Shown here: positions 1 through 64,000 of the stretch, piece after piece
How the letters are laid out: each line of letters opens with the position of its first letter
How positions within the stretch are numbered: the stretch's first letter is position 1
Origin: an uncultured Kordiimonas sp.
GTDB lineage: Bacteria; Pseudomonadota; Alphaproteobacteria; Sphingomonadales; Kordiimonadaceae
Reading direction: 5' to 3'
Length of the DNA stretch: 64,000 bases
NCBI GenBank assembly: GCA_947503575.1
Contig: CANNDZ010000002.1
Coordinates: 124,001 to 188,000, forward strand
Program-made: the position numbers and the translations under genes
Notes under the pieces: generated by a model
Told to the model about the DNA's origin: nothing
Seen by the model: only the letters and a program-made list of their open reading frames with translations
The model's database searches: none

Positions 1-423
1 GCGCTCGCCAAGGGCAAGGTTGTACTCGCGTGTTCCGCGTTCGTCACAGTGACCTTCAATCGTCACCCGTGCACGGCTATGATAGTCAAGCCATTCAGCC
101 TGCTGCGCCAGCGTTTCACGGGCTTCGTTTGTCAATTCCGAACTATCGTATGCAAAGAACACACGGTCACCGGCAAATGCGTCCAAACCAGCCTGGTTCG
201 CGCGTCCCATACGGTCGGCAAGTTCACGCTCCAGCCGCTCTTCTTCAAGCCTAGCTGTCTCAACAGCGTCAGGACGACCGGTTGAAGCACCCGCATCTTC
301 GGTGCCAGCGCCTGCGCCACCACCCGTTGATACTTGCGGCTCCGGATCCTTGGAACATGCAGCCAGCAGCATTGCTGCCGCCGAAACGATTAGAATTTTT
401 TTACCCAAATGCACGGACGTCAT
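1..423 (-). CDS. pal: Peptidoglycan-associated lipoprotein Pal (3' part beyond window)
   Basis: Outer-membrane lipoprotein of the Tol-Pal envelope-constriction system. 141 codons are visible and the C-terminus lies outside the window. The N-terminus is a lipoprotein signal with lipobox LLAAC, then a Gly/Ala/Thr-rich linker, then the start of an OmpA-like peptidoglycan-binding domain (VFFAYDSSEL near residue 94, TIEGHCDERGTREYN near residue 125), typical of Pal. The start has a strong GGAGG Shine-Dalgarno 7 nt upstream and its own promoter. The gene upstream on this strand is pyrC, not tolB, so pal seems detached from the usual tolQRAB-pal order. Confidence 0.93.
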   Translation of the reverse strand, partial: MTSVHLGKKILIVSAAAMLLAACSKDPEPQVSTGGGAGAGTEDAGASTGRPDAVETARLEEERLERELADRMGRANQAGLDAFAGDRVFFAYDSSELTNEARETLAQQAEWLDYHSRARVTIEGHCDERGTREYNLALGER

Positions 424-509
424 TATCGCTCCTCCAAAGAGATGGGTTTCCCCGCCAACATAATTGTTGCCCCGCGAACCTTATCCGCCGCAGATCACAA
501 ACTCACGCG

Positions 510-538
510 ACTATAGAACGCGTTTTCCCGATGATCAA
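510..538 (-). promoter_or_regulatory. Sigma-70-type promoter of pal
   Basis: On the minus strand, -35 TTGATC (533-538) and -10 TATAGT (510-515) are separated by exactly 17 bp. This implies a start near 503 and a leader of about 80 nt before the pal ATG. Rest of the 424-692 gap is AT-rich with no gene. Confidence 0.55.
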
Positions 539-692
539 GCAGTCAAAATGGGGCAAATGTTTGTTTTCACGCCAATTTTATGCCCTTTTTTGTAAAACAG
601 CGAAAAATTGAATGCCTTTGATAAAACAATCCTAAAATTGTCACAAAAAGTCAGGGAGAAACCAGCAGTAAAACAACCTGCATCCAACGCCA

Positions 693-1763
693 CTATGCAA
701 ATCCGGCAAATCGCCAGGAAAGGCTTTCTCCGCCATGGTAAGGAACAATTTCGCTGCCTGCAGCATTCAGTTTTTCCGGCACGTCCACAGTGACCCGCTC
801 TATAGTCACTCTGTCTTCGTTGACCGGTAAACCATAAAACCGGGGGCCATTAAGGGACGCAAATGCTTCAAACTTGTCGATTGCGCCTTCTTCTTCAAAT
901 ACAGTCAGATATGCCTCAAGCGCGAAGGGAGCATTAAAAATCCCGGCGCAGCCACAGGCAGACTCTTTGGCATGAACTTCATGCGGCGCGGAGTCTGTCC
1001 CCAAAAAGAACTTTGGTGAACCAGACGTCGCAGCTTTCCGCAAAGCCAGGCGGTGTTGTTCGCGTTTCGCTACCGGTAAGCAATAATAATGTGGCCTGAT
1101 CCCACCCTGGAACATCGCGTTTCTGTTGAACTGCAGATGATGTGGCGTGATCGTGGCCGCGACACTCGCATTGCTTTCCATCACAAAATCGACCGCATCA
1201 GATGTGGTAATATGTTCAAACACAACTTTCAGGTCCGGAAAGGTCGCTATGATATTATTCATAACGCGGTCTATGAAAACCGCTTCCCGGTCAAAAATAT
1301 CTATGTCTGCATCTGTGACTTCACCGTGGACCAGCAACGGCATACCAACTTTCTGCATTCCCTCTAAAACCGGGTAAATGTTACGCGGGTCCGTAACACC
1401 ATGCGCAGAATTGGTTGTGGCGTTGGCGGGGTATAGCTTGCAGGCGGTAAACACCCCTTGTTCAAAACCAGCAACAACTTCATCCGCGTCAATGGTATCG
1501 GTCAGGTAGCAGGTCATCAGCGGCGTGAAATTAAGCGACGGATCAACCGCCGCAAGAATACGGTCACGGTATGCAGAGCCCGCCGCAATGGTTGTAACGG
1601 GCGGAGACAGGTTAGGCATAACAATGGCGCGGGCAAATTGGCGCGCCGTATGGTTCACCACATCTCGCATCATGGCATCATCCCGCAGATGTACGTGCCA
1701 ATCATCCGGACGGCGTATAGTCAAAGCATTATCAGTTGTTCCGTTGGGGTTTGCTTCTGACAT
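693..1763 (-). CDS. pyrC: Dihydroorotase (PyrC, homodimeric E. coli type)
   Basis: Zinc amidohydrolase that cyclises N-carbamoyl-aspartate to dihydroorotate in pyrimidine synthesis, cytoplasmic. The 356-residue product has the metal-binding motif DWHVHLRD (His23, His25), the bridging lysine in CKLYPAN, further ligands in VHGEV and FEHITT, and the catalytic Asp in GTDSAPH. Length and motifs fit the stand-alone PyrC class rather than the aspartate transcarbamylase-associated class. An upstream in-frame GTG (1784) would add 7 residues; the ATG at 1763 is preferred as a standard start preceded by GAAGGA. Divergent from ygfZ. Confidence 0.95.
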
Positions 1764-1945
1764 TTTGTTACCAGTTTCCTTCACTATGTTGCCCGTCTTT
1801 CATAGACGGCAGCAGCGACCAGCACAACAGGGTAGCGGCCACGTCGCATGTGAGATTGATGTAATTTTCTCATGCTACTTGCAACAACCGCCTGACTTGT
1901 TATCTGTGTGGAGCCGTTGTTAGTCGTCTTTAAGGAGCGAACAGT

Positions 1946-2731
1946 ATGCCAAGCCTGTTAAAACTGGAAAATCGGGCCGTTATTCGCCTGGAGGGACCAG
2001 AAAGCCGGTCTTTACTGCAAGGTTTGATAACCAATGATATCGAACATGCAACTCCTGATGCTGCACTGTATGCCGCCCTATTGACGCCGCAGGGAAAGTT
2101 TTTATTCGACATGATCATCGCGACTGAAGGGGATGATCTGCTGCTGGATGTGGAAGCCGACCGTAAGGCCGATTTCATGCGCCGGCTGATGATGTATAAA
2201 CTGCGGTCTGATGTGGAAATTATTGACGATGATCGCAGCGTTTGGGCCCTGCTCGGCGGCGATACGGAAACCGGGGTTGTGTACGCAGATCCGCGTCACC
2301 CCGACATGCCAAAGCGCGTAATCGCAGCTGAAAACCCTGCCCCGGGTGCAGAGGTACTTGATTTTGCAGCTTATGAACGGACGCGGCTACGCCTTGGTGT
2401 GCCAGATGGCAGCAACGACATGAAGATTGAAAAGGATTTCTGGCTGGAAACCGATGCTGAGAGGTTGAACGGTGTCTCCTTTACCAAAGGGTGCTTTGTT
2501 GGTCAGGAACTCACCGCGCGTATGAAACACCGCATGACCTTGAAGAAAAAACTGTTGCCGATTGCAGCAACCGATGGTGAGCTGACGGCTGGTGCGGCAA
2601 TCAAAACAAATGCCGGAAAAACAGCGGGTGATGTGCGATCTGTCAACGGTCGGTTTGGCATTGCCTACATGCGTCTTGAATATCTGGATGATGCGCTGAC
2701 CGCAGACGGTGTTTCGATTAATCCAATTTAA
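1946..2731 (+). CDS. ygfZ: YgfZ/GcvT-like folate-binding protein
   Basis: Folate-dependent factor that supports iron-sulfur cluster enzymes. It belongs to the aminomethyltransferase (GcvT) fold family but has no glycine-cleavage role. The 261-residue product carries the diagnostic KGCFVGQE motif (about residue 181) containing the conserved Cys, and the N-terminal half shows the usual GRLxxx-like LITND and PQGKFLFD segments. AAGGAG lies 8 nt before the ATG. Stands alone between the divergent pyrC and a tiny membrane-protein gene. Confidence 0.92.
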   Translation: MPSLLKLENRAVIRLEGPESRSLLQGLITNDIEHATPDAALYAALLTPQGKFLFDMIIATEGDDLLLDVEADRKADFMRRLMMYKLRSDVEIIDDDRSVWALLGGDTETGVVYADPRHPDMPKRVIAAENPAPGAEVLDFAAYERTRLRLGVPDGSNDMKIEKDFWLETDAERLNGVSFTKGCFVGQELTARMKHRMTLKKKLLPIAATDGELTAGAAIKTNAGKTAGDVRSVNGRFGIAYMRLEYLDDALTADGVSINPI

Positions 2732-2823
2732 TCACAATTGCCCTGCGGTTCGCTAAAAAGCTTTGCCCAGAGTTAAATTTGGCGCATGTTTTGATCACTT
2801 TAGACACCAAGTTGGGGGTAAAA

Positions 2824-2946
2824 ATGACAAAGTCGAGAAAACAGCGCGAAGCGGAAGCTCAAAGCGATACAGACGTCAAAAAGCTATTGCTTTTGGTTGC
2901 CTCGGTCGCGACGGTCATCATCGTTTTGTTTGTAATGGCTGACTAG
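2824..2946 (+). CDS. Small single-pass membrane protein (40 aa)
   Basis: Not a recognised family. The reading frame encodes 40 residues: a charged, lysine/glutamate-rich N-terminal half (MTKSRKQREAEAQ...) followed by an uninterrupted hydrophobic stretch of about 18 residues (LLLLVASVATVIIVLFVMA) and a final Asp. A purine-rich GGGGGT lies 4-9 nt before the ATG. It lies 92 bp after ygfZ, same strand, and ends 43 bp before the convergent ppdK stop. Layout of a positive N-terminus plus TM helix fits an N-in small membrane protein; function unknown. Confidence 0.6.
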   Translation: MTKSRKQREAEAQSDTDVKKLLLLVASVATVIIVLFVMAD

Positions 2947-2989
2947 CGCCTGCCAACACAAGCGCTCGTTCCATTGGCCATGCTGTGAA

Positions 2990-5650
2990 CTAGTCGCGAA
3001 TGGCGGCCTGCGCGGCGGCAAGGCGCGCAATAGGCACCCTGAACGGCGAACAGCTAACATAATCAAGCCCTACCCTGTGGCAGAACTCCACACTGGCTGG
3101 GTCGCCGCCATGTTCGCCGCAAATACCCAATTTCAGGTCTGCTTTGGTTTCGCGGCCCCGGTCCGCACCAATTTGCACCAGTTCACCAACACCCTCCTGG
3201 TCAATGGAGACAAACGGGTCCTGGGCAAAAATATCGTCCTTAACGTATTTTTCCAGAAACCGCGCCGCATCATCACGGCTGATGCCAATGGCGGTTTGTG
3301 TCAGATCGTTGGTACCAAACGAGAAGAAGTCCGCCGCATTGGCGATTTTTCCGGCCTGCAACGCTGCACGCGGCAACTCAATCATCGTGCCAACCAGATA
3401 GTCAACCGTATGGCCTTTTTCCTCGAACACATCGCTTGCAACCGCATCAACATGCGCACGCAAAGTCGCCAGCTCTTTCTCTGTCGCCACAAGCGGGATC
3501 ATAATTTCGGGCACAACCGTATCCCCGGTTTCAGCCTCAACGGCGATAGCGGCTTCAAAAATCGCGCGCGCCTGCATTTCATAAATTTCCGGATAGGTAA
3601 TGCCCAAACGGCAGCCCCGATGCCCCAGCATTGGGTTAAATTCGTGCAAGTCGGCTGCACGGCGTTTCAACTTTTCAGGGTCAGCGCCAATTGCTTTCGC
3701 CACATCATCAAACTCATCGGCTTCGCGCGGCAAAAATTCATGTAGCGGCGGATCAAGCAACCGAATGGTCACCGGCAAACCACGCATGATTTTAAAAATC
3801 TCTACAAAATCGCTGCGCTGCATTGGCAACAGTTTTTCAAGGGCAGCTTTGCGGCCTTCCAGGTCTTCGGCCAAAATCATCTGCCGGACGGCAATGATGC
3901 GCTCACCTTCAAAAAACATATGTTCGGTACGACACAGGCCAATACCTTCTGCGCCGAACTCCCGCGCGGTCGCGGTGTCTGTGGGGGTGTCAGAGTTGGT
4001 GCGTACGCGCATGGTGCGGTAACTGTCAGCCCACTCCATCAGGGTGCCGAAATCACCTGCCAGTTCAGGCTGCAAGGTTTTCACCGCGCCCACCATCACT
4101 TCACCAGTGGAGCCATCAATGGTGATCAAATCGCCTTTTTTGATCTCACGGCCCATGCAGGTCATAACGCCAGTTTTGCCATCAATGCGCAATTGACCTG
4201 CGCCTGATACGCAAGGTGTGCCCATGCCGCGTGCTACAACAGCAGCGTGGCTGGTCATGCCACCGCGGGCGGTCAATACACCCCGCGCTGCATGCATGCC
4301 GTGAATGTCCTCGGGGCTGGTTTCGGTGCGGCACAAGATCACGTCTTTGCCGTCGCGCGCCCAGGCTTCGGCTTCGTCGGCGTCAAACACGGCCGCACCC
4401 GCCGCCGCACCAGGTGATGCGGGCAGGCCGCGGGTGAGGATATCGCGTGGTGCGTCAGGGTCCAGCGTAGGGTGCAGCAGTTGGTCCAGCGCGCCCGGCT
4501 CCACCCGCATCACAGCAGTTTTTTCGTCAATCAAGCCCTCGGCTGCCATATCAACCGCGATTTTCAGCGCGGCCTTGGCCGTGCGTTTCCCGGCACGGGT
4601 TTGAAGCATCCACAATTTGCCGCGCTGCACGGTAAACTCAATGTCCTGCATGTCGCGGTAGTGGTTTTCAAGCTTTTCAAACACGTCGGCAAGCTGGCCA
4701 AACACGTCTGGCATGCTTTCTTCCATCGATGGTGCGGTTGCACCCGCCGCCTCGCGCGCCCGCTTGGTCAGGTTTTGCGGTGTGCGAATGCCCGCCACCA
4801 CGTCTTCGCCCTGCGCGTTAATCAAATACTCGCCGTAAATCTCGTTTTCGCCGGTGGACGGGTCCCGCGTGAAGGCAACGCCTGTCGCTGATGTGTCACC
4901 CATGTTGCCGAAAACCATGGCCTGCACATTAACAGCCGTGCCCCAGCTTTCCGGGATATTGTTCAGCTTGCGGTAAACTTTGGCACGCTCAATGCGCCAA
5001 CTGCCAAACACCGCACCAATAGCACCCCACAGTTGCTCGCGCACATCCTGCGGAAACGGGCTGCCCAGTTCTTCTTCGGTTTTTGCTTTGAAACGCTGCG
5101 CCAGTTCTTTCCAGTCATCCGCGCCCAACTCTGTGTCCAGATCAACGCCGATTTCTTCTTTATGAATTTCGATCAATTCTTCAAAATGATAGTGGTCAAC
5201 GCCCAACACCACGTCGGAATACATTTGGATAAAGCGGCGGTAGCTATCCCAGGCAAAACGCGGGTTTTCACTGTTTTTCGCAAGGCCTTCAACCGTTTCA
5301 TCATTCAGGCCAAGGTTCAAAACCGTGTCCATCATGCCCGGCATGGACACCCGCGCCCCAGACCGCACAGACACCAGCAAGGGGTTGGATGCATCGCCAA
5401 ACTTGGCACCAACGCTTGTTTCAATGTTTGCAATCGCGGCATCAACCGCTGCCTCCAGGTCAGCAGGGTAGCTGTGGCCATTGTCGTAATAATAGGTGCA
5501 GACCTCTGTGGTGATGGTCAGGCCCGGCGGCACCGGCAACCCTAGCGATGCCATTTCAGCAAGGTTTGCCCCCTTGCCGCCCAGCAGGTTTTTCATGTCA
5601 GCCCGGCCATCCGCCGCGCCATCACCGAAGGTGTACACCCATTTGGTCAT
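2990..5650 (-). CDS. ppdK: Pyruvate, phosphate dikinase
   Basis: Interconverts pyruvate + ATP + Pi and phosphoenolpyruvate + AMP + PPi. The 886-residue product has the full three-part architecture: N-terminal ATP-grasp domain (GGKGANLAEM near the start, RSGARVSMPGMMDT), central phosphohistidine domain with GGMTSHAAVVARGMG (catalytic His468), and C-terminal PEP/pyruvate TIM barrel (GTNDLTQTAIGISRDD, and the catalytic Cys in LGICGEHGGDP). The ATG at 5650 gives the standard MTKWVYTFGDG start; an upstream ATG at 5683 would add 11 unconserved residues. Located downstream of glyQS on the same strand. Confidence 0.97.
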   Translation of the reverse strand: MTKWVYTFGDGAADGRADMKNLLGGKGANLAEMASLGLPVPPGLTITTEVCTYYYDNGHSYPADLEAAVDAAIANIETSVGAKFGDASNPLLVSVRSGARVSMPGMMDTVLNLGLNDETVEGLAKNSENPRFAWDSYRRFIQMYSDVVLGVDHYHFEELIEIHKEEIGVDLDTELGADDWKELAQRFKAKTEEELGSPFPQDVREQLWGAIGAVFGSWRIERAKVYRKLNNIPESWGTAVNVQAMVFGNMGDTSATGVAFTRDPSTGENEIYGEYLINAQGEDVVAGIRTPQNLTKRAREAAGATAPSMEESMPDVFGQLADVFEKLENHYRDMQDIEFTVQRGKLWMLQTRAGKRTAKAALKIAVDMAAEGLIDEKTAVMRVEPGALDQLLHPTLDPDAPRDILTRGLPASPGAAAGAAVFDADEAEAWARDGKDVILCRTETSPEDIHGMHAARGVLTARGGMTSHAAVVARGMGTPCVSGAGQLRIDGKTGVMTCMGREIKKGDLITIDGSTGEVMVGAVKTLQPELAGDFGTLMEWADSYRTMRVRTNSDTPTDTATAREFGAEGIGLCRTEHMFFEGERIIAVRQMILAEDLEGRKAALEKLLPMQRSDFVEIFKIMRGLPVTIRLLDPPLHEFLPREADEFDDVAKAIGADPEKLKRRAADLHEFNPMLGHRGCRLGITYPEIYEMQARAIFEAAIAVEAETGDTVVPEIMIPLVATEKELATLRAHVDAVASDVFEEKGHTVDYLVGTMIELPRAALQAGKIANAADFFSFGTNDLTQTAIGISRDDAARFLEKYVKDDIFAQDPFVSIDQEGVGELVQIGADRGRETKADLKLGICGEHGGDPASVEFCHRVGLDYVSCSPFRVPIARLAAAQAAIRD

Positions 5651-5748
5651 GCGTCTTTCAGTCCTTTGTTGCGCCCGATACATCGTGGGGCGCGCTTAAC
5701 TCACTTTGCCCAAAGTGATTTGACCCGACTAACTATAGTGCAGCCGCG

Positions 5749-8085
5749 CTACCCTTCAATCATGCTGAAGTCTGCGACCGTGTTTACGGCACTTCTGATT
5801 TCACTCAGGAGCGCAAGCCGGTTGGCCCGCACGTCTGCATTGTCGTCGTTTACTTTTACATGCTCGAAGAAGGCGTCAATCGGCTCCCTTAGCCCAGACA
5901 GCGCAGCCATCGCCCCTTCAAAGTCCTCGGAAATGAGCGCATTTTCGGCGGCTTCTTTGGCCCGCGCCAATGCGCCGGACAGGGCCTCTGCCTCGGGCGC
6001 ACCCAGCCTCGCAACCTCAACCGGCTTGCCGTAGGAGACGCCGTCCTTCTTTTCTTCGATTTTCAGAATGTTCGCTGCGCGCTTAAAGCCAGCGAGCAGA
6101 TTGGCGCCGTTATCGGTTTCAAGAAACGCTGACAGGGCAGATACCCGGTTCAGGATACGAACCAAGTCGTCGTCGCCTTTCGCGAACACTGCATCGATCA
6201 AATCATGCCTGACGCCCTTGTCGCGCTGCTGAACCTTCAAGCGTTCAGCAGAAAAAAGTGGCAATTCTTCGGTGGCAACTTTGGTGTTAGCGGCAATTTT
6301 TGAGTATCTTTCAAATGCGATTGATACATTTTCCAAATCCTCCTCGGCATCAAAATCAACTAAATCCAATATGTCTTTAAAGCCAAACGTTTGGATCATG
6401 TGCTTAGCCAGATCATCCTGCCTTCCGAGCTGAGCCATCAATGATGGAGAAGAAATCAGCTTCATCATTTCCGGGTCGTTATCACCGATCACCAGAGATG
6501 CATCAAAACAGTCTCTGATTTTTGGCATAAGCCCTAGTTGATCCAACGACGCGTTGTAGTAATCGGAAATAGCACATCGAATTACTTGGTCTAATGGAAC
6601 ACGCAGATTGTTCTCCGTGATCAGTCGGATAACACCAAGCGCCGCGCGGCGGAGGGCATAGGGGTCTTTGGAGCCGGTCGGTTTCTGGTCGATACCGAAG
6701 AAGCCAACCAATGTGTCCAGCTTCTCCGCTAGCGCAACAGCAACAGAAACTGGCGCACTTGGGCACTCGTCATTCGGGCCCAGCGGCGCATAATGATCCC
6801 GAATCGCATCAGCGACAGCATCGCTTTCGCCCTGCGCTTGCGCGTAATAACGCCCCATCACGCCCTGCACTTCCGGGAATTCGTAAACCATGCCTGAAAC
6901 AAGGTCAGCCTTGCACAGCTCTGCCGCCCGATCCGCTTCGTCCGCATCACAGCCCGGGATAAAGTCAGCCAGATAGCGCGACAGTTTTTTAATCCGCTCC
7001 ACCCGGTCAGCAACCGTGCCCAAGTCTTTGTGGAATACGATATCTTCCAGTGCAGGCAGGTTGTCCTCCAGTTTACCCTTAAGGTCTTGCTCGTAGAAGA
7101 ATTTCGCGTCTGATAGCCGCGCTGCCAGCACCCGCTCATTACCCTGCTTTACCGCACTGCCGTCGTCTGATGGCTCAATGTTGGCGGTAAAGATAAACTT
7201 GTTCGCAAGTCGCCGGGTCGCCGGGTCGCGGGTCACCAGATACTTCTGATCCTTTTTCATGGTCAGGATCAGCACTTCTTCCGGCACCTCAAGGAAGCTG
7301 GCGTCAAAGCTGCCCAGCATTGGCACCGGCCATTCAACGAGGCCTGCGACTTCGGCAATCAGGCCCTCATCAGCCACAAGCTCAAGCCCCGCAGCGGATG
7401 CCAGCGTTTGAGCGGTGTCGCGAATGAGCGTCTGGCGGCGGTTTGCGTCCAGAATGACCTTATGGTCCAACAGTTTTTGTTTGTAGTCAGCAAAGCCTGT
7501 TACAGCAAATGCCTCAGGGGCCATGAACCGGTGGCCGTGCGTGGTGTCACCAGCCTTGATACCGTCAATTTCCAGGTCCACCACGGCACCGTCAAGCAGG
7601 CACAGGATGGAATGCAATGGGCGCACCCATTTCAGCGAACCGGGGTCAACACTCTGCCTGCCCCAACGCTGAGACTTGGGCCACGGGAAATTGCGAATGG
7701 TATCATTTAGCGCCTCAGCAATCACCTCTGCTGCTGCCCTGCCCTCCCGCTCGATAACTGCATATAGGAAGGTGCCTTTTTTATCTTCACGCTCGACCAG
7801 GTCTGCGCGTGCCACACCCGCACCGCGCAAGAAGCCTTCAATGGCTTTTTCGGGCGCATCGGCGCGCGGGCCGCGCCGCTCTTCCCGCACATCAGGCGTG
7901 CTGGTCGGAATGCCAGTCATGTGCAGCGCCAGCCTGCGCGGCGTCGCAAAGGCATCCGCCGTGTCGGACGTGAGGCCCGCTTCTTTGAGCTTGTCGCTCA
8001 TCATCCGCTTCAGGTCATCGGCGGCCTTGCCTTGCATCCGGGCCGGAATTTCCTCGGAAAACAGTTCGATCAGGAGGTCCGACAT
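5749..8085 (-). CDS. glyS: Glycyl-tRNA synthetase beta subunit
   Basis: Beta chain of the alpha2beta2 glycyl-tRNA synthetase, needed for tRNA recognition and aminoacylation. The 778-residue product begins MSDLLIELFSEEIPARMQ, the conserved GlyS start, and includes the GYRFMAPE-like HGHRFMAPEAF segment, the HD-type region (ALAEKLDTLVGFF, with KDPYALRR) and a C-terminal anticodon-binding (DALR) helix bundle (FFEHVKVNDDNADVRANRLALL). Start is fixed by GGGAGG 6 nt upstream, lying inside the end of glyQ; the glyQ stop is one base away, so the two are translationally coupled. Confidence 0.97.
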   Translation of the reverse strand: MSDLLIELFSEEIPARMQGKAADDLKRMMSDKLKEAGLTSDTADAFATPRRLALHMTGIPTSTPDVREERRGPRADAPEKAIEGFLRGAGVARADLVEREDKKGTFLYAVIEREGRAAAEVIAEALNDTIRNFPWPKSQRWGRQSVDPGSLKWVRPLHSILCLLDGAVVDLEIDGIKAGDTTHGHRFMAPEAFAVTGFADYKQKLLDHKVILDANRRQTLIRDTAQTLASAAGLELVADEGLIAEVAGLVEWPVPMLGSFDASFLEVPEEVLILTMKKDQKYLVTRDPATRRLANKFIFTANIEPSDDGSAVKQGNERVLAARLSDAKFFYEQDLKGKLEDNLPALEDIVFHKDLGTVADRVERIKKLSRYLADFIPGCDADEADRAAELCKADLVSGMVYEFPEVQGVMGRYYAQAQGESDAVADAIRDHYAPLGPNDECPSAPVSVAVALAEKLDTLVGFFGIDQKPTGSKDPYALRRAALGVIRLITENNLRVPLDQVIRCAISDYYNASLDQLGLMPKIRDCFDASLVIGDNDPEMMKLISSPSLMAQLGRQDDLAKHMIQTFGFKDILDLVDFDAEEDLENVSIAFERYSKIAANTKVATEELPLFSAERLKVQQRDKGVRHDLIDAVFAKGDDDLVRILNRVSALSAFLETDNGANLLAGFKRAANILKIEEKKDGVSYGKPVEVARLGAPEAEALSGALARAKEAAENALISEDFEGAMAALSGLREPIDAFFEHVKVNDDNADVRANRLALLSEIRSAVNTVADFSMIEG

Positions 8086-8086
8086 C

Positions 8087-9001
8087 CTATGCCTCCCAGC
8101 CATTTTTTTCATACATGGCAGCGCAGCAGGCTTTCGCCAAATCCCGCACCCGACCGATATATGCCTGACGTTCCGTCACGGAAATAACGCCGCGCGCGTC
8201 GAGCAAATTGAAGGTGTGCGAGGATTTAATGCATTGCTCATAGGCGGGCAAAGGCAGCTTGGCCTCCAAGAGCTTGGCGCATTCGTCCTGCGCTTTTTTA
8301 AAGTCTTCAAACAGCTTGTCCGTGTCTGCGATCTCGAAATTATAGGCGGACTGTTGTTTTTCGTTTTCTAGATACACGTCGCCGTAGCTTATGCGGTCAT
8401 CCCCCTCGGCGCCGTTAAAATCCAGATCGTAAACATTATCAACGCCCTGCACGAACATGGCGAGACGCTCAAGCCCGTATGTCAGCTCGCCGGAAACTGG
8501 TTTGCAGTCAAACCCGCCGACCTGCTGAAAATAGGTGTATTGGCTGACTTCCATGCCGTCGCACCACACTTCCCAGCCAAGGCCCCACGCACCCAGCGTC
8601 GGGCTTTCCCAGTCATCTTCAACAAAGCGAATGTCATGTAGCGCGGCATCGATGCCGATGGCTTTCAGGCTGCCCAGATACAGGTCCTGCATGTTGACAG
8701 GGGACGGTTTGAGGATCACCTGAAACTGATAATAATGCTGCAAGCGGTTCGGGTTTTCGCCGTAACGGCCATCAGTTGGGCGGCGGCATGGCTGCACAAA
8801 GGCGGCTTTCCAGGGGTCTGGCCCGAGTGCACGCAGCGTGGTTGCCGGGTGGAATGTGCCTGCCCCCATTTCCAGGTCATACGGCTGCAGGATCGCACAG
8901 CCATGATCCGCCCAATAATTCTGAAGTTTCAGGATCATTTTCTGGAACGGCATCGCCGCCGATGATTTGGCAGATGGCGAACTGTTGGAAGTTTGGCTCA
9001 T
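8087..9001 (-). CDS. glyQ: Glycyl-tRNA synthetase alpha subunit
   Basis: Catalytic alpha chain of the heterotetrameric class II glycyl-tRNA synthetase. The 304-residue product has the conserved class II core ([67 protein letters not shown]). Residues 1-17 are a poorly conserved Ser-rich extension. First gene of the glyQ-glyS unit, with an individual sigma-70-like promoter about 45-70 bp upstream. Confidence 0.97.
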
Positions 9002-9043
9002 GAAATGGGTTTAACCGACTCTAAAATTGGCGAATTTGCGGGC

Positions 9044-9072
9044 AACCTAGCGGGATGCACGGGGGCGGTCAA
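9044..9072 (-). promoter_or_regulatory. Candidate promoter of glyQS
   Basis: Minus-strand -35 TTGACC (9067-9072) and -10 TAGGTT (9044-9049) with a 17-bp spacer, in the 134-bp gap between map and glyQ. The predicted start lies about 35 nt before the glyQ ATG. The -10 match is weak. Confidence 0.4.
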
Positions 9073-9135
9073 GCAAGCAGTGCGGCGGTGTTTTAATGCC
9101 CATGCAGCCTGTGGCGGGCTGTTGCAAAATTGCCG

Positions 9136-9876
9136 TTACGCCGTCAGGACAATGGGCGCGCCTTTTGTGACGACAAAAGTATGCTCAAACTGCGCAGCGA
9201 AGCCACCTTGTGCCAGCTTTAGGGTCCAGCCGTCGTCATCTTCGTAATACTGATGGCTTTTTGTTGCGAGGAAAGGCTCGATCGTGATGACCTGTCCTTC
9301 TTTCAGTTTGGTGCGTTCGGATGGGTAATAAATATTGGGTACAGACGGGTCTTCATGAATCCAGCTCCCAACACCATGCCCGTTCAGGCCCTCGATGATA
9401 TTCAGACCATGCTTTTTGGCCTCGCGCTCCACCGCTTTGCCGACCACATTGATTTTTTCACCGGCCCGGGCGGCAAACATGGCCTTACGCTGTGCGGCTT
9501 CTGTTGCGCGCAACAGAGTCCACAGTTCTGAGGACACTTCACCAACCGCAAAACTGGCACCGGTGTCGCCGAAAAAGCCGTCTTTCTCAGCCGACACATC
9601 AATATTGACCAACTCACCTTCCTTCAAAGGCACGTCAGACGGAATGCCATGAGCGATGGCTTCGCCAACCGAAATACAGGTGAAACCGGGGAAATCATAA
9701 GCCAGCATGGGCGCTGACTTGGCTCCAGCGGCCGCGAGCATTTCGCCCGCCATGGTGTCCAGCTCGCGTGGGGTCAAGCCCGGCGCCACCCTGGCCCCCA
9801 TGGCGCGCAGTATATCGCGGCATATGGCACCAATTTCCTTCAGTTTCTCCAGTTGTTCAGGGCCGTCAACGGTCAT
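9136..9876 (-). CDS. map: Methionine aminopeptidase, type I
   Basis: Dinuclear metalloenzyme that removes the initiator methionine from nascent proteins. The 246-residue product has the pita-bread fold ligands: Asp in LVNIDVSAEKDGFFGDTGASF, His in GLNGHGVGSWIHE, Glu in ITIEPFL and Glu in FEHTFVVT. No N-terminal zinc-finger, as usual for bacterial type I. Its ATG shares one base with the stop of the chorismate mutase gene (TGATG), implying coupling. The operon order sppA - chorismate mutase - map is unusual in function but tightly packed. Confidence 0.96.
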   Translation of the reverse strand: MTVDGPEQLEKLKEIGAICRDILRAMGARVAPGLTPRELDTMAGEMLAAAGAKSAPMLAYDFPGFTCISVGEAIAHGIPSDVPLKEGELVNIDVSAEKDGFFGDTGASFAVGEVSSELWTLLRATEAAQRKAMFAARAGEKINVVGKAVEREAKKHGLNIIEGLNGHGVGSWIHEDPSVPNIYYPSERTKLKEGQVITIEPFLATKSHQYYEDDDGWTLKLAQGGFAAQFEHTFVVTKGAPIVLTA

Positions 9877-10187
9877 CAGACCTCCCCCTTTTCGCGGATG
9901 CGTTCATGGTGCTGAATCACTTCGCGTATTATGAAGTTCAGGAATTTTTCGCTGAATTCCGGGTCCAGGTTTGCGCTGTCGGCCAGCGCCCGCAGGCGTG
10001 CAACCTGTTCCTGCTCCCGGGCTGGGTCAGCAGGTGGCAATTCATGTTCTTTTTTATAGAAACCAACCGCTTTGGTGATTTTAAACCGTTCGGCAAGCAT
10101 GAAAACCAACGAAGCATCAATATTGTCGATGCTTTCGCGGTAGGCTCTCAGTTGGGCTTTGTGCTGGTCGCTCAGGGACACTGTCAT
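9876..10187 (-). CDS. Chorismate mutase, AroQ type (monofunctional)
   Basis: Converts chorismate to prephenate, the branch to Phe and Tyr. The 103-residue product is an all-alpha AroQ-class mutase: the opening helix LRAYRESIDNIDASLVFMLAERF contains the conserved Arg and Asp (IDNID), followed by KITKAVGFYK with the active-site Lys, and the C-terminal helix EFSEKFLNFIIREVIQHHE. There is no prephenate dehydratase or dehydrogenase fusion. A TTG 18 nt upstream is possible but the ATG at 10187 is preferred. Sandwiched between sppA and map with almost no spacing. Confidence 0.9.
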   Translation of the reverse strand: MTVSLSDQHKAQLRAYRESIDNIDASLVFMLAERFKITKAVGFYKKEHELPPADPAREQEQVARLRALADSANLDPEFSEKFLNFIIREVIQHHERIREKGEV

Positions 10188-10201
10188 GCTCCGTTTGTTC
10201 C

Positions 10202-11083
10202 TCAAAGCCCAAATCTGTTCCAGAAAAGCCGTTCTTCGACCGCCGCCAACATGCCATGTGGCATATCGGCAATTCCCCCGTTAGAGAGTGAACTTTCACT
10301 TTGCTGCCCCAGCCCGAGCAGTGACCCGAGGCGAGGTTTTTTCTCGCCCAGTACCTGAAATTTCACATTATCGCCAAATCTGTCGCGCAAAACTGTGCGC
10401 AAATCACCAATACCATCAATCAAGCCAAGCTTGACTGATTCCGGGCCCGTAAACACCTCGCCAGAAAAAATCTTGCCGCGCAGGCCCTTCAGGCGTTTGC
10501 CGCGCCTGTCCCGCACCATTTTTTTGAAGTTTTCGTGAATTTCAGACTGCATGTCTTTTAGGCGCGTGACATCTTCTTCTTTTTCTGCAGAGAAGCTGTC
10601 CAGCATCGCTTTGCTCTCGCCTGCCGTGTAAACACGGCGTTCTACACCGATTTTCGCGATGGCTTTTTCAAAGCCAAAACCCGCAGAAATGACACCAATG
10701 CTGCCAATAAGCGACGATTCATCAGCGTAAATTTCATCACCTGCCAGCGCCAGCATATAACCACCCGACGCAGCAACATCCTCCGCAAACGCGAGCACAG
10801 GGACGTGTTTCTCGGCGGCCAAGTCACGAATGCGTTTGGTGATCATCGCAGACTGCACAGGCGAGCCACCGGGCGAGTTAATCAGCAACGCAACTGCCGA
10901 AACGCCCGGTGTGGTGAAGGCCTGCTCGATACGGTCAGCATAGGACGCCAAATTTAGGGATTGGCGGAAACGCCCCCCCGCCGCGATAACACCGTAAAGC
11001 GGCAACACGACAACACGTGGTGGTGGGTCACCAAACAGACGGCGACGAACGTTAAAAATAAATTTTGCGACTTTGCCAGCCAT
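10202..11083 (-). CDS. sppA: S49 signal peptide peptidase-like serine protease
   Basis: Member of the SppA/SohB family that degrades cleaved signal peptides. The 293-residue product is the short single-domain form. It has NSPGGSPVQSA (oxyanion region), the nucleophile Ser in DVAASGGYMLAL, and a Lys in TAGESKAMLDSF at the position of the general base of the Ser-Lys dyad. No convincing N-terminal membrane anchor is seen, only an amphipathic Arg/Phe-rich N-terminus, so membrane association is uncertain. Heads the unit with chorismate mutase and map. Confidence 0.92.
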   Translation of the reverse strand: MAGKVAKFIFNVRRRLFGDPPPRVVVLPLYGVIAAGGRFRQSLNLASYADRIEQAFTTPGVSAVALLINSPGGSPVQSAMITKRIRDLAAEKHVPVLAFAEDVAASGGYMLALAGDEIYADESSLIGSIGVISAGFGFEKAIAKIGVERRVYTAGESKAMLDSFSAEKEEDVTRLKDMQSEIHENFKKMVRDRRGKRLKGLRGKIFSGEVFTGPESVKLGLIDGIGDLRTVLRDRFGDNVKFQVLGEKKPRLGSLLGLGQQSESSLSNGGIADMPHGMLAAVEERLFWNRFGL

Positions 11084-11186
11084 AGTAATTCCTGAATACG
11101 CTGAAGAGTGGCTTGATCAAGTGGAACTGCTTAGCCGTTTTGAGCAGGCGGCGCAAAGGGTTTTGATCGATACCACAAGGAACTGA

Positions 11187-11924
11187 TTAGCCAAGCGGTA
11201 ATGCCTCGCCGTCCCACAATATGCGGCGCGCTTCGGGGGTGTAACGCTCAACATCGCCGTGCAGGGCAAGCCCTGGCAACAGCGTTGCGGCACCATGAAT
11301 ACCCTTACGGCCTTGCACGATAACCCGTTTTGCTGGTGTTCCAACCCGCGGCCACAAAGGCAGTATCTTCAAATCGCCCACGCGCCGGTACAAAAGAGAC
11401 ATGAGTTCATCCAGCCGATCCGCCCGGTAAACAATGGATACTGTGCCCCGATTTTTAACGCGGTAGATACAAAATTTCACCCAGTCTTTTAGGGTCGCCG
11501 CAGAATGCATGTGCGCCAGGCCTTTGCCCTTGTCTGGCGGGCTGATAGCCCGGCCTTTATCCAGATACGGTGGGTTGACCATGACATGATCAAACGTTGC
11601 TTCGGGGCCAGACAAGTCTGTTACGCATTGGGTTGCGACGGTAACGAAATCCGCCAGGTCGTTGCAGCTAATATTTTCCCGTGCAAGCGCCAACATGTCG
11701 CGCTGAATATCAATGCCATGGACCCGAACACCGGGCAGCCGCCGTGCCAGACACAGCGCCGCGCCAGCAGAGCCGACCCCGCCTTCGACAACCACTTCCC
11801 CCGGCTTTGCCGGAACAGTAGCAGCCAGCATCACGGTATCCATGGATACACGATAGCCGTCCTTTGGTTGACGCAACCGCACGGCACCGCCCAAAAAATC
11901 ATCAATAGTTGTTTCTGATGTCAT
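11187..11924 (-). CDS. SAM-dependent methyltransferase, TrmN6 (tRNA1-Val m6A37) type
   Basis: Class I methyltransferase with N6-adenine specificity, most like TrmN6/YfiC. The 245-residue product opens with FLGGAVRLRQPKDGYRVSMD, contains a glycine-rich SAM loop (VVEGGVGSAGAALCLA, partly degenerate), an acidic ribose-binding end (VHGIDIQ) and the catalytic NPPY motif in VMVNPPYLD. Start chosen at the ATG giving MTSETTIDDFLGG because homologues begin near there; the frame is open further upstream (another ATG at 11993) but that sequence looks unconserved. Divergent from ispB. Confidence 0.85.
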   Translation of the reverse strand: MTSETTIDDFLGGAVRLRQPKDGYRVSMDTVMLAATVPAKPGEVVVEGGVGSAGAALCLARRLPGVRVHGIDIQRDMLALARENISCNDLADFVTVATQCVTDLSGPEATFDHVMVNPPYLDKGRAISPPDKGKGLAHMHSAATLKDWVKFCIYRVKNRGTVSIVYRADRLDELMSLLYRRVGDLKILPLWPRVGTPAKRVIVQGRKGIHGAATLLPGLALHGDVERYTPEARRILWDGEALPLG

Positions 11925-12183
11925 TTGAGGGTCTGTTTTGGAGAAATTGTCTGCGCTCCCTGTTTCCGCGGTTTGCACACTCCCGTCCTTCACCATAAGT
12001 TTAGTTGCTTTCCCTGAAGTACCGCTGGATTGTACGCTAAAAGCTATTGCGGTCAAATGACGCGGACCGAAGTGCTTTGATCGTCTAATCTTGTTTTCGC
12101 GGCGACAGCAGATTATGGTCCGCGTGAATTCAGTAAGGAATTCGACAGCGAGCGACCAAAACGGCAGGGAAATAAAAGAACAC

Positions 12184-13224
12184 ATGGCCACTCTTAATCA
12201 GCCAAGCAATGTTGTCTCCTTAAGGGGCAATGGTGCGAAAAATAGCGATACAGCGATAGAGCGCCTGCAAAGCGTGACAGCAAGCGACATGGCAGCGGTG
12301 AATGAAACGATTCTGGACCGGATGCAAAGCCCCGTGTCTCTTATCCCGGAACTTGCTGGTCATTTGATTTCGTCAGGCGGCAAGCGATTGCGGCCTATGC
12401 TGACACTGGCATCTGGTAAACTGATCGGATACGAAGGCACTCGCCATATTGGTCTGGCAACAGCGGTTGAGTTTATTCATACGGCTACGCTGTTGCACGA
12501 TGATGTAGTGGACGAGAGCACGTTGCGCCGTGGTAAAACAACCGCAAACCTCATTTGGGGAAATCAGCCCAGTGTGCTTGTAGGCGATTTTTTGTTCAGC
12601 CGCGCCTTTGAGCTGATGGTCGGGAGTGATTCGCTTCGTGTACTTAAGATTTTATCGAACGCCTCCTCGGTCATCACCGAAGGCGAGGTACTGCAACTAA
12701 CGACAGCAAATGACCTGTCAACAAGCGAAGAAAAATACCTGGAAGTGATCACGGCCAAAACCGCCGTATTGTTTGCAGCGGCTTGCGAAGTTGTTGGTGT
12801 TGTAGCAGACCGTGATGAAGCCGTCATTGGAGCGCTCGAAGCATATGGTCGTAACCTCGGTATTGCATTCCAGTTAATTGACGACGCCATTGACTATGCA
12901 TCGCAAGGCGCAACGATGGGCAAAAATGCAGGGGATGATTTCCGTGAAGGAAAGATCACCCTTCCTGTTATTCTGGCCTATCGGCGCGGCGACGATGACG
13001 AGCGTGAGTTCTGGAAACGCACCATGCAGGCGGTTCGCCAAACCGACGGTGATTTAAAAACCGCGCTTGATATCCTTACCAAACACGACACGCTTTCGGC
13101 AACAATTGACCGGGCACGCCATTACGGCGCAATGGCAAAAGACGCGCTTGCCATATTCAAGGATAATGAAGCAAAATCAGCGATGCTTGACGTGGTGGAT
13201 TTTTGCATTGATCGTGCTTACTGA
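12184..13224 (+). CDS. ispB: Polyprenyl (octa-/decaprenyl) diphosphate synthase
   Basis: Makes the long isoprenoid side chain of ubiquinone by successive condensation of isopentenyl diphosphate. The 346-residue product has both aspartate-rich motifs: LLHDDVVDES (FARM) and LIDDAIDY (SARM), plus GGKRLRP. Chain length (8, 9 or 10 units) cannot be read reliably. ATG at 12184 gives a normal-length protein; the frame extends to an upstream ATG at 12091 that would run into the divergent control region. The last 11 nt overlap the start of a ModA-like gene. Confidence 0.93.
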   Translation: MATLNQPSNVVSLRGNGAKNSDTAIERLQSVTASDMAAVNETILDRMQSPVSLIPELAGHLISSGGKRLRPMLTLASGKLIGYEGTRHIGLATAVEFIHTATLLHDDVVDESTLRRGKTTANLIWGNQPSVLVGDFLFSRAFELMVGSDSLRVLKILSNASSVITEGEVLQLTTANDLSTSEEKYLEVITAKTAVLFAAACEVVGVVADRDEAVIGALEAYGRNLGIAFQLIDDAIDYASQGATMGKNAGDDFREGKITLPVILAYRRGDDDEREFWKRTMQAVRQTDGDLKTALDILTKHDTLSATIDRARHYGAMAKDALAIFKDNEAKSAMLDVVDFCIDRAY

Positions 13225-14023
13225 TCGCTTTGCATCCTGCGTTCTGGGGCTGGTTTTCATCCTATCTACTTTTGGTATATCGACCTCTTTGAGGGCATCA
13301 GAAGACAGCACCAATATAAAACCATTGACGGTTTTTGCCGCTGCAAGTCTGGCGGATGTCATACCTGCCCTCGCCAATCAGTGGCGACAGGACGGCGGTA
13401 ACCGCGATATCGTAGTCTCACTGGGGGCAAGCGCTGTTATGGCACGGCAAATCAATGCCGGTGCGCAAGCCGACCTGTTCATTTCTGCCAATCGGCACTG
13501 GGTTGACTTTTTAAGTCAAGAAACAGCCACAAATGAAACAGCAGTTGCCGTTGCAACCAATGATCTGGTCTTGGCGTTACCGTGCGCAATGTTGCCAATT
13601 GATAGCCTAGCAGTGAAACAGTTACACGAACTGGTTAGTAACGGACGATTCGCAATGGCGGACCCATCCTTATCTCCCGCAGGGGACTATGCGCGGAACT
13701 GGCTGGAAGCAGAGAACCTATGGTCTGTTGCTCGCCAAAATGCAGCTTTTGCCAATAACGTGCGGCTCACGCTGTTACTGGTCGAAAGAGCCAATGTGCC
13801 TGGGTTCGTTTACCGCAGCGATGTAAAGAAAAGCCGTCTTGCATGCGAGGCATTTACGCTGACGCCCCGAAACGGTGAAATAATCCAATATTTTGGCCTG
13901 TTGCCAAAAACCGTTCAATTCGAAAATATAAATGACGCACGGGCCTTCAGGGAATGGTTGCTCGGTTCTGCGGCCGCATCAGTTTGGCAAGAACATGGGT
14001 TTGGTACCCCTGCCCCAAAATGA
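13214..14023 (+). CDS. ModA-like periplasmic substrate-binding protein (orphan)
   Basis: Type II periplasmic binding protein of the ModA family, whose best known members bind molybdate or tungstate for an ABC importer. From the GTG at 13214 the product is 269 residues: a signal-peptide-like N-terminus (SCVLGLVFILSTFGISTSLRAS), then LTVFAAASLADVIPALA with the anion-binding Ser, SLGASAVMARQINAGAQADLFISA, and LSPAGDYARNWLE. No ModB or ModC gene follows; the next gene is 314 bp away and unrelated. The start overlaps the end of ispB by 11 nt. Substrate not proven. Confidence 0.75.
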   Translation: MLTDRFASCVLGLVFILSTFGISTSLRASEDSTNIKPLTVFAAASLADVIPALANQWRQDGGNRDIVVSLGASAVMARQINAGAQADLFISANRHWVDFLSQETATNETAVAVATNDLVLALPCAMLPIDSLAVKQLHELVSNGRFAMADPSLSPAGDYARNWLEAENLWSVARQNAAFANNVRLTLLLVERANVPGFVYRSDVKKSRLACEAFTLTPRNGEIIQYFGLLPKTVQFENINDARAFREWLLGSAAASVWQEHGFGTPAPK

Positions 14024-14046
14024 AACACAGGCATGAGCGTCAAATA

Positions 14047-14072
14047 GGGACACAGGCGTCCCAATATGAGAC
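14047..14072 (+). promoter_or_regulatory. Overlapping dyads, candidate enhancer-binding site for the sigma-54 promoter
   Basis: Two imperfect inverted repeats overlap here: GGGAC-N6-GTCCC (14047-14062) and GTCCCA-ATA-TGAGAC (14058-14072, one mismatch). They lie about 77-102 bp upstream of the predicted sRNA start, the usual distance for a sigma-54 activator site. The cognate activator is not identifiable. Confidence 0.35.
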
Positions 14073-14122
14073 ATAAATTTGTTAGGATTTTATAAGTATT
14101 TGTATTTATTGAATTTTTATTC

Positions 14123-14137
14123 TGGCACATAGGTTGC
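14123..14137 (+). promoter_or_regulatory. Sigma-54 (RpoN) promoter of the intergenic small RNA
   Basis: TGGCACATAGGTTGC matches the -24/-12 consensus TGGCAC-N5-TTGC at every key base, with GG at 14124-14125 and GC at 14136-14137 separated by exactly 10 bp. The predicted start is at about 14148-14149, two to three bases before the first hairpin of the sRNA candidate. Confidence 0.7.
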
Positions 14138-14147
14138 GATTTAAACG

Positions 14148-14284
14148 ATGTTCCGGTACTCCGGCTGCCACCGAAACCGGAACTTTGCCTGAGACATGAT
14201 CGGGCTGCCACCTGATCTTGTTTAAATTTAGAACCGGCGACGCCCCCTTTCCCAAGTCCTGCGAGGCGTTGCCGGTTTTTATTT
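14148..14284 (+). ncRNA. Candidate small RNA with twin CUGCCA hexaloops
   Basis: An RNA of about 135 nt fills the 306-bp gap between the ModA-like gene and the hydrolase gene. Hairpin 1: outer stem 14151-14157 / 14176-14182 (7 bp) and inner stem 14162-14164 / 14171-14173, loop CUGCCA at 14165-14170. Hairpin 2: stem 14198-14204 / 14211-14217 (7 bp, one G-U), loop CUGCCA at 14205-14210. The 10-nt string GGCTGCCACC is identical in both and exactly 40 nt apart. An intrinsic terminator ends it. A sigma-54 promoter sits just upstream. No open reading frame of note; no match to a known RNA family that I can recall. Confidence 0.68.
14232..14284 (+). terminator. Intrinsic terminator of the small RNA
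   Basis: A 13-bp stem (14232-14244 with 14265-14277, one G-U pair) with a 20-nt loop, followed by five T, A and four T. It also separates the upstream ispB-ModA unit from the hydrolase gene. Confidence 0.85.
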
Positions 14285-14337
14285 TGCCTTGCCGCGAAAC
14301 ACGACCATATTAGAAACGCTGAGCAAGGAGTGTTTCT

Positions 14338-15255
14338 TTGGCCAAAAATGGTTCACCCGATTTCAAGCATGATTTTTCCGCCCGTTACGGTGAAGCGGAA
14401 CGCATGTCGCCATTGGTTGCGCGGGTTCTGTGCAAAAACCCAAGCCCCTACACCTACACCGGCACAGGAACCTACCTTGTTGGAAACGGTAAAAACCTCG
14501 CCGTTGTCGATCCAGGACCAACAATTGAAAGCCATGGTGAAGCCCTTCTGGCAGCCATTGGTGACAAAACCCTTAGCCACATTTTAGTCACTCACACCCA
14601 CATGGACCATTCGCCGCTATCGGGGTGGCTTCAGCAAAAAACCGGCGCACCAATTCATGCATTTGGCGCACACGGAGCCGGGCGCAGGGCTGGCCTTGAG
14701 GGCGAAGACGTAGAAGCTGGGGCTGACAAGTCTTTCAAACCAGACGTGCTGTTGAGGGACGGGGACCAAATTTCAGGTGATGGCTGGACACTGAAGGCTG
14801 TTCACACACCCGGTCATACCGCCAACCATTTATGCTTCCACCTGCAGGAAGAAAACACCCTGTTTGTTGGTGATCATATTATGGGGTGGGCCACCACCGT
14901 CATTGCACCGCCTGATGGTGATATGGAAGACTATTTGGCCAGCTTGAAAAAGGTCATAGACCTGAAAGTCGACAAGCTTGCACCAACACATGGGCCCTGG
15001 ATTGATACGCCAGATCGCTTCATTCGCGGCATTATCACCCACAGACGGATGCGTGAAGGACAAATCCTCAAGCGGCTTGAAAAAGGACCGCGCACTATCG
15101 ATATGTTGGTGAGTGAAATGTATAAGGATGTGGACCCGCGGCTCCATCCCGCTGCCGCGCGGTCTGTGTTGGCGCATCTGATTGCCCTTGCTGATGGTGG
15201 GCGCGTTCAATGTGGTGGACAACCGACCTTGGGCGCGTCCTATGAACTGGCTTAG
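14338..15255 (+). CDS. MBL-fold hydrolase, LACTB2-like
   Basis: Metallo-beta-lactamase-fold hydrolase of the LACTB2/glyoxalase-II-like group; human LACTB2 is a ribonuclease but bacterial substrates are not settled. The 305-residue product has the zinc motif THTHMDH, a His in HTPGHTANHLC, Asp in FVGDHIMGW and His in APTHGPW, then a C-terminal winged-helix segment (HRRMREGQILKRLEKGP to the end) typical of the group. The start is a TTG with AAGGAG 6 nt upstream; the next ATG at 14404 would remove 22 residues. Directly downstream of the sRNA terminator. Confidence 0.88.
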   Translation: MAKNGSPDFKHDFSARYGEAERMSPLVARVLCKNPSPYTYTGTGTYLVGNGKNLAVVDPGPTIESHGEALLAAIGDKTLSHILVTHTHMDHSPLSGWLQQKTGAPIHAFGAHGAGRRAGLEGEDVEAGADKSFKPDVLLRDGDQISGDGWTLKAVHTPGHTANHLCFHLQEENTLFVGDHIMGWATTVIAPPDGDMEDYLASLKKVIDLKVDKLAPTHGPWIDTPDRFIRGIITHRRMREGQILKRLEKGPRTIDMLVSEMYKDVDPRLHPAAARSVLAHLIALADGGRVQCGGQPTLGASYELA

Positions 15256-15356
15256 TTTTGATGCTGTAATGCCAAAAAAACCTTGATTGCGAAACCGCTC
15301 AACAGTCTGTATCTAGGCGGCACGATACCTGTGCGTCCTGCGTTTCGGAGAGTTTT

Positions 15357-16340
15357 ATGAACCTGATGGCTTCAACAATTGACCCTACCCTTGACCTGAT
15401 TGCTGAAATTAAACGGCTTCGGGAAGAGAAAAACGCAGTTATTCTGGCGCATTATTATCAGGACGGTGCGATTCAGGACATTGCAGATTTCGTAGGTGAC
15501 AGCCTTGATTTGTCACGCAAAGCGGCGGAGACCAACGCAGATGTTATCGTTTTTTGCGGCGTTCGCTTCATGGCGGAAGTGGCCAAAATCCTGAGTCCGC
15601 AAAAAACTGTTGTGCTGCCGGATATGGCGGCAGGATGCAGCCTGGAAGACAGTTGTCCACCAGACGAGTTTAAGAAATTTGTTGATGCACACCCTGATCA
15701 TATGGTGCTGAGTTACATCAACTGTTCAGCCGCTGTGAAGGCATTAACCGACATCATCGTTACCAGTTCGAACGCCGAACACATTGTCAACCAACTTCCT
15801 GAACACCAGAAAATTATTTTTGCCCCGGACCGGCATTTGGGTGGTTTCCTGTCACGTAAATTGGGAAGAGACATGTTGCTTTGGCAGGGCACTTGTATCG
15901 TGCATGAAATGTTCAGCGAAAAAGAACTGATCAAACTTAAAGCCCGGTACCCTGATGCGCCAGTCGCCGCGCATCCCGAATGCCCCGACAATATAGTGCA
16001 GCATGCCGATCATACAGGTTCAACCAGTTCCATCCTTAAGTTTGCACTGGAAAGCGACGCAGACACCGTCATTATCGCGACAGAACCGGGCATCATTCAT
16101 CAAATGGAAAAGGCCGCGCCTCACAAAACCTTTATCGGTGCGCCCGGCGCGGACGGAAACTGCAGTTGCAACACCTGTCCCTACATGGCGCTGAACACGA
16201 TGGAAAAACTGTACCTTTGTTTGCGTGACCTGGGCCCAGAAATTGACCTGGATGAACAAACACGTGTTGCAGCAGAGAAGCCATTACGACGCATGCTTGA
16301 GATGAGCCCGCAAACAGGTCCGTCAAAAGACCTTTCCTGA
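15357..16340 (+). CDS. nadA: Quinolinate synthase A
   Basis: Iron-sulfur enzyme that condenses iminoaspartate with dihydroxyacetone phosphate to quinolinate, first committed step of de novo NAD synthesis. The 327-residue product contains [19 protein letters not shown] near the N-terminus and conserved cysteines in YINCSA, HPECP and CSCNTCPYM that supply the 4Fe-4S ligands. GGAG lies 6 nt before the ATG. Followed 21 bp later by nadC; the L-aspartate oxidase gene nadB, often between or beside them, is absent here. Confidence 0.96.
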
Positions 16341-16361
16341 CCACCAGCGCCGGAGAATGGC

Positions 16362-17207
16362 ATGCCTGATTTTCCGCTAATTGACCAAGAGGTTGCCGCT
16401 TTCATCGACAGCGCATTTGCCGAAGATATTGGCAGCGGCGACGTTACTGCAGAATCGGTTATTCCTGAAAACACCAAACTTACCGCCAACGTAAACGCGC
16501 GGGAAGATATGGTGCTTGCTGGAATACCCCTTATCCAGCCTATTTTCAGACGGCTTGACCCGCATGTTACGGTGTTGGAACATGCAACAGACGGTGAAAA
16601 ACTCTCTGCTGGCCAGCGTATCGCAACGATCACAGGGGCGGCTCGAGCCTTATTAACCGCCGAACGAACAGCCTTGAACATAGTACAACATTTGTCTGGT
16701 ATCGCCACCCTGACACACCAGTATGTCCAAGCAATCGAAGGCACACGGGCCAAACTTCTGGACACACGAAAAACCATTCCAGGCCTGCGGATACTAGCAA
16801 AATATGCGGTGGCGTGTGGCGGGGGTAATAACCATAGGATGGGCCTTTTTGACGCCGTAATGATCAAAGATAATCATATTGCGGTTGCGGGTTCTGTTAA
16901 ACACGCCGTCAAGGCCGCAAAAGCTGCGGGCAATCGGCGTATTCAGGTGGAATGCGACACGTTGGAGCAGGTAAGGCAGGCGGTGGATGCCGGTGCAACA
17001 AGTTTGTTGCTGGACAATATGACGCCCGTAATGTTGCGGGAAGCCGTTCAGATAACCGGGCACTTAATACCACTGGAAGCCTCTGGTGGTGTTACGCTAG
17101 ATACGATCCGCGCCATCGCGGAAACTGGCGTTGACTATATTTCGGTTGGTCGCCTCACACAGTCCGCGCCTGCTGTCGATATTGGCCTTGATTATTCAAG
17201 CGAATAA
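16362..17207 (+). CDS. nadC: Nicotinate-nucleotide pyrophosphorylase (quinolinate phosphoribosyltransferase)
   Basis: Converts quinolinate and PRPP to nicotinate mononucleotide, CO2 and PPi. The 281-residue product shows the family core DTRKTIPGLRILAKYAV, CGGGNNHRMGLFD and MIKDNH, and the C-terminal barrel motif LEASGGVTLDTI with VDYISVG. GGAG is 7 nt before the ATG, just after the nadA stop, so nadA-nadC form an operon. Its last 16 nt overlap the end of a convergent GNAT gene. Confidence 0.96.
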   Translation: MPDFPLIDQEVAAFIDSAFAEDIGSGDVTAESVIPENTKLTANVNAREDMVLAGIPLIQPIFRRLDPHVTVLEHATDGEKLSAGQRIATITGAARALLTAERTALNIVQHLSGIATLTHQYVQAIEGTRAKLLDTRKTIPGLRILAKYAVACGGGNNHRMGLFDAVMIKDNHIAVAGSVKHAVKAAKAAGNRRIQVECDTLEQVRQAVDAGATSLLLDNMTPVMLREAVQITGHLIPLEASGGVTLDTIRAIAETGVDYISVGRLTQSAPAVDIGLDYSSE

Positions 17208-17689
17208 GCCTGCAACGATACGAGTTTATTGTCACCAAGCTGTTGTTGGCCAACTTCCTGAAATCCATACCTCTCGTGGAATTTGGCCGAGCCTTCATTC
17301 ATAGGTTTAATATTATATTCGCATGTCAGTTTATTAAGGCCGCTTGCGCGCGCCATCAGCCCTAAATCGTTATAAAGTCTTGTTGCAAGAGACTTTCCCT
17401 GCCCGGCATGCGATACGACAATACGGTCAATATAGGCAAAATCATCAAGCTCACGGTCAAACCATACATAGTTGGGGCTGGCATACTCAACACCTGGATA
17501 CAGGGCGATAAGGAACGCAATAACCTCTTCATCTACGACAGCCACACGAAAATAGTCTGCCACTTTAGCGAGGGCCGTTAGTGACTGAATGTCCAGAGGG
17601 CTCAGATAATGAACAAATGTTTTGTTCAACTCCAGAACCTGCGGGAAATGCTCTGGCACTGCATCAACTATGCTGACCATATCTGTCAT
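17192..17689 (-). CDS. GNAT-family N-acetyltransferase
   Basis: Acetyl-CoA-dependent acetyltransferase of unknown substrate, 165 residues. The acetyl-CoA pyrophosphate-binding motif A is seen as IDRIVVSHAGQGKSLATRLY (Q/RxxGxG/A form), followed by CEYNIKPMNEGSAKFHERYGF, the usual motif B region with the NxxSxxFHxxxGF pattern. Located 15 bp downstream of an M48 lipoprotein gene on the same strand and likely co-transcribed. Convergent 16-nt overlap with nadC at the 3' end. No strong ribosome-binding site. Confidence 0.85.
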   Translation of the reverse strand: MTDMVSIVDAVPEHFPQVLELNKTFVHYLSPLDIQSLTALAKVADYFRVAVVDEEVIAFLIALYPGVEYASPNYVWFDRELDDFAYIDRIVVSHAGQGKSLATRLYNDLGLMARASGLNKLTCEYNIKPMNEGSAKFHERYGFQEVGQQQLGDNKLVSLQAYSLE

Positions 17690-17704
17690 ATTTATTTCTA
17701 GCCT

Positions 17705-18475
17705 CTAACGGCGATAGTTACTTAAGTATTCATCCATGCGCGCATTAAGCCGACCGATTCGTTTATCATCTGATGGATGAGTAGACAGAAATGTGGGTTG
17801 GCCACCGCCGCCTTCTTTCAGGCTCGCCATTTTCTGCCAAAGGGTTACTGCATTTCTGGGGTCATAGCCAGCCTTTGCCATGTAAATTGTGCCAATATGG
17901 TCCGCTTCCAGTTCCATTTTGCGGCTGTGCGGCAAGGAAACGAAACCCTGCGATGCAAGCGCCCCTAGCCCAACGGCCATTTGAGCAACTTCCTGGTTTT
18001 CGGTCTGACTACTGACCAGAACGCCAAGCCCAACAATGGCCAGGTTTTGCGCTTGGGCCCGGCTCATTTGCTCTGCTCCGTGGCGCAAAACGGCGTGCGC
18101 AACCTCATGACCTAACACCGCAGCAAGTTGCTGATCATTCAGGTTATCCATCATATTACGGTAAACAGCGACTTTGCCACCGGGCAAGGCCCATGCATTC
18201 AAAACAGGTTCATCAATGACGACAAATTCCCAATCCAGATCAGGCTTGTCGGATACGCGCGCGATTCGCTGCCCAATCCGTTGAACCCGTTCTGCCATGC
18301 TGCCCGTTGTCACAACAGGGGCACTTTTTTTGACCTCATTCATGGCTTCAAGGCCAAGGGCTGCATCCTGGCTTGGCGGGATAATGATAAATTGCGACCG
18401 ACCCGTAACAGAGTTTTCTGCCATACATGCCGTTAACAGCAATAAACAAAGCGCCATGAAGCTTTTGCGGATCAT
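17705..18475 (-). CDS. M48 zinc metallopeptidase, lipoprotein (LoiP/YggG-like)
   Basis: Envelope metalloprotease, probably outer-membrane-anchored in the periplasm and acting in protein quality control. The 256-residue product has a lipoprotein signal with lipobox LLTAC, the zinc motif HEVAHAVLRH with the third ligand in MELEADHIG, and the family C-terminal STHPSDDKRI. No C-terminal TPR domain, unlike BepA. Separated from the upstream rpmF by an intrinsic terminator; likely transcribed with the GNAT gene. Confidence 0.92.
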   Translation of the reverse strand: MIRKSFMALCLLLLTACMAENSVTGRSQFIIIPPSQDAALGLEAMNEVKKSAPVVTTGSMAERVQRIGQRIARVSDKPDLDWEFVVIDEPVLNAWALPGGKVAVYRNMMDNLNDQQLAAVLGHEVAHAVLRHGAEQMSRAQAQNLAIVGLGVLVSSQTENQEVAQMAVGLGALASQGFVSLPHSRKMELEADHIGTIYMAKAGYDPRNAVTLWQKMASLKEGGGGQPTFLSTHPSDDKRIGRLNARMDEYLSNYRR

Positions 18476-18524
18476 AAGTGTTCTCCCTATCGACCTGCGA
18501 TCAGCCTATCGAAAAAATATGCAA

Positions 18525-18556
18525 TAAAAAAGGCGCTTCCAAAGAAGCGCCTTTTT
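18525..18556 (-). terminator. Intrinsic terminator of rpmF
   Basis: Perfect 9-bp stem (AGGCGCTTC 18531-18539 with GAAGCGCCT 18544-18552), 4-nt loop, flanked by A-run on one side and T-run on the other, so it can act on either strand. Sits 25 bp after the rpmF stop. Confidence 0.9.
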
Positions 18557-18581
18557 AGACCAGTGCAAAAGCACAAAGCGA

Positions 18582-18767
18582 TTAATAGTCGCCTTTCGGC
18601 TCCAGAATCTGCTTACCACGGTACATACCTGTTTTCAGGTCGATGTGGTGACGAAGCTTATACTCGCCTGTGTGCGTATCTTCCTGGAAGTTTACGGCTT
18701 TCAATGCATCGTGCGAACGACGCATACCACGGCGGGAGCCGGTCACTTTTCTCTTTGGAACTGCCAT
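18582..18767 (-). CDS. rpmF: 50S ribosomal protein L32
   Basis: Large-subunit ribosomal protein of 61 residues with the classic start [20 protein letters not shown]. The usual four-cysteine zinc ribbon of many L32 proteins is missing; this is the cysteine-free alphaproteobacterial form, with [14 protein letters not shown] in its place. AAGG lies 6-9 nt before the ATG. Transcribed alone from a sigma-70-like promoter about 100 bp upstream and closed by a strong terminator. Confidence 0.96.
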
Positions 18768-18863
18768 TTTCTTACCTTCTCACTCGCCGGAGCTACATAA
18801 CATCGGCCACCGGGCGCAACTAATGGGCCCACTAAACAGCGAACACCTCAATTCAAGGCGCGC

Positions 18864-18892
18864 ACAATAAGGGCACGTCTTTTAAAAATCAA
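18864..18892 (-). promoter_or_regulatory. Promoter of rpmF
   Basis: Minus-strand -35 TTGATT (18887-18892) and -10 TATTGT (18864-18869), 17-bp spacer, giving a leader of about 90 nt. Confidence 0.5.
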
Positions 18893-19044
18893 GCGAAACT
18901 CTCAGCAATTATTGTTAGATATCGCATCGTTTCGGTTTGGCCGCATCGATAAGAGATTTCTGAGGGCTTTTCAAGCTGCCTATTTGACTTTATTGACTGT
19001 TCACCCGCACTTTCTGCGGAACACCAAATCTTGGGGAGTGAACC

Positions 19045-21744
19045 ATGGCCATTATCCGTTTCGCCGCCATCCTGCTGGCTGGCTTTGTCACACTGGTGAC
19101 TGCACCTGTCTATGCACAGCAAAGCAATCCTGAAAATGACTATTACTGGCCTGGCGCCAACTATGACCCTTCGATCCCTACGGTGAAGGATGTTTTGGGG
19201 TACAGCCTTGGTGAAAAGATTACCACACATGCCGATATGGTCACATACTTTGATGCGCTATCTAAAGCTGCACCCAACAATATCCGGACCTGGAAATACG
19301 GTCAGTCCTGGGAAGGACGCGATCTTATTTACATTGCACTTTCGAGTGCGGAAAACATCGCCAATCTGGATGGCTTCAAAGATGGAATGCAGGCACTAAG
19401 CGATCCGCGCCTGACCTCCGACGCGGATGCTGCAAAGCTTATCGACACCATGCCTGCCTCCACATGGCTGGCCTATAGCGTACACGGCAACGAAATCTCC
19501 TCTACTGATGCGGCGATGATGACCGCTTATCATCTGCTGGCGGCACGTAATGATGACCGCGTACCTTCGATCCTTGAAAACAGCGTTGTGTTCATCAATC
19601 CGCTACAAAACCCTGATGGGCGTGATCGCTTTATCAATCGTTTTCGGACCGCAAAAGGGTTGGAAGCAGACAGTGATCCGGCTTCTGCCGAGCATAACGA
19701 GCCTTGGCCGTCCGGCCGGACAAACCATTATCTGTTCGATATGAACCGTGACTGGATTGTGCTGACCCAACCCGGCACGCAAGGACATGTGAAAGCCCTG
19801 CAAGAGTGGTATCCACTGGTATTTGTTGACCTGCATGAAATGGGCGGCAATTCAACATACTATTTCGCGCCAGAAGCTGTTCCCTACAACCCGCACCTCT
19901 CAAGCGGGCAGCGCGATGCACTTTTCCTGTTTGGTCGGACAAACGCCAAATGGTTCGACAAATTCGGCTTCGATTATTTCACGCGCGACGTATATGACGC
20001 CTTTTATCCTGGCTACGGTGCAAGCTGGCCTGCTTATTATGGCGCAGTTTCAATGACCTACGAGCAAGCCTCCTCGCGCGGGCTTGTGTATCGTCGTTAT
20101 GATGGCACTGAACTGCCCTACGCGCAGACTGTTCGGCAACATTTCATCACGTCTATGGGCACGTTGGAGACTACTGCGACCAACCGGCAGGCTCTGCTGC
20201 AAAACTTCTACAACTATCAAAAAACAGCGATAGAAGAAGGGCGGGCTGAACGTGAAAACCGTAGTTTCATCTTCCCGGCAACGCGCGACAAAGCAGCCAA
20301 CAAAAAGCTTGTAAGTCTTCTTGTTGAGCAAGGCATTGAAGTGAAGCAAGCGAGCGCCGACTTCCGCGCCTGCAATGTGAACTATGGTGCTGGCAGCTAC
20401 TATGTCGATGCGGCCCAACCGCGAAAACGTATGATTCGCACCCTTCTGGACCCACAAGTGAATATGGAAGAGGATTTTGTCGCAGAGCAAGAGCGTCGTC
20501 GGGCTAAAAACCTGGATCATGATATTTACGACGTAACTGCTTGGTCTCTGCCCGTTATGTTTAATGTGGATATGGACATCTGCGGTCGCGCTGTTGATGT
20601 GGCAGCAGCAGATGTTGCACCCGATCGTGTTGGTTCAGGCAGCCTGAACACAACGGATGCAACTGTCGCATACTTGGTGCCATGGGGCGATATGGCAGCA
20701 GGTCGCTTTTTGGCAGCGGCACTTCGCGAAAACTTGAACGTTAAAATTATTGACGAGGGTTTCACCTTGGGTGGCCGCGCGTACAGCGCTGGAACACTGA
20801 TCATTGATATTGCCCGCAATGGCGCTGATTTAGGCACTCAAATTGAAGATTTGGTCCGGCGCACCGGGGCTGAGGTGGTTGGCATAGACAATAGCTGGGT
20901 TGATGCCGGCATGGATTTGGGCAGCCGAGCCGTAAACCGCCTGCCTGCACCGAAAATTGCCATGCTGTGGGATGAGCCCACAAGCCAGTATGCGGCGGGT
21001 AACACCCGTTTTATGATCGAACATCAAATCGGCTATCCGGTAACGGTTGTTCGCACTGCTGATTTCGGCCGCTTACGGCTCAATCGATACCAAGTCCTGA
21101 TAATGCCTTCCTCGTATGGGAGTTACAGCCGTGCCCTGGGTGAGCGCGGCGCCAAAAAACTGGACGCCTGGGTTCGCGATGGTGGCGTGCTGATCGGCAC
21201 AGGTACAGCCCTGCGTTATCTCGCGGATGACAAAGTTGATCTATTATCTATTCGCCGGGAAAATCAGGTAAAGGAGGATGTTTCTGACAACAAATCCGAG
21301 GGCAACACAGTCGACGGCACGCTGTTTACGTCCGAAGAGGAAATGCGCAGCGCAATCGAGCCGGCAAACGAACGCCCGGACAGCGTGCCGGGTGCATTTG
21401 CTTCTGCCACGGTAGACCGTGACCACTGGCTGTCCTCTGGTGTGCATTCGGACCTGAACGTGCTCATTCGTGGTAGCGACATATACACCCCGACGAAATT
21501 GAATTCTGGTACTAATGTGGCCTGGTTCAAGAGTGCGGATGAGTTACTGACAAGTGGCCTATTGTGGGAAGAAAACCGCAAGCAACTGGCCTTCAAGCCA
21601 TTTGTGGTGGTGGAAGATCGGGGCAACGGTATGGTCATTGGCTTTACCCAGGACCCGACAGTTCGTGCTTACCTTGACGGGCTAAACCTGATTTTCACCA
21701 ACGCTATTTTCCATGGTGCGGCACAAGCCCGCCCAATGCGTTGA
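19045..21744 (+). CDS. Secreted M14 family zinc carboxypeptidase-like protein
   Basis: Large exported metallopeptidase, 899 residues. A Sec signal (LLAGFVTLVTAPVYA) is followed by an M14 domain: HGNE with zinc ligands His147 and Glu150, NPDGRDR substrate-site segment, a zinc His in VDLHEMGG and the catalytic Glu in MTYEQASSRG. The roughly 450-residue C-terminal part resembles the glutamine-amidotransferase-like region (APKIAMLWDEPT ... LIMPSSYG) found in long secreted M14 proteins. GGGGAG precedes the ATG. Starts a three-gene operon with a small exported protein and a hydroxyacid dehydrogenase. Confidence 0.9.
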   Translation: MAIIRFAAILLAGFVTLVTAPVYAQQSNPENDYYWPGANYDPSIPTVKDVLGYSLGEKITTHADMVTYFDALSKAAPNNIRTWKYGQSWEGRDLIYIALSSAENIANLDGFKDGMQALSDPRLTSDADAAKLIDTMPASTWLAYSVHGNEISSTDAAMMTAYHLLAARNDDRVPSILENSVVFINPLQNPDGRDRFINRFRTAKGLEADSDPASAEHNEPWPSGRTNHYLFDMNRDWIVLTQPGTQGHVKALQEWYPLVFVDLHEMGGNSTYYFAPEAVPYNPHLSSGQRDALFLFGRTNAKWFDKFGFDYFTRDVYDAFYPGYGASWPAYYGAVSMTYEQASSRGLVYRRYDGTELPYAQTVRQHFITSMGTLETTATNRQALLQNFYNYQKTAIEEGRAERENRSFIFPATRDKAANKKLVSLLVEQGIEVKQASADFRACNVNYGAGSYYVDAAQPRKRMIRTLLDPQVNMEEDFVAEQERRRAKNLDHDIYDVTAWSLPVMFNVDMDICGRAVDVAAADVAPDRVGSGSLNTTDATVAYLVPWGDMAAGRFLAAALRENLNVKIIDEGFTLGGRAYSAGTLIIDIARNGADLGTQIEDLVRRTGAEVVGIDNSWVDAGMDLGSRAVNRLPAPKIAMLWDEPTSQYAAGNTRFMIEHQIGYPVTVVRTADFGRLRLNRYQVLIMPSSYGSYSRALGERGAKKLDAWVRDGGVLIGTGTALRYLADDKVDLLSIRRENQVKEDVSDNKSEGNTVDGTLFTSEEEMRSAIEPANERPDSVPGAFASATVDRDHWLSSGVHSDLNVLIRGSDIYTPTKLNSGTNVAWFKSADELLTSGLLWEENRKQLAFKPFVVVEDRGNGMVIGFTQDPTVRAYLDGLNLIFTNAIFHGAAQARPMR

Positions 21745-21751
21745 GGGTGTT

Positions 21752-22459
21752 ATGATGATAAAACCAATATTGTTGGCAGGGTTTATGGCCCTGTCAACTG
21801 CAGCAAGCGCAGACACCTATTGGATCAGCCAATATCGTGCTGCGCCAGGCAAGTTTCCGGCACTACTGGAATTAGTAACATCAACCAACTGGAATGCCTT
21901 TGAAGACGGGCCACCTATCGTTATGCGTCACAGTCAGGGCAACCATTGGGACCTGATGCTGCTTGGCAAACACGCCGACTGCAACACAAACACATGCCTG
22001 CAAGCGGCAAAAGATTTTGAGAACGCAGCAAATCAGCTTGTTGATTCTGACCTGAGTTTTCAGGCAATGTCCGACACAGACTGGTCAACATTGAAGGCCA
22101 AAGACGAAGTCAGCGGATTTTATCATATTGAAATGTTCAATGCCGGCGCAGGCAAACACGAAGCCTTGATGCGTCAGCGCATTATCGAAAATGATTACAT
22201 TCGCCGCATCGGCCAAAGCCCGAACGATATCTTTGAAGTTACGTTCGGGTCAGATTTCGACATTTTCACCATCGGATTTTATGAAAGCCTGCAAACCTAT
22301 GCTACCCCGGCAGATGTAACGCCCGAAGAAGCGGAGGCCGCCGCTATCGCTGCGGGCTTCAAAAACCGTGCGGACGTAAGCTTTCTATTACGAGAGTTGA
22401 TTGTGGGACACCATGACACACTGGCCGTCAAGGTGCCTGTGGCGGAAAAGGCACCATGA
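21752..22459 (+). CDS. Exported hypothetical protein
   Basis: Not recognised. The product is 235 residues with a Sec signal (MMIKPILLAGFMALSTAASA). The mature part contains two similar segments (ISQYRAAPGKFPALLEL and IEMFNAGAGKHEALMRQ), suggesting two copies of a ferredoxin-like alpha-beta unit as in dimeric alpha/beta-barrel proteins; this is inference. A Cys pair (DCNTNTC) could form a disulfide in the periplasm. It begins 7 bp after the M14 stop and its stop overlaps the next start by 4 nt, so all three are co-translated. Confidence 0.8.
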   Translation: MMIKPILLAGFMALSTAASADTYWISQYRAAPGKFPALLELVTSTNWNAFEDGPPIVMRHSQGNHWDLMLLGKHADCNTNTCLQAAKDFENAANQLVDSDLSFQAMSDTDWSTLKAKDEVSGFYHIEMFNAGAGKHEALMRQRIIENDYIRRIGQSPNDIFEVTFGSDFDIFTIGFYESLQTYATPADVTPEEAEAAAIAAGFKNRADVSFLLRELIVGHHDTLAVKVPVAEKAP

Positions 22460-23394
22460 CCCGGATATTGTTTTATCTGGACGAACCAGGCGCAGAAATC
22501 TGGCAACCTGCTTTTGAGGCAGCGATACCCGGCTTGGACTTCAGAACCTATCCCGATTGGGGCAACCCTGACGATGGACCTGCCTACGTATTTGCCTGGG
22601 AACCGGAACTGGGACTGATTGCCAAATACCCTAACATCAAGGCGATTTTTTCGCTGGGAGCGGGGGTGGACCACCTGACCCGAGACCCTGACCTGCCGAC
22701 CGACATACCCATTATTCGCATGAGCGATGATGGCCTAAAGGAAGGTATGGCCGAATTTGTGGTCATGACAGTTTTGATGCATCAGCGCTATATGCCTAGG
22801 ATGCTGGCGTCACAGCGCAAAAAAAAGTGGAGGCGGTTGTTCCCGCCGCTGGCACGAGATGTGCGGGTCGGCATTCTTGGTTATGGAGCGCTGGGCGAAT
22901 ATTGCGCACAAGCGCTGAAGCCACTTGGCTACCAAATCGCCGCATGGTCACGAACAGGAAAAACACCCGAAAATGGTGTTGAGCATTATACAGGCTCATC
23001 AGAATTTCAGGCATTCTTAAAGCGTACAGACATTTTGGTTGGCTTACTGCCTTCAACGCCGGAAACCACAAATCTTTTGAACAAAACCACCATGGCGATG
23101 ATGCCTAAATATGCTTCCATCATCAACGCCGGGCGCGGTACATTGATTAATCTTGATGATATGGTCGCATTGTTGGACAGCGGACATTTATCGGCAGCAA
23201 CACTGGATGTGTTTGTCGAAGAACCCCTGGATAAAGACAGCCCGCTTTGGCAGCATGATAAGATTATTATTACGCCGCACATCGCCTCCATCACCCGGCC
23301 TGATACAGCTGCCCAGTATGTTGCAAGCAACATCAAAAGAATTGAAGAAGGCCTGCAACCTGCAAATGTTCTTGACCGCAGCAAAGGCTATTAG
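22456..23394 (+). CDS. D-isomer 2-hydroxyacid dehydrogenase (glyoxylate/hydroxypyruvate reductase A type)
   Basis: NAD(P)-dependent reductase of glyoxylate, hydroxypyruvate or a related 2-oxoacid. The 312-residue product has the Rossmann motif GILGYGALGEYCAQ, active-site Arg in NAGRGTLINLDDM, Glu in VEEPLDKDSPLW and the catalytic His in ITPHIAS. The short N-terminal part and PEFVVMTVL-like AEFVVMTVL match GhrA. 4-nt ATGA overlap with the preceding gene ties it to the M14 peptidase operon, a surprising partnership between a cytosolic enzyme and two exported proteins. Confidence 0.9.
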   Translation: MTRILFYLDEPGAEIWQPAFEAAIPGLDFRTYPDWGNPDDGPAYVFAWEPELGLIAKYPNIKAIFSLGAGVDHLTRDPDLPTDIPIIRMSDDGLKEGMAEFVVMTVLMHQRYMPRMLASQRKKKWRRLFPPLARDVRVGILGYGALGEYCAQALKPLGYQIAAWSRTGKTPENGVEHYTGSSEFQAFLKRTDILVGLLPSTPETTNLLNKTTMAMMPKYASIINAGRGTLINLDDMVALLDSGHLSAATLDVFVEEPLDKDSPLWQHDKIIITPHIASITRPDTAAQYVASNIKRIEEGLQPANVLDRSKGY

Positions 23395-23522
23395 TGCCAA
23401 TGGAACAAATCGAGCAGATGACTTTTTTGTTGCAGCACCCTAGTTTTTGCGACACGCCCCTCCTATATATGACCGAACGTGCGCGCGCCGCCGCACCCGT
23501 GTTTTAAGGACTTGTTGGCTGC

Positions 23523-24500
23523 ATGGCTTATTTGGAAGTTGTAACCGGTATTGTTTTGTTAGTAGTTGCCGGAGACTTTTTGGTGCGCGGAGCTGTGTCT
23601 TTGGCCCATAGAGCCGGCGTTTCCACCCTCGTTATTGGCTTAACAATTGTGGCGTTTGGAACGTCTGCCCCAGAACTTGTGGTTGGTGTAGACGCAGTTA
23701 TCAAAGGTTCACCAACACTTGCGCTGGGCAATATTGTTGGCTCCAACATCGCCAATTCCCTTCTTGTGGTTGGGCTCCCGGCGATCATCGCACCAATGAC
23801 CTGTGACGCCCCCCGTTTGGGCCGCAACCTTATGATGATGATTGGGGCTACCCTGATTTTCATCTGGATTGCCCAAGGTGGCGTTTTTACCTCCTCCCAC
23901 AGTATTATGCTGTTGGCGCTTTTGGGGCTGTTCCTGGGGTATTCTGCGATGCGGGCAAAAAAGTGCCCGACAGAGCTTGAAGGCCTGGATGAAATTAACG
24001 AACTCGAAGAACACCCAATCTCTTACCGTAAATCATGGGCCATGGTGGTTGGGGGCTTGATGGGTCTGGCATTGGGTGCTGACCTGTTGGTTGTTGGGTC
24101 TATTGAATTAGCCCGGGCTTTTGGCGTCTCAGAGGCCCTTATTGGCTTAACGCTTATTGCCCTTGGCACCAGCCTGCCTGAATTGGTAACCGCCATGGTT
24201 GCCGCCATTCGTGGCCACTGTGATGTAGCAGTTGGCAATGTCATCGGTTCAAACATCTTCAATATTCTGGCGATTATGGGTGTTTCAACGCTTTTTGGGG
24301 ACATTCCTGTACCTGAAAGCTTCCTTAAAGTAGACCTTTGGGTAATGTTGGGCGCAGCCCTGCTGCTAATCCCGTTTACGCGGCTTCGGTCAAAAATAAG
24401 CAAGGTATCTGGCTTTGTGATGGTGGCGCTGTATGTCGGCTATATGGTGCATCTGGCCCATAGCGCCGAGAGTGCAGCCGTTATGGGTATGCCAGTTTAA
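23523..24500 (+). CDS. Calcium/sodium antiporter (CaCA family, YrbG-like)
   Basis: Inner-membrane cation/Ca2+ exchanger of 325 residues with about ten membrane segments in two inverted halves. Each half carries the alpha-repeat: GTSAPELVVGV with GNIVGSNIAN in the first and GTSLPELVTAM with GNVIGSNIFN in the second, including the acidic transport residues. A short acidic cytoplasmic loop (ELEGLDEINELEEH) joins the halves. A monocistronic-looking gene, then 17 bp to the SDR gene. Confidence 0.94.
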   Translation: MAYLEVVTGIVLLVVAGDFLVRGAVSLAHRAGVSTLVIGLTIVAFGTSAPELVVGVDAVIKGSPTLALGNIVGSNIANSLLVVGLPAIIAPMTCDAPRLGRNLMMMIGATLIFIWIAQGGVFTSSHSIMLLALLGLFLGYSAMRAKKCPTELEGLDEINELEEHPISYRKSWAMVVGGLMGLALGADLLVVGSIELARAFGVSEALIGLTLIALGTSLPELVTAMVAAIRGHCDVAVGNVIGSNIFNILAIMGVSTLFGDIPVPESFLKVDLWVMLGAALLLIPFTRLRSKISKVSGFVMVALYVGYMVHLAHSAESAAVMGMPV

Positions 24501-24517
24501 GGTCGGGTCTTATAGAC

Positions 24518-25291
24518 ATGTCAAGTACACAAAGCACCCCCTATACAACAGCGCTGGTAACTGGTGCAGCTCATCGCATTGGTCGCGCTATTGCTTTATC
24601 TCTGGCCGACATGGGACTTGCCGTTACAATCCATCACCGCAGCTCTAAAGAAGCAGCAGACCAGCTTGTAAGCGAGATTTTGGCCAAGGGTGGCAAGGCC
24701 GCTGCTATAGCCTGCGACTTGAACAACCATGGTCAAGTACGCAGCCTTGTGGAAGATGCAGCAACTGCGCTAGGTTCACCGATTGATGTTCTTGTTAACA
24801 ACGCGTCTGTATTTGAAAAAGACAGCTTGGAGACACTGGAGCAGGCCTCTTGGGACCTGCACCAAAACGTTAACCTGCGGTCGCCTGTGTTCCTGAGCCA
24901 GGCAATGGCAGCCCAGTTGCCAAAAGGGCAACGCGGAACGATCATCAACATTATTGATCAGCGTGTCCTTAAGTTGAACCCGCAGTATTTTTCCTACACA
25001 GCATCAAAGGCGGGACTGTGGACAACAACCCGCACTATGGCGCAAAGTCTAGCGCCCGCTATCCGGGTGAATGCAATCAGCCCGGGGCCAACGCTCGCCA
25101 ACCAGTTTCAGGCATCTGATGACTTTGATCAGGAAAGCCGGCAGGTGATGCTGGGCGCGGGCCCTACTCTGACTGAAATTACCGGAGCAACCAAATTTCT
25201 GCTTGAGACACCGTCAATAACCGGGCAAATGATTACGCTGGACGGCGGACAGCACCTTGCATGGCGCACTGCCGACATCCTTGAGGATTGA
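24518..25291 (+). CDS. Short-chain dehydrogenase, pteridine reductase/FolM-like
   Basis: NADP-dependent SDR of 257 residues. The cofactor motif reads TGAAHRIGRAIA, the TGxxxRxG variant typical of pteridine reductases and FolM rather than the usual TGxxxGxG. It also has NNAS, the catalytic YTASK and the SPGPTLAN C-terminal signature. The next gene, 4 bp on, is folB, so a role in reducing dihydromonapterin or dihydrobiopterin, or in folate salvage, is likely. Substrate not proven from sequence. Confidence 0.86.
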   Translation: MSSTQSTPYTTALVTGAAHRIGRAIALSLADMGLAVTIHHRSSKEAADQLVSEILAKGGKAAAIACDLNNHGQVRSLVEDAATALGSPIDVLVNNASVFEKDSLETLEQASWDLHQNVNLRSPVFLSQAMAAQLPKGQRGTIINIIDQRVLKLNPQYFSYTASKAGLWTTTRTMAQSLAPAIRVNAISPGPTLANQFQASDDFDQESRQVMLGAGPTLTEITGATKFLLETPSITGQMITLDGGQHLAWRTADILED

Positions 25292-25295
25292 CATC

Positions 25296-25715
25296 ATGTC
25301 GAAAGATGAGCCTACCGTAGCCAATAACCTCGTGCATCTGCCATATGCAGATGCTGCGCGCGGCGTTCGTCATGTCTTTGTTCGTGACTATGTTACCGAT
25401 GCAGAAATTGGCGTTTGGTCTCATGAAAAAGGTGACACACAGAAAGTACGCATCAGCGTCGATCTTTCAGTCATTGAACAAGCAGAACATCATCAGGACC
25501 GAATTGAAAACGTCGTTTGCTATAATGAAGTGGTTCTTGGAATACAGCGCATCATCGAAGCAGGGCATATACAGCTTGTAGAGACGCTGGCCGAAAAAAT
25601 TGCTGAAATGTCACTGGATAATACCCAGGTGATCAAGGCCCGGGTAAAGGTCGAAAAACTGGAAGCGGTGAAAGCCGCAGCTAGTGTTGGTGTAGAGATC
25701 GAAAGACACCGTTAG
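25296..25715 (+). CDS. folB: Dihydroneopterin aldolase
   Basis: Folate biosynthesis enzyme cleaving dihydroneopterin to hydroxymethyl-dihydropterin and glycolaldehyde; forms an octameric tunnel fold. The 139-residue product shows VFVRDYVTDAEIGVWSHEKG, the family N-terminus, VCYNEVVLGIQRIIEAGHIQLVETLAEKIA with the pterin-binding Glu, and a Lys in the KVEKLEAVKAA segment. About 20 residues longer at the N-terminus than typical. GAGGA 8 nt before the ATG lies across the SDR stop, implying coupling. Confidence 0.92.
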   Translation: MSKDEPTVANNLVHLPYADAARGVRHVFVRDYVTDAEIGVWSHEKGDTQKVRISVDLSVIEQAEHHQDRIENVVCYNEVVLGIQRIIEAGHIQLVETLAEKIAEMSLDNTQVIKARVKVEKLEAVKAAASVGVEIERHR

Positions 25716-26096
25716 TTCGAAATTCTTCCGAAAATCTAATCATTTAACAGTTCTGCAATAAATTCGATTTGAAATCAGCCCAGGCCAGTTGTGCACATCG
25801 AATCGCGAACTGCCACATGCGCAATTCCGTGACAAGGATACAATTTCAATTTATTTATTATGAGAAACTTGACGATTATTTTTATCTTTATTTTCAATGA
25901 CTTAGGTTTTTTGCCTAAAAATTGGGCAATCTGCAAAAAGTCCAACGTTACAGCGATGTTGCAGTTTTATGGCGTGAATTACGCACAAAGTTATCCACAG
26001 GGTCCGTGGACAGTTTTTGCGGCAAATCTTAAGCAGAAACAGGAATATTGATTCCTTTGGCAGCTTCAGCCAAAAATACGCTTACAAATCAAAAAG
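25716..26096 (+). promoter_or_regulatory. AT-rich intergenic region with DnaA-box-like sites upstream of uvrC
   Basis: A 381-bp gene-free stretch. It holds a perfect DnaA box TTATCCACA (25991-25999), a one-mismatch box TTACGCACA 3 bp before it (25979-25987) and TTGTGCACA (25789-25797). Between them is an AT-rich run (about 25845-25915) and small dyads such as TTAGG-N7-CCTAA. It may be a DnaA-controlled uvrC promoter or a DnaA-titration site; a replication origin is less likely (see findings). No gene is supported inside it. Confidence 0.45.
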
Positions 26097-27959
26097 GTGC
26101 CAGTTTTGTCCGTCTCCAACTTATCGAATGGTATCGCGGTAATCAGGTCGTTTCTCAAAACGGCACCCACTGCGCCCGGCGTCTATCGGATGCTCGATAA
26201 GAACGGCGACGTCCTGTATGTTGGCAAAGCAAAACATATCCAAAAAAGGGTTACCAGCTACACGCAGGTCGCGCGCCTCAATAACCGACTTCAGCGCATG
26301 GTATCTGCGACCCATTCGATGGTATTTGTGACAACCCGGACAGAAGCCGAAGCGCTGTTGCTGGAAGCATCACTGATAAAACGGTTTAAACCGACGTTCA
26401 ATGTGCTGCTAAAGGACGACAAATCCTTCCCCTACATTTTGCTTCGCACGGACCATGAATGGCCCCAAATTACTAAGCACCGGGGTGCGCGGCGATACAA
26501 AGGGCACTATTTCGGGCCATTTGCCAGCGCTGGAGCGGTCAATCGCACCTTAAACACACTGCAAAAGGTCTTTCAGTTGCGGTCCTGCACGGACAGCACA
26601 TTAGATACCAGAACACGTGTGTGCCTGCTGTATCAGATCAAACGATGCTCCGGTCCATGTGTCGGCAAAGTACCAAAAGATGAGTATGCTGACATGGTTG
26701 GTGAAACGCGCGCGTTTCTAGAAGGCAGAAACACCGATATCCAAAAGAAGTTCGCAAGCGCAATGCAGGATGCCAGCGACGCACTTGAATATGAAGCAGC
26801 GGCCATTTTCCGCGACCGGCTGAATGCTCTGACCCAAATCCAGAGCCATCAAACCATGGTCAATGCCATGGTTGACGAAGCTGACGTGATCGCCGCAGCA
26901 AAAGTCGGGGGACAGGTCGGTATCCAGCTCTTTTTCTTCCGGGCCGGCCAAAATTGGGGCCACCGTGCGTATTTTCCAAAACATGACAAAAGCGACAGCA
27001 CGTCTTCAGTTTTGGCGGCCTTCATCGCACAGTTTTACGACAATAAGCCTGCTCCAAAGAATATTCTGATATCCCATAAAGTGGATGAACAGGACTTGCT
27101 TGCAGCTGCATTGACCGAGCGCATGGACAGAAAAGTTCACATCACCGTGCCCGCCCGTGGTAAAAAATACGATACGGTGAAAGAAGCCATCAGAAATGCA
27201 AAAGAAGCTGTAGAGCGCAAGCTGGCAGAAACCGCAAGTCAGACCAAACTACTGGACGGCGTTGCAGAGAAATTTGACCTCGAAGCGCCACCAGGCCGCA
27301 TTGAGGTGTATGACAACAGCCATATACAAGGTGCAAACGCTGTAGGCGGAATGGTTGTGGCCGGGCCTGACGGCTTTATGAAAAACAGCTACCGCAAGTT
27401 CAATATAAAGGATGAGGATCTTGCCCCCGGCGATGACTTTGGCATGATGCGCGAGGTTATGCGCCGGCGATTTTCCCGGCTCATAAAAGAAGATGAAGAT
27501 CGCTCTCGCGGCCACTGGCCCGACCTGCTGTTGATTGATGGTGGTCGGGGACAGCTTAGTTCCGTCATGGAAACGCTTGAAGAATTGGGCGTAAATGATG
27601 TTGCAGTTGTCGCCATTTCAAAAGGCCCCGACCGTAACGCCGGACGCGAACAATTTCATATGCCCGGCAGGCAAACCTTTACAATGCCGCTGAATGATCC
27701 GGTGCTCTATTACCTGCAGCGCCTGCGCGACGAAGCCCACCGCTTTGCGATAGGGTCCCATCGGGCCCGGCGCAAATCCGACATTAAAAAATCACCGCTG
27801 GACGGCGTGCCAGGCATTGGTCCAAAACGGAAAAAAGCCCTGCTTCATCACTTTGGGTCCGCTAAAGCAGTTGTCGGTGCTGACGTTCGGGACATCGAAA
27901 GTGTAGATGGTATTTCGCGCGCAATCGCACAAAAAATATACGATCACTTCCATGAATAA
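26097..27959 (+). CDS. uvrC: UvrABC excinuclease subunit C
   Basis: Makes both incisions during nucleotide excision repair. The 620-residue product has the GIY-YIG domain (GVYRMLDKNGDVLYVGKAK, 3' incision), a Cys cluster (SCTD ... CLLYQIKRCSGPC), the UVR motif for UvrB binding (near residue 220), the RNase H-like 5' incision domain (YDNSHIQG, LLIDGGRGQL) and C-terminal helix-hairpin-helix pair (GVPGIGPKRKKALLHHFGS). The start is a GTG with only a weak AG-rich leader; no in-frame ATG exists between it and the upstream stop at 26049. Confidence 0.96.
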   Translation: MPVLSVSNLSNGIAVIRSFLKTAPTAPGVYRMLDKNGDVLYVGKAKHIQKRVTSYTQVARLNNRLQRMVSATHSMVFVTTRTEAEALLLEASLIKRFKPTFNVLLKDDKSFPYILLRTDHEWPQITKHRGARRYKGHYFGPFASAGAVNRTLNTLQKVFQLRSCTDSTLDTRTRVCLLYQIKRCSGPCVGKVPKDEYADMVGETRAFLEGRNTDIQKKFASAMQDASDALEYEAAAIFRDRLNALTQIQSHQTMVNAMVDEADVIAAAKVGGQVGIQLFFFRAGQNWGHRAYFPKHDKSDSTSSVLAAFIAQFYDNKPAPKNILISHKVDEQDLLAAALTERMDRKVHITVPARGKKYDTVKEAIRNAKEAVERKLAETASQTKLLDGVAEKFDLEAPPGRIEVYDNSHIQGANAVGGMVVAGPDGFMKNSYRKFNIKDEDLAPGDDFGMMREVMRRRFSRLIKEDEDRSRGHWPDLLLIDGGRGQLSSVMETLEELGVNDVAVVAISKGPDRNAGREQFHMPGRQTFTMPLNDPVLYYLQRLRDEAHRFAIGSHRARRKSDIKKSPLDGVPGIGPKRKKALLHHFGSAKAVVGADVRDIESVDGISRAIAQKIYDHFHE

Positions 27960-28048
27960 ACTGTGTCGACGCCAACGCAGCGTCGGACATTGACCTGCTC
28001 CATTAAACCAGTATGGTGTGGCCAAACCAAATGGGCGCTGGAACAAAC

Positions 28049-28600
28049 ATGTGGAACCTGCCAAACATTCTGACACTGTCGCGGATATTTGTTATCCCGG
28101 TGCTGGTTGGTTCATTCTACATGGATCAACCGCTTGGCAGTCATATTGCCTTTATCACCTTCACATTAGCCGGCATCACTGATTTCTTTGATGGCTACCT
28201 AGCCCGCGCAACCGGTAGCGTGTCAAAAATCGGTCAATTCCTTGACCCCATCGCCGACAAATTGATGGTCGCAGCAATCCTTATTATGGTCGTTCATATT
28301 GGATGGGTCTCCAGTTACCATGTGGTTGCGGCTGTGATCATTATGTGTCGTGAAATACTGGTTTCCGGCCTGCGTGAGTTTCTCGCCGGTATTCAGGTCA
28401 GTGTACCTGTGTCAATGCTCGCCAAGTGGAAAACCACAGTCCAGATGGTCGCTCTCGGTGCTCTGGTCTGGACAGAAGGGGCACCACAGTTTGGCTTGCC
28501 CGCATTTGAGGTTGGCTTGACCCTGTTATGGGTTGCTGCATTGATCACGCTTTATACGGGTTACGACTATTTGCGCGCTGGCCTGAAACACATGGTATAG
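28049..28600 (+). CDS. pgsA: CDP-diacylglycerol-glycerol-3-phosphate 3-phosphatidyltransferase
   Basis: Inner-membrane enzyme making phosphatidylglycerol phosphate. From the ATG at 28049 the product has 183 residues, starting MWNLPNILTLSRI as in PgsA, with the CDP-alcohol phosphotransferase signature D-G-x2-A-R-x8-G-x3-D-x3-D in DFFDGYLARATGSVSKIGQ and FLDPIADKL. About five membrane segments. uvrC-pgsA-moaD-moaE is a commonly seen gene order. An upstream ATG (28013) would add 12 unconserved residues. Confidence 0.95.
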   Translation: MWNLPNILTLSRIFVIPVLVGSFYMDQPLGSHIAFITFTLAGITDFFDGYLARATGSVSKIGQFLDPIADKLMVAAILIMVVHIGWVSSYHVVAAVIIMCREILVSGLREFLAGIQVSVPVSMLAKWKTTVQMVALGALVWTEGAPQFGLPAFEVGLTLLWVAALITLYTGYDYLRAGLKHMV

Positions 28601-28603
28601 GCG

Positions 28604-28855
28604 ATGGATATCAAGTATTTTTCATGGATCCGGGAAGGTATAGGAACCGACGAAGAGCAGGTTAAGATACCTGCTGGTGTTACCACGATCAGCGACCTTC
28701 TGGATCATCTTTCCACACTTAGTGATGGTCACGCGCAGGCGCTTAAGGAACGCGTTTTTGTCCGGGTCGCCGTTAACCAAACGCATGTCAACCATGACCA
28801 TGCAGTTAAAGACACAGACGAAGTTGCCATTTTCCCACCGGTAACTGGGGGTTAG
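28604..28855 (+). CDS. moaD: Molybdopterin synthase small subunit MoaD
   Basis: Ubiquitin-like sulfur carrier of molybdopterin synthase, 83 residues. The essential C-terminal diglycine is present (VAIFPPVTGG), as is the start IKYFSWIREGIG of the beta-grasp fold. It begins 3 bp after pgsA and is followed 8 bp later by moaE, giving a complete synthase. Confidence 0.95.
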   Translation: MDIKYFSWIREGIGTDEEQVKIPAGVTTISDLLDHLSTLSDGHAQALKERVFVRVAVNQTHVNHDHAVKDTDEVAIFPPVTGG

Positions 28856-28863
28856 TACCCGCA

Positions 28864-29313
28864 ATGGTATCCGTTTCCGTCCAGAAAGAAGACTTTGACA
28901 TCGGGGCCGAAGTAGCGGCTTTGAAAGCAGATAACTTTGGCGTGGGCGCTATCGTAACCTTCTCTGGAACAGTCCGGGATATGGGCGGAACACTAACGTC
29001 CATGACACTGGAACATTACCCCGGCATGACAGAAGCCGAACTGATGCGCATTTCCGAGGACGCCGAGGCGCGCTGGCCCCTGCTTGGGACCCGAATTATA
29101 CATCGGCACGGGACGCTTGCTCCCGGCGATAATATTGTATTGGTTATTGCCCTGTCTGCCCATAGGCAGGCTGCATTTGAAGCAGCAGCTTTTTTGATGG
29201 ATTTCCTGAAATCCCGGGCTCCTTTCTGGAAAAAAGAAACCACCGAAGACGGTGCAGATTGGGTAGATGCAAAAGAAACCGACGATGCTGCAATGAACCG
29301 CTGGCAACGGTAA
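28864..29313 (+). CDS. moaE: Molybdopterin synthase catalytic subunit MoaE
   Basis: Large subunit of molybdopterin synthase that converts cPMP to molybdopterin using MoaD thiocarboxylate. The 149-residue product has GAIVTFSGTVRD, LEHYPGMTEAEL, the HRHGTL loop and the catalytic lysines in APFWKKE. Last gene of the uvrC-pgsA-moaD-moaE unit. A convergent terminator follows and then ftsZ on the other strand. Confidence 0.95.
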   Translation: MVSVSVQKEDFDIGAEVAALKADNFGVGAIVTFSGTVRDMGGTLTSMTLEHYPGMTEAELMRISEDAEARWPLLGTRIIHRHGTLAPGDNIVLVIALSAHRQAAFEAAAFLMDFLKSRAPFWKKETTEDGADWVDAKETDDAAMNRWQR

Positions 29314-29340
29314 ATCAACAAAACTGCACGCATAAAAGAA

Positions 29341-29366
29341 AAAAGGCTGGGGTGTCCCAGCCTTTC
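29341..29366. terminator. Bidirectional intrinsic terminator between moaE and ftsZ
   Basis: Ten-plus bp stem (AAAGGCTGGG with CCCAGCCTTT) and a 4-nt loop with A-rich flank on the left and T-rich flank on the right. Placed 28 bp after moaE and 31 bp after ftsZ, so it can serve both convergent units. Confidence 0.88.
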
Positions 29367-29397
29367 AATTCTATTTAATGTGGGGTGGCTGGATAGC

Positions 29398-31140
29398 CTA
29401 GTTTTGCTGGCGTCTCAGAAAACTAGGAATTTCCAGTTGCTCAGTATCCGCTTTTGGCGCCGGGCGATCTTCTTGCGTAACACCTCCCAATGCACCAGCA
29501 GTGTCACTGCTCTTGGCTACATCCTTGGCATCCTGCCCACCGGCATCATTGCTTGCTGGCGGCGGTGAAACCGTTGCAGTGTCATCCGGTTCCTGACTGC
29601 GCAGACCAGATGTCATGAGCTGAAACAGGCTTTTCTTTTGCGGAGCGGCTTCTGGCTCGCGCTCCTGCACCTGGGGTGCCGCCGGCTGCGCAGGCTCTGT
29701 CCTGTAAACAGTGTCTTGTTCGGGCTCAGCTTGACGCGGTAACGCCAAAGACTCTTTTGGCATCATCGGCGCATCGGCAACAAACGAGTCCTCGCCTTGC
29801 GCCGCGATTGCCCGTTGTTCAAGGTCTTCCTCCACTGTGTTTTGGACTGGCTCTGCGGATTGCTCGTGCGACACAGACTGTCCGGCATCAAATGTCTGGA
29901 GCGAAAGGTCGTCCGCACCCTCATCGTCTGCTCTGGCATCCTCATAATTCTCAGTTACGGCATCCTCTGCATCTTCAGCCGTTTCTACCACACCAACTTC
30001 GGCGGTCATTTCGTCATGGATCGCTGCCAGCGCGGCTTCTACCGGCTGCTCGTCTTGCATTTCAGCATCCGTCTCGCTTTGTTCTGCGGCAGCGGCAGAG
30101 TCATCATCGACATCGCTCTGTGGCTCGGCGACAACCTCACGAACAGGTTCCGGGATAGGCAGTCCTGCACCACCGGTGCCTTCGATACCGGTGGCGACAA
30201 CAGAAACCCGAAGCTTACCTTCCAAATCCTGGTTGAATGCAGACCCAAATACAATCAAAGCGTCTTCGTCGACTTGGTCCCGCACCATGTTAACGGCTTC
30301 ATCCACCTCAAATAGGGTCATGTCCATACCACCGGTCACATTGATGATAACGCCCTTAGCTCCCCTCAGGGATGCTTCCTCAAGAAGTGGATTAGAGATC
30401 GCCGCAGCAGCAGCGTCAGCTGCACGGGCTTCCCCTTCGGCCTCTCCTGTCCCCATCATGGCTTTACCCATTTCAGACATCACTGTTCTGACATCAGCAA
30501 AATCGAGGTTGATCAACCCTGGCATCACCATCAGATCGGTAATGCCGCGCACACCTGAGTGCAGCACTTCGTCAGCCATATTAAAGGCATCCGCAAAAGT
30601 GGTACGCTCATTGGCAACCCTGAACAGGTTTTGGTTTGGAATAATAATCAGCGTATCGACGTTTTCCGCCAACTCCTTGATACCACTCTCAGCAATCTTC
30701 ATGCGGCGACCGCCTTCAAACTGAAACGGCTTGGTCACCACACCAACTGTCAGAATACCTTTTTCCCGCGCGCGCCGGGCAATCACCGGTGCAGCCCCGG
30801 TGCCCGTGCCGCCGCCCATACCTGCGGTAACGAAAGCCATGTGGCACCCGGCCAGCATTTCATCAATGCGTTCCAGCGCCTCTTCTGCAGCGGCTTCGCC
30901 AATTTTGGGCTGCGCACCCGCACCCAACCCTTGAGTAATCTCTACGCCCAATTGAATTCTATTGTCTGCTCGGGCGTTCGTCAGCGCCTGTGCATCGGTA
31001 TTGGCAACCACAAAATCAACACCCTGCAATTGTGCTGCAATCATGTTGTTTACGGCGTTGCACCCGGCGCCCCCGACGCCGACAACCGCGATCCGCGGCG
31101 TAAGTTCAGTCAGTTCAGTGTTCCCGAAATCGATAGACAT
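29398..31140 (-). CDS. ftsZ: Cell division GTPase FtsZ
   Basis: Tubulin-like protein that forms the cytokinetic ring. The 580-residue product has the GTP-binding signature [13 protein letters not shown], the N-terminal [11 protein letters not shown], and the synergy-loop NxDFADV in [12 protein letters not shown]. After about residue 320 comes an unusually long, acidic, Ala/Glu/Asp/Gln-rich linker of some 240 residues, then the conserved C-terminal peptide [10 protein letters not shown]. Long linkers are known in alphaproteobacterial FtsZ. GGAGG lies 8 nt before the ATG. Last gene of the dcw cluster. Confidence 0.97.
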
Positions 31141-31174
31141 GCCCAGTTCCTCCGTTTGAATTCAATTTATCCCA

Positions 31175-31209
31175 TATCTTGTGCTGATACCAGCACCGAA
31201 CACGAGATA
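31175..31209 (-). other. Hairpin in the ftsA-ftsZ spacer
   Basis: GTGCTG-N4-CAGCAC (31181-31196) nested inside a weaker TATCT/AGATA pair. It lies in the 74-bp gap before ftsZ and has no T-run. It may be an mRNA stability or processing element for ftsZ. Confidence 0.4.
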
Positions 31210-31214
31210 GCCCG

Positions 31215-32480
31215 TTAAAAATTTTCCTTCAGCCACCGTGTCATGCGGCCAAAAGTTCCCGTTTTTTCCTGTGTTTCATCGTCTTTTTTATTGATAGTCG
31301 GCTTCATGTCGCTGATGGCAGGGTTTGTTGCATACAACAACAACCCCACAAGGCTTGCAAAACCCGGCGACTGCGCCGCTTGCGGTAACCCACCCAGAAG
31401 CTGTGGTTTACCAATCCGCACCCGACGACCAAGAATTTTACCCGCAAGGTCTGCCACGCCTTCACAGGCAGCACCGCCGCCTGTCAAAACAACTCGCTTA
31501 CCGGCCACGCCAGAAAAGCCCGAAGCATCCAGTTTTTTCGCCACCGTCGCAAACAGCAGTTCCAATTCTTTTTCCATCACAGATGTAAGATTACTGCGGG
31601 GCTGGCGGCTGTAACTGTCGCGACCTGCCTCGCCGACCTGCTGCACTTCAATTTCAAGGCGGGCATCAACAGGGTCAACAATTGCCGCACCGTTAAAGGT
31701 TTTCAGCCGCTCCGCCTGGTCGAAAGGCGTCAGAAGGGAGCGCGCAATCTCTTCCGTGATTTGTGCACCGCCAAGCGGAAGTGTTTCTGCATGAACCAGC
31801 GAACCTTGGGCAAAAACCGAAATACCCGTTGTGCCTGCACCAAGGTCGATGCAGGCCGCACCCATTTTCATTTCATCGTCTACCAGCGTTGAAAGACCGG
31901 CTGCAAAAGGCCCGTGGACGATGTTGACAACATTCAGATGTGCCCGGCGCACGCATGCCTGCAGGTTTTGCAAAGGCCCTCTTTCAGCGGTCAATACCAG
32001 CAAAGCAACCGTAAGAGTTTTGCCATACATACCCACTGGCATTTTAACACCGAAGTTGCCATCAACAGCAAACGCAGCTGGCAACACGTGCAACAGTTCC
32101 CCGCCTTCATCATCAGTTTTTTCTCTTGCTTCGACTAGTGCCCTATCGAGGTCTTGAGACCCAACCGCATGGCCTTCAACATCAACACTGACCTCAACCA
32201 CCTGGCTTTTGGGATCACTGCCAGAAAAGGACAGAATAACATCACTAACGGTTTGGCCAGCCATTTTTTCGGCCTGATCAACAGCCGCACGTATGGCACG
32301 CTCGGTTGCCTCCATATCGACTACAACACCGCCCGCCACGCCGCCGTTGCAGGCACGATTGCCAACGCCCAGTACCTTGACCTGATTATCCAAACCTACA
32401 TGTGCAATAAGGCACGCGACCTTACTTGATCCAATATCAAGGGCAGCAATCAATTTTTCCTGTCGACCATTCATTGCCAT
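31215..32480 (-). CDS. ftsA: Cell division protein FtsA
   Basis: Actin-like membrane tether of FtsZ. The 421-residue product has the phosphate-1 motif ALDIGSSKVAC, the phosphate-2 region IDLGAGTTGISVF, the adenosine motif VVLTGGGAACEGV, and a C-terminal amphipathic helix (FGRMTRWLKENF) that binds the membrane. Two adjacent Met codons (32480, 32474) could start it; ribosome-binding signal is weak. Separated from ftsQ by 65 bp and from ftsZ by 74 bp. Confidence 0.96.
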   Translation of the reverse strand: MAMNGRQEKLIAALDIGSSKVACLIAHVGLDNQVKVLGVGNRACNGGVAGGVVVDMEATERAIRAAVDQAEKMAGQTVSDVILSFSGSDPKSQVVEVSVDVEGHAVGSQDLDRALVEAREKTDDEGGELLHVLPAAFAVDGNFGVKMPVGMYGKTLTVALLVLTAERGPLQNLQACVRRAHLNVVNIVHGPFAAGLSTLVDDEMKMGAACIDLGAGTTGISVFAQGSLVHAETLPLGGAQITEEIARSLLTPFDQAERLKTFNGAAIVDPVDARLEIEVQQVGEAGRDSYSRQPRSNLTSVMEKELELLFATVAKKLDASGFSGVAGKRVVLTGGGAACEGVADLAGKILGRRVRIGKPQLLGGLPQAAQSPGFASLVGLLLYATNPAISDMKPTINKKDDETQEKTGTFGRMTRWLKENF

Positions 32481-32545
32481 TGTTGCTTAATCCAACTCAG
32501 TACTTTGGTGTGCCCAGATTGTGCCTGACGTGAGGCGTTGATTTT

Positions 32546-33325
32546 TTACAGCGCCCATTCTTTGCCTTGCATTTTACGCCGCCCGTCTGGCGTTACACGC
32601 GCCACCAACCGGTCTGCCAACCGCAAATCAAGGACACTGACTTCTCGTTCCAGCAATTGGTGTTTTCTGTTCAGTTCTTCAAACCTGGTCCACGCCTCAT
32701 GCAAGCCGTATGGCTGTTGCAGCGCTGCAGGCAACTTGACGCGAACCCCGTTCTTGAAAATGATGTCCCACCGCCGACCATCAACACGAACAGCAGACTT
32801 TATGCGCCCTGCCAGGGCCGGTGCGGCGTCTTTTAGGCGGTCAAAGGCCCGAAGGTCTTCCGCGTCTACTTCGCCAACGATCAATATTAGATCGCTGTAT
32901 GCCGCCAGGCCCCGATCAGTGATGGAAGCACCATCTGGATCAATCAGCGATACCTGCCCATTGCGCTGCGATAGCGCATAGGGTTCACGCTCTGTGACGC
33001 TAATAAAAAGTTTGCCTGGCAACACACGATTAATCTCTACCTGCTTCACCCAGGGCAAGGCTTCGATGCGCGCCTGAAGGTCTCCCAGGTCAATAGCCAG
33101 CATTGGCATGCCATTATCGATATCCAGAACCGCTTCGATATCTCGGTTGCGGGTTCTAGCAAGGCCGGTGATGTCCACATCTGTCAGCACAAAACCTGCA
33201 TCGCTGCTGGTTTCCATGAACCAGTTATTAGCTTCTTGTCGCAGCAGAACCATAAATACGGCCAACAGCAACAATAGTGTTCCACCGGTCAAGGGTCGCA
33301 GATTATTTCTTACAATCTGGGTCAC
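32546..33325 (-). CDS. ftsQ: Cell division protein FtsQ
   Basis: Bitopic divisome protein, 259 residues: a short cytoplasmic N-terminus, one membrane helix (GTLLLLLAVFMVLL), a periplasmic POTRA domain (FVLTDVDITGLARTRNRDI ... VKQVEINRVLPGKL) and a beta domain with EREPYALSQRNGQVSLID, the region that contacts FtsB/FtsL. Its ATG overlaps the murB stop by 4 nt. In most proteobacteria ddl lies just upstream; here murB is directly joined. Confidence 0.94.
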   Translation of the reverse strand: MTQIVRNNLRPLTGGTLLLLLAVFMVLLRQEANNWFMETSSDAGFVLTDVDITGLARTRNRDIEAVLDIDNGMPMLAIDLGDLQARIEALPWVKQVEINRVLPGKLFISVTEREPYALSQRNGQVSLIDPDGASITDRGLAAYSDLILIVGEVDAEDLRAFDRLKDAAPALAGRIKSAVRVDGRRWDIIFKNGVRVKLPAALQQPYGLHEAWTRFEELNRKHQLLEREVSVLDLRLADRLVARVTPDGRRKMQGKEWAL

Positions 33326-34251
33326 GCCCCACCCTCCGCTTCAGGGCGACCGATACGCCTAATTTCCCATTCAAGTTCGATCCCGCTGTGTGCTTTCACA
33401 CGATCTCTTACTGTTTCACCAAGCGTTTCAATATCTTTTGCGGTCGCATCACCATGGTTGATCAGGAAATTGCAATGCTTCGGCGAAACTTCCGCATCAC
33501 CAATGCGCAGTCCGCGACACCCAGCAGCATCAACCAGTTCCCACGCGTGTTGCCCTGGCGGGTTCTTGAAGGTACTGCCACCAGTCCGCGTACCTAGGGG
33601 TTGGCTTTCAGCGCGCGTGGTTGAAATCTCATTCATGCGTGCCTTGATTTCTTGCACATCACCCTGTTCTGCCTTCAAGGCCGCTTTTAGGATGATCATG
33701 TCGTCGCCAAGTGCCGCATGACGGTAGCTAAACTGAAAATCCTCTGGCTTTAACTCTTCCACATGACCAAAGCGATCAACGGCGTGTGCATGCTTCAAAA
33801 CATCCTTGATTTCGCGGCCGTAAGCACCTGCGTTCATGCGCACTGCGCCGCCAATTGTGCCGGGCACGCCGACAAGAAACTCAAGCCCGGCCAATCCATT
33901 TTGTGCAGCAGCTTTGGCAACATGAACATCCATCGCGCCCGCACCTGCACTGACGATATTGCCCCGCATGCAAACGTTACTGAACCCACGCCCTAAGCGA
34001 ATAACCAGTCCTTCAATGCCACCGTCCCGCACCAGCAAGTTTGAGCCAACACCGATAACCGTGATGGGTACCTGGGCAGGTAATCGGCGCAACACCTGGA
34101 TCAGATCATCCTCGTCGGCGGGCTCGAACAACAAGTCGGCGCTGCCACCTGTGCGAAACCAACTAAGGCGGGCCATCGGCGCGTTTGGCGTTAGTCGTCC
34201 TTTTATATGGGGCATCGCCTCCATTAGGCTTTTGATTGTGTCGGGTGTCAT
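33322..34251 (-). CDS. murB: UDP-N-acetylenolpyruvoylglucosamine reductase
   Basis: FAD enzyme making UDP-MurNAc. The 309-residue product is a type II MurB, with LSWFRTGGSADLLFEP, VIGVGSNLLVRDGGIEGLVIRLG (FAD site), YGREIKDVL and the catalytic serine region RTGGSTFKNPPGQHAWELVDAAG, plus a C-terminal catalytic Glu in the LEWEIRRIG region. One base separates it from the murC stop. Confidence 0.96.
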   Translation of the reverse strand: MTPDTIKSLMEAMPHIKGRLTPNAPMARLSWFRTGGSADLLFEPADEDDLIQVLRRLPAQVPITVIGVGSNLLVRDGGIEGLVIRLGRGFSNVCMRGNIVSAGAGAMDVHVAKAAAQNGLAGLEFLVGVPGTIGGAVRMNAGAYGREIKDVLKHAHAVDRFGHVEELKPEDFQFSYRHAALGDDMIILKAALKAEQGDVQEIKARMNEISTTRAESQPLGTRTGGSTFKNPPGQHAWELVDAAGCRGLRIGDAEVSPKHCNFLINHGDATAKDIETLGETVRDRVKAHSGIELEWEIRRIGRPEAEGGA

Positions 34252-34252
34252 A

Positions 34253-35671
34253 TCATGCCCCTTTATCCAGCTCGGTCACCAATTGCGCAGGCAAGGCATT
34301 AGCCCACGCTGAAATTGTGCCTGCACCTAAACAAACAACAACATCACCGTCTGATGCGTAACGTGACACTGTCGCAGCCAAGTCAGCGGGATCAGCGAAG
34401 GTATCAACTTGCCGGTGGCCATGGATGCGCAGCCCTTCGGCAAGGCCGGCTTGGTCGGCCCCTTCGATGGGACTTTCCCCCGCCGCATAAACCGGCGACA
34501 CCAACACAACATCAGCATCATTGAAACATGTGCAAAATTCTTCAAACAGGCTGGCAAGGCGCGAGTAGCGGTGCGGTTGGACCACGGCGATGACTTTATG
34601 GTCAAATGCATCCCGCGCTGCCTTTAGGACAGCTGCAATTTCAACTGGATGATGGCCATAATCATCAATAACCGTAATGCCGCCAACTTCACCCGTTTTA
34701 GTAAAACGACGTTTGACACCACCAAATTTCTGGAACGCTTTTGCCAAAACATCGGGACCAATCCGCATTTCAAGGCCAACGGCAATGGCAGCCAAGGCAT
34801 TCTGGACGTTATGATTGCCTGGCATCGGCAGCTGAACTTGTTCAATCTGCGTCGTTTGGCCCGACAATCGGTCAACCACAGTCACATCAAAGCTGGTCTT
34901 TCCCGCACGGCTACTAACATTGATAGCACGCACGTCTGCCTGTGCTGACAGGCCATAGGTAATATACTTCCGGCCACTGATTGTTTTGATCAGGCTTTGT
35001 ACTTCGGGATGGTCAATGCACAATACTGCGGCTCCGTAAAACGGCACACGGTCCAAAAACTGACGAAAAGCTTCTTTTTCATTGTCGAACGTGCCGTAAA
35101 AATCCAGATGCTCCGGGTCCATGTTGGTCACAACGGCAATGGTGGCAGGTAGTTTAACAAACGTGCCGTCGCTTTCGTCCGCTTCCACAACCATCCATTC
35201 ACTTTCACCAAGGCGTGCATTGGTGCCGTAGCTGTTGATAATCCCGCCATTGATGACGGTTGGATCGATGCCGCCTGCTTCCAGCACTGCAGCAACCATA
35301 GATGTGGTTGTGGTTTTTCCGTGCGTGCCGGCGACAGACACACACCACTTCAGACGCATCAATTCCGCCAGCATTTCGGCCCGGCGAACAATCGGCAAAG
35401 CCCGTCTGCGCGCCTCCTGAACTTCGGGGTTATCAGGCTGGATGGCAGACGAAACCACAACAACTTTGGCGTCCAGCACATTATCAGGCTTTTGACCAAT
35501 CATCACGTTAATGCCGACACCGCGGAGCCGCAAAACGTTGGCATTGTCGCTGAGGTCCGACCCTTGCACGGCATAGCCAAGATTGTGCATCACCTCAGCG
35601 ATGCCAGACATGCCAATCCCGCCAATGCCGACAAAGTGCACAAGGCCAATATCGAAGGGGACGTTTTTCAT
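34253..35671 (-). CDS. murC: UDP-N-acetylmuramate-L-alanine ligase
   Basis: Adds L-alanine to UDP-MurNAc. The 472-residue Mur ligase has an N-terminal Rossmann domain ([17 protein letters not shown]), the ATP P-loop [13 protein letters not shown] with the C-specific His, the Mg-binding EADESDGTF and the C-terminal domain with [10 protein letters not shown] and PHRYSR. Start ATG overlaps the murG stop by 4 nt. Confidence 0.97.
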
Positions 35672-36777
35672 GCCGCATTCTCCAGCAGGCCACCAATGTT
35701 TTTAACTTCTGCAGCCAATGCGTCTGCCGCATCAAGTCTGGCAAGCAAGCGGATTTGATCCGAGGCATTGCGAAGGTCGCCCATGTCTTCAAAAAGCTTT
35801 TCGAGCAACTGTGCCAAACGTTCGGGCGTGAAGTCCTGCTCAGGGATAACCCAACCACCGCCGGCATCTTCCACGATGGATGCATTGGCGAGTTGATGAT
35901 TGTCGGCGGCAATGGCCAATGGCACCAAAATCGCTGGACGTCCCATTGCTGTTAACTCAGCAAGCGTCGACGCGCCCGCGCGCGATATCACCAACTGCGT
36001 CTTCAACAAATGGCCCGCTACATTATCAAAATAGGACTGAACATCCGCGCGGATACCTGCGTCTTCATATGCGGAAATCACCCGATCGACATCCTCGGGA
36101 CGTGCCTGATGGGTCACATCCAGCCTGGCACGGTATATGGTATCAAGGGATGCCAGCGCCGCCGGTACGACGTCGGACAAAATACGCGCACCCTGACTGC
36201 CGCCCATAATGAAAACGCGGATATCACCGCCACCCATCGGCACAGCGTACGCAATGTTGGCAACGTCACCGATGGTCGTTCTTACCGGATTGCCCGTAAC
36301 AAGGGTTGTAACATTGTCAGGCACAAGCGAGGTGTGTTCCACGCTTAAAGCAACCAACCGACTCTGTTTCGCCATCCAGCGATTAACCCTTCCCAGCACA
36401 GCGTTTTGTTCATGCAATATATACGGGATACCCATCGACCGCGCTGCCAACACCGCTGGAAGCGAGGGATAACCACCAAAACCAACAACAACAGCCGGTT
36501 TCCTTTGTTTGAATGATTTGCGCACAGCAAGCGTACTGCGCATTACACTGAATAATGACTTCAGCGTTTGTAGCAAACCGCCTCCCATGTGGCTGCTGGT
36601 TTCCAAGACAACACGGTTTGTATCCTGAAACACATTGACGATAGCCGCGCCGCGTCGGTCGGTCAGTAGCGTAACATCATACCCGGCAGCAGCCAGCTTA
36701 TCGGCCACGGCTTCTGCGGGCATCATATGACCGCCCGTGCCACCACTGGCCAAAACGATATGTGGGGCATCGGTCAT
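35668..36777 (-). CDS. murG: UDP-GlcNAc:lipid I N-acetylglucosaminyltransferase MurG
   Basis: Peripheral membrane GT-B glycosyltransferase converting lipid I to lipid II. The 369-residue product has the first glycine loop [14 protein letters not shown], the [13 protein letters not shown] acceptor motif, [11 protein letters not shown], and the donor-binding [17 protein letters not shown] with QLANAS. Both ends overlap neighbours by 4 nt (ftsW and murC). Confidence 0.97.
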
Positions 36778-37925
36778 TCTGCCGCCTTCCAGCCCAGCGG
36801 GTCGATATCCTGCTGGATAAAGCGATTACGCCGCGTCAGCGCCAGCACCATCCCCATACCGATGGCAAGCGCCAACATGGACGACCCACCATAAGAAACG
36901 AACGGGAGTGTCATGCCCTTGGACGGCAAAACCGCCAAATTGACACCTATATTGATCAGGGTTTGCAGGCCAAACTGAATGATCAAGCCAGCCGCCGCGA
37001 GCAGCCTAAAGGAATTATCTTCTTCAATAAGATGCGAAAGCCCACGCAAAACCACACCGGCAAACAGCATCAACAACATGATGCAGGCAATCGCTCCAAA
37101 TTCTTCGCCGATAACGGCGAATATATAATCTGCATGCGCATCCGGCAGGGTAAGTTTAACTGCGCCTTCACCGGGCCCCTTGCCCAACATGCCACCTGCT
37201 TCAAACGCCTGTATTGCCTTGTCTATTTGAAATGTATCGCCGCTTGCAGGATTAATGAAACGATCAATACGGCTAGCAACATGCGGTAGAAAGGCATAGC
37301 CAAGTCCAAGCCCCATAATGGCAACGATACCTGCCAGCGTTAGCCACATCAGCGGCAAACCCGCAAGCGCCATCTGAGACAGCCATACAGCAGTGACCAA
37401 AACGGTTTGACCAAAGTCGGGTTGCAGGATCAAAAAGCCCACAACCACCAGATACAGGGCGGTTGCAACACGCTTGGCGGGAATGTCTTCACCGCGAAAA
37501 TGCGCCGACAAAATCCAGGCTGTGGTGACAAAAAAGAACGGTTTCAGGAATTCGCTGGGTTGCAGCGTGAAAATACCTAACGGCAACCAGCGCGTTGCCC
37601 CCTTGATTTCCGGACCAATAACCAGCGTCAGCGCCATTAATATCAAGGAAATCGGAAAACCAATGACCGCGATGCGTCGGATTGTTGCGGTTGACATCAT
37701 AGACACGCCAACCACCAACGCCAGACCGAGTGTCAGGAAAGCTGTTTGTTTCTTTACAAAATGCAGAGGCCCAAGGCCAATCCGTTCCGCCACCGCCGGG
37801 CTGGCTGTCAGTGTCAGCCATATGCCAACCATGGTTAGTGCAAGGATAAGTACCAGCATCCAGCGATCAACAGTCCACCACCAACGGGAAACAAGCGAAT
37901 TGTCATTGCGCGAAAAAGCAATCAC
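36774..37925 (-). CDS. ftsW: Septal peptidoglycan glycosyltransferase FtsW
   Basis: SEDS-family lipid II polymerase of the divisome, 383 residues with about ten membrane segments. Signature features are KGATRWLPLG, LQPSEFLKPFF, the catalytic Asp in LQPDFGQT, LPDAHADYIFAVIGEEFG and the C-terminal PFVSYGGSSMLA. Partner of FtsI encoded five genes upstream. Confidence 0.96.
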   Translation of the reverse strand: MIAFSRNDNSLVSRWWWTVDRWMLVLILALTMVGIWLTLTASPAVAERIGLGPLHFVKKQTAFLTLGLALVVGVSMMSTATIRRIAVIGFPISLILMALTLVIGPEIKGATRWLPLGIFTLQPSEFLKPFFFVTTAWILSAHFRGEDIPAKRVATALYLVVVGFLILQPDFGQTVLVTAVWLSQMALAGLPLMWLTLAGIVAIMGLGLGYAFLPHVASRIDRFINPASGDTFQIDKAIQAFEAGGMLGKGPGEGAVKLTLPDAHADYIFAVIGEEFGAIACIMLLMLFAGVVLRGLSHLIEEDNSFRLLAAAGLIIQFGLQTLINIGVNLAVLPSKGMTLPFVSYGGSSMLALAIGMGMVLALTRRNRFIQQDIDPLGWKAAE

Positions 37926-39274
37926 GACCTGTGTCCTCCTGCTTTCATGACGGCATTTTTGAAAGCTTCGCCGCGTTTTTCAAAATCCGGGAACTGATCA
38001 AACGCCGTGCAGGCAGGGGATAAAAGAACTGTGTCCCCTGTCTCGGCGTCGCCAAGTGCTTCGGCCAGCGCATCCAGCATTGTCGCACGCACAGACCGCG
38101 ACAATTCAGGCGGCAATACTGCGGCGATGGCATCACCATCTTCCCCCATTAGGTAAGCCTTGCGTACCGAAGTGACAGCATTCGCCAAACCAGCAAAGTC
38201 TTTGTCTTTTGATCGACCGCCTGCAATCCAGCGGATTTTGTCAAAAGTATTCAGCGCCCGAACAGCAGCATCGACATTGGTTGCCTTCGAATCGTTCACA
38301 ACCGTAATGCCGGATTGAAAAGATATAAGTTCCTGACGATGCTCCAGCCCCGGGAAGCTCTCCAGCCCGCGCGCAATATCGTCAACACCCAAACCCAATG
38401 ACTGGAAGGCAGCAACCGCAGCCGCAGCATTCTGGTGGTTATGGCTGCCCTGAAGGCTGGCAATAGACGAAAGGTCAATCGACCAACCACCATTTAATCC
38501 AGATATCAGAATGCTGTTTTCAACAGAAACACCTTTATCGAGGCGCGACATCACAGAAACAGGGACCGCGTTTTGGTTATCCGCCGCGATGGATCGGCAG
38601 TGGTCATCATCCACACCGATAATTGAAACACCTGACGGGGCTTGCATATCAAACAGCCGCTTCTTGGCGGCAACATAGCGATCCATCGTGCCGTGCCGGT
38701 CCAGATGATCCGGTGACATATTCAGTAAAACGGCGACATCACACGCAAGCGCTTGGCACAAATCGAGCTGGAAAGACGACAGTTCAAACACATACATACC
38801 ACCCGCGGGTAGCGGATTAAGAGCCAGAACACCGGTCCCGATATTACCGCCAACAGCAGCTGGCACATCGGCTTGCTGCAGGATATGGCCAATAAGTGCT
38901 GTTGTCGTTGATTTGCCGTTAGTCCCGGTGATACCCACCACCTTATGATCCGGCAGGGTCGCGCGCGCCGCCTGAAACACATCCAGATCGCTAATCAGCG
39001 GCGTGCCAGACGCCTGCGCTTTCATAACAAGCGGATGGGGCACAGGATGCGTTAAAGGAACACCCGGGGCCAGAACCAGCGCATCAAGTCTGCTAAAGTC
39101 CATGGCATACAAGTCTTCCACGCAGGCACTAACGGCTTCGCGAGCAGTTGCATTATCATCCCACGCAAACACCATCGCCCCCGATGCAACAAGGGCATGC
39201 ACGGTCGCAAGGCCTGAACGCGCCAAGCCAAATACGCCGATTGACTGTCCCTGATATGCGGGTGCTGTAATCAC
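37922..39274 (-). CDS. murD: UDP-MurNAc-L-alanine:D-glutamate ligase
   Basis: Adds D-glutamate to UDP-MurNAc-Ala. The 450-residue product has an N-terminal UDP-binding domain (VFGLARSGLATVHAL), the ATP loop GITGTNGKSTTTALIGH, the ELSSFQLD motif, NMSPDHLDRH and the C-terminal NDSKATNVDAA loop with AGGRSKDKDF. ATG at 39274 follows mraY by 9 bp. Confidence 0.97.
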   Translation of the reverse strand: MITAPAYQGQSIGVFGLARSGLATVHALVASGAMVFAWDDNATAREAVSACVEDLYAMDFSRLDALVLAPGVPLTHPVPHPLVMKAQASGTPLISDLDVFQAARATLPDHKVVGITGTNGKSTTTALIGHILQQADVPAAVGGNIGTGVLALNPLPAGGMYVFELSSFQLDLCQALACDVAVLLNMSPDHLDRHGTMDRYVAAKKRLFDMQAPSGVSIIGVDDDHCRSIAADNQNAVPVSVMSRLDKGVSVENSILISGLNGGWSIDLSSIASLQGSHNHQNAAAAVAAFQSLGLGVDDIARGLESFPGLEHRQELISFQSGITVVNDSKATNVDAAVRALNTFDKIRWIAGGRSKDKDFAGLANAVTSVRKAYLMGEDGDAIAAVLPPELSRSVRATMLDALAEALGDAETGDTVLLSPACTAFDQFPDFEKRGEAFKNAVMKAGGHRS

Positions 39275-39283
39275 TGCAGCGGT

Positions 39284-40348
39284 CTACCTCAGTTTCAGGG
39301 TGGCTAGCCCAACAAGCGCGAGCACAACCGCAATAATCCAAAAACGGATCACAATGGTGGGCTCAGCCCAGCCTTTTTGTTCATAGTGATGATGCAATGG
39401 TGCCATGCGGAAAACACGTTTTCCCGTCAGTTTAAAGGACACCACTTGCACAATGACGGAAATCGTTTCCAGCCAGAAAAGACCACCAATAATGCCCAAA
39501 ACTATTTCATGCTTTGTGATCACTGCGATGGTGCCAATTGCACCCCCCAGCGCCAAGGACCCTGTATCCCCCATAAAGACCATGGCAGGCGGCGCATTAA
39601 ACCACAGGAACCCGAGGCCTCCGCCAATGATGGCACCACAAAGGACCGCCAGCTCACCAGCGCCTGCCACATAGGCAATGCCCAGATATTCGGTATAAAC
39701 TGTGTTGCCCACAAGATAGGCAATCAGTCCAAATGCCGACGCCGCAATCATAACCGGCACGATCGCAAGACCATCCAATCCGTCCGTCAAGTTAACGGCG
39801 TTGCCCGCCCACACAATCACCAAGCAGGCAAAGGGCAGGTAAAACAGACCCAGATTGATCAAAAGATTTTTAAAGAACGGCAGCGCGAGTGTTGGCTCCA
39901 CCAACCCGGCGAGCCACCAGGAAACAGACAGACCAATACCAAGCTCGATAATAAACTTCAGGCGCCCGGGCACACCATCCGAAGATGCGCGCGTGACCTT
40001 CATGTAATCGTCCACAAAGCCAATAGCACCAAAACTAAGTGTGACAAACAAAACGGCCCACACATAGGGGTTGCGCAGATCAGACCATATTAGCGTCGAC
40101 ACACACAGCCCCAGTAAAATCATGAAGCCACCCATGGTCGGCGTGCCCGCCTTTTCAACAATATGGCTTTGCGGCCCATCTTCGCGGATAGGCTGGCCTT
40201 TTTTTTGTTTTGATTTCAGCCAGTTGATGATTTTTGGTCCAGTTAAAAAACAAATCAACATAGACGTCAAAACAGCCCCACCAGTACGGAAGGTCAGATA
40301 ATTGAACAGATTGAACAGGCCTCCTTGTTCGGCCAGTAACTGCAACAT
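39284..40348 (-). CDS. mraY: Phospho-MurNAc-pentapeptide transferase
   Basis: Integral membrane enzyme forming lipid I from UDP-MurNAc-pentapeptide and undecaprenyl phosphate. The 354-residue product has the GTPTMGG motif, the catalytic aspartates in GFVDDYMKV and [10 protein letters not shown], and the loop [12 protein letters not shown] near the C-terminus. It starts 3 bp after the murE stop, where murF is expected in most genomes. Confidence 0.96.
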
Positions 40349-40351
40349 GGG

Positions 40352-41824
40352 TCAGCCCTTCCTTTGCGTCGGTAGATAACGCGCGTCGGTTAGCGCGCGC
40401 ACCGTCTCGATATCTGAATAGTCGATGGTTTGGTCAGCCAGTATCTGGCCAGTTTCATGCCCCTTGCCCGCAACAATCACCATGTCACCAGGGTTGGCCG
40501 CTTCTACCGCCGCTTTGATTGCCGCCGTGCGGTCCCCGATTTCCACAGCCCCTGGACACGCCGCCATAATTTGGGCGCGAATAGTCGCCGGGTTTTCAGA
40601 CCGCGGGTTATCATCAGTTACATAAACCGCATCAGCCAGTTCACGGGCTACATCGCCCATTTGTGGCCTTTTCCCTGTGTCGCGGTCACCACCGCAACCA
40701 AAGACAACATGCAGACGCTTTGGATTATGGGCCCGCGCCGATGCAAGCACCGTTCTCAGGCCATCCGGGGTATGCGCATAATCCACAAACAAACTTGCGC
40801 CGTTTTTCATCCCGATCAGCTCAAGACGACCGGGCACACCTTCAAGCGTTTCAAGCGCTGGTAGAACAGCACTGGCATCAACGCCAGTCGCCATCACCAG
40901 GCCAGCAGCTGCCAACGCATTCATGGCCTGGAATTCGCCGATTAGCGGCAACTTGAACTCAAATTCCTCGCCCTTGAAGGCGATAATAATATGCTGGCCA
41001 TCAATCAACGGCGCTGCATCCAACAGCCTTAGGACCGCGCGCTTATTTTTCCCAAAAGTGTACCGCGTCAACGATCGGCCCCAGGCAATATCATCCAGTA
41101 TGCGACCCCAAGCATCATCAATGTTGATGACAGCCGCCGCACCGGGCAATAACAAATCGCCAAACAAACGCGCCTTTGCATAAAAATAAGACTGCTCTGT
41201 TTTATGATAGTCCAGATGGTCACGCGTCAGATTGGTGAAAGCAGCAGCCTTCAACTGCAAACCATCCAACCGGTGCTGATCCAGGCCATGACTGGAAGCT
41301 TCAACCGCTACATGGTCAGTATTTGCTCGCTTCAACTGAGCCAGCGTTGCATGAAGCTGCAAGGGGTCTGGCGTAGTCAAACCGCCCTCTGTGGTAAGCA
41401 CTTCTGATCGCACACCCAGCGTGCCAACACTGGCAGACGACATGCCAAGCCTGCCCCAAAGCTGGCGGGCAAAATCAGCAACAGATGTTTTACCGTTAGT
41501 GCCGGTAACAGCAACCTGAAAGTCTGGCTGCGGGCCAGAAAATCGGGCTGCAAGCTGCGCGTAACGGCGTCTTGGATTAGCGTCTTCAATAATGGGAACA
41601 CCACCAGCAGCATTCATGTAATTTGCGGCATCAAATGTTAGAATTGCGGCGGCACCGCGATTAATGGCGTCAGGAATAAAATCCCGTCCATCCACCTCTG
41701 TCCCGGGCAGCGCAACAAACAAATCACCAGGCGTCACTGACCGGCTGTCATTGGTCATACCGTTAATGACAACGTTTTCAGTCACTGCATTTCCACCCAA
41801 CAATTGCAACAGATGTGTTGCCAC
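40352..41824 (-). CDS. murE: UDP-MurNAc-tripeptide synthetase (meso-diaminopimelate-adding)
   Basis: Adds meso-diaminopimelate to UDP-MurNAc-Ala-Glu. The 490-residue product carries SRSVTPGDLFVALPG, the ATP loop VTGTNGKTSVADF, the Mur-ligase EASSHGLDQHRL and the diaminopimelate-recognition motif DNPRSENP. The start is a GTG after CGAGGCTGAAAC. Single MurE only: the length leaves no room for a MurE-MurF fusion. Confidence 0.96.
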   Translation of the reverse strand: MATHLLQLLGGNAVTENVVINGMTNDSRSVTPGDLFVALPGTEVDGRDFIPDAINRGAAAILTFDAANYMNAAGGVPIIEDANPRRRYAQLAARFSGPQPDFQVAVTGTNGKTSVADFARQLWGRLGMSSASVGTLGVRSEVLTTEGGLTTPDPLQLHATLAQLKRANTDHVAVEASSHGLDQHRLDGLQLKAAAFTNLTRDHLDYHKTEQSYFYAKARLFGDLLLPGAAAVINIDDAWGRILDDIAWGRSLTRYTFGKNKRAVLRLLDAAPLIDGQHIIIAFKGEEFEFKLPLIGEFQAMNALAAAGLVMATGVDASAVLPALETLEGVPGRLELIGMKNGASLFVDYAHTPDGLRTVLASARAHNPKRLHVVFGCGGDRDTGKRPQMGDVARELADAVYVTDDNPRSENPATIRAQIMAACPGAVEIGDRTAAIKAAVEAANPGDMVIVAGKGHETGQILADQTIDYSDIETVRALTDARYLPTQRKG

Positions 41825-41836
41825 GTTTCAGCCTCG

Positions 41837-43531
41837 CTAGTCGTCTTCAATCATCAAGGCAACTCGTTGATAGAGCCCCTCGTCTTCTTCCTTTGGCAAC
41901 ACCCCCAGCAAAGGCGCAGTGCGCAAAATCACATTTTTCACTACAGGAGCAGCAACCCATCCACCGGATGCAAACCCAAAGGTTTCTTTGGTGCCTTTCG
42001 GCTCATCCAACAGGGCAAATACGGCATATTGTGGGTCATCCATGGGATAAACGCCCATGAAAGAGGAAATCAGCGCTTTTCTATCATACCCGCCGCCTAC
42101 AGCCTTCTCGGCAGTGCCGGTTTTACCGCCAACACGGTAACCGCGTGCATCTGACCGGCCACCCGTACCCTTCGTAACCGCAAGTCTCAAAAGCTGCCGC
42201 ATCTGGCGGCTGGTAGCAGGCGAAATAACCTGTCGAGTGTTTTGCCAGTGATCATTTGACTTAAGCAGCGTCGGCGAATTCAACTGCCCGCCGTTGACGA
42301 TTGACGAAATACCCGTTGCAAGCTGGACCGGGCTAACCGCAATGCCGTGACCGTAAGAGATGGTCATGGTTGATACTTTGCGCCATGTCGACGGATACAT
42401 GGGCGCACCCACTTCTGTCAGTTCCAGACTTGCCGGCGTCAACAACCCCAAGGACTGCAAAAACTCCTGCTGGCGTTCACCACCAATATCAAGTGCCAGT
42501 TGCGCAGTCCCGATATTGGATGAAAATGCGAAAATTTCGGGCAGGGTCAAATACCGCTTTTTGGGGTGATCATCATTGATGGTAAACCGCGAAATACGAA
42601 GCGGTTTGGTGGCATCATAGCCGTCATCAAAGGTGGCGATACCATCATCAAGTGCGTTGGCGAACGTAAAGGTTTTGAAAGTAGAGCCCAGCTCATACAC
42701 ACCTTTAGTTACACGATTGAATTTTTCTTCGTCGCCGACACCCCGCACATTGTTCGGGTCATAATCCGGCATGGACACCATGGCGATCACTTCACCCGTG
42801 TTCACATCCATCACCAGACCCGCAGCGCCAACAGCCTGATGCGCCCGCATAGCGGCTTCAAGCTCGTCAGCAAGCGCATATTGCACTCGAATATCGAGCG
42901 ACAAGGCAAGTGGCTTGGCCGTCCTGCCAGCCTCGGACAAGCGATCATCGAAATAATGCTCGACGCCTGCAAGGCCTTTGCCATCAACATCAACGTACCC
43001 GAGAGCATGCGCGGCCAATCGCCCATGCGGATACAAACGGTCTTCTTCATCCTGAAAACTCAGCGCCGGCTCGCCGATTGCATTGACCTGCCACTTCTGA
43101 CGCGGCGTCAGCTTTCGCTTGATCCAGACAAAACTGCGATTAGACGACAGTTTTTGCTCCAACTCAGCGTGCGACAAGTCGGGCAAAACAACCGATAGCT
43201 TTTGCGCTAGGCCTTTGGCGTCCTTAATCTTGCGCGGATTGGCGTAGAGGGAGGAAGTTTGCAGGTTAACCGCCAACAGTTCGCCGTTGCGATCAACAAT
43301 ATCCGACCGGGCAAACGTAACAGGCGGAACAACAATCTCTCGCGTAGCTGTGCGCTCCACCGCCGGGGAAGATAGCCCCAAATCAATTGTTCTGATCGCC
43401 ATCAAAACAAAAGCGCCCAGGAATAGCAGAACACCAACCATAAGCCGGGCCCGCGCCTGCGCCAACGGGGAACGCTCGCCCTCCATTGGATCAGCATCAA
43501 ACTGATAAGATTGAGCGCGCGCAAAACTCAT
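41837..43531 (-). CDS. ftsI: Septal transpeptidase FtsI (PBP3)
   Basis: Class B penicillin-binding protein cross-linking septal peptidoglycan, 564 residues. A single N-terminal membrane helix (about residues 29-50) is followed by the pedestal domain and the transpeptidase domain with SxxK (S283-TFK), SxN (SSNIGTA) and KTG (GKTGTAEK) motifs. 4-nt overlap with ftsL. C-terminus is short and acidic. Confidence 0.97.
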   Translation of the reverse strand: MSFARAQSYQFDADPMEGERSPLAQARARLMVGVLLFLGAFVLMAIRTIDLGLSSPAVERTATREIVVPPVTFARSDIVDRNGELLAVNLQTSSLYANPRKIKDAKGLAQKLSVVLPDLSHAELEQKLSSNRSFVWIKRKLTPRQKWQVNAIGEPALSFQDEEDRLYPHGRLAAHALGYVDVDGKGLAGVEHYFDDRLSEAGRTAKPLALSLDIRVQYALADELEAAMRAHQAVGAAGLVMDVNTGEVIAMVSMPDYDPNNVRGVGDEEKFNRVTKGVYELGSTFKTFTFANALDDGIATFDDGYDATKPLRISRFTINDDHPKKRYLTLPEIFAFSSNIGTAQLALDIGGERQQEFLQSLGLLTPASLELTEVGAPMYPSTWRKVSTMTISYGHGIAVSPVQLATGISSIVNGGQLNSPTLLKSNDHWQNTRQVISPATSRQMRQLLRLAVTKGTGGRSDARGYRVGGKTGTAEKAVGGGYDRKALISSFMGVYPMDDPQYAVFALLDEPKGTKETFGFASGGWVAAPVVKNVILRTAPLLGVLPKEEDEGLYQRVALMIEDD

Positions 43532-43920
43532 AACGCCTTTTCCTTCTGCTTTTCGTCCTTTTTCTTTTCGTCAGCGTCTTTTTCTTGGGGCTGAGAGGTC
43601 GGCAACAACACGGAGTGCTCGCCGTCCACAACTTCGCCCGAACGCCGCAACGGTATGTCAGATGCGGACCCCAGCACTTGCTTGGGCGTGGGTGGCATCA
43701 GTGCCAGAAACTCGATAGATTGCTCTTGCAGCGCATGCGGCGACGTCAGATAAGCCCATTCAGCTTCCAGAATGCGCAGGCTTTCCTCGTCATTATGAAT
43801 TTGGTCTGCCAGAGCGGCGACTTTGTCGGCCTGGTCCTGTACAGCAAGCTTCAATTGCATCAAGGCTGCACCCGCCATCAGGGCACAAAAGGCGGCAATC
43901 ACTGTAAACAGTCTACGCAT
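43528..43920 (-). CDS. ftsL: Cell division protein FtsL
   Basis: Small bitopic divisome scaffold, 130 residues. N-terminal membrane helix ([20 protein letters not shown]), then a periplasmic coiled-coil ([35 protein letters not shown], describing the FtsL leucine-zipper region) and an unusual C-terminal tail of about 20 residues made mostly of Lys, Glu and Asp. Overlaps rsmH by 8 nt and ftsI by 4 nt. Confidence 0.9.
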
Positions 43921-44914
43921 GCGCCGTCTCCTGCATCACAGGCGCATCGGTCCTTATCGCAACCCGCATTTTTGCAGACCGCGCGCGCGGGTTTCTCTCT
44001 TCTTCCTCTGCTGATGGCTTTATGACACCTCGCTTCTCCAGATAGAAAGACGGCGGTGCAGCAGGGCCTGTCGGCATCGGTGCATGGCGGGATGCGGCCG
44101 GCACGTAACCGGACCGCTCCGCCATAAAACTTTTGACCAAGCGATCTTCAAGCGAATGGAAACTGACAACAACAAGCCTGCCATTAGGCTTAAGAACCGC
44201 TTCAGCAGCCTTCAAGCCACGTGTCAATTCACCCAACTCATCGTTTACATGAATACGTAGCGCCTGAAACGTGCGCGTGGCAGGATGAACAACCTTGCGC
44301 CCCTTGGTTGGGCGCGAGCGCCCAAGAACTGCTTCGACCAGTGTAGCCAAATCAAGCGTACGCTCGAACGGCTGCTCAGCCCGGCGGCGCACAATCGCAG
44401 ACGCAATTCTACGGGATTTTCTTTCTTCGCCGTATTGATAGATGATGTTGGCAAGTGCTTCTTCTTCGTACGTGTTCACAACATCAGCAGCACTCTCGCC
44501 CGCGCCGCTCATGCGCATGTCAAGCGGCCCATCTTCGCGAAACGAAAAGCCCCGCTCTGCCTCATCCAACTGAAAAGACGATACGCCAATGTCAAGCATC
44601 ACGCCGTCCACCGCGCCTTCACCCGCCTTCGCCAAGAGGTCATCCATGTCGCCAAAGCAGCCGGAGAGAATTGAAAAACGATCCGCAAACTCAGCCTTAA
44701 AGGCGCGCGCACGATCAATAGCGTCGGGGTCACGGTCTATGGCAACAATACGACAGTCCGCACTTTCAAGAACCGCCCGCGCGTAGCCACCCGCACCAAA
44801 TGTGCCGTCAACATATGTCTCGCTGTCTGCCGGGCGCAGGGCAGTTACAACTTCGGTCAATAGGACGGGGATATGATGATTGGCATTATTGTGCGCGGCG
44901 GCGGAAGCGGTCAT
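43913..44914 (-). CDS. rsmH: 16S rRNA (cytosine1402-N4)-methyltransferase
   Basis: Methylates C1402 of 16S rRNA; historically mraW. The 333-residue product has [10 protein letters not shown], the SAM loop [14 protein letters not shown], the [18 protein letters not shown] motif and [19 protein letters not shown] overlap with mraZ. Confidence 0.97.
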
Positions 44915-45390
44915 GACCGCCCCCCTGCGCTATCACGTTTGGCCAGCGGCGGCAGCGACGGAGCTTTATCAGCCGCAATGTCACGCTGTGCAGTTCTATG
45001 CACAGCAAACTGGTCCGGCGCCCAAATCTGGAACTTTCGACCAAGGCCTACAAAAGTGGCGTGCCCATCAATTCCCATGAAATCCCGCATGGGTGCGGGC
45101 AACAGAATACGCCCTTCAGAGTCAAACCCTAACTGGCTGGATTCGGCGAGGATGGAGGTTGCAACTGAAAGCTGGTCGTTATCAAAGGGACCAAAGCCCT
45201 CATAAAGCTGATCGGATATCTGTTCCAGGAAGGAAATATCGGCGCCTTCAAGGCATGGGAGGCTGAGGTGGCGATAGACCGCAACACCTTGGAAGTGGCT
45301 GGAAGCAACGGCTGTACGGAAAGAAGCAGGAACGGAAACGCGCCCCTTCTTATCAACCTTGTTTTCAAATGTGGACAGGAATAACGCCAT
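44911..45390 (-). CDS. mraZ: Transcriptional regulator MraZ
   Basis: AbrB-like DNA-binding protein with two SpoVT/AbrB repeats; represses its own dcw operon in E. coli. From the ATG at 45390 the product has 159 residues, starting [25 protein letters not shown], with the second repeat around [25 protein letters not shown] precedes the start closely. An upstream in-frame ATG (45444) would add 18 residues within the leader and is rejected. Confidence 0.95.
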
Positions 45391-45456
45391 TGTCCCACCA
45401 ATCCCCGATTTCCTCCCCCCGGGTGTGCGCACAGACGCACGCAAACAACTCGAGCA

Positions 45457-45474
45457 TTCGGATCGTCATCCGAA
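45457..45474 (-). other. Hairpin at the 5' end of the mraZ leader
   Basis: Perfect 7-bp inverted repeat (TTCGGAT / ATCCGAA) with a CGTC loop, right at the start of the transcript predicted from the mraZ promoter. May protect the long dcw mRNA. Confidence 0.4.
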
Positions 45475-45480
45475 CTCTTA

Positions 45481-45516
45481 TGGGATATCATGGGAAATAA
45501 CCTATGGTCAATGGGA
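45481..45516 (-). promoter_or_regulatory. mraZ promoter with MraZ-box-like repeats
   Basis: Minus-strand -35 TTGACC (45506-45511) and -10 TATCCC (45482-45487), 18-bp spacer. Three TGGGA repeats on the plus strand (45481-45485, 45491-45495, 45512-45516) overlap the -10, spacer and -35 edge, at 10- and 21-bp intervals. TGGGN repeats spaced by about one helical turn are the known MraZ target, so autoregulation is inferred. The rest of the 45391-45809 gap has AT-rich sequence and the features listed separately. Confidence 0.5.
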
Positions 45517-45665
45517 ATTCATGGTACTCAGCTTGTACAATATGGCCTTGCCTGCGCCCTTTCCATTCACATTAAATATTATATTTCAATGGCTTGTATT
45601 ATTTTGTTTTTCTTTTGTTCTCCCTAAAAACTAAATTGGCCCTGTTTGGGAATGGTATTGTTTGG

Positions 45666-45698
45666 TGCTGATAACCCACTTTAACTGCGGCATCAGCA
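45666..45698. repeat. Inverted repeat upstream of the dcw operon
   Basis: Perfect 7-bp arms TGCTGAT and ATCAGCA flank 19 nt. Function unknown; too wide a loop for a classic terminator. Confidence 0.4.
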
Positions 45699-45732
45699 TC
45701 CGGGCTTTATCAAGATACTCTATTTATCACAA

Positions 45733-45760
45733 AGGGCGCCCTGGCTAACCGGGACGCCCT
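45733..45760 (-). terminator. Probable terminator of the metalloprotease gene
   Basis: Stem AGGGCG-x-CCC with GGG-x-CGCCCT, one internal mismatch, about 50 bp after the stop. Only a short TTT follows, so efficiency is uncertain. Confidence 0.5.
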
Positions 45761-45809
45761 CTTCATGTTTTGTACCTTACTGTGCCCAGCATTGCTCGCA
45801 CTTTAAGGA

Positions 45810-48254
45810 CTAGCAGTGCCAGCATGCCTCGCCACTGCTTGCGCCGATTGGGCTGCCTGGCGGTATAGTGGGGCCAGTTGGCACTTTCACCGCTGGCGTG
45901 CGCGCACGTGCAAACGCATCATCAATACGTTTTACAATCGCTGGAGTGTATATCGCCAGTTCACCCCGCGAACGTTCAGACGCCTGCCGAATATTTGTCA
46001 GTGCATTGCGCGCTGCAGCCCGAACGGCAATACCTGTATCGGATGCCTGCAAATGAGCGATCAAATGCTCGGTCAACCGCTCTAACACAACTGCCCGTAT
46101 GGCAATGTCGGCTTTGGTTTCGCGCCTATTGCCGCGAAGCACAAATTGGCTGGTTCGCTGCAGAACACCGGCGAGGCCCTCATGATCTGCCGCTCTGCCC
46201 TGCTCCGCAAGGCGTTGCAGACGCCGGGGATGTAGCAAAGCGTCAAACACCAGGTCAGCTGCTGTTGCAATTGCTTCATCCGCGCTAAAGGCAGGGGCTG
46301 CGATGCCAGAAAAGCTCTCCCGAAGGAATTGTGGGTCCCCGCCGCCCGCGCCGCGCGGGCTGAGGAGAGCGGCCAGCTCTGGCGCGATATCAAGTGCGGT
46401 CGGTGCAAGCGTTGCCAGAACTGCGTCCAGCGCGCGCTGTTGTTCAGCCCACGGCACAACACGGGGCGCAGGTCTGCCATCCCCCTCTGCTCGGTAAACA
46501 AAGTCATAGCCACCAATAAATTTGGCCGCAGCCTGCAACTGGTAGCGATGATACAAATACAGGGGCACAAACTTGGTTTGCAGATCAGCATAGCTCTCGC
46601 CTGATCGCAGGTTGGCTTCACCAAAGTTCGCCAACGCCACTTCGCGCACCTGCATCACGGCATTCAATTCTTCAACCGCATCAGCCCCGTTGTCCCACAA
46701 CGACCCCCGAATGTGGCCGCTACCGACAGACCGGCTGTCGCCATCTGAAACATATAACAGGCCTGCTGCATCCGCCTCCTTGAACAGCGCACGCTTTAGC
46801 GCTTCGTCCGTATCGTCATAGTCGGCATAAAGATATTTGGTAACCCATTTATCCCACGTTCCTATGCCAACACCATACGCATTTGAAAAATCAAGCGCAC
46901 CATCATCGCCGAGACGCACATCTGGGGCCGGGTAATCCATAACACTTTCCCGGCCATAAGAGCTGGCCGCCATATTGTGGGAAAACCCCAGCGAGTGACC
47001 AATTTCGTGGGCCGAAAGTTGCCGTATGCGCGCCAGCGCCAGTTCAACCGGGTCGTCTGCTGCGCCTGTTCCGGTTTTGCCAGCACCTGCGAGCGCTTCA
47101 AATATTTTGATATCCTGGCGCACACGCAACGACCCAAGAAGCACTACACCGCGCAGGATTTCACCTGTGCGAGGGTCAAAAATGGATGCGCCGTAGGACC
47201 AACCCCGTGTAGCGCGGTGGACCCAGTTGACCATATTGTACCGGGCATCCAGCGGGTGCACACCGTCTGGTAAAATTTCGGCGCGGTAGCCACCTAGGAA
47301 ACCGGCAGCATCAAAAGCCTCTGCCCACCACTGCGCGCCCTCCAGCAGGGCTGTCCGGATAGGTTCAGGTGCGCCGTTATCAATATAAAAAACAATCGGG
47401 TTTACCACCTTGCCGTCAGGCCCCAATTCAAGGCGGAAACGACGCGCCAGTTGCACAGCCGTATCGCCCGCCAGCGGCGCTGACATATCGATGTGCGCGG
47501 TGCTAATCACACCGGCACGTTCGTCGGCAATGCGCGGCGTGTACCCTGCGTCAGGGAGCGGCAACAGCGTGGTATGCAATACCAGGCTGACCGAATGAGG
47601 AACCGGTGTCGTTGCCCGCACTTCCCGGCCCGCATTGCTGCCAGCAAAGGTAATATGCGCGTCAACTTCAAGGTTCTTTTCAAACACGTGTGTTGCTGTC
47701 GTATCAACAAAACTGCGTTTGCTATCAATTTTGAAGCTGCCCTGCCCGCGGTTTTTCAACTGATCCGCAACACCAACACTATCGCGCAAAAGGAAGCTAG
47801 TAAAATCAATCAGGATCCGGCCATCTTCCGCGGTCTCTACAACAGGTGTTGACCAGATAATTGACTGCGCAAAACTGGTGTCCACAGCCTTTTTTTCCGC
47901 CGGATTGTCGGCGGTCGCGCGGTAGCGGTGATTTTCGATAATAGCATACACTTGGCCACCACTGCGTTTGAACGCCAGAATATGGCTATCGGATGGCCTG
48001 CTACGGTCAAGACCAACCGGGTTGGAACCCAGGCCACCCGTTAGATATCCCGCATAGATATAGCGCCCGAAGGTGCCATCGCCGTGAGGTTTTAGCGCCA
48101 GCATCACCGTGCCCGCAGAGGTGTCAATATAGGTGTCCACCAGACCAGGTTTGTGATCCAGCCCTGCAACGGCTTCTTCAAATTCAGCGCGAGCCCCAAA
48201 AGAAACTGACGTTAAGGCCAATCCCAGTAAACAAACCAAAACCCTGATTTTCAT
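45810..48254 (-). CDS. Exported zinc-dependent metalloprotease (matrixin-like, DUF5117/DUF4953 group)
   Basis: Secreted metzincin-like protease of 814 residues. A Sec signal (VLVCLLGLALTSVSFGARA) is followed by the beta-rich DUF5117-type region and a catalytic domain with HEIGHSLGFSH (His416, Glu417, His420, His426) and a downstream Met-turn candidate SVMDYPAP. The C-terminal third is helical. The last seven residues, GEACWHC, contain two cysteines in an otherwise Cys-poor protein. Start fixed by GGGAGG 4 nt upstream. Lies 222 bp downstream of the TolC-like gene, same strand, with room for its own promoter. Role unknown. Confidence 0.88.
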   Translation of the reverse strand: MKIRVLVCLLGLALTSVSFGARAEFEEAVAGLDHKPGLVDTYIDTSAGTVMLALKPHGDGTFGRYIYAGYLTGGLGSNPVGLDRSRPSDSHILAFKRSGGQVYAIIENHRYRATADNPAEKKAVDTSFAQSIIWSTPVVETAEDGRILIDFTSFLLRDSVGVADQLKNRGQGSFKIDSKRSFVDTTATHVFEKNLEVDAHITFAGSNAGREVRATTPVPHSVSLVLHTTLLPLPDAGYTPRIADERAGVISTAHIDMSAPLAGDTAVQLARRFRLELGPDGKVVNPIVFYIDNGAPEPIRTALLEGAQWWAEAFDAAGFLGGYRAEILPDGVHPLDARYNMVNWVHRATRGWSYGASIFDPRTGEILRGVVLLGSLRVRQDIKIFEALAGAGKTGTGAADDPVELALARIRQLSAHEIGHSLGFSHNMAASSYGRESVMDYPAPDVRLGDDGALDFSNAYGVGIGTWDKWVTKYLYADYDDTDEALKRALFKEADAAGLLYVSDGDSRSVGSGHIRGSLWDNGADAVEELNAVMQVREVALANFGEANLRSGESYADLQTKFVPLYLYHRYQLQAAAKFIGGYDFVYRAEGDGRPAPRVVPWAEQQRALDAVLATLAPTALDIAPELAALLSPRGAGGGDPQFLRESFSGIAAPAFSADEAIATAADLVFDALLHPRRLQRLAEQGRAADHEGLAGVLQRTSQFVLRGNRRETKADIAIRAVVLERLTEHLIAHLQASDTGIAVRAAARNALTNIRQASERSRGELAIYTPAIVKRIDDAFARARTPAVKVPTGPTIPPGSPIGASSGEACWHC

Positions 48255-48476
48255 AGTGCCTCCCAAAAGAAATGCCGGCCATATATATGCCGACGCATGC
48301 CGACGCGCAAACGCAAGGGTTTACGCGCACCAGCTGAAACGTGTTTTCTGGCGACCATAAAACGAGTTTTCGTCGCGCTTGTCCATTATGACTGTATCAA
48401 AGCATGCATTTGTGGGGGTACCGACCTGCAATAAAGCCCGGGGTAACCGCTAAGGCTACTGTGGCAACCGAAGGTT

Positions 48477-49958
48477 TTAGAACCACAGTTCGCCGGTTAC
48501 AGCGAAAAACTCAACCAGCAGAAGGTCGTGATCGCGCTGCGCGTTCAACACCCGCAGCTTGCTGTTGGCTAGCGCCGTTTCCTGCGCATTCAGGCGAAAC
48601 ACATCGCTTGCCCCTGCCATATAGCGCGACTCTTCTGCTTTCTGCAGCACTTGCGCAACTTGAACTTCAGACTTGCCAATATCCAATTGTTGTTCAGTAG
48701 CAACAATACCAGCCTGATTTGCGCGCAGCGCAAGCCCTACCTGGTCGCCCAGCAGCCGCAGTTCAGCGCGCGCGGCCTTTATTCTGGCAACCAGTTCACT
48801 GCGCGTACCGCGTGCCCGGGAAAATTCAATTGGCATGCTCAGGTTAATGCCCACTTTATGATCGGTACCTTCGCGGGTTGGTGAGCCGTCACCAAAGTCA
48901 CGGCGAAATTCATACTTCAAATCCAGGTCAGGCTGCATATCATTTTCAGCAAGACGTTCGCTGGTTTTCAACTGCTCAATATCCAGGCTGAGCGCAACAA
49001 AATCAGGGCGACCATCAAGTGTGCGGCGACGCATTTCTTCCACTGTTAATCTGCGGAACGGATTTTCCTGTGGCAGGTAGGCAGCATTGCCAAACTGCGG
49101 GCGTATAGGTTGCCCGTTTTGGTCGCGCAAATATATCGCCAGCCCCAGCGCTGCCTGCATTGCCATTTGTTCTGCGCGGATTTTCTGGCTTTGCCGGGCA
49201 AGCAAAAGTTGTCGGTTTTCCTGTTGCGTTATGGTTGCAAGCTGGCCTGCCTCAATTGCCTTGCGGATTGCATTATCCCGCACCAGAGCAATGGTATAAA
49301 GTTCGTCATAAACAAGCCTCGTATTTTCCGCATACAGCCAACTGACATACGCGCTCATGGCCGCACTTTTGATATCCAGTATTCTAAGCCGCGCTTTCTG
49401 CTCTGCCGCCAGCGTCGCCAACCGCGCATTGCTGAGCCCAACACGCTGGGGGTCGATGTCCCGGCCGCGCCACAGCGCAAAGCTCGCGCCAGCGCGGATT
49501 TCGCCGATATCATTGGTCAGATATTGATCTTCATAAATCGGCAGACGACCGCTGGAAATGCTGTAGCCGCCATAAACCGTAGCATTCAGCCCTTGCAGCC
49601 GTTGGCGCACCTGCACGTCACCGACCTGCCCGCCGTAAAAGCCGGTCATGCGCCCGTCGTACCGCGCATCCAAAACCGGATCAAACGGTGCCGCAGCAAT
49701 CGTTTCGCGTGCCGCCGCCGCCTCTGCCGCTGCCTGTGCCTGCAATACCTGCGGCGCATGCAATTCTACTGACTTCAGCAAAACGTCCAGTGTTGTTCCG
49801 CCTGCTGCCATTCCCGGTGATTGGTTCCGTTCCACTAGGTAGGCACTTTTGCCAACACCTTCTGCAGCAACAGGCACCAGTTCGATATCGTCATCGGACG
49901 CGGCGATCGAGCCAGCGCACAACAGCAAAGCAGAAAGAATGTTTAATTTAAACATCAT
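48477..49958 (-). CDS. TolC-family outer membrane channel protein
   Basis: Outer-membrane efflux-duct component, 493 residues. Signal peptide (LNILSALLLCAGSIAAS), then two long alpha-helical hairpin repeats with alternating beta strands, for example LHAPQVLQAQAAAEAAAA and ARGTRSELVARIKAARAELRL segments typical of OEP repeats. The start overlaps the HlyD-like gene by 4 nt, so it is the third gene of an ABC-HlyD-TolC operon. Confidence 0.88.
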   Translation of the reverse strand: MMFKLNILSALLLCAGSIAASDDDIELVPVAAEGVGKSAYLVERNQSPGMAAGGTTLDVLLKSVELHAPQVLQAQAAAEAAAARETIAAAPFDPVLDARYDGRMTGFYGGQVGDVQVRQRLQGLNATVYGGYSISSGRLPIYEDQYLTNDIGEIRAGASFALWRGRDIDPQRVGLSNARLATLAAEQKARLRILDIKSAAMSAYVSWLYAENTRLVYDELYTIALVRDNAIRKAIEAGQLATITQQENRQLLLARQSQKIRAEQMAMQAALGLAIYLRDQNGQPIRPQFGNAAYLPQENPFRRLTVEEMRRRTLDGRPDFVALSLDIEQLKTSERLAENDMQPDLDLKYEFRRDFGDGSPTREGTDHKVGINLSMPIEFSRARGTRSELVARIKAARAELRLLGDQVGLALRANQAGIVATEQQLDIGKSEVQVAQVLQKAEESRYMAGASDVFRLNAQETALANSKLRVLNAQRDHDLLLVEFFAVTGELWF

Positions 49959-51001
49959 TGTGTATTCGCAAGAAATTGCTCTGGAAACTCAGGCGGGAAA
50001 TTATTGAGCTGTCGCCACAGTTCATAGGCAACAGACACCTCGTCTAGCAACACCCAGCCGCGTGCATTGGTGCCAACCCGCAAAATGCGGTTAGATGGCC
50101 ATGCAGGCTCGCCTTCGCTTTCCTTAACAACAATACGAAACTTGCCGTTTAACCCTGCCATTGGGTCCACAAATGAAACTTCCCCGGCAAAAGTACCAAT
50201 GGCAACGGAAGGCCAACCACTAAACTGAATGACAGGCCACCCTTCAAACTGAAGGCGCACCGGATCCCCTACAGAAACCAAACTTGCATCCCGGCCATCA
50301 ACATACAGTTCAACTGCGCTATCAATGTCAAACGGTACAAACTGCGCCAGCTCGTCGCCGGCTTTCACGAAGGTTGCGGTACCGCCAGCCGACACTTTGG
50401 TGATAACACCCGCCCGTGGCGCCATGACTTCCTGGCTACCCTCGCGCGACTGCGAAAGTTCGGCACGGTTTAGATCATCCGCAGCACTTTGCGCTCTGAC
50501 TTCATATTCGGCGAGCAGGATCTGCGCTTGCTCCATTTCAAGACGAGATACCAAGCCATCAGCAAAAAGCGTGGATTTGCGTTCGGCATCAAGACGGGCG
50601 GTTGCAAGCGCTGACTGAGCGGTTGCAAGCCGGTCCCGCGCCAGATCAAGCTGGGTTTGCAAGCGTTCGTTAAGCCTTGGATCATTATCAACAATGCGTG
50701 CAATGGGCTGGCCTGCTTCAACACGGCTGCCTTCACGCACATACCATTCCGCGATGCGCCCCGGCACCAAAGCACTGATTGATTGTTCGCGCTCTGCCGG
50801 GTCTAAGGCAACAATTTGGCCAGCACCTGCAATATTTTGCACCCATGGCACAAAAGTAATGAAGGCTAAGACACCCACAGTAAAAAGCAGGCTGGTAACC
50901 GTAAATACCCACAGAGCTGTCGGTAACTTGCCAACCTTCAATGACTCAAGCAAATGAAGTTGCTGAGTGTCATAGCCTTTTTCAAATGAAAACTTACTCA
51001 T
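49955..51001 (-). CDS. HlyD-family periplasmic adaptor
   Basis: Membrane-fusion protein linking the inner- and outer-membrane parts of the exporter, 348 residues. One N-terminal membrane helix (ALWVFTVTSLLFTVGVLAFI), a biotinyl-lipoyl half (SISALVPGRIAEWYVREGSRVEAGQPIARI), a coiled-coil hairpin (about residues 115-185), the returning lipoyl half (VMAPRAGVITKVSAGGTATFVKAGDELAQF) and a beta-barrel. Both gene ends overlap neighbours by 4 nt. Confidence 0.9.
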   Translation of the reverse strand: MSKFSFEKGYDTQQLHLLESLKVGKLPTALWVFTVTSLLFTVGVLAFITFVPWVQNIAGAGQIVALDPAEREQSISALVPGRIAEWYVREGSRVEAGQPIARIVDNDPRLNERLQTQLDLARDRLATAQSALATARLDAERKSTLFADGLVSRLEMEQAQILLAEYEVRAQSAADDLNRAELSQSREGSQEVMAPRAGVITKVSAGGTATFVKAGDELAQFVPFDIDSAVELYVDGRDASLVSVGDPVRLQFEGWPVIQFSGWPSVAIGTFAGEVSFVDPMAGLNGKFRIVVKESEGEPAWPSNRILRVGTNARGWVLLDEVSVAYELWRQLNNFPPEFPEQFLANTQ

Positions 51002-52674
51002 GCTACTGATTTCCTTGCCGAATCCTGGGATACGAGAACAGTCGAGTTTATGTGACCTTTCTCGAAGCCGGGCAAATCATCGGAGCGGCGGATGGCGACG
51101 ACAGTCACTTCCCGCTTGCTGCGCATTTCCTGGATCGCTGCCATAATATGATCTGGCTCAACCAGTTCATACAGATCGGTCAGCACCAACAGCCTTGGTG
51201 CATCCATTATGGCCGCCGCCAGCTTCAACCTTAGCAATTCTTCAACCGTCAGGGGCCATCCAGTAGGCGAAATCATGGTATCAAGGCCACGCGCCATGGT
51301 GCTGACACGCTCCGTAAGTCCGACCACGTCAAGGGCACGATATACCTTGGCGCGGTCCACTTCCGGGTGGCCATGCTGCACATAATCACCCAGTCGCATT
51401 TGCGGCAGTGTCGGGCGGTCAATAACCTTAACTTCCCCGTTCAGGGTCTGGTGATGCCAGTCTTTGACATCAACCTCGTCAACCTCAACCCGCCCGGACT
51501 GCGCCGTTATGTGGCCCTTCAACAGGCGCGCCAGGGTGCGGCGCTCAAGCGGGGACGGATTTTTAAGCCGGATCGACGCTCCAGCTTCAGCCTCGAAACT
51601 CAATTCAACCTGATAGTCAGCGTCTGTAACCAACGCATTTTCCAGATGGATTGCACCGCCACCAAGCGGGATACGCTCTGCCCGGGGTGGCAAGCGGGAC
51701 GGAATACCGCTGATGCGGTCCAGTTCCTCAACCGCAGCGCACAGGCCGTAATATTCCTTCATCAAATGCGCAAGCGAGACGAAGCTGGCGAATATGACAG
51801 ACAAAATCAGTTCAGCAGCAACCAACTGACCCAGTGACAATTGTTCAACAATAACCAGATAGCCCCCAATTCCCAGCAACAGGGCGCTGGCAAGGGCGTA
51901 CAAAAACAGAAGCGTCAGCATCTGCTTAAACGTCATTTTGAAATAGTCCTTCATCATGTCGATGTGATGCTCGATCAGACGGTTGGTCTTGCGAATGGCA
52001 TCATCGCCGTTCGGCCCCGCCTTGAAGAACTCTGAATGATGAGAAAGGCCCTCTATCCAGGCCGCTGTGTCATACTTTGCTTCACTTTCCATGAAAGCAC
52101 GGCGCGTTGCTTCCCAACCCCAAATCTTCCATACCGTGAACAAACATGCGATCAGAAATGCATTGAACAGCAGAAAAATCGGATGATACAGGCTTGTTAC
52201 AATGAAACCGATGCCCGCCTGAAACAGGAAAGTAAAAAGCCCGATCAACAGAACAGGCACGCTTTTTTTCACGGTCATAATATCGAAATAGCGGTTAATC
52301 AGATCGTCCCGCCGTTCTTGTTCAAAAAAGTGCGCAGGCGAGTTAACAATTTTAAGCGTGATTTCGCTGGCGAGCCGCGCAAACACCCGGCGCTCGAATA
52401 ATTCCAGAATATATTCGCGGCAGGCATAGAAAAAGCCTGACAAAATCAGCAATACAAACAGCGTAGAGGCCAGCAGAATAACCGGCCGTAAAAGCGCGGT
52501 GTTGGCGACCTGGTCGATCAGCATCTGGATCGAAATTGGTATCGCAAGAGCCAGCAAACTGATGAAGGCGCTGAACAGTATCGCCAGTCTGAAATAAGAC
52601 GACTCTGGCCCCAACACACGGCGAAACTGCCTTGTGAAGTCTTCTTTACTCGGAAAATGATCTGCAAGTGCCAT
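50998..52674 (-). CDS. ABC exporter protein with a degenerate (pseudo-ATPase) nucleotide-binding domain
   Basis: 558 residues. The N-terminal 310 residues form a normal six-helix type I exporter domain (FSAFISLLALAIPISIQMLIDQV, EYILELFERRVFARLA, PAHFFEQERRDDLINRYFD). The C-terminal domain lines up with an ABC ATPase but lacks every catalytic motif: the Walker A place reads NPSPLERRT (372-380) without the glycines and lysine; the signature place is PLTVEELLRLKL (474-485) instead of LSGGQ; Walker B is LLVLTD (Thr499-Asp500 for Asp-Glu); the switch His is Arg529. No frame break is seen. First gene of the operon with HlyD and TolC partners. Confidence 0.85.
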   Translation of the reverse strand: MALADHFPSKEDFTRQFRRVLGPESSYFRLAILFSAFISLLALAIPISIQMLIDQVANTALLRPVILLASTLFVLLILSGFFYACREYILELFERRVFARLASEITLKIVNSPAHFFEQERRDDLINRYFDIMTVKKSVPVLLIGLFTFLFQAGIGFIVTSLYHPIFLLFNAFLIACLFTVWKIWGWEATRRAFMESEAKYDTAAWIEGLSHHSEFFKAGPNGDDAIRKTNRLIEHHIDMMKDYFKMTFKQMLTLLFLYALASALLLGIGGYLVIVEQLSLGQLVAAELILSVIFASFVSLAHLMKEYYGLCAAVEELDRISGIPSRLPPRAERIPLGGGAIHLENALVTDADYQVELSFEAEAGASIRLKNPSPLERRTLARLLKGHITAQSGRVEVDEVDVKDWHHQTLNGEVKVIDRPTLPQMRLGDYVQHGHPEVDRAKVYRALDVVGLTERVSTMARGLDTMISPTGWPLTVEELLRLKLAAAIMDAPRLLVLTDLYELVEPDHIMAAIQEMRSKREVTVVAIRRSDDLPGFEKGHINSTVLVSQDSARKSVA

Positions 52675-52916
52675 TTTTAAAAATCTTCTCGTCTAAAATA
52701 ACAGTTTAGCGGCAACTCAATTCAAGGCTTCCAGCGTCTTGCTAAAAACATCATGCCATACAAACGGTGCGTTGTTTCGGCCTAAATACGCATTTATTTT
52801 TTTCTTTCAAGCTAAAAGGTGTACGATAGTTTTTATCTATCGGATTATTGATGTGAGTTGATAACAAAACGACCTCGCATAGCCGGGCGGGCCTATTGTT
52901 CGGGATAGGGTAAAGT

Positions 52917-53294
<378 letters not shown>

Positions 53295-53301
53295 GGAGCG
53301 C

Positions 53302-53330
53302 ACTCAAGCATTGTGGGGAGAGACGGTCAA
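53302..53330 (-). promoter_or_regulatory. Promoter of rnpB
   Basis: Minus-strand -35 TTGACC (53325-53330), 17-bp spacer, -10 TTGAGT (53302-53307), then 7 nt to the first base of the P1 helix. The spacing agrees with the independently set RNA 5' end. Confidence 0.55.
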
Positions 53331-53480
53331 GAGTTTGCCAAATCTTTTTAACCATTGGATGCGCTGAATGCTGTTGCCTCAGGCTTTGTTTTCCGGCATT
53401 GTCCGGCGTCAGATCGATGCTCCAGATTGGCTCTAACAATCTAATATTCCTGAGCATCGTTATTTTAGAGGAAGCCACTG

Positions 53481-53702
53481 ATGAACTGCCCTATTCTTGT
53501 TGCCCTGCCGACCTTTTTGTTTCTTGCCGGGTGCGGCAGTAGCGGTGACGAAATCATCTTTGACACGACGCTGGGCCCGGAAACCGAACGCCAAATCGAA
53601 ACCCTGCCAGATACCCTGCAAGGGGATAGTGGAAACGCGCGGTATTCATCCGAAAATCTGCGCGGCAAAAGCATGGAAAGCGAAGACGGCAGCCAGCCTT
53701 GA
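53481..53702 (+). CDS. Small lipoprotein (73 aa)
   Basis: Unrecognised. The 73-residue product has a lipoprotein signal with lipobox LFLAGC (Cys18), then a 55-residue hydrophilic, acidic, probably disordered tail rich in Ser, Asp and Glu. GAGGAAG lies 8 nt before the ATG, supporting real translation. Serine after the Cys suggests outer-membrane sorting. Sits between divergent rnpB and a convergent TetR gene (16 bp apart). Confidence 0.75.
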   Translation: MNCPILVALPTFLFLAGCGSSGDEIIFDTTLGPETERQIETLPDTLQGDSGNARYSSENLRGKSMESEDGSQP

Positions 53703-53718
53703 TTGACGCTGACTAGCG

Positions 53719-54375
53719 CTACGTTCGGTATAGTTTTAAAAAGCTTGTTACCGCATCCTCCACGCACTCTTCTATTTCGCGGGCACTCAGCGGTTCCTGA
53801 ATACCAATTGATATGCGAAAATGCGCAGGCTCTTTTACCAGGGCAATAAGCTGCCGCCCTGCTTTCTGTGTGTTGTCGATGCAAAGTTCGCCCCGGTGCA
53901 CCCAGCCATCCAAAAAGTCTGTTAACTGGCCATGCAGTTCTTCCGGCCCAGAGCGCCAGAAGATTTCCCCGAGTGTCGAGCCCTTGGCACCCGCAGCCAC
54001 CAGCAACCGAAACATGGCAATGGCCCGCGTATCCATCAACAATGCTGCCAGCATATGGCACACAGCGCGCAAGTCTGCTTCAAGGGTGTGGGCTTCAACA
54101 GCAGCGAGCGCCTTGTCCGGGTAATAAGCCGCAATTGCGGCATTCACAGCTTCGCTGAAAAGCTGCTCTTTACTGGAAAAATGGCTGTAAACGGTTTGTT
54201 TGGAGACACCAGCACGCCGGGCCACACCATCCATGCTGGTGCCATCGAACCCTTTTTCCAGAAAGAGGTCGCTGGCTGCTTCCAAAATGGCATGATTTTT
54301 ACGCTCGTCGCGCGGTCTGCCCCGTCCAGGTCGATCCACAATTCCGGCGTCTGTCGTGTGTGTGATGGTTTCCAA
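53719..54375 (-). CDS. TetR/AcrR-family transcriptional regulator
   Basis: One-component repressor, 218 residues. N-terminal helix-turn-helix is clear (AILEAASDLFLEKGFDGTSMDGVARRAGVSKQTVYSHFSSKEQLF, described by its GVSKQTVYSHF core at about residues 55-66), followed by an AcrR-type C-terminal ligand domain (MFRLLVAAGA). An RPGRGRPRDE basic arm precedes the HTH. The start is a TTG with AAGGCGAG upstream; no in-frame ATG precedes the HTH. No adjacent efflux operon, so its target is unclear. Confidence 0.88.
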   Translation of the reverse strand: METITHTTDAGIVDRPGRGRPRDERKNHAILEAASDLFLEKGFDGTSMDGVARRAGVSKQTVYSHFSSKEQLFSEAVNAAIAAYYPDKALAAVEAHTLEADLRAVCHMLAALLMDTRAIAMFRLLVAAGAKGSTLGEIFWRSGPEELHGQLTDFLDGWVHRGELCIDNTQKAGRQLIALVKEPAHFRISIGIQEPLSAREIEECVEDAVTSFLKLYRT

Positions 54376-54451
54376 AATACGCTCGCCTTACCCCCGCTTA
54401 CGAGCCTAAATTTCTTGGACCCCACAGTCCAGTAATTTATTGACCCTCACC

Positions 54452-55666
54452 CTATTCGAGCAAAGGTGCCGCCAGCGCAAGGCCGCGTGCCTGATTGTCA
54501 TCGTCTTCAATTGCCGCAATCACGCGGGTGGCAAGCACAAGGTCACCGTTCCCGAGCGCCCCTTCCAGCAACTGCAAGCGCACTAGGTCGCGTTCATAAA
54601 CGCCTTCCAGGTCAACGATCTGGCGGAGTATCATGCGCATTTCGGCGGAAAGGGACCCTTCCTGGGTATCAGACCGCAGAGAGCTGAGATAGCGGGCCTT
54701 ATCGGGCAGTTCAGTGAAAAACTCCATACGCTTCACAGCGGCGTCAAGGTCGCCCCTGTCAGCTTCCACCACGCCGATAAGCTCCGCGACGGACTGCAGA
54801 GTTTCCGCGCCTTTAACCCGGCTCAGGTTACTGAGCATAAGGTCATAGCTGACCGTAATATGCACATCGGCCATGCCGCCATCATACATGGTGCGCAGCC
54901 GGTGCGCGGTTGCCAGCGCTTTATCATTAATGCTGATGATGCCGCCAAACACTTCATCCGCTTCCATCAGGTAGCTTTGGCGGTCTTCAGGCACGCCCTT
55001 TTTGCTGGACAGCACGGCAAGGGCCACCAACCCACGATACAGACGATCCGGCTGGTCAAAGCTACGCACCTGGGCTTCCAGGTCCGTTATATTAATGGCA
55101 GCCAGAGAATTTGCCGGGGCCAGCGGCAGTAACCGCATTTTCTGCCAGAAGGCGCGGGTCTGGTTGGTCATTTGCGATAGCGCAACATCTCCATCGGAAA
55201 TGCGGCCCGCCAGGATAGCCTCGCGCGCGATGTCAATCAGGGCGCGCTGCTTGATGTTAGCAATTTGCAATTCTTCCACCAGAGCAAGGGCGCCCGCCGT
55301 GTCACCGGCGCGGGCAAGCAAGGGGGCAATTTCGGTGATTTTTTGCTGCGTGACTAAACTCAGGTTAACGGAGCGTGCCTCATCAAGCGCAAGCATCAGT
55401 GTTTCAATGGCTTGTTGCTGCTGCCCGGTTTCGATCAGGGCGCGGGCAACAGCGGTTAATATCTTGGACCGCTCTACGCCAAATTCTTCCGCTATCACAG
55501 TTTGCAGCGCAGCAGAAAACGCACAATCCCGGGTGGGGGCTTCCAGACAAGCAAGGGTGTATTCATTGGGCTGGTGCCCACTGGCAGCGGTGCCGTTTTC
55601 GCCGTTCTGGGCAACAGCGGGGACGCTACCCACCGCCAGTGTAAAGGCAATTGCTAAAGTCTTCAT
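54452..55666 (-). CDS. Exported alpha-helical repeat (TPR-like) protein
   Basis: Not a recognised family. 404 residues with a Sec signal (LAIAFTLAVGSVPAVAQ), then almost entirely helical repeats such as ALIETGQQQQAIETLMLALDEA and LLARAGDTAGALALVEEL, which resemble tetratricopeptide units; a pair of cysteines (ACLEAPTRDC) follows the signal. The ATG overlaps the amidase stop by 4 nt, so it is translated with a cell-wall amidase and may be its periplasmic partner (inference). Confidence 0.75.
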   Translation of the reverse strand: MKTLAIAFTLAVGSVPAVAQNGENGTAASGHQPNEYTLACLEAPTRDCAFSAALQTVIAEEFGVERSKILTAVARALIETGQQQQAIETLMLALDEARSVNLSLVTQQKITEIAPLLARAGDTAGALALVEELQIANIKQRALIDIAREAILAGRISDGDVALSQMTNQTRAFWQKMRLLPLAPANSLAAINITDLEAQVRSFDQPDRLYRGLVALAVLSSKKGVPEDRQSYLMEADEVFGGIISINDKALATAHRLRTMYDGGMADVHITVSYDLMLSNLSRVKGAETLQSVAELIGVVEADRGDLDAAVKRMEFFTELPDKARYLSSLRSDTQEGSLSAEMRMILRQIVDLEGVYERDLVRLQLLEGALGNGDLVLATRVIAAIEDDDNQARGLALAAPLLE

Positions 55667-56466
55667 GTGTCATCCTCACTGATTTTCATGATCAGTTTTT
55701 CATGCGAATTTATTTGTTTTTCGATGTCGTCGAGAACATTTTTTGTTCCCCCATCCAAATACCCGTTAACGGTTTCCGGGCGCCAATGCCGCTGAAACGC
55801 AACAAGAGCGTCATGGGTCATTTGGGAAAACTCCTCGCTTAATGCAACAGAATAACCAATATTTTTCAGGCTTCTGTTCAGCGCGGTGATTTCTGGCCCA
55901 ACCATAGCCTTTTTTGCAAGAATTGTCTTGTCATTCCTGTCAACGTCGGCCCACAGCCCAAAACCAAACTCGGACAAATGACGCCAGGGAAACAGCTCTC
56001 CCGGGTCCTGTTTGCGGGCAGGCGCAACGTCGCTATGCCCCAAAAACCGCGATGGCAGAATATCAAAACGCCGCGTCAGATGCTCTAACAGCCTTAACAA
56101 ACACTCAATCTGCTGAGTTGGAAATGACCGATAACCAAATTCATGCCCCGGGTTTACCAGTTCAATACCAATTGATGTGTGGTTCATGCCTTCGCGCCCG
56201 CGCCAATGCGACACACCGGCATGCCAGGCGCGCATATCGGGCGCAACCAGTTGGTGAAAGGTGCCACCCTCTTCAATTAAGAAATGCGCAGAAACCTCGC
56301 TCGCGGCATCGCACAAGCGAGCCAAGGCGTCATCAGCCGACCGCATGCCTGTGTAATGCAGAATAACTGTATCAACGACAGCACCCGCATGTCCTTCTGG
56401 GGCCGCCCGGGCATCAAAATTAGGCGACGGCGAGGCAACAACGCCATCAATATCAATAAGTTGCAT
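55663..56466 (-). CDS. N-acetylmuramoyl-L-alanine amidase (AmpD/AmiD type) with peptidoglycan-binding domain
   Basis: Zinc amidase of the amidase_2 family that cleaves the MurNAc-L-Ala bond. 267 residues: catalytic domain with zinc ligands in VILHYTGM, MRAWHAGVSHW and GHSDVAPARKQDPG, including the family Lys-x-Asp-Pro-Gly, then a C-terminal helical peptidoglycan-binding_1-like domain (about residues 185-245). No signal peptide, which favours a cytoplasmic recycling role like AmpD. 4 bp after the EamA gene; coupled to the exported repeat protein. Confidence 0.9.
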   Translation of the reverse strand: MQLIDIDGVVASPSPNFDARAAPEGHAGAVVDTVILHYTGMRSADDALARLCDAASEVSAHFLIEEGGTFHQLVAPDMRAWHAGVSHWRGREGMNHTSIGIELVNPGHEFGYRSFPTQQIECLLRLLEHLTRRFDILPSRFLGHSDVAPARKQDPGELFPWRHLSEFGFGLWADVDRNDKTILAKKAMVGPEITALNRSLKNIGYSVALSEEFSQMTHDALVAFQRHWRPETVNGYLDGGTKNVLDDIEKQINSHEKLIMKISEDDT

Positions 56467-56470
56467 CTGA

Positions 56471-57349
56471 TTAACCGGCTTTCATCAAGCGTTCTGCCCT
56501 TCGATTGTTCCTGAGCGTCACGATTAACACCCCTGTGATTGTCAGACCGCCACCCAAAAACATTTGCCAGCCGACCACTTCATCCAGCAGCACCACGCCG
56601 CCAATTACGGAGAAAAACGGCAATGCCAAAAAGTAAGGCGAAACCATCGACACTTCATACCGGCGAAACAAATAATTGGCCCCGCCATGCCCGACAAGCG
56701 TTGAAATGAGACCCGAGTATAAAACAGACAACCAAGCCCGCTGCCCGGCCTCACTAACCGCCACAACCTGCCCACCTTCTATCATTGCGGATATCAGGAA
56801 AGAGCCTGCCATGCCCGACAGCGCAACCCACGCCTGCAAGGTAACCGCTGGCACCTCTTTTAATTGACGCATCATCACGGCAGACACAGCATACACAAAA
56901 GCGGCTGCAATAATCGTCATGACCGCATCCCAATAGGCGAAAATAGCGGGGTCAAACCCCAACAGCATAACGCCGATGAAGCTGATGGAAATACCGGCAA
57001 TGCGCGGCAGGCCAACGGTTTCTTTCAGGATCAAAATTGCCAAAATGGTTGAAAATGGTACATTCAACTGAGACGCAATTGCCACCGATCCAACGCCGCC
57101 AGCCAGGCTCATACCCCAAAACAACAGCCCAAAATGGACCACACCCAGTGTTACTGCTGCCGTCAACAGCGCCCGCATTTTGCCTGGCACTATTTTCAGG
57201 AACGGAAACAAAACAATAAAAACAGCCAGGAACCGCAGGCCATTGGCAAACAGGGGTGGAAAGTCTTCCACCGCCCATTTGGTCGCAATAAAGTTGAAGC
57301 CCCAAACACCCGCGATCAAAATCGCAAAAAGCGTGTCTCTGGGCTTCAT
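56471..57349 (-). CDS. EamA/DMT-superfamily transporter
   Basis: Inner-membrane drug/metabolite exporter-like protein of 292 residues, ten predicted membrane helices in two EamA repeats. The first begins FAILIAGVWGFNFIATKWAV, the usual EamA N-terminal WGxNF motif; the second contains LSGMAGSFLIS and YLFRRYEVSMVSPYFLALPFFSV. Substrate unknown (amino acids and metabolites are typical). Just upstream of the amidase and 30 bp after the DnaJ-like gene, same strand. Confidence 0.88.
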   Translation of the reverse strand: MKPRDTLFAILIAGVWGFNFIATKWAVEDFPPLFANGLRFLAVFIVLFPFLKIVPGKMRALLTAAVTLGVVHFGLLFWGMSLAGGVGSVAIASQLNVPFSTILAILILKETVGLPRIAGISISFIGVMLLGFDPAIFAYWDAVMTIIAAAFVYAVSAVMMRQLKEVPAVTLQAWVALSGMAGSFLISAMIEGGQVVAVSEAGQRAWLSVLYSGLISTLVGHGGANYLFRRYEVSMVSPYFLALPFFSVIGGVVLLDEVVGWQMFLGGGLTITGVLIVTLRNNRRAERLMKAG

Positions 57350-57379
57350 GGGCGGGTCTTGGTCATTGGCAGGTTTCCA

Positions 57380-58111
57380 TTAAGGGCGTTCGCCGCGTGA
57401 CTGCATCACGGCGTCATAGGCCGCATTAATTTCAGCAGCGCGGCGGGTTGCCACCGCAATCAGCTCGCTGGGCACGCCTTCAGCGATCAATCGGTCAGGG
57501 TGGTTTTCCCTCACCAACTCCCGGTATCGTTTCTTCAGGGCCGCTGTTTCAACCGTTGGCTCCACCCCCAGAATTGTGTACGGCGATTCCGGGTTTGCGC
57601 CTACATGCCGGTTCACCAGCGCTTCTGTTTCCTGTTTGGTGTAACCAAATATGTTGGCAACCACTCGAATGTAATCCAGTTCATTGGGGTGAACATGCCC
57701 ATCTGCTTTTGCAATGAAAAACAAAGCATCCAGCACATCTGAAAGAACAGTCCTATTGCCCCGCATAACATCGGCAATTTGTTTGGCATACGCATCAAAT
57801 CCGGCAGTATGTTTGCGCGCCATATCAAAAACGCGACCCACATTTGCCATTTCCTGCGGTGGAACGCGAAAAACCTGCTTAAAGGCGTCCACTTCTTCAC
57901 GGGTCACCTGCCCGTCTGCTTTTGCCATCTTGGCGGATAATGCAATCACCCCGATGGTAAAAGTGACCTGCCGGGTCTGGTCACCGCCGTCCGTAACCGA
58001 GGATATACCTGCGTCAACAGCCGCACCCACCGAAACACCGATGAGTGCGCCAATCGGTCCACCAAGGGCCAGACCGGCAGTGCCGCCAATTATTTTTCCC
58101 CAAATCGACAT
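57380..58111 (-). CDS. DjlA-like TerB/DnaJ membrane protein
   Basis: Co-chaperone-like protein of 243 residues. N-terminal glycine-rich hydrophobic segment (IGGTAGLALGGPIGALIGVSVGAAV), a TerB helical domain with two acidic sites (KMAKADGQVTREEVDAF and FIAKADGHVHPNELDYI) and a C-terminal J domain (YTILGVEPTVETAALKKRYRELVRENHPDRL) with the Hsp70-activating HPD. This is the DjlA architecture. Possibly the head of a unit running through EamA, amidase and the repeat protein. Confidence 0.9.
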   Translation of the reverse strand: MSIWGKIIGGTAGLALGGPIGALIGVSVGAAVDAGISSVTDGGDQTRQVTFTIGVIALSAKMAKADGQVTREEVDAFKQVFRVPPQEMANVGRVFDMARKHTAGFDAYAKQIADVMRGNRTVLSDVLDALFFIAKADGHVHPNELDYIRVVANIFGYTKQETEALVNRHVGANPESPYTILGVEPTVETAALKKRYRELVRENHPDRLIAEGVPSELIAVATRRAAEINAAYDAVMQSRGERP

Positions 58112-58320
58112 GTCGAACAGGTAGCACAGGCTTTTGCGCTATCCCACTCAAAACTTGGGCAAAATTCCTTGTAACAAAACAATAAATTTGTTCGCTTGGC
58201 GAAGCGGTTCAAAACCATTATATCTGTGCGCCATCGTCACAAAGATGCAATATACTGCCTACGTGCAATTGACCGGGTCGTAGTAATTCATCGGGGCGCA
58301 TTACAGAGGATAAGAGAATC

Positions 58321-59451
58321 ATGGTTGATGTCGTTATTTCCGGTACCGGTTTGTACGTTCCGGAAGATAAAATCACCAATGAAGAATTGGTCATAGCCTA
58401 CAATCAGCACGCGGATCAGTTTAACACAGAACACAAGGCCGACATTGACGCCGGGCTGATGCCTGCAAAGCAGCATTCAAGCGCAGAATTCATTGAAAAA
58501 GCGTCTGGCATCCGGCAACGGCATCTGGTGGATGTGGAAGGTGTGATGGACCTGGACCGGATGATGTCTAAAATGCCACCCGGTGGCCACGGTGATCGCG
58601 ATACACCTTGTTTTCAAGCCGCAATGGGCCTTGCTGCGGCGAATATGGCCCTTGAACAAGCAGGTCTTGATCCGGCTGATATTGATCAAATCGTTTGCAC
58701 GTCTGCTGTCATGCAGCGCTCTTTTCCGGCGATCGGTATCGAAGTACAGCATTTCCTGGGCACAAGCGGGTCAGCATTTGACATGGTTATGGGCTGTTCC
58801 AGCGCGACCTACGGACTGATTGCGGGTGTTAACGCAATCAAAAGCGGCGCAGCGAACCGCGTGTTGATGGTCAACCCCGAAATTTTCAGCACCATGGTCA
58901 ACTTCCGGGACCGCGACAGCCATTTCATTTTTGGTGATATTGCAACCGCCGTTGTCCTGGAACGCGCCGATCTGGCAAAAGGTGACGACCAGTGGCTTGT
59001 CCACGGTACCAAACAAAGTACACAGTTTTCTGACAACATCCGCTCAAATTACGGTCCGATGACCCGCATCGACGACGGCACCCTGTTCCGCGATGACATG
59101 TTCTTCGTGCAGGAAGGCCGTAAGGTGTTTAAGGAACTGTTGCCACTTGTGACCAGCTTTATCAGTAAACAACTGGATGATGCGGACATGGCAGTTAGCG
59201 ACCTGTCACGCATGTGGCTGCATCAGGCCAACATTAATATGAATATGTATGCCGCTAAAAAACTGCTGGGCCGTGATCCGGAACCGGGCGAAGCGCCAAC
59301 AGTGCTGGAAAACTATGGCAATACAGCAGGAGCTGGGTCAATCGTGGCATTCCATCATCACCGGGATGACTTGACTAAGGGTGACAAAGGGCTGATTTGC
59401 TCGTTCGGGGCGGGCTATTCAATTGGCAGTTTGATGGTGGAGAAGCTGTAG
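58321..59451 (+). CDS. 3-oxoacyl-ACP synthase III-like (KAS III), copy 1
   Basis: Thiolase-fold condensing enzyme, 376 residues. Catalytic triad: Cys159 in MVMGCSSATYG, His in MWLHQANINMN and Asn in ENYGNTAGAGS; C-terminal GAGYSIGS. About 60 residues longer than FabH of E. coli, with an inserted helical segment at residues 25-60. This long class occurs in Pseudomonas and Vibrio and is often linked with beta-oxidation shunts, so it need not be the housekeeping FabH. GAGGATAAGAG precedes the ATG. Paralogue follows 69 bp later. Confidence 0.9.
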   Translation: MVDVVISGTGLYVPEDKITNEELVIAYNQHADQFNTEHKADIDAGLMPAKQHSSAEFIEKASGIRQRHLVDVEGVMDLDRMMSKMPPGGHGDRDTPCFQAAMGLAAANMALEQAGLDPADIDQIVCTSAVMQRSFPAIGIEVQHFLGTSGSAFDMVMGCSSATYGLIAGVNAIKSGAANRVLMVNPEIFSTMVNFRDRDSHFIFGDIATAVVLERADLAKGDDQWLVHGTKQSTQFSDNIRSNYGPMTRIDDGTLFRDDMFFVQEGRKVFKELLPLVTSFISKQLDDADMAVSDLSRMWLHQANINMNMYAAKKLLGRDPEPGEAPTVLENYGNTAGAGSIVAFHHHRDDLTKGDKGLICSFGAGYSIGSLMVEKL

Positions 59452-59520
59452 GCTTCAAAACCTGCGTGAGTACAAGCGCGGAAACACTTAGGGCTGGCAC
59501 ACACCACAGGGGGACACAGG

Positions 59521-60651
59521 GTGGGAAATATTGTTATCAGCGGCACCGGGGTTTTCACCCCGCCAAATGCGCTGTCCAATGAAGAATTGGTCGCGGGTTA
59601 TAACGCTCATGTAGATCTCTGGAATGCTGAGCATGCGGCAGAGATTGAAGTCGGCGACATGACCGCAAAGGCGCATTCATCCTGTGAATTCATTGAAAAA
59701 GCATCTGGCATCAAAAGCCGGTATTTGATGGAAGCATCTGGCCTCAAGGAACCAGACCGGATGTACCCTTACCTATCTAATATGGCGGAGGCTGAACTGG
59801 CAAGCACACCCGTGCAGGTGAAAATGGCGTTGGAAGCAGCCCTAAAAGCCCTTGGCGAAGCGGGGCTAAAAGGCAGCGACATCGATATGGTGATTATTTC
59901 TGCGTCTGTGTGGGAACGGTTTGTGCCGTCTATGGCGACAGAGCTGCAATCCATTCTGGGTGCCAAAGGATTTTCCTTTGATATGGCGATGGGGTGTTCG
60001 TCAGCGACATTTGGCATGTCCACCGCCCAAGATGCGATAGCCAGCGGCATGGCCAACAAAGCTCTTGTTGTGACTGCGGAATATCTGTCGCCTCTGATGG
60101 CCTACGAAGACAGGGATGGCCATTTCATCTTTGGGGATGCAGCCGTTGCCATGGTACTGGAGCGCGAGGAAGAAACAGCATCAAAGGCAGCGTTTCGCAT
60201 CAAAGACCGCAAACTGTTCACTGAATTTTCAACCAATATACAGGCAGGATTTGGGTCCCGCGTTTTGATAGAACGTGACCGCATCGGCGACCAGGAGCAG
60301 CGCTTCAGCCAAAGCGGGCGTGCTGTTTTTAAAGAGCTGCTTCCCAAAGTTATTGAACATGTTGAAGGCCATATGTCGTCACTTGGCAAAAGTATCAGCG
60401 ACTTCAAACGGATGTGGTTGCATCAGGCCAACATCAACATGAACCTGTTTGCCAGCAAAAAGATACTTGGGCACACCCCGAGCCAGGATGAAGCCCCTAC
60501 CATTCTGGACCAATACGCAAATACAGCAGGCGCAGGCTGCATGATTGCTTTCAACAATCATAAGCAGGATTTCAAAAGCGGTGATCTGGGCCTGATCTGC
60601 TCGTTTGGTGCCAGTTATTCTATTGGCAGTTTTGTCGTTGAAAAAGTTTAA
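59521..60651 (+). CDS. 3-oxoacyl-ACP synthase III-like (KAS III), copy 2
   Basis: Tandem paralogue of the preceding gene, same length (376 residues) and same catalytic Cys position (Cys159 in MAMGCSSATFG), His in MWLHQANINMN and Asn in DQYANTAGAGC. Identity is highest around the active site and low between residues 70 and 100 and 200 and 260, which shape the acyl tunnel, suggesting different acyl substrates or an obligate heterodimer. The start is GTG right after GGGGGACACAGG. Converges on the GGDEF gene, 11 bp apart. Confidence 0.9.
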   Translation: MGNIVISGTGVFTPPNALSNEELVAGYNAHVDLWNAEHAAEIEVGDMTAKAHSSCEFIEKASGIKSRYLMEASGLKEPDRMYPYLSNMAEAELASTPVQVKMALEAALKALGEAGLKGSDIDMVIISASVWERFVPSMATELQSILGAKGFSFDMAMGCSSATFGMSTAQDAIASGMANKALVVTAEYLSPLMAYEDRDGHFIFGDAAVAMVLEREEETASKAAFRIKDRKLFTEFSTNIQAGFGSRVLIERDRIGDQEQRFSQSGRAVFKELLPKVIEHVEGHMSSLGKSISDFKRMWLHQANINMNLFASKKILGHTPSQDEAPTILDQYANTAGAGCMIAFNNHKQDFKSGDLGLICSFGASYSIGSFVVEKV

Positions 60652-60662
60652 GGCAATGCGGC

Positions 60663-61823
60663 TTAAACTGCGGCCAGTTTTTTAGCGACAATATCTATCA
60701 TACCTTCGGCTTCCAAGTCATCGCCGCGCGCGGTGTGGGACCGTATTTTGACCTGCACTGTGACGTCGCGGCCCTTTTCCTGATAGGATCGGCCAACGAC
60801 TTCACCGTTGATCCGGCTTTCCAAAAGGCTGGCCCCCTCTTCCGGTGTACCCGGTAGTAACAGTAAAAATTCATCATTACTGAAACGGCTGAAAACGTCC
60901 TGTTCCCTGCGCCCTGCAACAATCGCTGTTGCGATCTTCTGCAAAACCGCATCGCAGCCTGTGCGCCCAACGGCGGCGCGAATGTCCTTCATATTTTCGA
61001 TTTCAATAATCAGGATCGAGACAGCATCAGCGTTGCGTCGAGCGCGTGCCAGCACCACTTTGGCAACTGTCAAAAATGCCTTCCGGTTCAAAGACCGGGT
61101 CACAGGCTCCAGCATTTGCTCGACCCGCAATTCAGTTTGCAGGCGTTCAGCAACCATCATAATCACACCAACCACATACATGGGTGTGAACATCAGGGCT
61201 TCAACGATAGTCAGCGGCGTTATCCACACCGTTTCATCTGCTGAAAAGGCAGTATCCACTCCAAGTAAGGGCCAGCTTAAAACGCGGTACAGGTTCATCA
61301 AGCCATGGGCTGCAAACAACCCCATAACGAAATACGACCCAACGCGACTTTCGCGAATGGCACTTTCGTAGATATCGATACGGTACCCTTTGGCACTAAA
61401 TATCAAATAGGCGGTTGCAAACGAGCTTATAGCAAAAAACATAGAGACTATGGCTGTTCTGCCAGTAGCGGTGCCGTCCTGTGACTGGTAAACTAAAATC
61501 GTCACTACCGTGAGAACGCCTAGAAAGGCGACAAGGGCACTAAGGCGTTTGGTTTTTTTGTGCCAAAAATCGGCTAGCCCAAGCCACGCTGCGGCGTGTC
61601 CCAACACCAGAAAAATATATATAGCGCAGATATGAAGAAGGCTGGTGGCTTCCCCAAATCCAAACGCGAGCACAAGGCCGAAAAAACTGGCTATTGGGCT
61701 AAGCGTAATGGCGTTCAAGCCAAAACTTGAGCGATTTTTTGTCCAGAACCCGGCGAGCACCAGTGTCGAAACACTATGCATCACCAGGGTGGCTGCCATT
61801 AAAAATACCAGAACATCAGTCAT
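60663..61823 (-). CDS. Membrane protein with degenerate GGDEF domain
   Basis: 386 residues. The first 225 hold about seven membrane helices (7TM-like sensor); then a GGDEF domain. The active-site loop is SNDEF (315-319) instead of GGDEF, and the first metal Asp is replaced by Glu (IEIENMKD), so cyclase activity is doubtful. The inhibitory-site motif RxxD (Arg306-Asp309) is intact and correctly spaced 5 residues before the loop, which would allow c-di-GMP binding. ATG start; no EAL domain. Confidence 0.85.
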   Translation of the reverse strand: MTDVLVFLMAATLVMHSVSTLVLAGFWTKNRSSFGLNAITLSPIASFFGLVLAFGFGEATSLLHICAIYIFLVLGHAAAWLGLADFWHKKTKRLSALVAFLGVLTVVTILVYQSQDGTATGRTAIVSMFFAISSFATAYLIFSAKGYRIDIYESAIRESRVGSYFVMGLFAAHGLMNLYRVLSWPLLGVDTAFSADETVWITPLTIVEALMFTPMYVVGVIMMVAERLQTELRVEQMLEPVTRSLNRKAFLTVAKVVLARARRNADAVSILIIEIENMKDIRAAVGRTGCDAVLQKIATAIVAGRREQDVFSRFSNDEFLLLLPGTPEEGASLLESRINGEVVGRSYQEKGRDVTVQVKIRSHTARGDDLEAEGMIDIVAKKLAAV

Positions 61824-62007
61824 AAACTGTGCCCGCCCTTCGCTCTCGTAAAAACCTGTTTACACATGAAAAGAGTGACAAAACATTATAGATATTTTTG
61901 TCAATTGCAATCGCAGAGCCAGCAACTGCACATACTGTAATAAAAGCAAGTGCATGCGCTTTATCGTGCCTATAAAACTTTTCATCTCAATTTTTCTTGC
62001 ATCATTT

Positions 62008-62019
62008 CTACACCTGTAG
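62008..62019 (+). promoter_or_regulatory. BlaI-type operator 1
   Basis: CTACACCTGTAG is a perfect 5-bp-arm dyad containing TACA-N2-TGTA, the half-sites recognised by BlaI/MecI repressors. It lies in the spacer of a possible promoter (TTGCAT-N17-TAATTC). Confidence 0.7.
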
Positions 62020-62030
62020 TAATTCAAATT

Positions 62031-62042
62031 CTACATATGTAG
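62031..62042 (+). promoter_or_regulatory. BlaI-type operator 2
   Basis: CTACATATGTAG is a perfect dyad, extending to 16 bp with its TT/AA flanks (62029-62044). Centre is 23 bp from operator 1 and 15 bp before the blaI-like start codon, consistent with autorepression. Confidence 0.75.
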
Positions 62043-62056
62043 AAATAGAGGCAATG

Positions 62057-62431
62057 ATGACTGACAGCGTAAAACTCAGTGACCAGCAATACCAACTCAT
62101 GCAAGCGCTTTGGCAGCTTGGTGAAGGGTCGGCAAAAACGGTCCAGAATCAAGCGTCTCACATGGGCCTTGCTCACACCACGGTAGCCACCATTCTGACC
62201 CGGCTGGAAAAGAAGGGTGTTTTGAGCTCGCGCACCGAAGGACGGGAACGCGTTTTCAAACCGACAGTAAGCGAAGGCGCGGTGCGCCGGTCCATGGTTT
62301 CATCGTTGGTTGGCACGTTGTTCAAAGGGGACGACAGGCAACTGCTCGCGCATTTGGTGAAAGAAAGCGATTTGCAGGCCGATGATCTGGATGAAATCCA
62401 GAAGATGCTTCAGGAGGCGAGCAATGATTGA
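62057..62431 (+). CDS. blaI: BlaI/MecI-family transcriptional repressor
   Basis: Winged-helix repressor, 124 residues. Matches the family through LSDQQYQLMQALWQLGEGSAKTVQ, the recognition helix AHTTVATILTRLEKKGVL and RVFKPTVSEGAVRRSMV; the C-terminal helix pair gives dimerisation. AGAGG lies 5 nt before the ATG at 62057 (another ATG 3 nt earlier). In known systems the M56 partner cleaves the repressor to relieve repression. Overlaps the partner gene by 8 nt. Target need not be a beta-lactamase; none is visible. Confidence 0.93.
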   Translation: MTDSVKLSDQQYQLMQALWQLGEGSAKTVQNQASHMGLAHTTVATILTRLEKKGVLSSRTEGRERVFKPTVSEGAVRRSMVSSLVGTLFKGDDRQLLAHLVKESDLQADDLDEIQKMLQEASND

Positions 62432-64000
62432 TGGGTTAGTCATCGACTTGCCAATTTTGGCGCTGTTTTTGAAGTTTATGATCGCCAGTACCCTGCTGTT
62501 AGGGAGCGTTTGGGTTTTGGAGAAAATCGGCGTTATCAATACGCCTGATATGTCAGAAACTGCATGGAAACTGGCAATTGTCGCAAGTTTTATAGCACTT
62601 TTGCCTGTGTCATTCGCCCCGTCCAATCTGACGATCCCGATTGAGCAATCGGTCGCGGTTGAATACGGCGCATTACCTTATCGCCCTGCCCCAGAGGCAA
62701 CGGATACCGGAACCATTGATCAAGCCGTTGACCGAAATGGTAACACAAGTGCGAACAACCCAAGGCGCCCCGATACCACGCAGTCAGCGGATATCGCACG
62801 GCCATCAGTGCCACAACTCCGCTCATCGGACGGTGCTGTAGTGTCGCTGCCCACTCAGGAAACTTTGAGGCAGAAAACATTAGGGCAAGAGATATCTGGG
62901 CAAAAGCCGTTGGCCAGCGCAGCAACCAGCCAGGCACTTAATGCACCTGCCCCGCAGCCTGCACCGTCGCCAGAGGCTGTGCTGTCCAGGCAGGACACAC
63001 CTGTTGCCACTGCTGCATCGGGGCCTGTTTCCGTTCAACCACGTGTTACGCAACCGGCATCAACCATAAGCATTGATATCCTTCTGATCTCCGCTTGGGC
63101 AGCGCTTGCGGTACTGGCGCTCGCGATGCTGGTTGTGTCTTATTCCCGTGCGATCAAAAGCCTGGGAAGCCGCAAGCGGGTGCCGGCGGAGCACCATGCG
63201 AACCGCACCTTGCGGACTTTGTGTGAAGCTGTGGACATTCGCCACGTGCCTTACCTCAGCCGCTCAAGCGAAATCAATAGCCCGGTTTGCCTGCCACGCA
63301 GGGAAATTTGCCTGCCTGATTGGGCCTTTGAAGACATGGACGAAAAGGCGCTCGACAGCCTCATCGCCCACGAGTTGGCGCACATGCTGCGCCGTGACCC
63401 GGCAATGATGATCATTACACAAACACTAAGCCGGGTTTTCTTTTTCCAACCACTGTTCGCCCTCGCGCGCAAACGGCTGGAAGACAATGCCGAACTGGCA
63501 GCAGACCAGTGGGCAGCAACACATCTATCGACTGCAAAAGCAGTCGCAACAGCACTGTATACGTGCGCACAAAAAATAACCGAGAAACGACAGCTACAAT
63601 GGGGATTGGCCATGGCCGGTGACAAATCGATACTGAAACAACGCGTAGAACGCCTGCTGAAGGCAGACGGCGCATCCTTTAACACAACAGGGCGCTTGAA
63701 ACGCGGCGGCGTGGCAGCAATTTTGCTGGCCGCTGTTGTTAGCCTACCCGGTATTGAATTTGCCACCGCCATGACCGCCGGTCACCCCCACGACATACCA
63801 GATGAGCGAGAAATTGAGCGCCTCGTGCGGGAGGCTGAACGCGAAGTCAGACGCAGCGCACGACTTGCCGAGGTGGAAGCAAGACGAGCTGCCCGTCTGG
63901 CGGATCAGATCCGGGCTAAAGAGGCTCACAAGAACAGCCGAATGACTTTAGAAAGTCTAGAAGGCCTGGAAAGTCTGGAAGAACTGGACGAACTGGCCGA
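62424..64000 (+). CDS. BlaR1-like M56 metallopeptidase sensor (3' end beyond window)
   Basis: 525 codons visible, C-terminus outside. Two N-terminal membrane helices (about residues 8-35 and 46-66), then an unusually long Ala/Pro/Gln/Ser-rich extracytoplasmic linker (about 70-213), third helix (214-236), a cytoplasmic M56 zinc domain with HELAH (His316, Glu317, His320) and the third ligand region in LEDNAELAADQWA, fourth helix near residue 430, then a highly charged Glu/Arg/Leu-rich helical tail still running at the edge. No penicillin-binding SxxK sensor seen in the visible part. Co-translated with the repressor. Confidence 0.9.
   Translation, partial: MIDGLVIDLPILALFLKFMIASTLLLGSVWVLEKIGVINTPDMSETAWKLAIVASFIALLPVSFAPSNLTIPIEQSVAVEYGALPYRPAPEATDTGTIDQAVDRNGNTSANNPRRPDTTQSADIARPSVPQLRSSDGAVVSLPTQETLRQKTLGQEISGQKPLASAATSQALNAPAPQPAPSPEAVLSRQDTPVATAASGPVSVQPRVTQPASTISIDILLISAWAALAVLALAMLVVSYSRAIKSLGSRKRVPAEHHANRTLRTLCEAVDIRHVPYLSRSSEINSPVCLPRREICLPDWAFEDMDEKALDSLIAHELAHMLRRDPAMMIITQTLSRVFFFQPLFALARKRLEDNAELAADQWAATHLSTAKAVATALYTCAQKITEKRQLQWGLAMAGDKSILKQRVERLLKADGASFNTTGRLKRGGVAAILLAAVVSLPGIEFATAMTAGHPHDIPDEREIERLVREAEREVRRSARLAEVEARRAARLADQIRAKEAHKNSRMTLESLEGLESLEELDELA

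Follow-up and report, generated by a model that had tools for sequence, protein, structure and literature searches.

Sets of sibling small RNAs under one sigma-54 enhancer-binding protein are represented by Qrr in Vibrio and by CrcZ and CrcY in Pseudomonas. For GlmY and GlmZ, we know of no repeated identical loops. These two are homologous small RNAs with an envelope-related target, and glmY has a sigma-54 promoter with three upstream QseF-bound sites of the form TGT-N12-ACA (PMC6075780). NfeR1, an alpha-r14 small RNA of Sinorhizobium, is a trans-acting RNA with three predicted hairpins, whose identical, ultraconserved seeds pair at a translation start; LsrB activates it, NtrC represses it, and its promoter lacks a sigma-54 signature (PMC10746234). 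The open-access library searched yielded only EcpR1 on sigma-54-dependent stem-loop small RNAs in Alphaproteobacteria, and no work on small RNAs of Kordiimonas or Kordiimonadaceae was found in it, the Kordiimonas paper that did come up dealing with coral isolates.

The two predicted small RNAs described here, sRNA-A and sRNA-B (A and B in the following), resemble Qrr and CrcZ/CrcY as a sibling set, and neither matches an Rfam family at gathering score. Their design is closest to that of alpha-r14/NfeR1 and their control to that of GlmY. As in alpha-r14/NfeR1, an identical unpaired seed sits on strongly differing stems, which is a likeness of design and not of membership; the alpha-r14/NfeR1 seed is the anti-Shine-Dalgarno sequence CCUCCUCCC (PMC10746234), whereas the seeds of A and B are CUGCCA and UUUGCCUGA. 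The QseF sites at glmY read TGT-N12-ACA (PMC6075780), the upstream sites at A and B read TGT-N11-ACA, and a match to GlmY/GlmZ is absent at the Rfam gathering score. CcsR1 (RF02791), a bacterial small RNA family named for a conserved CCUCCUCCC motif, was considered for sRNA-A and rejected, at 13.2 bits against a gathering score of 65.3 and an E value of 0.79. An initial sequence-only reading of this DNA had found no resemblance to 6S RNA or to known riboswitches; Rfam returned nothing convincing, either at the gathering threshold for A and B or at a relaxed threshold for A. Because no Rfam family matches, A and B would constitute a new RNA family on known principles.

The window, that is, the whole 64-kb stretch of DNA analysed, corresponds to C2:124001-188000 of a 3.6-Mb Kordiimonas genome, whose genus (g1) also includes G010. 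The features of the locus are as follows; those of the RNA itself are predictions from sequence.

13067 to 14023: ModA-like gene, upstream neighbour of sRNA-A
14011 to 14027, plus strand: upstream activator site 2, TGCCCCAAAATGAAACA, one mismatch to TGTNYCANNNTGRNACA, overlapping the 3' end of the ModA-like gene
14057 to 14073, plus strand: upstream activator site 1, CGTCCCAATATGAGACA, one mismatch to the scan pattern; the -24 element follows 66 bp downstream
14123 to 14137, plus strand: -24/-12 (sigma-54 type) promoter, TGGCACATAGGTTGC, a sequence motif
14149 to 14284, plus strand: sRNA-A (small RNA), predicted +1 to terminator T-run
14150 to 14183, plus strand: hairpin 1, loop CUGCCA at 14165-14170
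14184 to 14193, plus strand: linker seed UUUGCCUGAG, first 8 nt unpaired, matching the loops of sibling sRNA-B
14192 to 14223, plus strand: hairpin 2, loop CUGCCA at 14205-14210
14230 to 14284, plus strand: terminator with a 15-bp stem, the C-rich loop CCCCCUUUCCCA and a T-run
14338 to 15255, plus strand: MBL-fold hydrolase gene downstream of sRNA-A, which marks the locus by synteny

Elsewhere in the window, the minus strand at 52914-53293 holds a bacterial RNase P RNA of class A.

According to the sequence-only reading, a sigma-54 type promoter with activator sites drives a non-coding RNA some 135 nt long, and motif, fold and comparison all back this prediction. The promoter TGGCAC-N5-TTGC with GG-N10-GC spacing is present at 14123-14137 exactly as claimed; the 64 kb contain 3 matches to TGGCAY-N5-YTGC, both strands counted, so the promoter motif by itself is not rare. 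The +1 falls at about 14149 by the usual count, one base from the proposed 14148. The 10-nt core GGCTGCCACC indeed lies at 14163-14172 and 14203-14212, 40 nt apart; these are its only two copies in the window, where 0.35 would be expected, and two or more copies occurred in 2 of 100 shuffles. The fold of 14148-14290 reaches -55.7 kcal/mol; 200 shuffles average -36.3 +/- 3.5 (z -5.5), and not one of them folds as well. Some details of the proposed structure needed amendment: hairpin 1 has the CUGCCA loop, but its stem consists of an 8-bp outer part (14150-14157/14176-14183), an internal loop and a 3-bp inner part, rather than 7 bp; hairpin 2 has the 7 bp and the CUGCCA loop, with an additional 5-bp outer stem; and the G-C-rich terminator with its T-run has a stem of 15 bp (14230-14244/14265-14279), not 13 bp. 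A third exposed seed, UUUGCCUGAG at 14184-14193, had been missed, and its first 8 nt are unpaired. Ensemble unpairing is at least 92% for both CUGCCA loops and for the linker of the window RNA. The longest sense open frame within the RNA ranges from 0 to 42 codons across 22 A units, which suggests that these units do not encode a conserved small protein. The terminator loop at 14245-14264 is conserved and C-rich, reading CCCCCUUUCCCA or UUGCCCCACCUCAAUCCGC depending on the genome, and may be a third type of seed, directed at purine-rich ribosome-binding sites.

A DNA search found sRNA-A in 8 of the 29 family genomes, its own genome counted. A covariance model of the hairpins alone, built without the promoter from five genomes, matched 17 of the 29 at E<=0.1, including the 5 used for building, and a -24 element lies upstream in all 12 matches outside the training five. 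The distance from this element to the first CUGCCA loop is 42-43 nt in 10 of the 12 and 51 nt in the two genomes of genus g4, where hairpins 2 and 3 are the ones that the model matched; the g4 units have three CUGCCA hairpins each. The comparison with relatives that the sequence-only reading had called for thus bears out its expectation, in that the loops are kept, the stems change with compensation and the -24/-12 element is conserved upstream. Two covariance-model matches outside the family (G077, G248) have neither loops nor promoter and were set aside as chance. Searching 396 genomes of the order for a -24/-12 element with two GCTGCCA gave 17 genomes (14 of the genus, 2 of g4 and one unrelated) against 1 for the reversed control; the pattern match in G144 has a repeat-like appearance, as judged from the matched text only, and was discarded. 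Named genomes with matches are Kordiimonas gwangyangensis, K. laminariae, K. marina and Pseudokordiimonas caeni, the last with a sequence as in g4, and 5 of the 18 named-genome stretches (L079, L080, L083, L089, L090; from other groups) look by eye like coding DNA and were rejected as chance.

The MBL-fold gene is present in all 29 family genomes, and the stretch before it was then read in each. Promoter, hairpins and terminal hairpin stand at this locus in 19/19 genomes of the genus and 2/2 of g4; in G027 (g8), promoter and one enhancer site are there too, but a CUGCCA loop is not. A unit of this type is absent before the MBL gene in G001, G002, G003, G006, G007 and G028. Of the 21 units that the genus and g4 have together, 13 show by eye a clear T-run behind the terminal hairpin; in G004, G005, G010, G012, G014, G015, G017 and G018 this run is weak or missing. 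The copies of CUGCCA in the 22 A units, G027 included, number two in 14, one in 5, three in 2 and zero in 1. At the same locus, G008 (g7; L073) has one CUGCCA hairpin and a terminator without a -24/-12 element, perhaps a relative of sRNA-A under another promoter.

The sequence-only reading had also pointed to candidate activator dyads. Upstream sites do exist, but the conserved unit is the 17-bp palindrome TGTNNCANNNTGNNACA, common to type A promoters, and not GGGAC-N6-GTCCC. Scanning the own genome with TGTNYCANNNTGRNACA at no more than one mismatch gave 26 sites against 22 for a reversed control, so that most single enhancer sites are background. Two of the 26 are those at A, and one exact site lies at C1:1769228; because the scan of the A-promoter enhancer pointed there, sRNA-B was found. 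Downstream of this site follow the -24/-12 element TGGTATGCAGATTGC, two TTTTGCCTGA hairpins and a terminator, which together make up sRNA-B, and its loops present UUUGCCUGA twice. The remaining 23 sites have no -24/-12 element on the proper side (14 of them within 350 bases, 9 within about 0.5 kb), and four of these enhancer-like sites have a loose one on the wrong side. The own-genome sRNA-B follows a gene for a DUF2336 protein (L095:481-1464), and a similar upstream gene end was seen by eye in several genomes.

Two TTGCCTGA spaced 13 to 43 nt apart gave matches in 27 of the 29 family genomes and none in the reversed control. By inspection, sRNA-B is present in 21 of the 29, namely in 15 of the genus and in G001, G002, G003, G004, G005 and G007 from four other genera, and is thus conserved in 5 genera where A is conserved in 2. 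Other close TTGCCTGA pairs were rejected as sRNA-B, being without a -24/-12 element and mostly of coding-DNA appearance. A stricter pattern of promoter plus loops matched 0 of 385 genomes of the class, a set holding the own genome and no other family member; as the pattern also misses the own genome's B, whose -24 reads TGGTAT, more distant relatives may also carry B. In the A units, TTGCCTGA occurs in 5 of the 22, as the linker in G000 and G025, behind the terminator in G009, and in place of CUGCCA in the second A loop of G013 and G020, where B was not found.

The two RNAs share promoter type and enhancer. TGG-N10-G[CA] is present in 22/22 type A and 21/21 type B promoters, and TGGYAY-N5-YTGC in 20/22 and 16/21, in a collection that had been gathered with a TGG[CT]A requirement. 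At no more than one mismatch, the type A promoters have 24 enhancer sites, spread over 19 of the 22, and the type B promoters 35, spread over 20 of the 21; the shuffle means are 0.1 and 0.2 (40 shuffles). The motif had been derived from some of the same promoters on which the sites were counted. The spacing between these sites is often 17 or 21 bp. In the own genome, a model of enhancer-binding proteins matched loosely 30 times, and some of these matches are expected to be other proteins. PrsR (TIGR02915), the PEP-CTERM regulator, was considered as the activator and rejected, scoring above cut-off in 1 of the 29 genomes (G007) and in none of Kordiimonas. Near C1:2254799 of the own genome (L002:1500-1610), a second sigma-54-like promoter resembles the one at 14123 and precedes a gene of the FlgE/F/G type; the idea of flagellar control that it prompted was dropped, the own-genome scan showing no enhancer site there.

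The hairpin structure of A and B is under selection, as judged by an arm-swap comparison in which the left and right arms of each hairpin were recombined between genomes and refolded. The 35 unique A hairpins average -13.3 kcal/mol against -8.3 for chimeras, and the 39 unique B hairpins -15.7 against -8.7; 0 of 20000 permutations of the right arms reach the natural total for A and 0 of 20000 are as good for B, in permutation and shuffle tests that ignore shared ancestry. The motif of A is wholly unpaired in 33/35 natural hairpins against 310/1158 chimeras. The 8-nt motif of B is wholly unpaired in only 1 of its 39 hairpins, so part of it tends to pair inside the hairpin.

What, then, could these seeds recognise? 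In four close genomes, TTTGCCTGAG occurs 87 times against 8 for a reversed control that is unmatched for codon bias. Eighty of the 87 sites were examined; A and B account for the other 7, and also for two of the 80. The complement stands 13 nt before a start codon at 3 of the 80, all of them one gene in three genomes, whose lipoprotein-like product combines TPR repeats with a SPOR domain. Three further sites lie within 60 nt upstream of a start, at a ParA-like gene of G021 (53 nt) and at the short ORFs L161 and L238. Orthologues of the TPR-SPOR lipoprotein were found in 28 of the 29 genomes and none in G010; 27 leaders were used, G003 being omitted as a match without a start. CAGGCAA is the commonest 7-mer of these leaders (18/27), followed by the promoter-like TTCTTTC (10/27). 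It stands at -11 in 6 genomes and at -17 to -55 in others, with G016 and G023 at -69 and -102, these two having CAGGCGA at -11; this varying distance from the ATG argues that it is not simply a ribosome-binding site. When G-U pairs are allowed, a pairable site is present in 23 of the 27 leaders, and in 18 of the 19 from genomes that also hold B, so degenerate a site being expected by our estimate in about one in five random leaders of equal length. The leaders without a site belong to G006, G008 and G028, where B was not found, and to G015, which has B and only CAGGCAC; G013, G017 and G023 have an exact site although the strict pattern found no B there. The duplex energy between B and the lipoprotein leader beats shuffles at the 5% level in only 7 of 19 genomes. 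The window RNA's linker UUUGCCUGAG could form 10 pairs with the own-genome lipoprotein leader at -16.8 kcal/mol.

The ParA-like gene lies near the lipoprotein gene, beside a neighbour of the ribbon-helix-helix type, and CAGGCAA is present in 9 of the 19 ParA-like leaders found among 23 stretches. Among 110 genes of the window and four further stretches, three of which were chosen around the lipoprotein gene, TCAGGCAA stands near starts 5 times, always at the lipoprotein or the ParA-like gene, and CAGGCAA occurs 9 times, 3 of them at other genes. Among 251 orthologue trios, which cover about one eighth of the genome, with ParA stretches added on purpose and the lipoprotein gene outside the set, CAGGCAA is present in all three upstream leaders once only, at ParA. 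As a separate observation, the glycine riboswitch (RF00504) core contains CTCAGGCAAAAGGAC, a perfect complement of the B seed, in three of four genomes (L163, L184, L212); this complementarity is probably a coincidence.

The CUGCCA loops are a different matter. For the earlier proposal that they recognise mRNAs with UGGCAG or GGUGGCAGCC, a conserved target was not found in the leaders examined. UGGCAG stands upstream of the start in all three genomes in 0 of the 251 trios, L304 having it in two; it occurs in 4 of the 27 TPR-SPOR leaders (G000, G004, G005, G008) and 2 of the 19 ParA leaders (G025, G004), both about chance level. The own-genome lipoprotein leader has UGGCAG 48 nt before the ATG, where a CUGCCA loop could pair at -20.4 kcal/mol; since only 4 of 27 leaders have the motif, we take this pairing only as a lead. 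Pairing of the CUGCCA loops with the TPR-SPOR leader was rejected, the A duplex energy falling below 5% in 1 of 20 genomes. The notion of loops as antisense seeds is borne out only indirectly: it fits the sibling loop UUUGCCUGA, whose complement is conserved in two leaders, and for CUGCCA no target was found.

We propose that A and B are probably sigma-54-driven antisense RNAs with several seeds each, directed at envelope-related genes, a case carried by the occurrence of B in five genera, by covariation and by the targets. An NtrC-family enhancer-binding protein would bind TGTNNCANNNTGNNACA and switch on both RNAs with RpoN. sRNA-A would display single-stranded seeds, CUGCCA usually twice and, in the window genome, the linker UUUGCCUGAG as well; sRNA-B would display UUUGCCUGA twice, and the seeds of both would pair with target mRNA leaders. 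The best supported targets of the UUGCCUG seed would be the TPR-SPOR lipoprotein gene and the nearby ParA-like gene, which as predicted targets point to the envelope. Such pairing may block translation; in the window genome it would reach to 3 nt before the lipoprotein start codon, which makes translational repression the likeliest outcome. The CUGCCA loops would presumably act likewise as seeds.

CsrB/RsmZ and CrcZ are sponge RNAs that titrate an RNA-binding protein, and the repeated loops of A and B could be protein-binding sites serving the same end. This reading would account for CUGCCA copy numbers of 0 to 3 on freely varying stems and for the want of a conserved CUGCCA complement in leaders; however, the leaders of the UUGCCUG targets conserve the complement rather than the seed sequence itself, and the other TTGCCTGA pairs have no upstream -24/-12 element and mostly look like coding DNA, and we regard it as unlikely. 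A decoy or helper role of sRNA-A towards B, on the model of GlmY and GlmZ, with CUGCCA loops that have no mRNA target of their own, is somewhat less likely still: the two RNAs have enhancer, promoter type and the loop core UGCC in common, and A carries a B-type seed in some genomes, yet G001, G002, G003 and G007 have B while their syntenic locus lacks A (the search for A elsewhere in these genomes covering the two-loop pattern and model R1 only).

The position of the unit, upstream of and in line with the MBL-fold gene in 21 of the 29 genomes, that is, in all that have CUGCCA behind a -24/-12 element, could mean that the RNA controls this gene in cis, as its leader or attenuator. We hold this to be very improbable: a terminal hairpin separates RNA and gene, in G012 some 1.5 kb lie between the two (RNA match at 170505-170576, start of the gene match at 172056), and the own-genome sibling B has no co-directional gene directly behind it. 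Chance hairpins beside a chance promoter, with no functional RNA at all, are hardly credible; single -24/-12 sites do arise by chance, as the 3 in the window illustrate, but the conservation of A across 2 genera and of B across 5, together with covariation and enhancers, speaks against this reading.

The preferred reading of A and B as multi-seed antisense RNAs can be extended, though the extension is tentative and may well prove wrong. A dedicated enhancer-binding protein, with a regulon of little beyond A and B, would control an envelope/partition module of the Kordiimonadaceae, formed by the TPR-SPOR lipoprotein and the ParA-like ATPase, and the seeds CUGCCA and UUUGCCUGA would be swapped as loops and linkers, their number and kind evolving as interchangeable parts. 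In the A/B pair, nature has varied loop copy number (between 0 and 3) and exchanged seeds behind one promoter type, so that the pair can be used to test why bacteria repeat one seed in one RNA. If our proposal is true, a sigma-54 enhancer-binding protein would be linked to envelope genes via RNA in Alphaproteobacteria, as GlmY/GlmZ provide for in enterobacteria.
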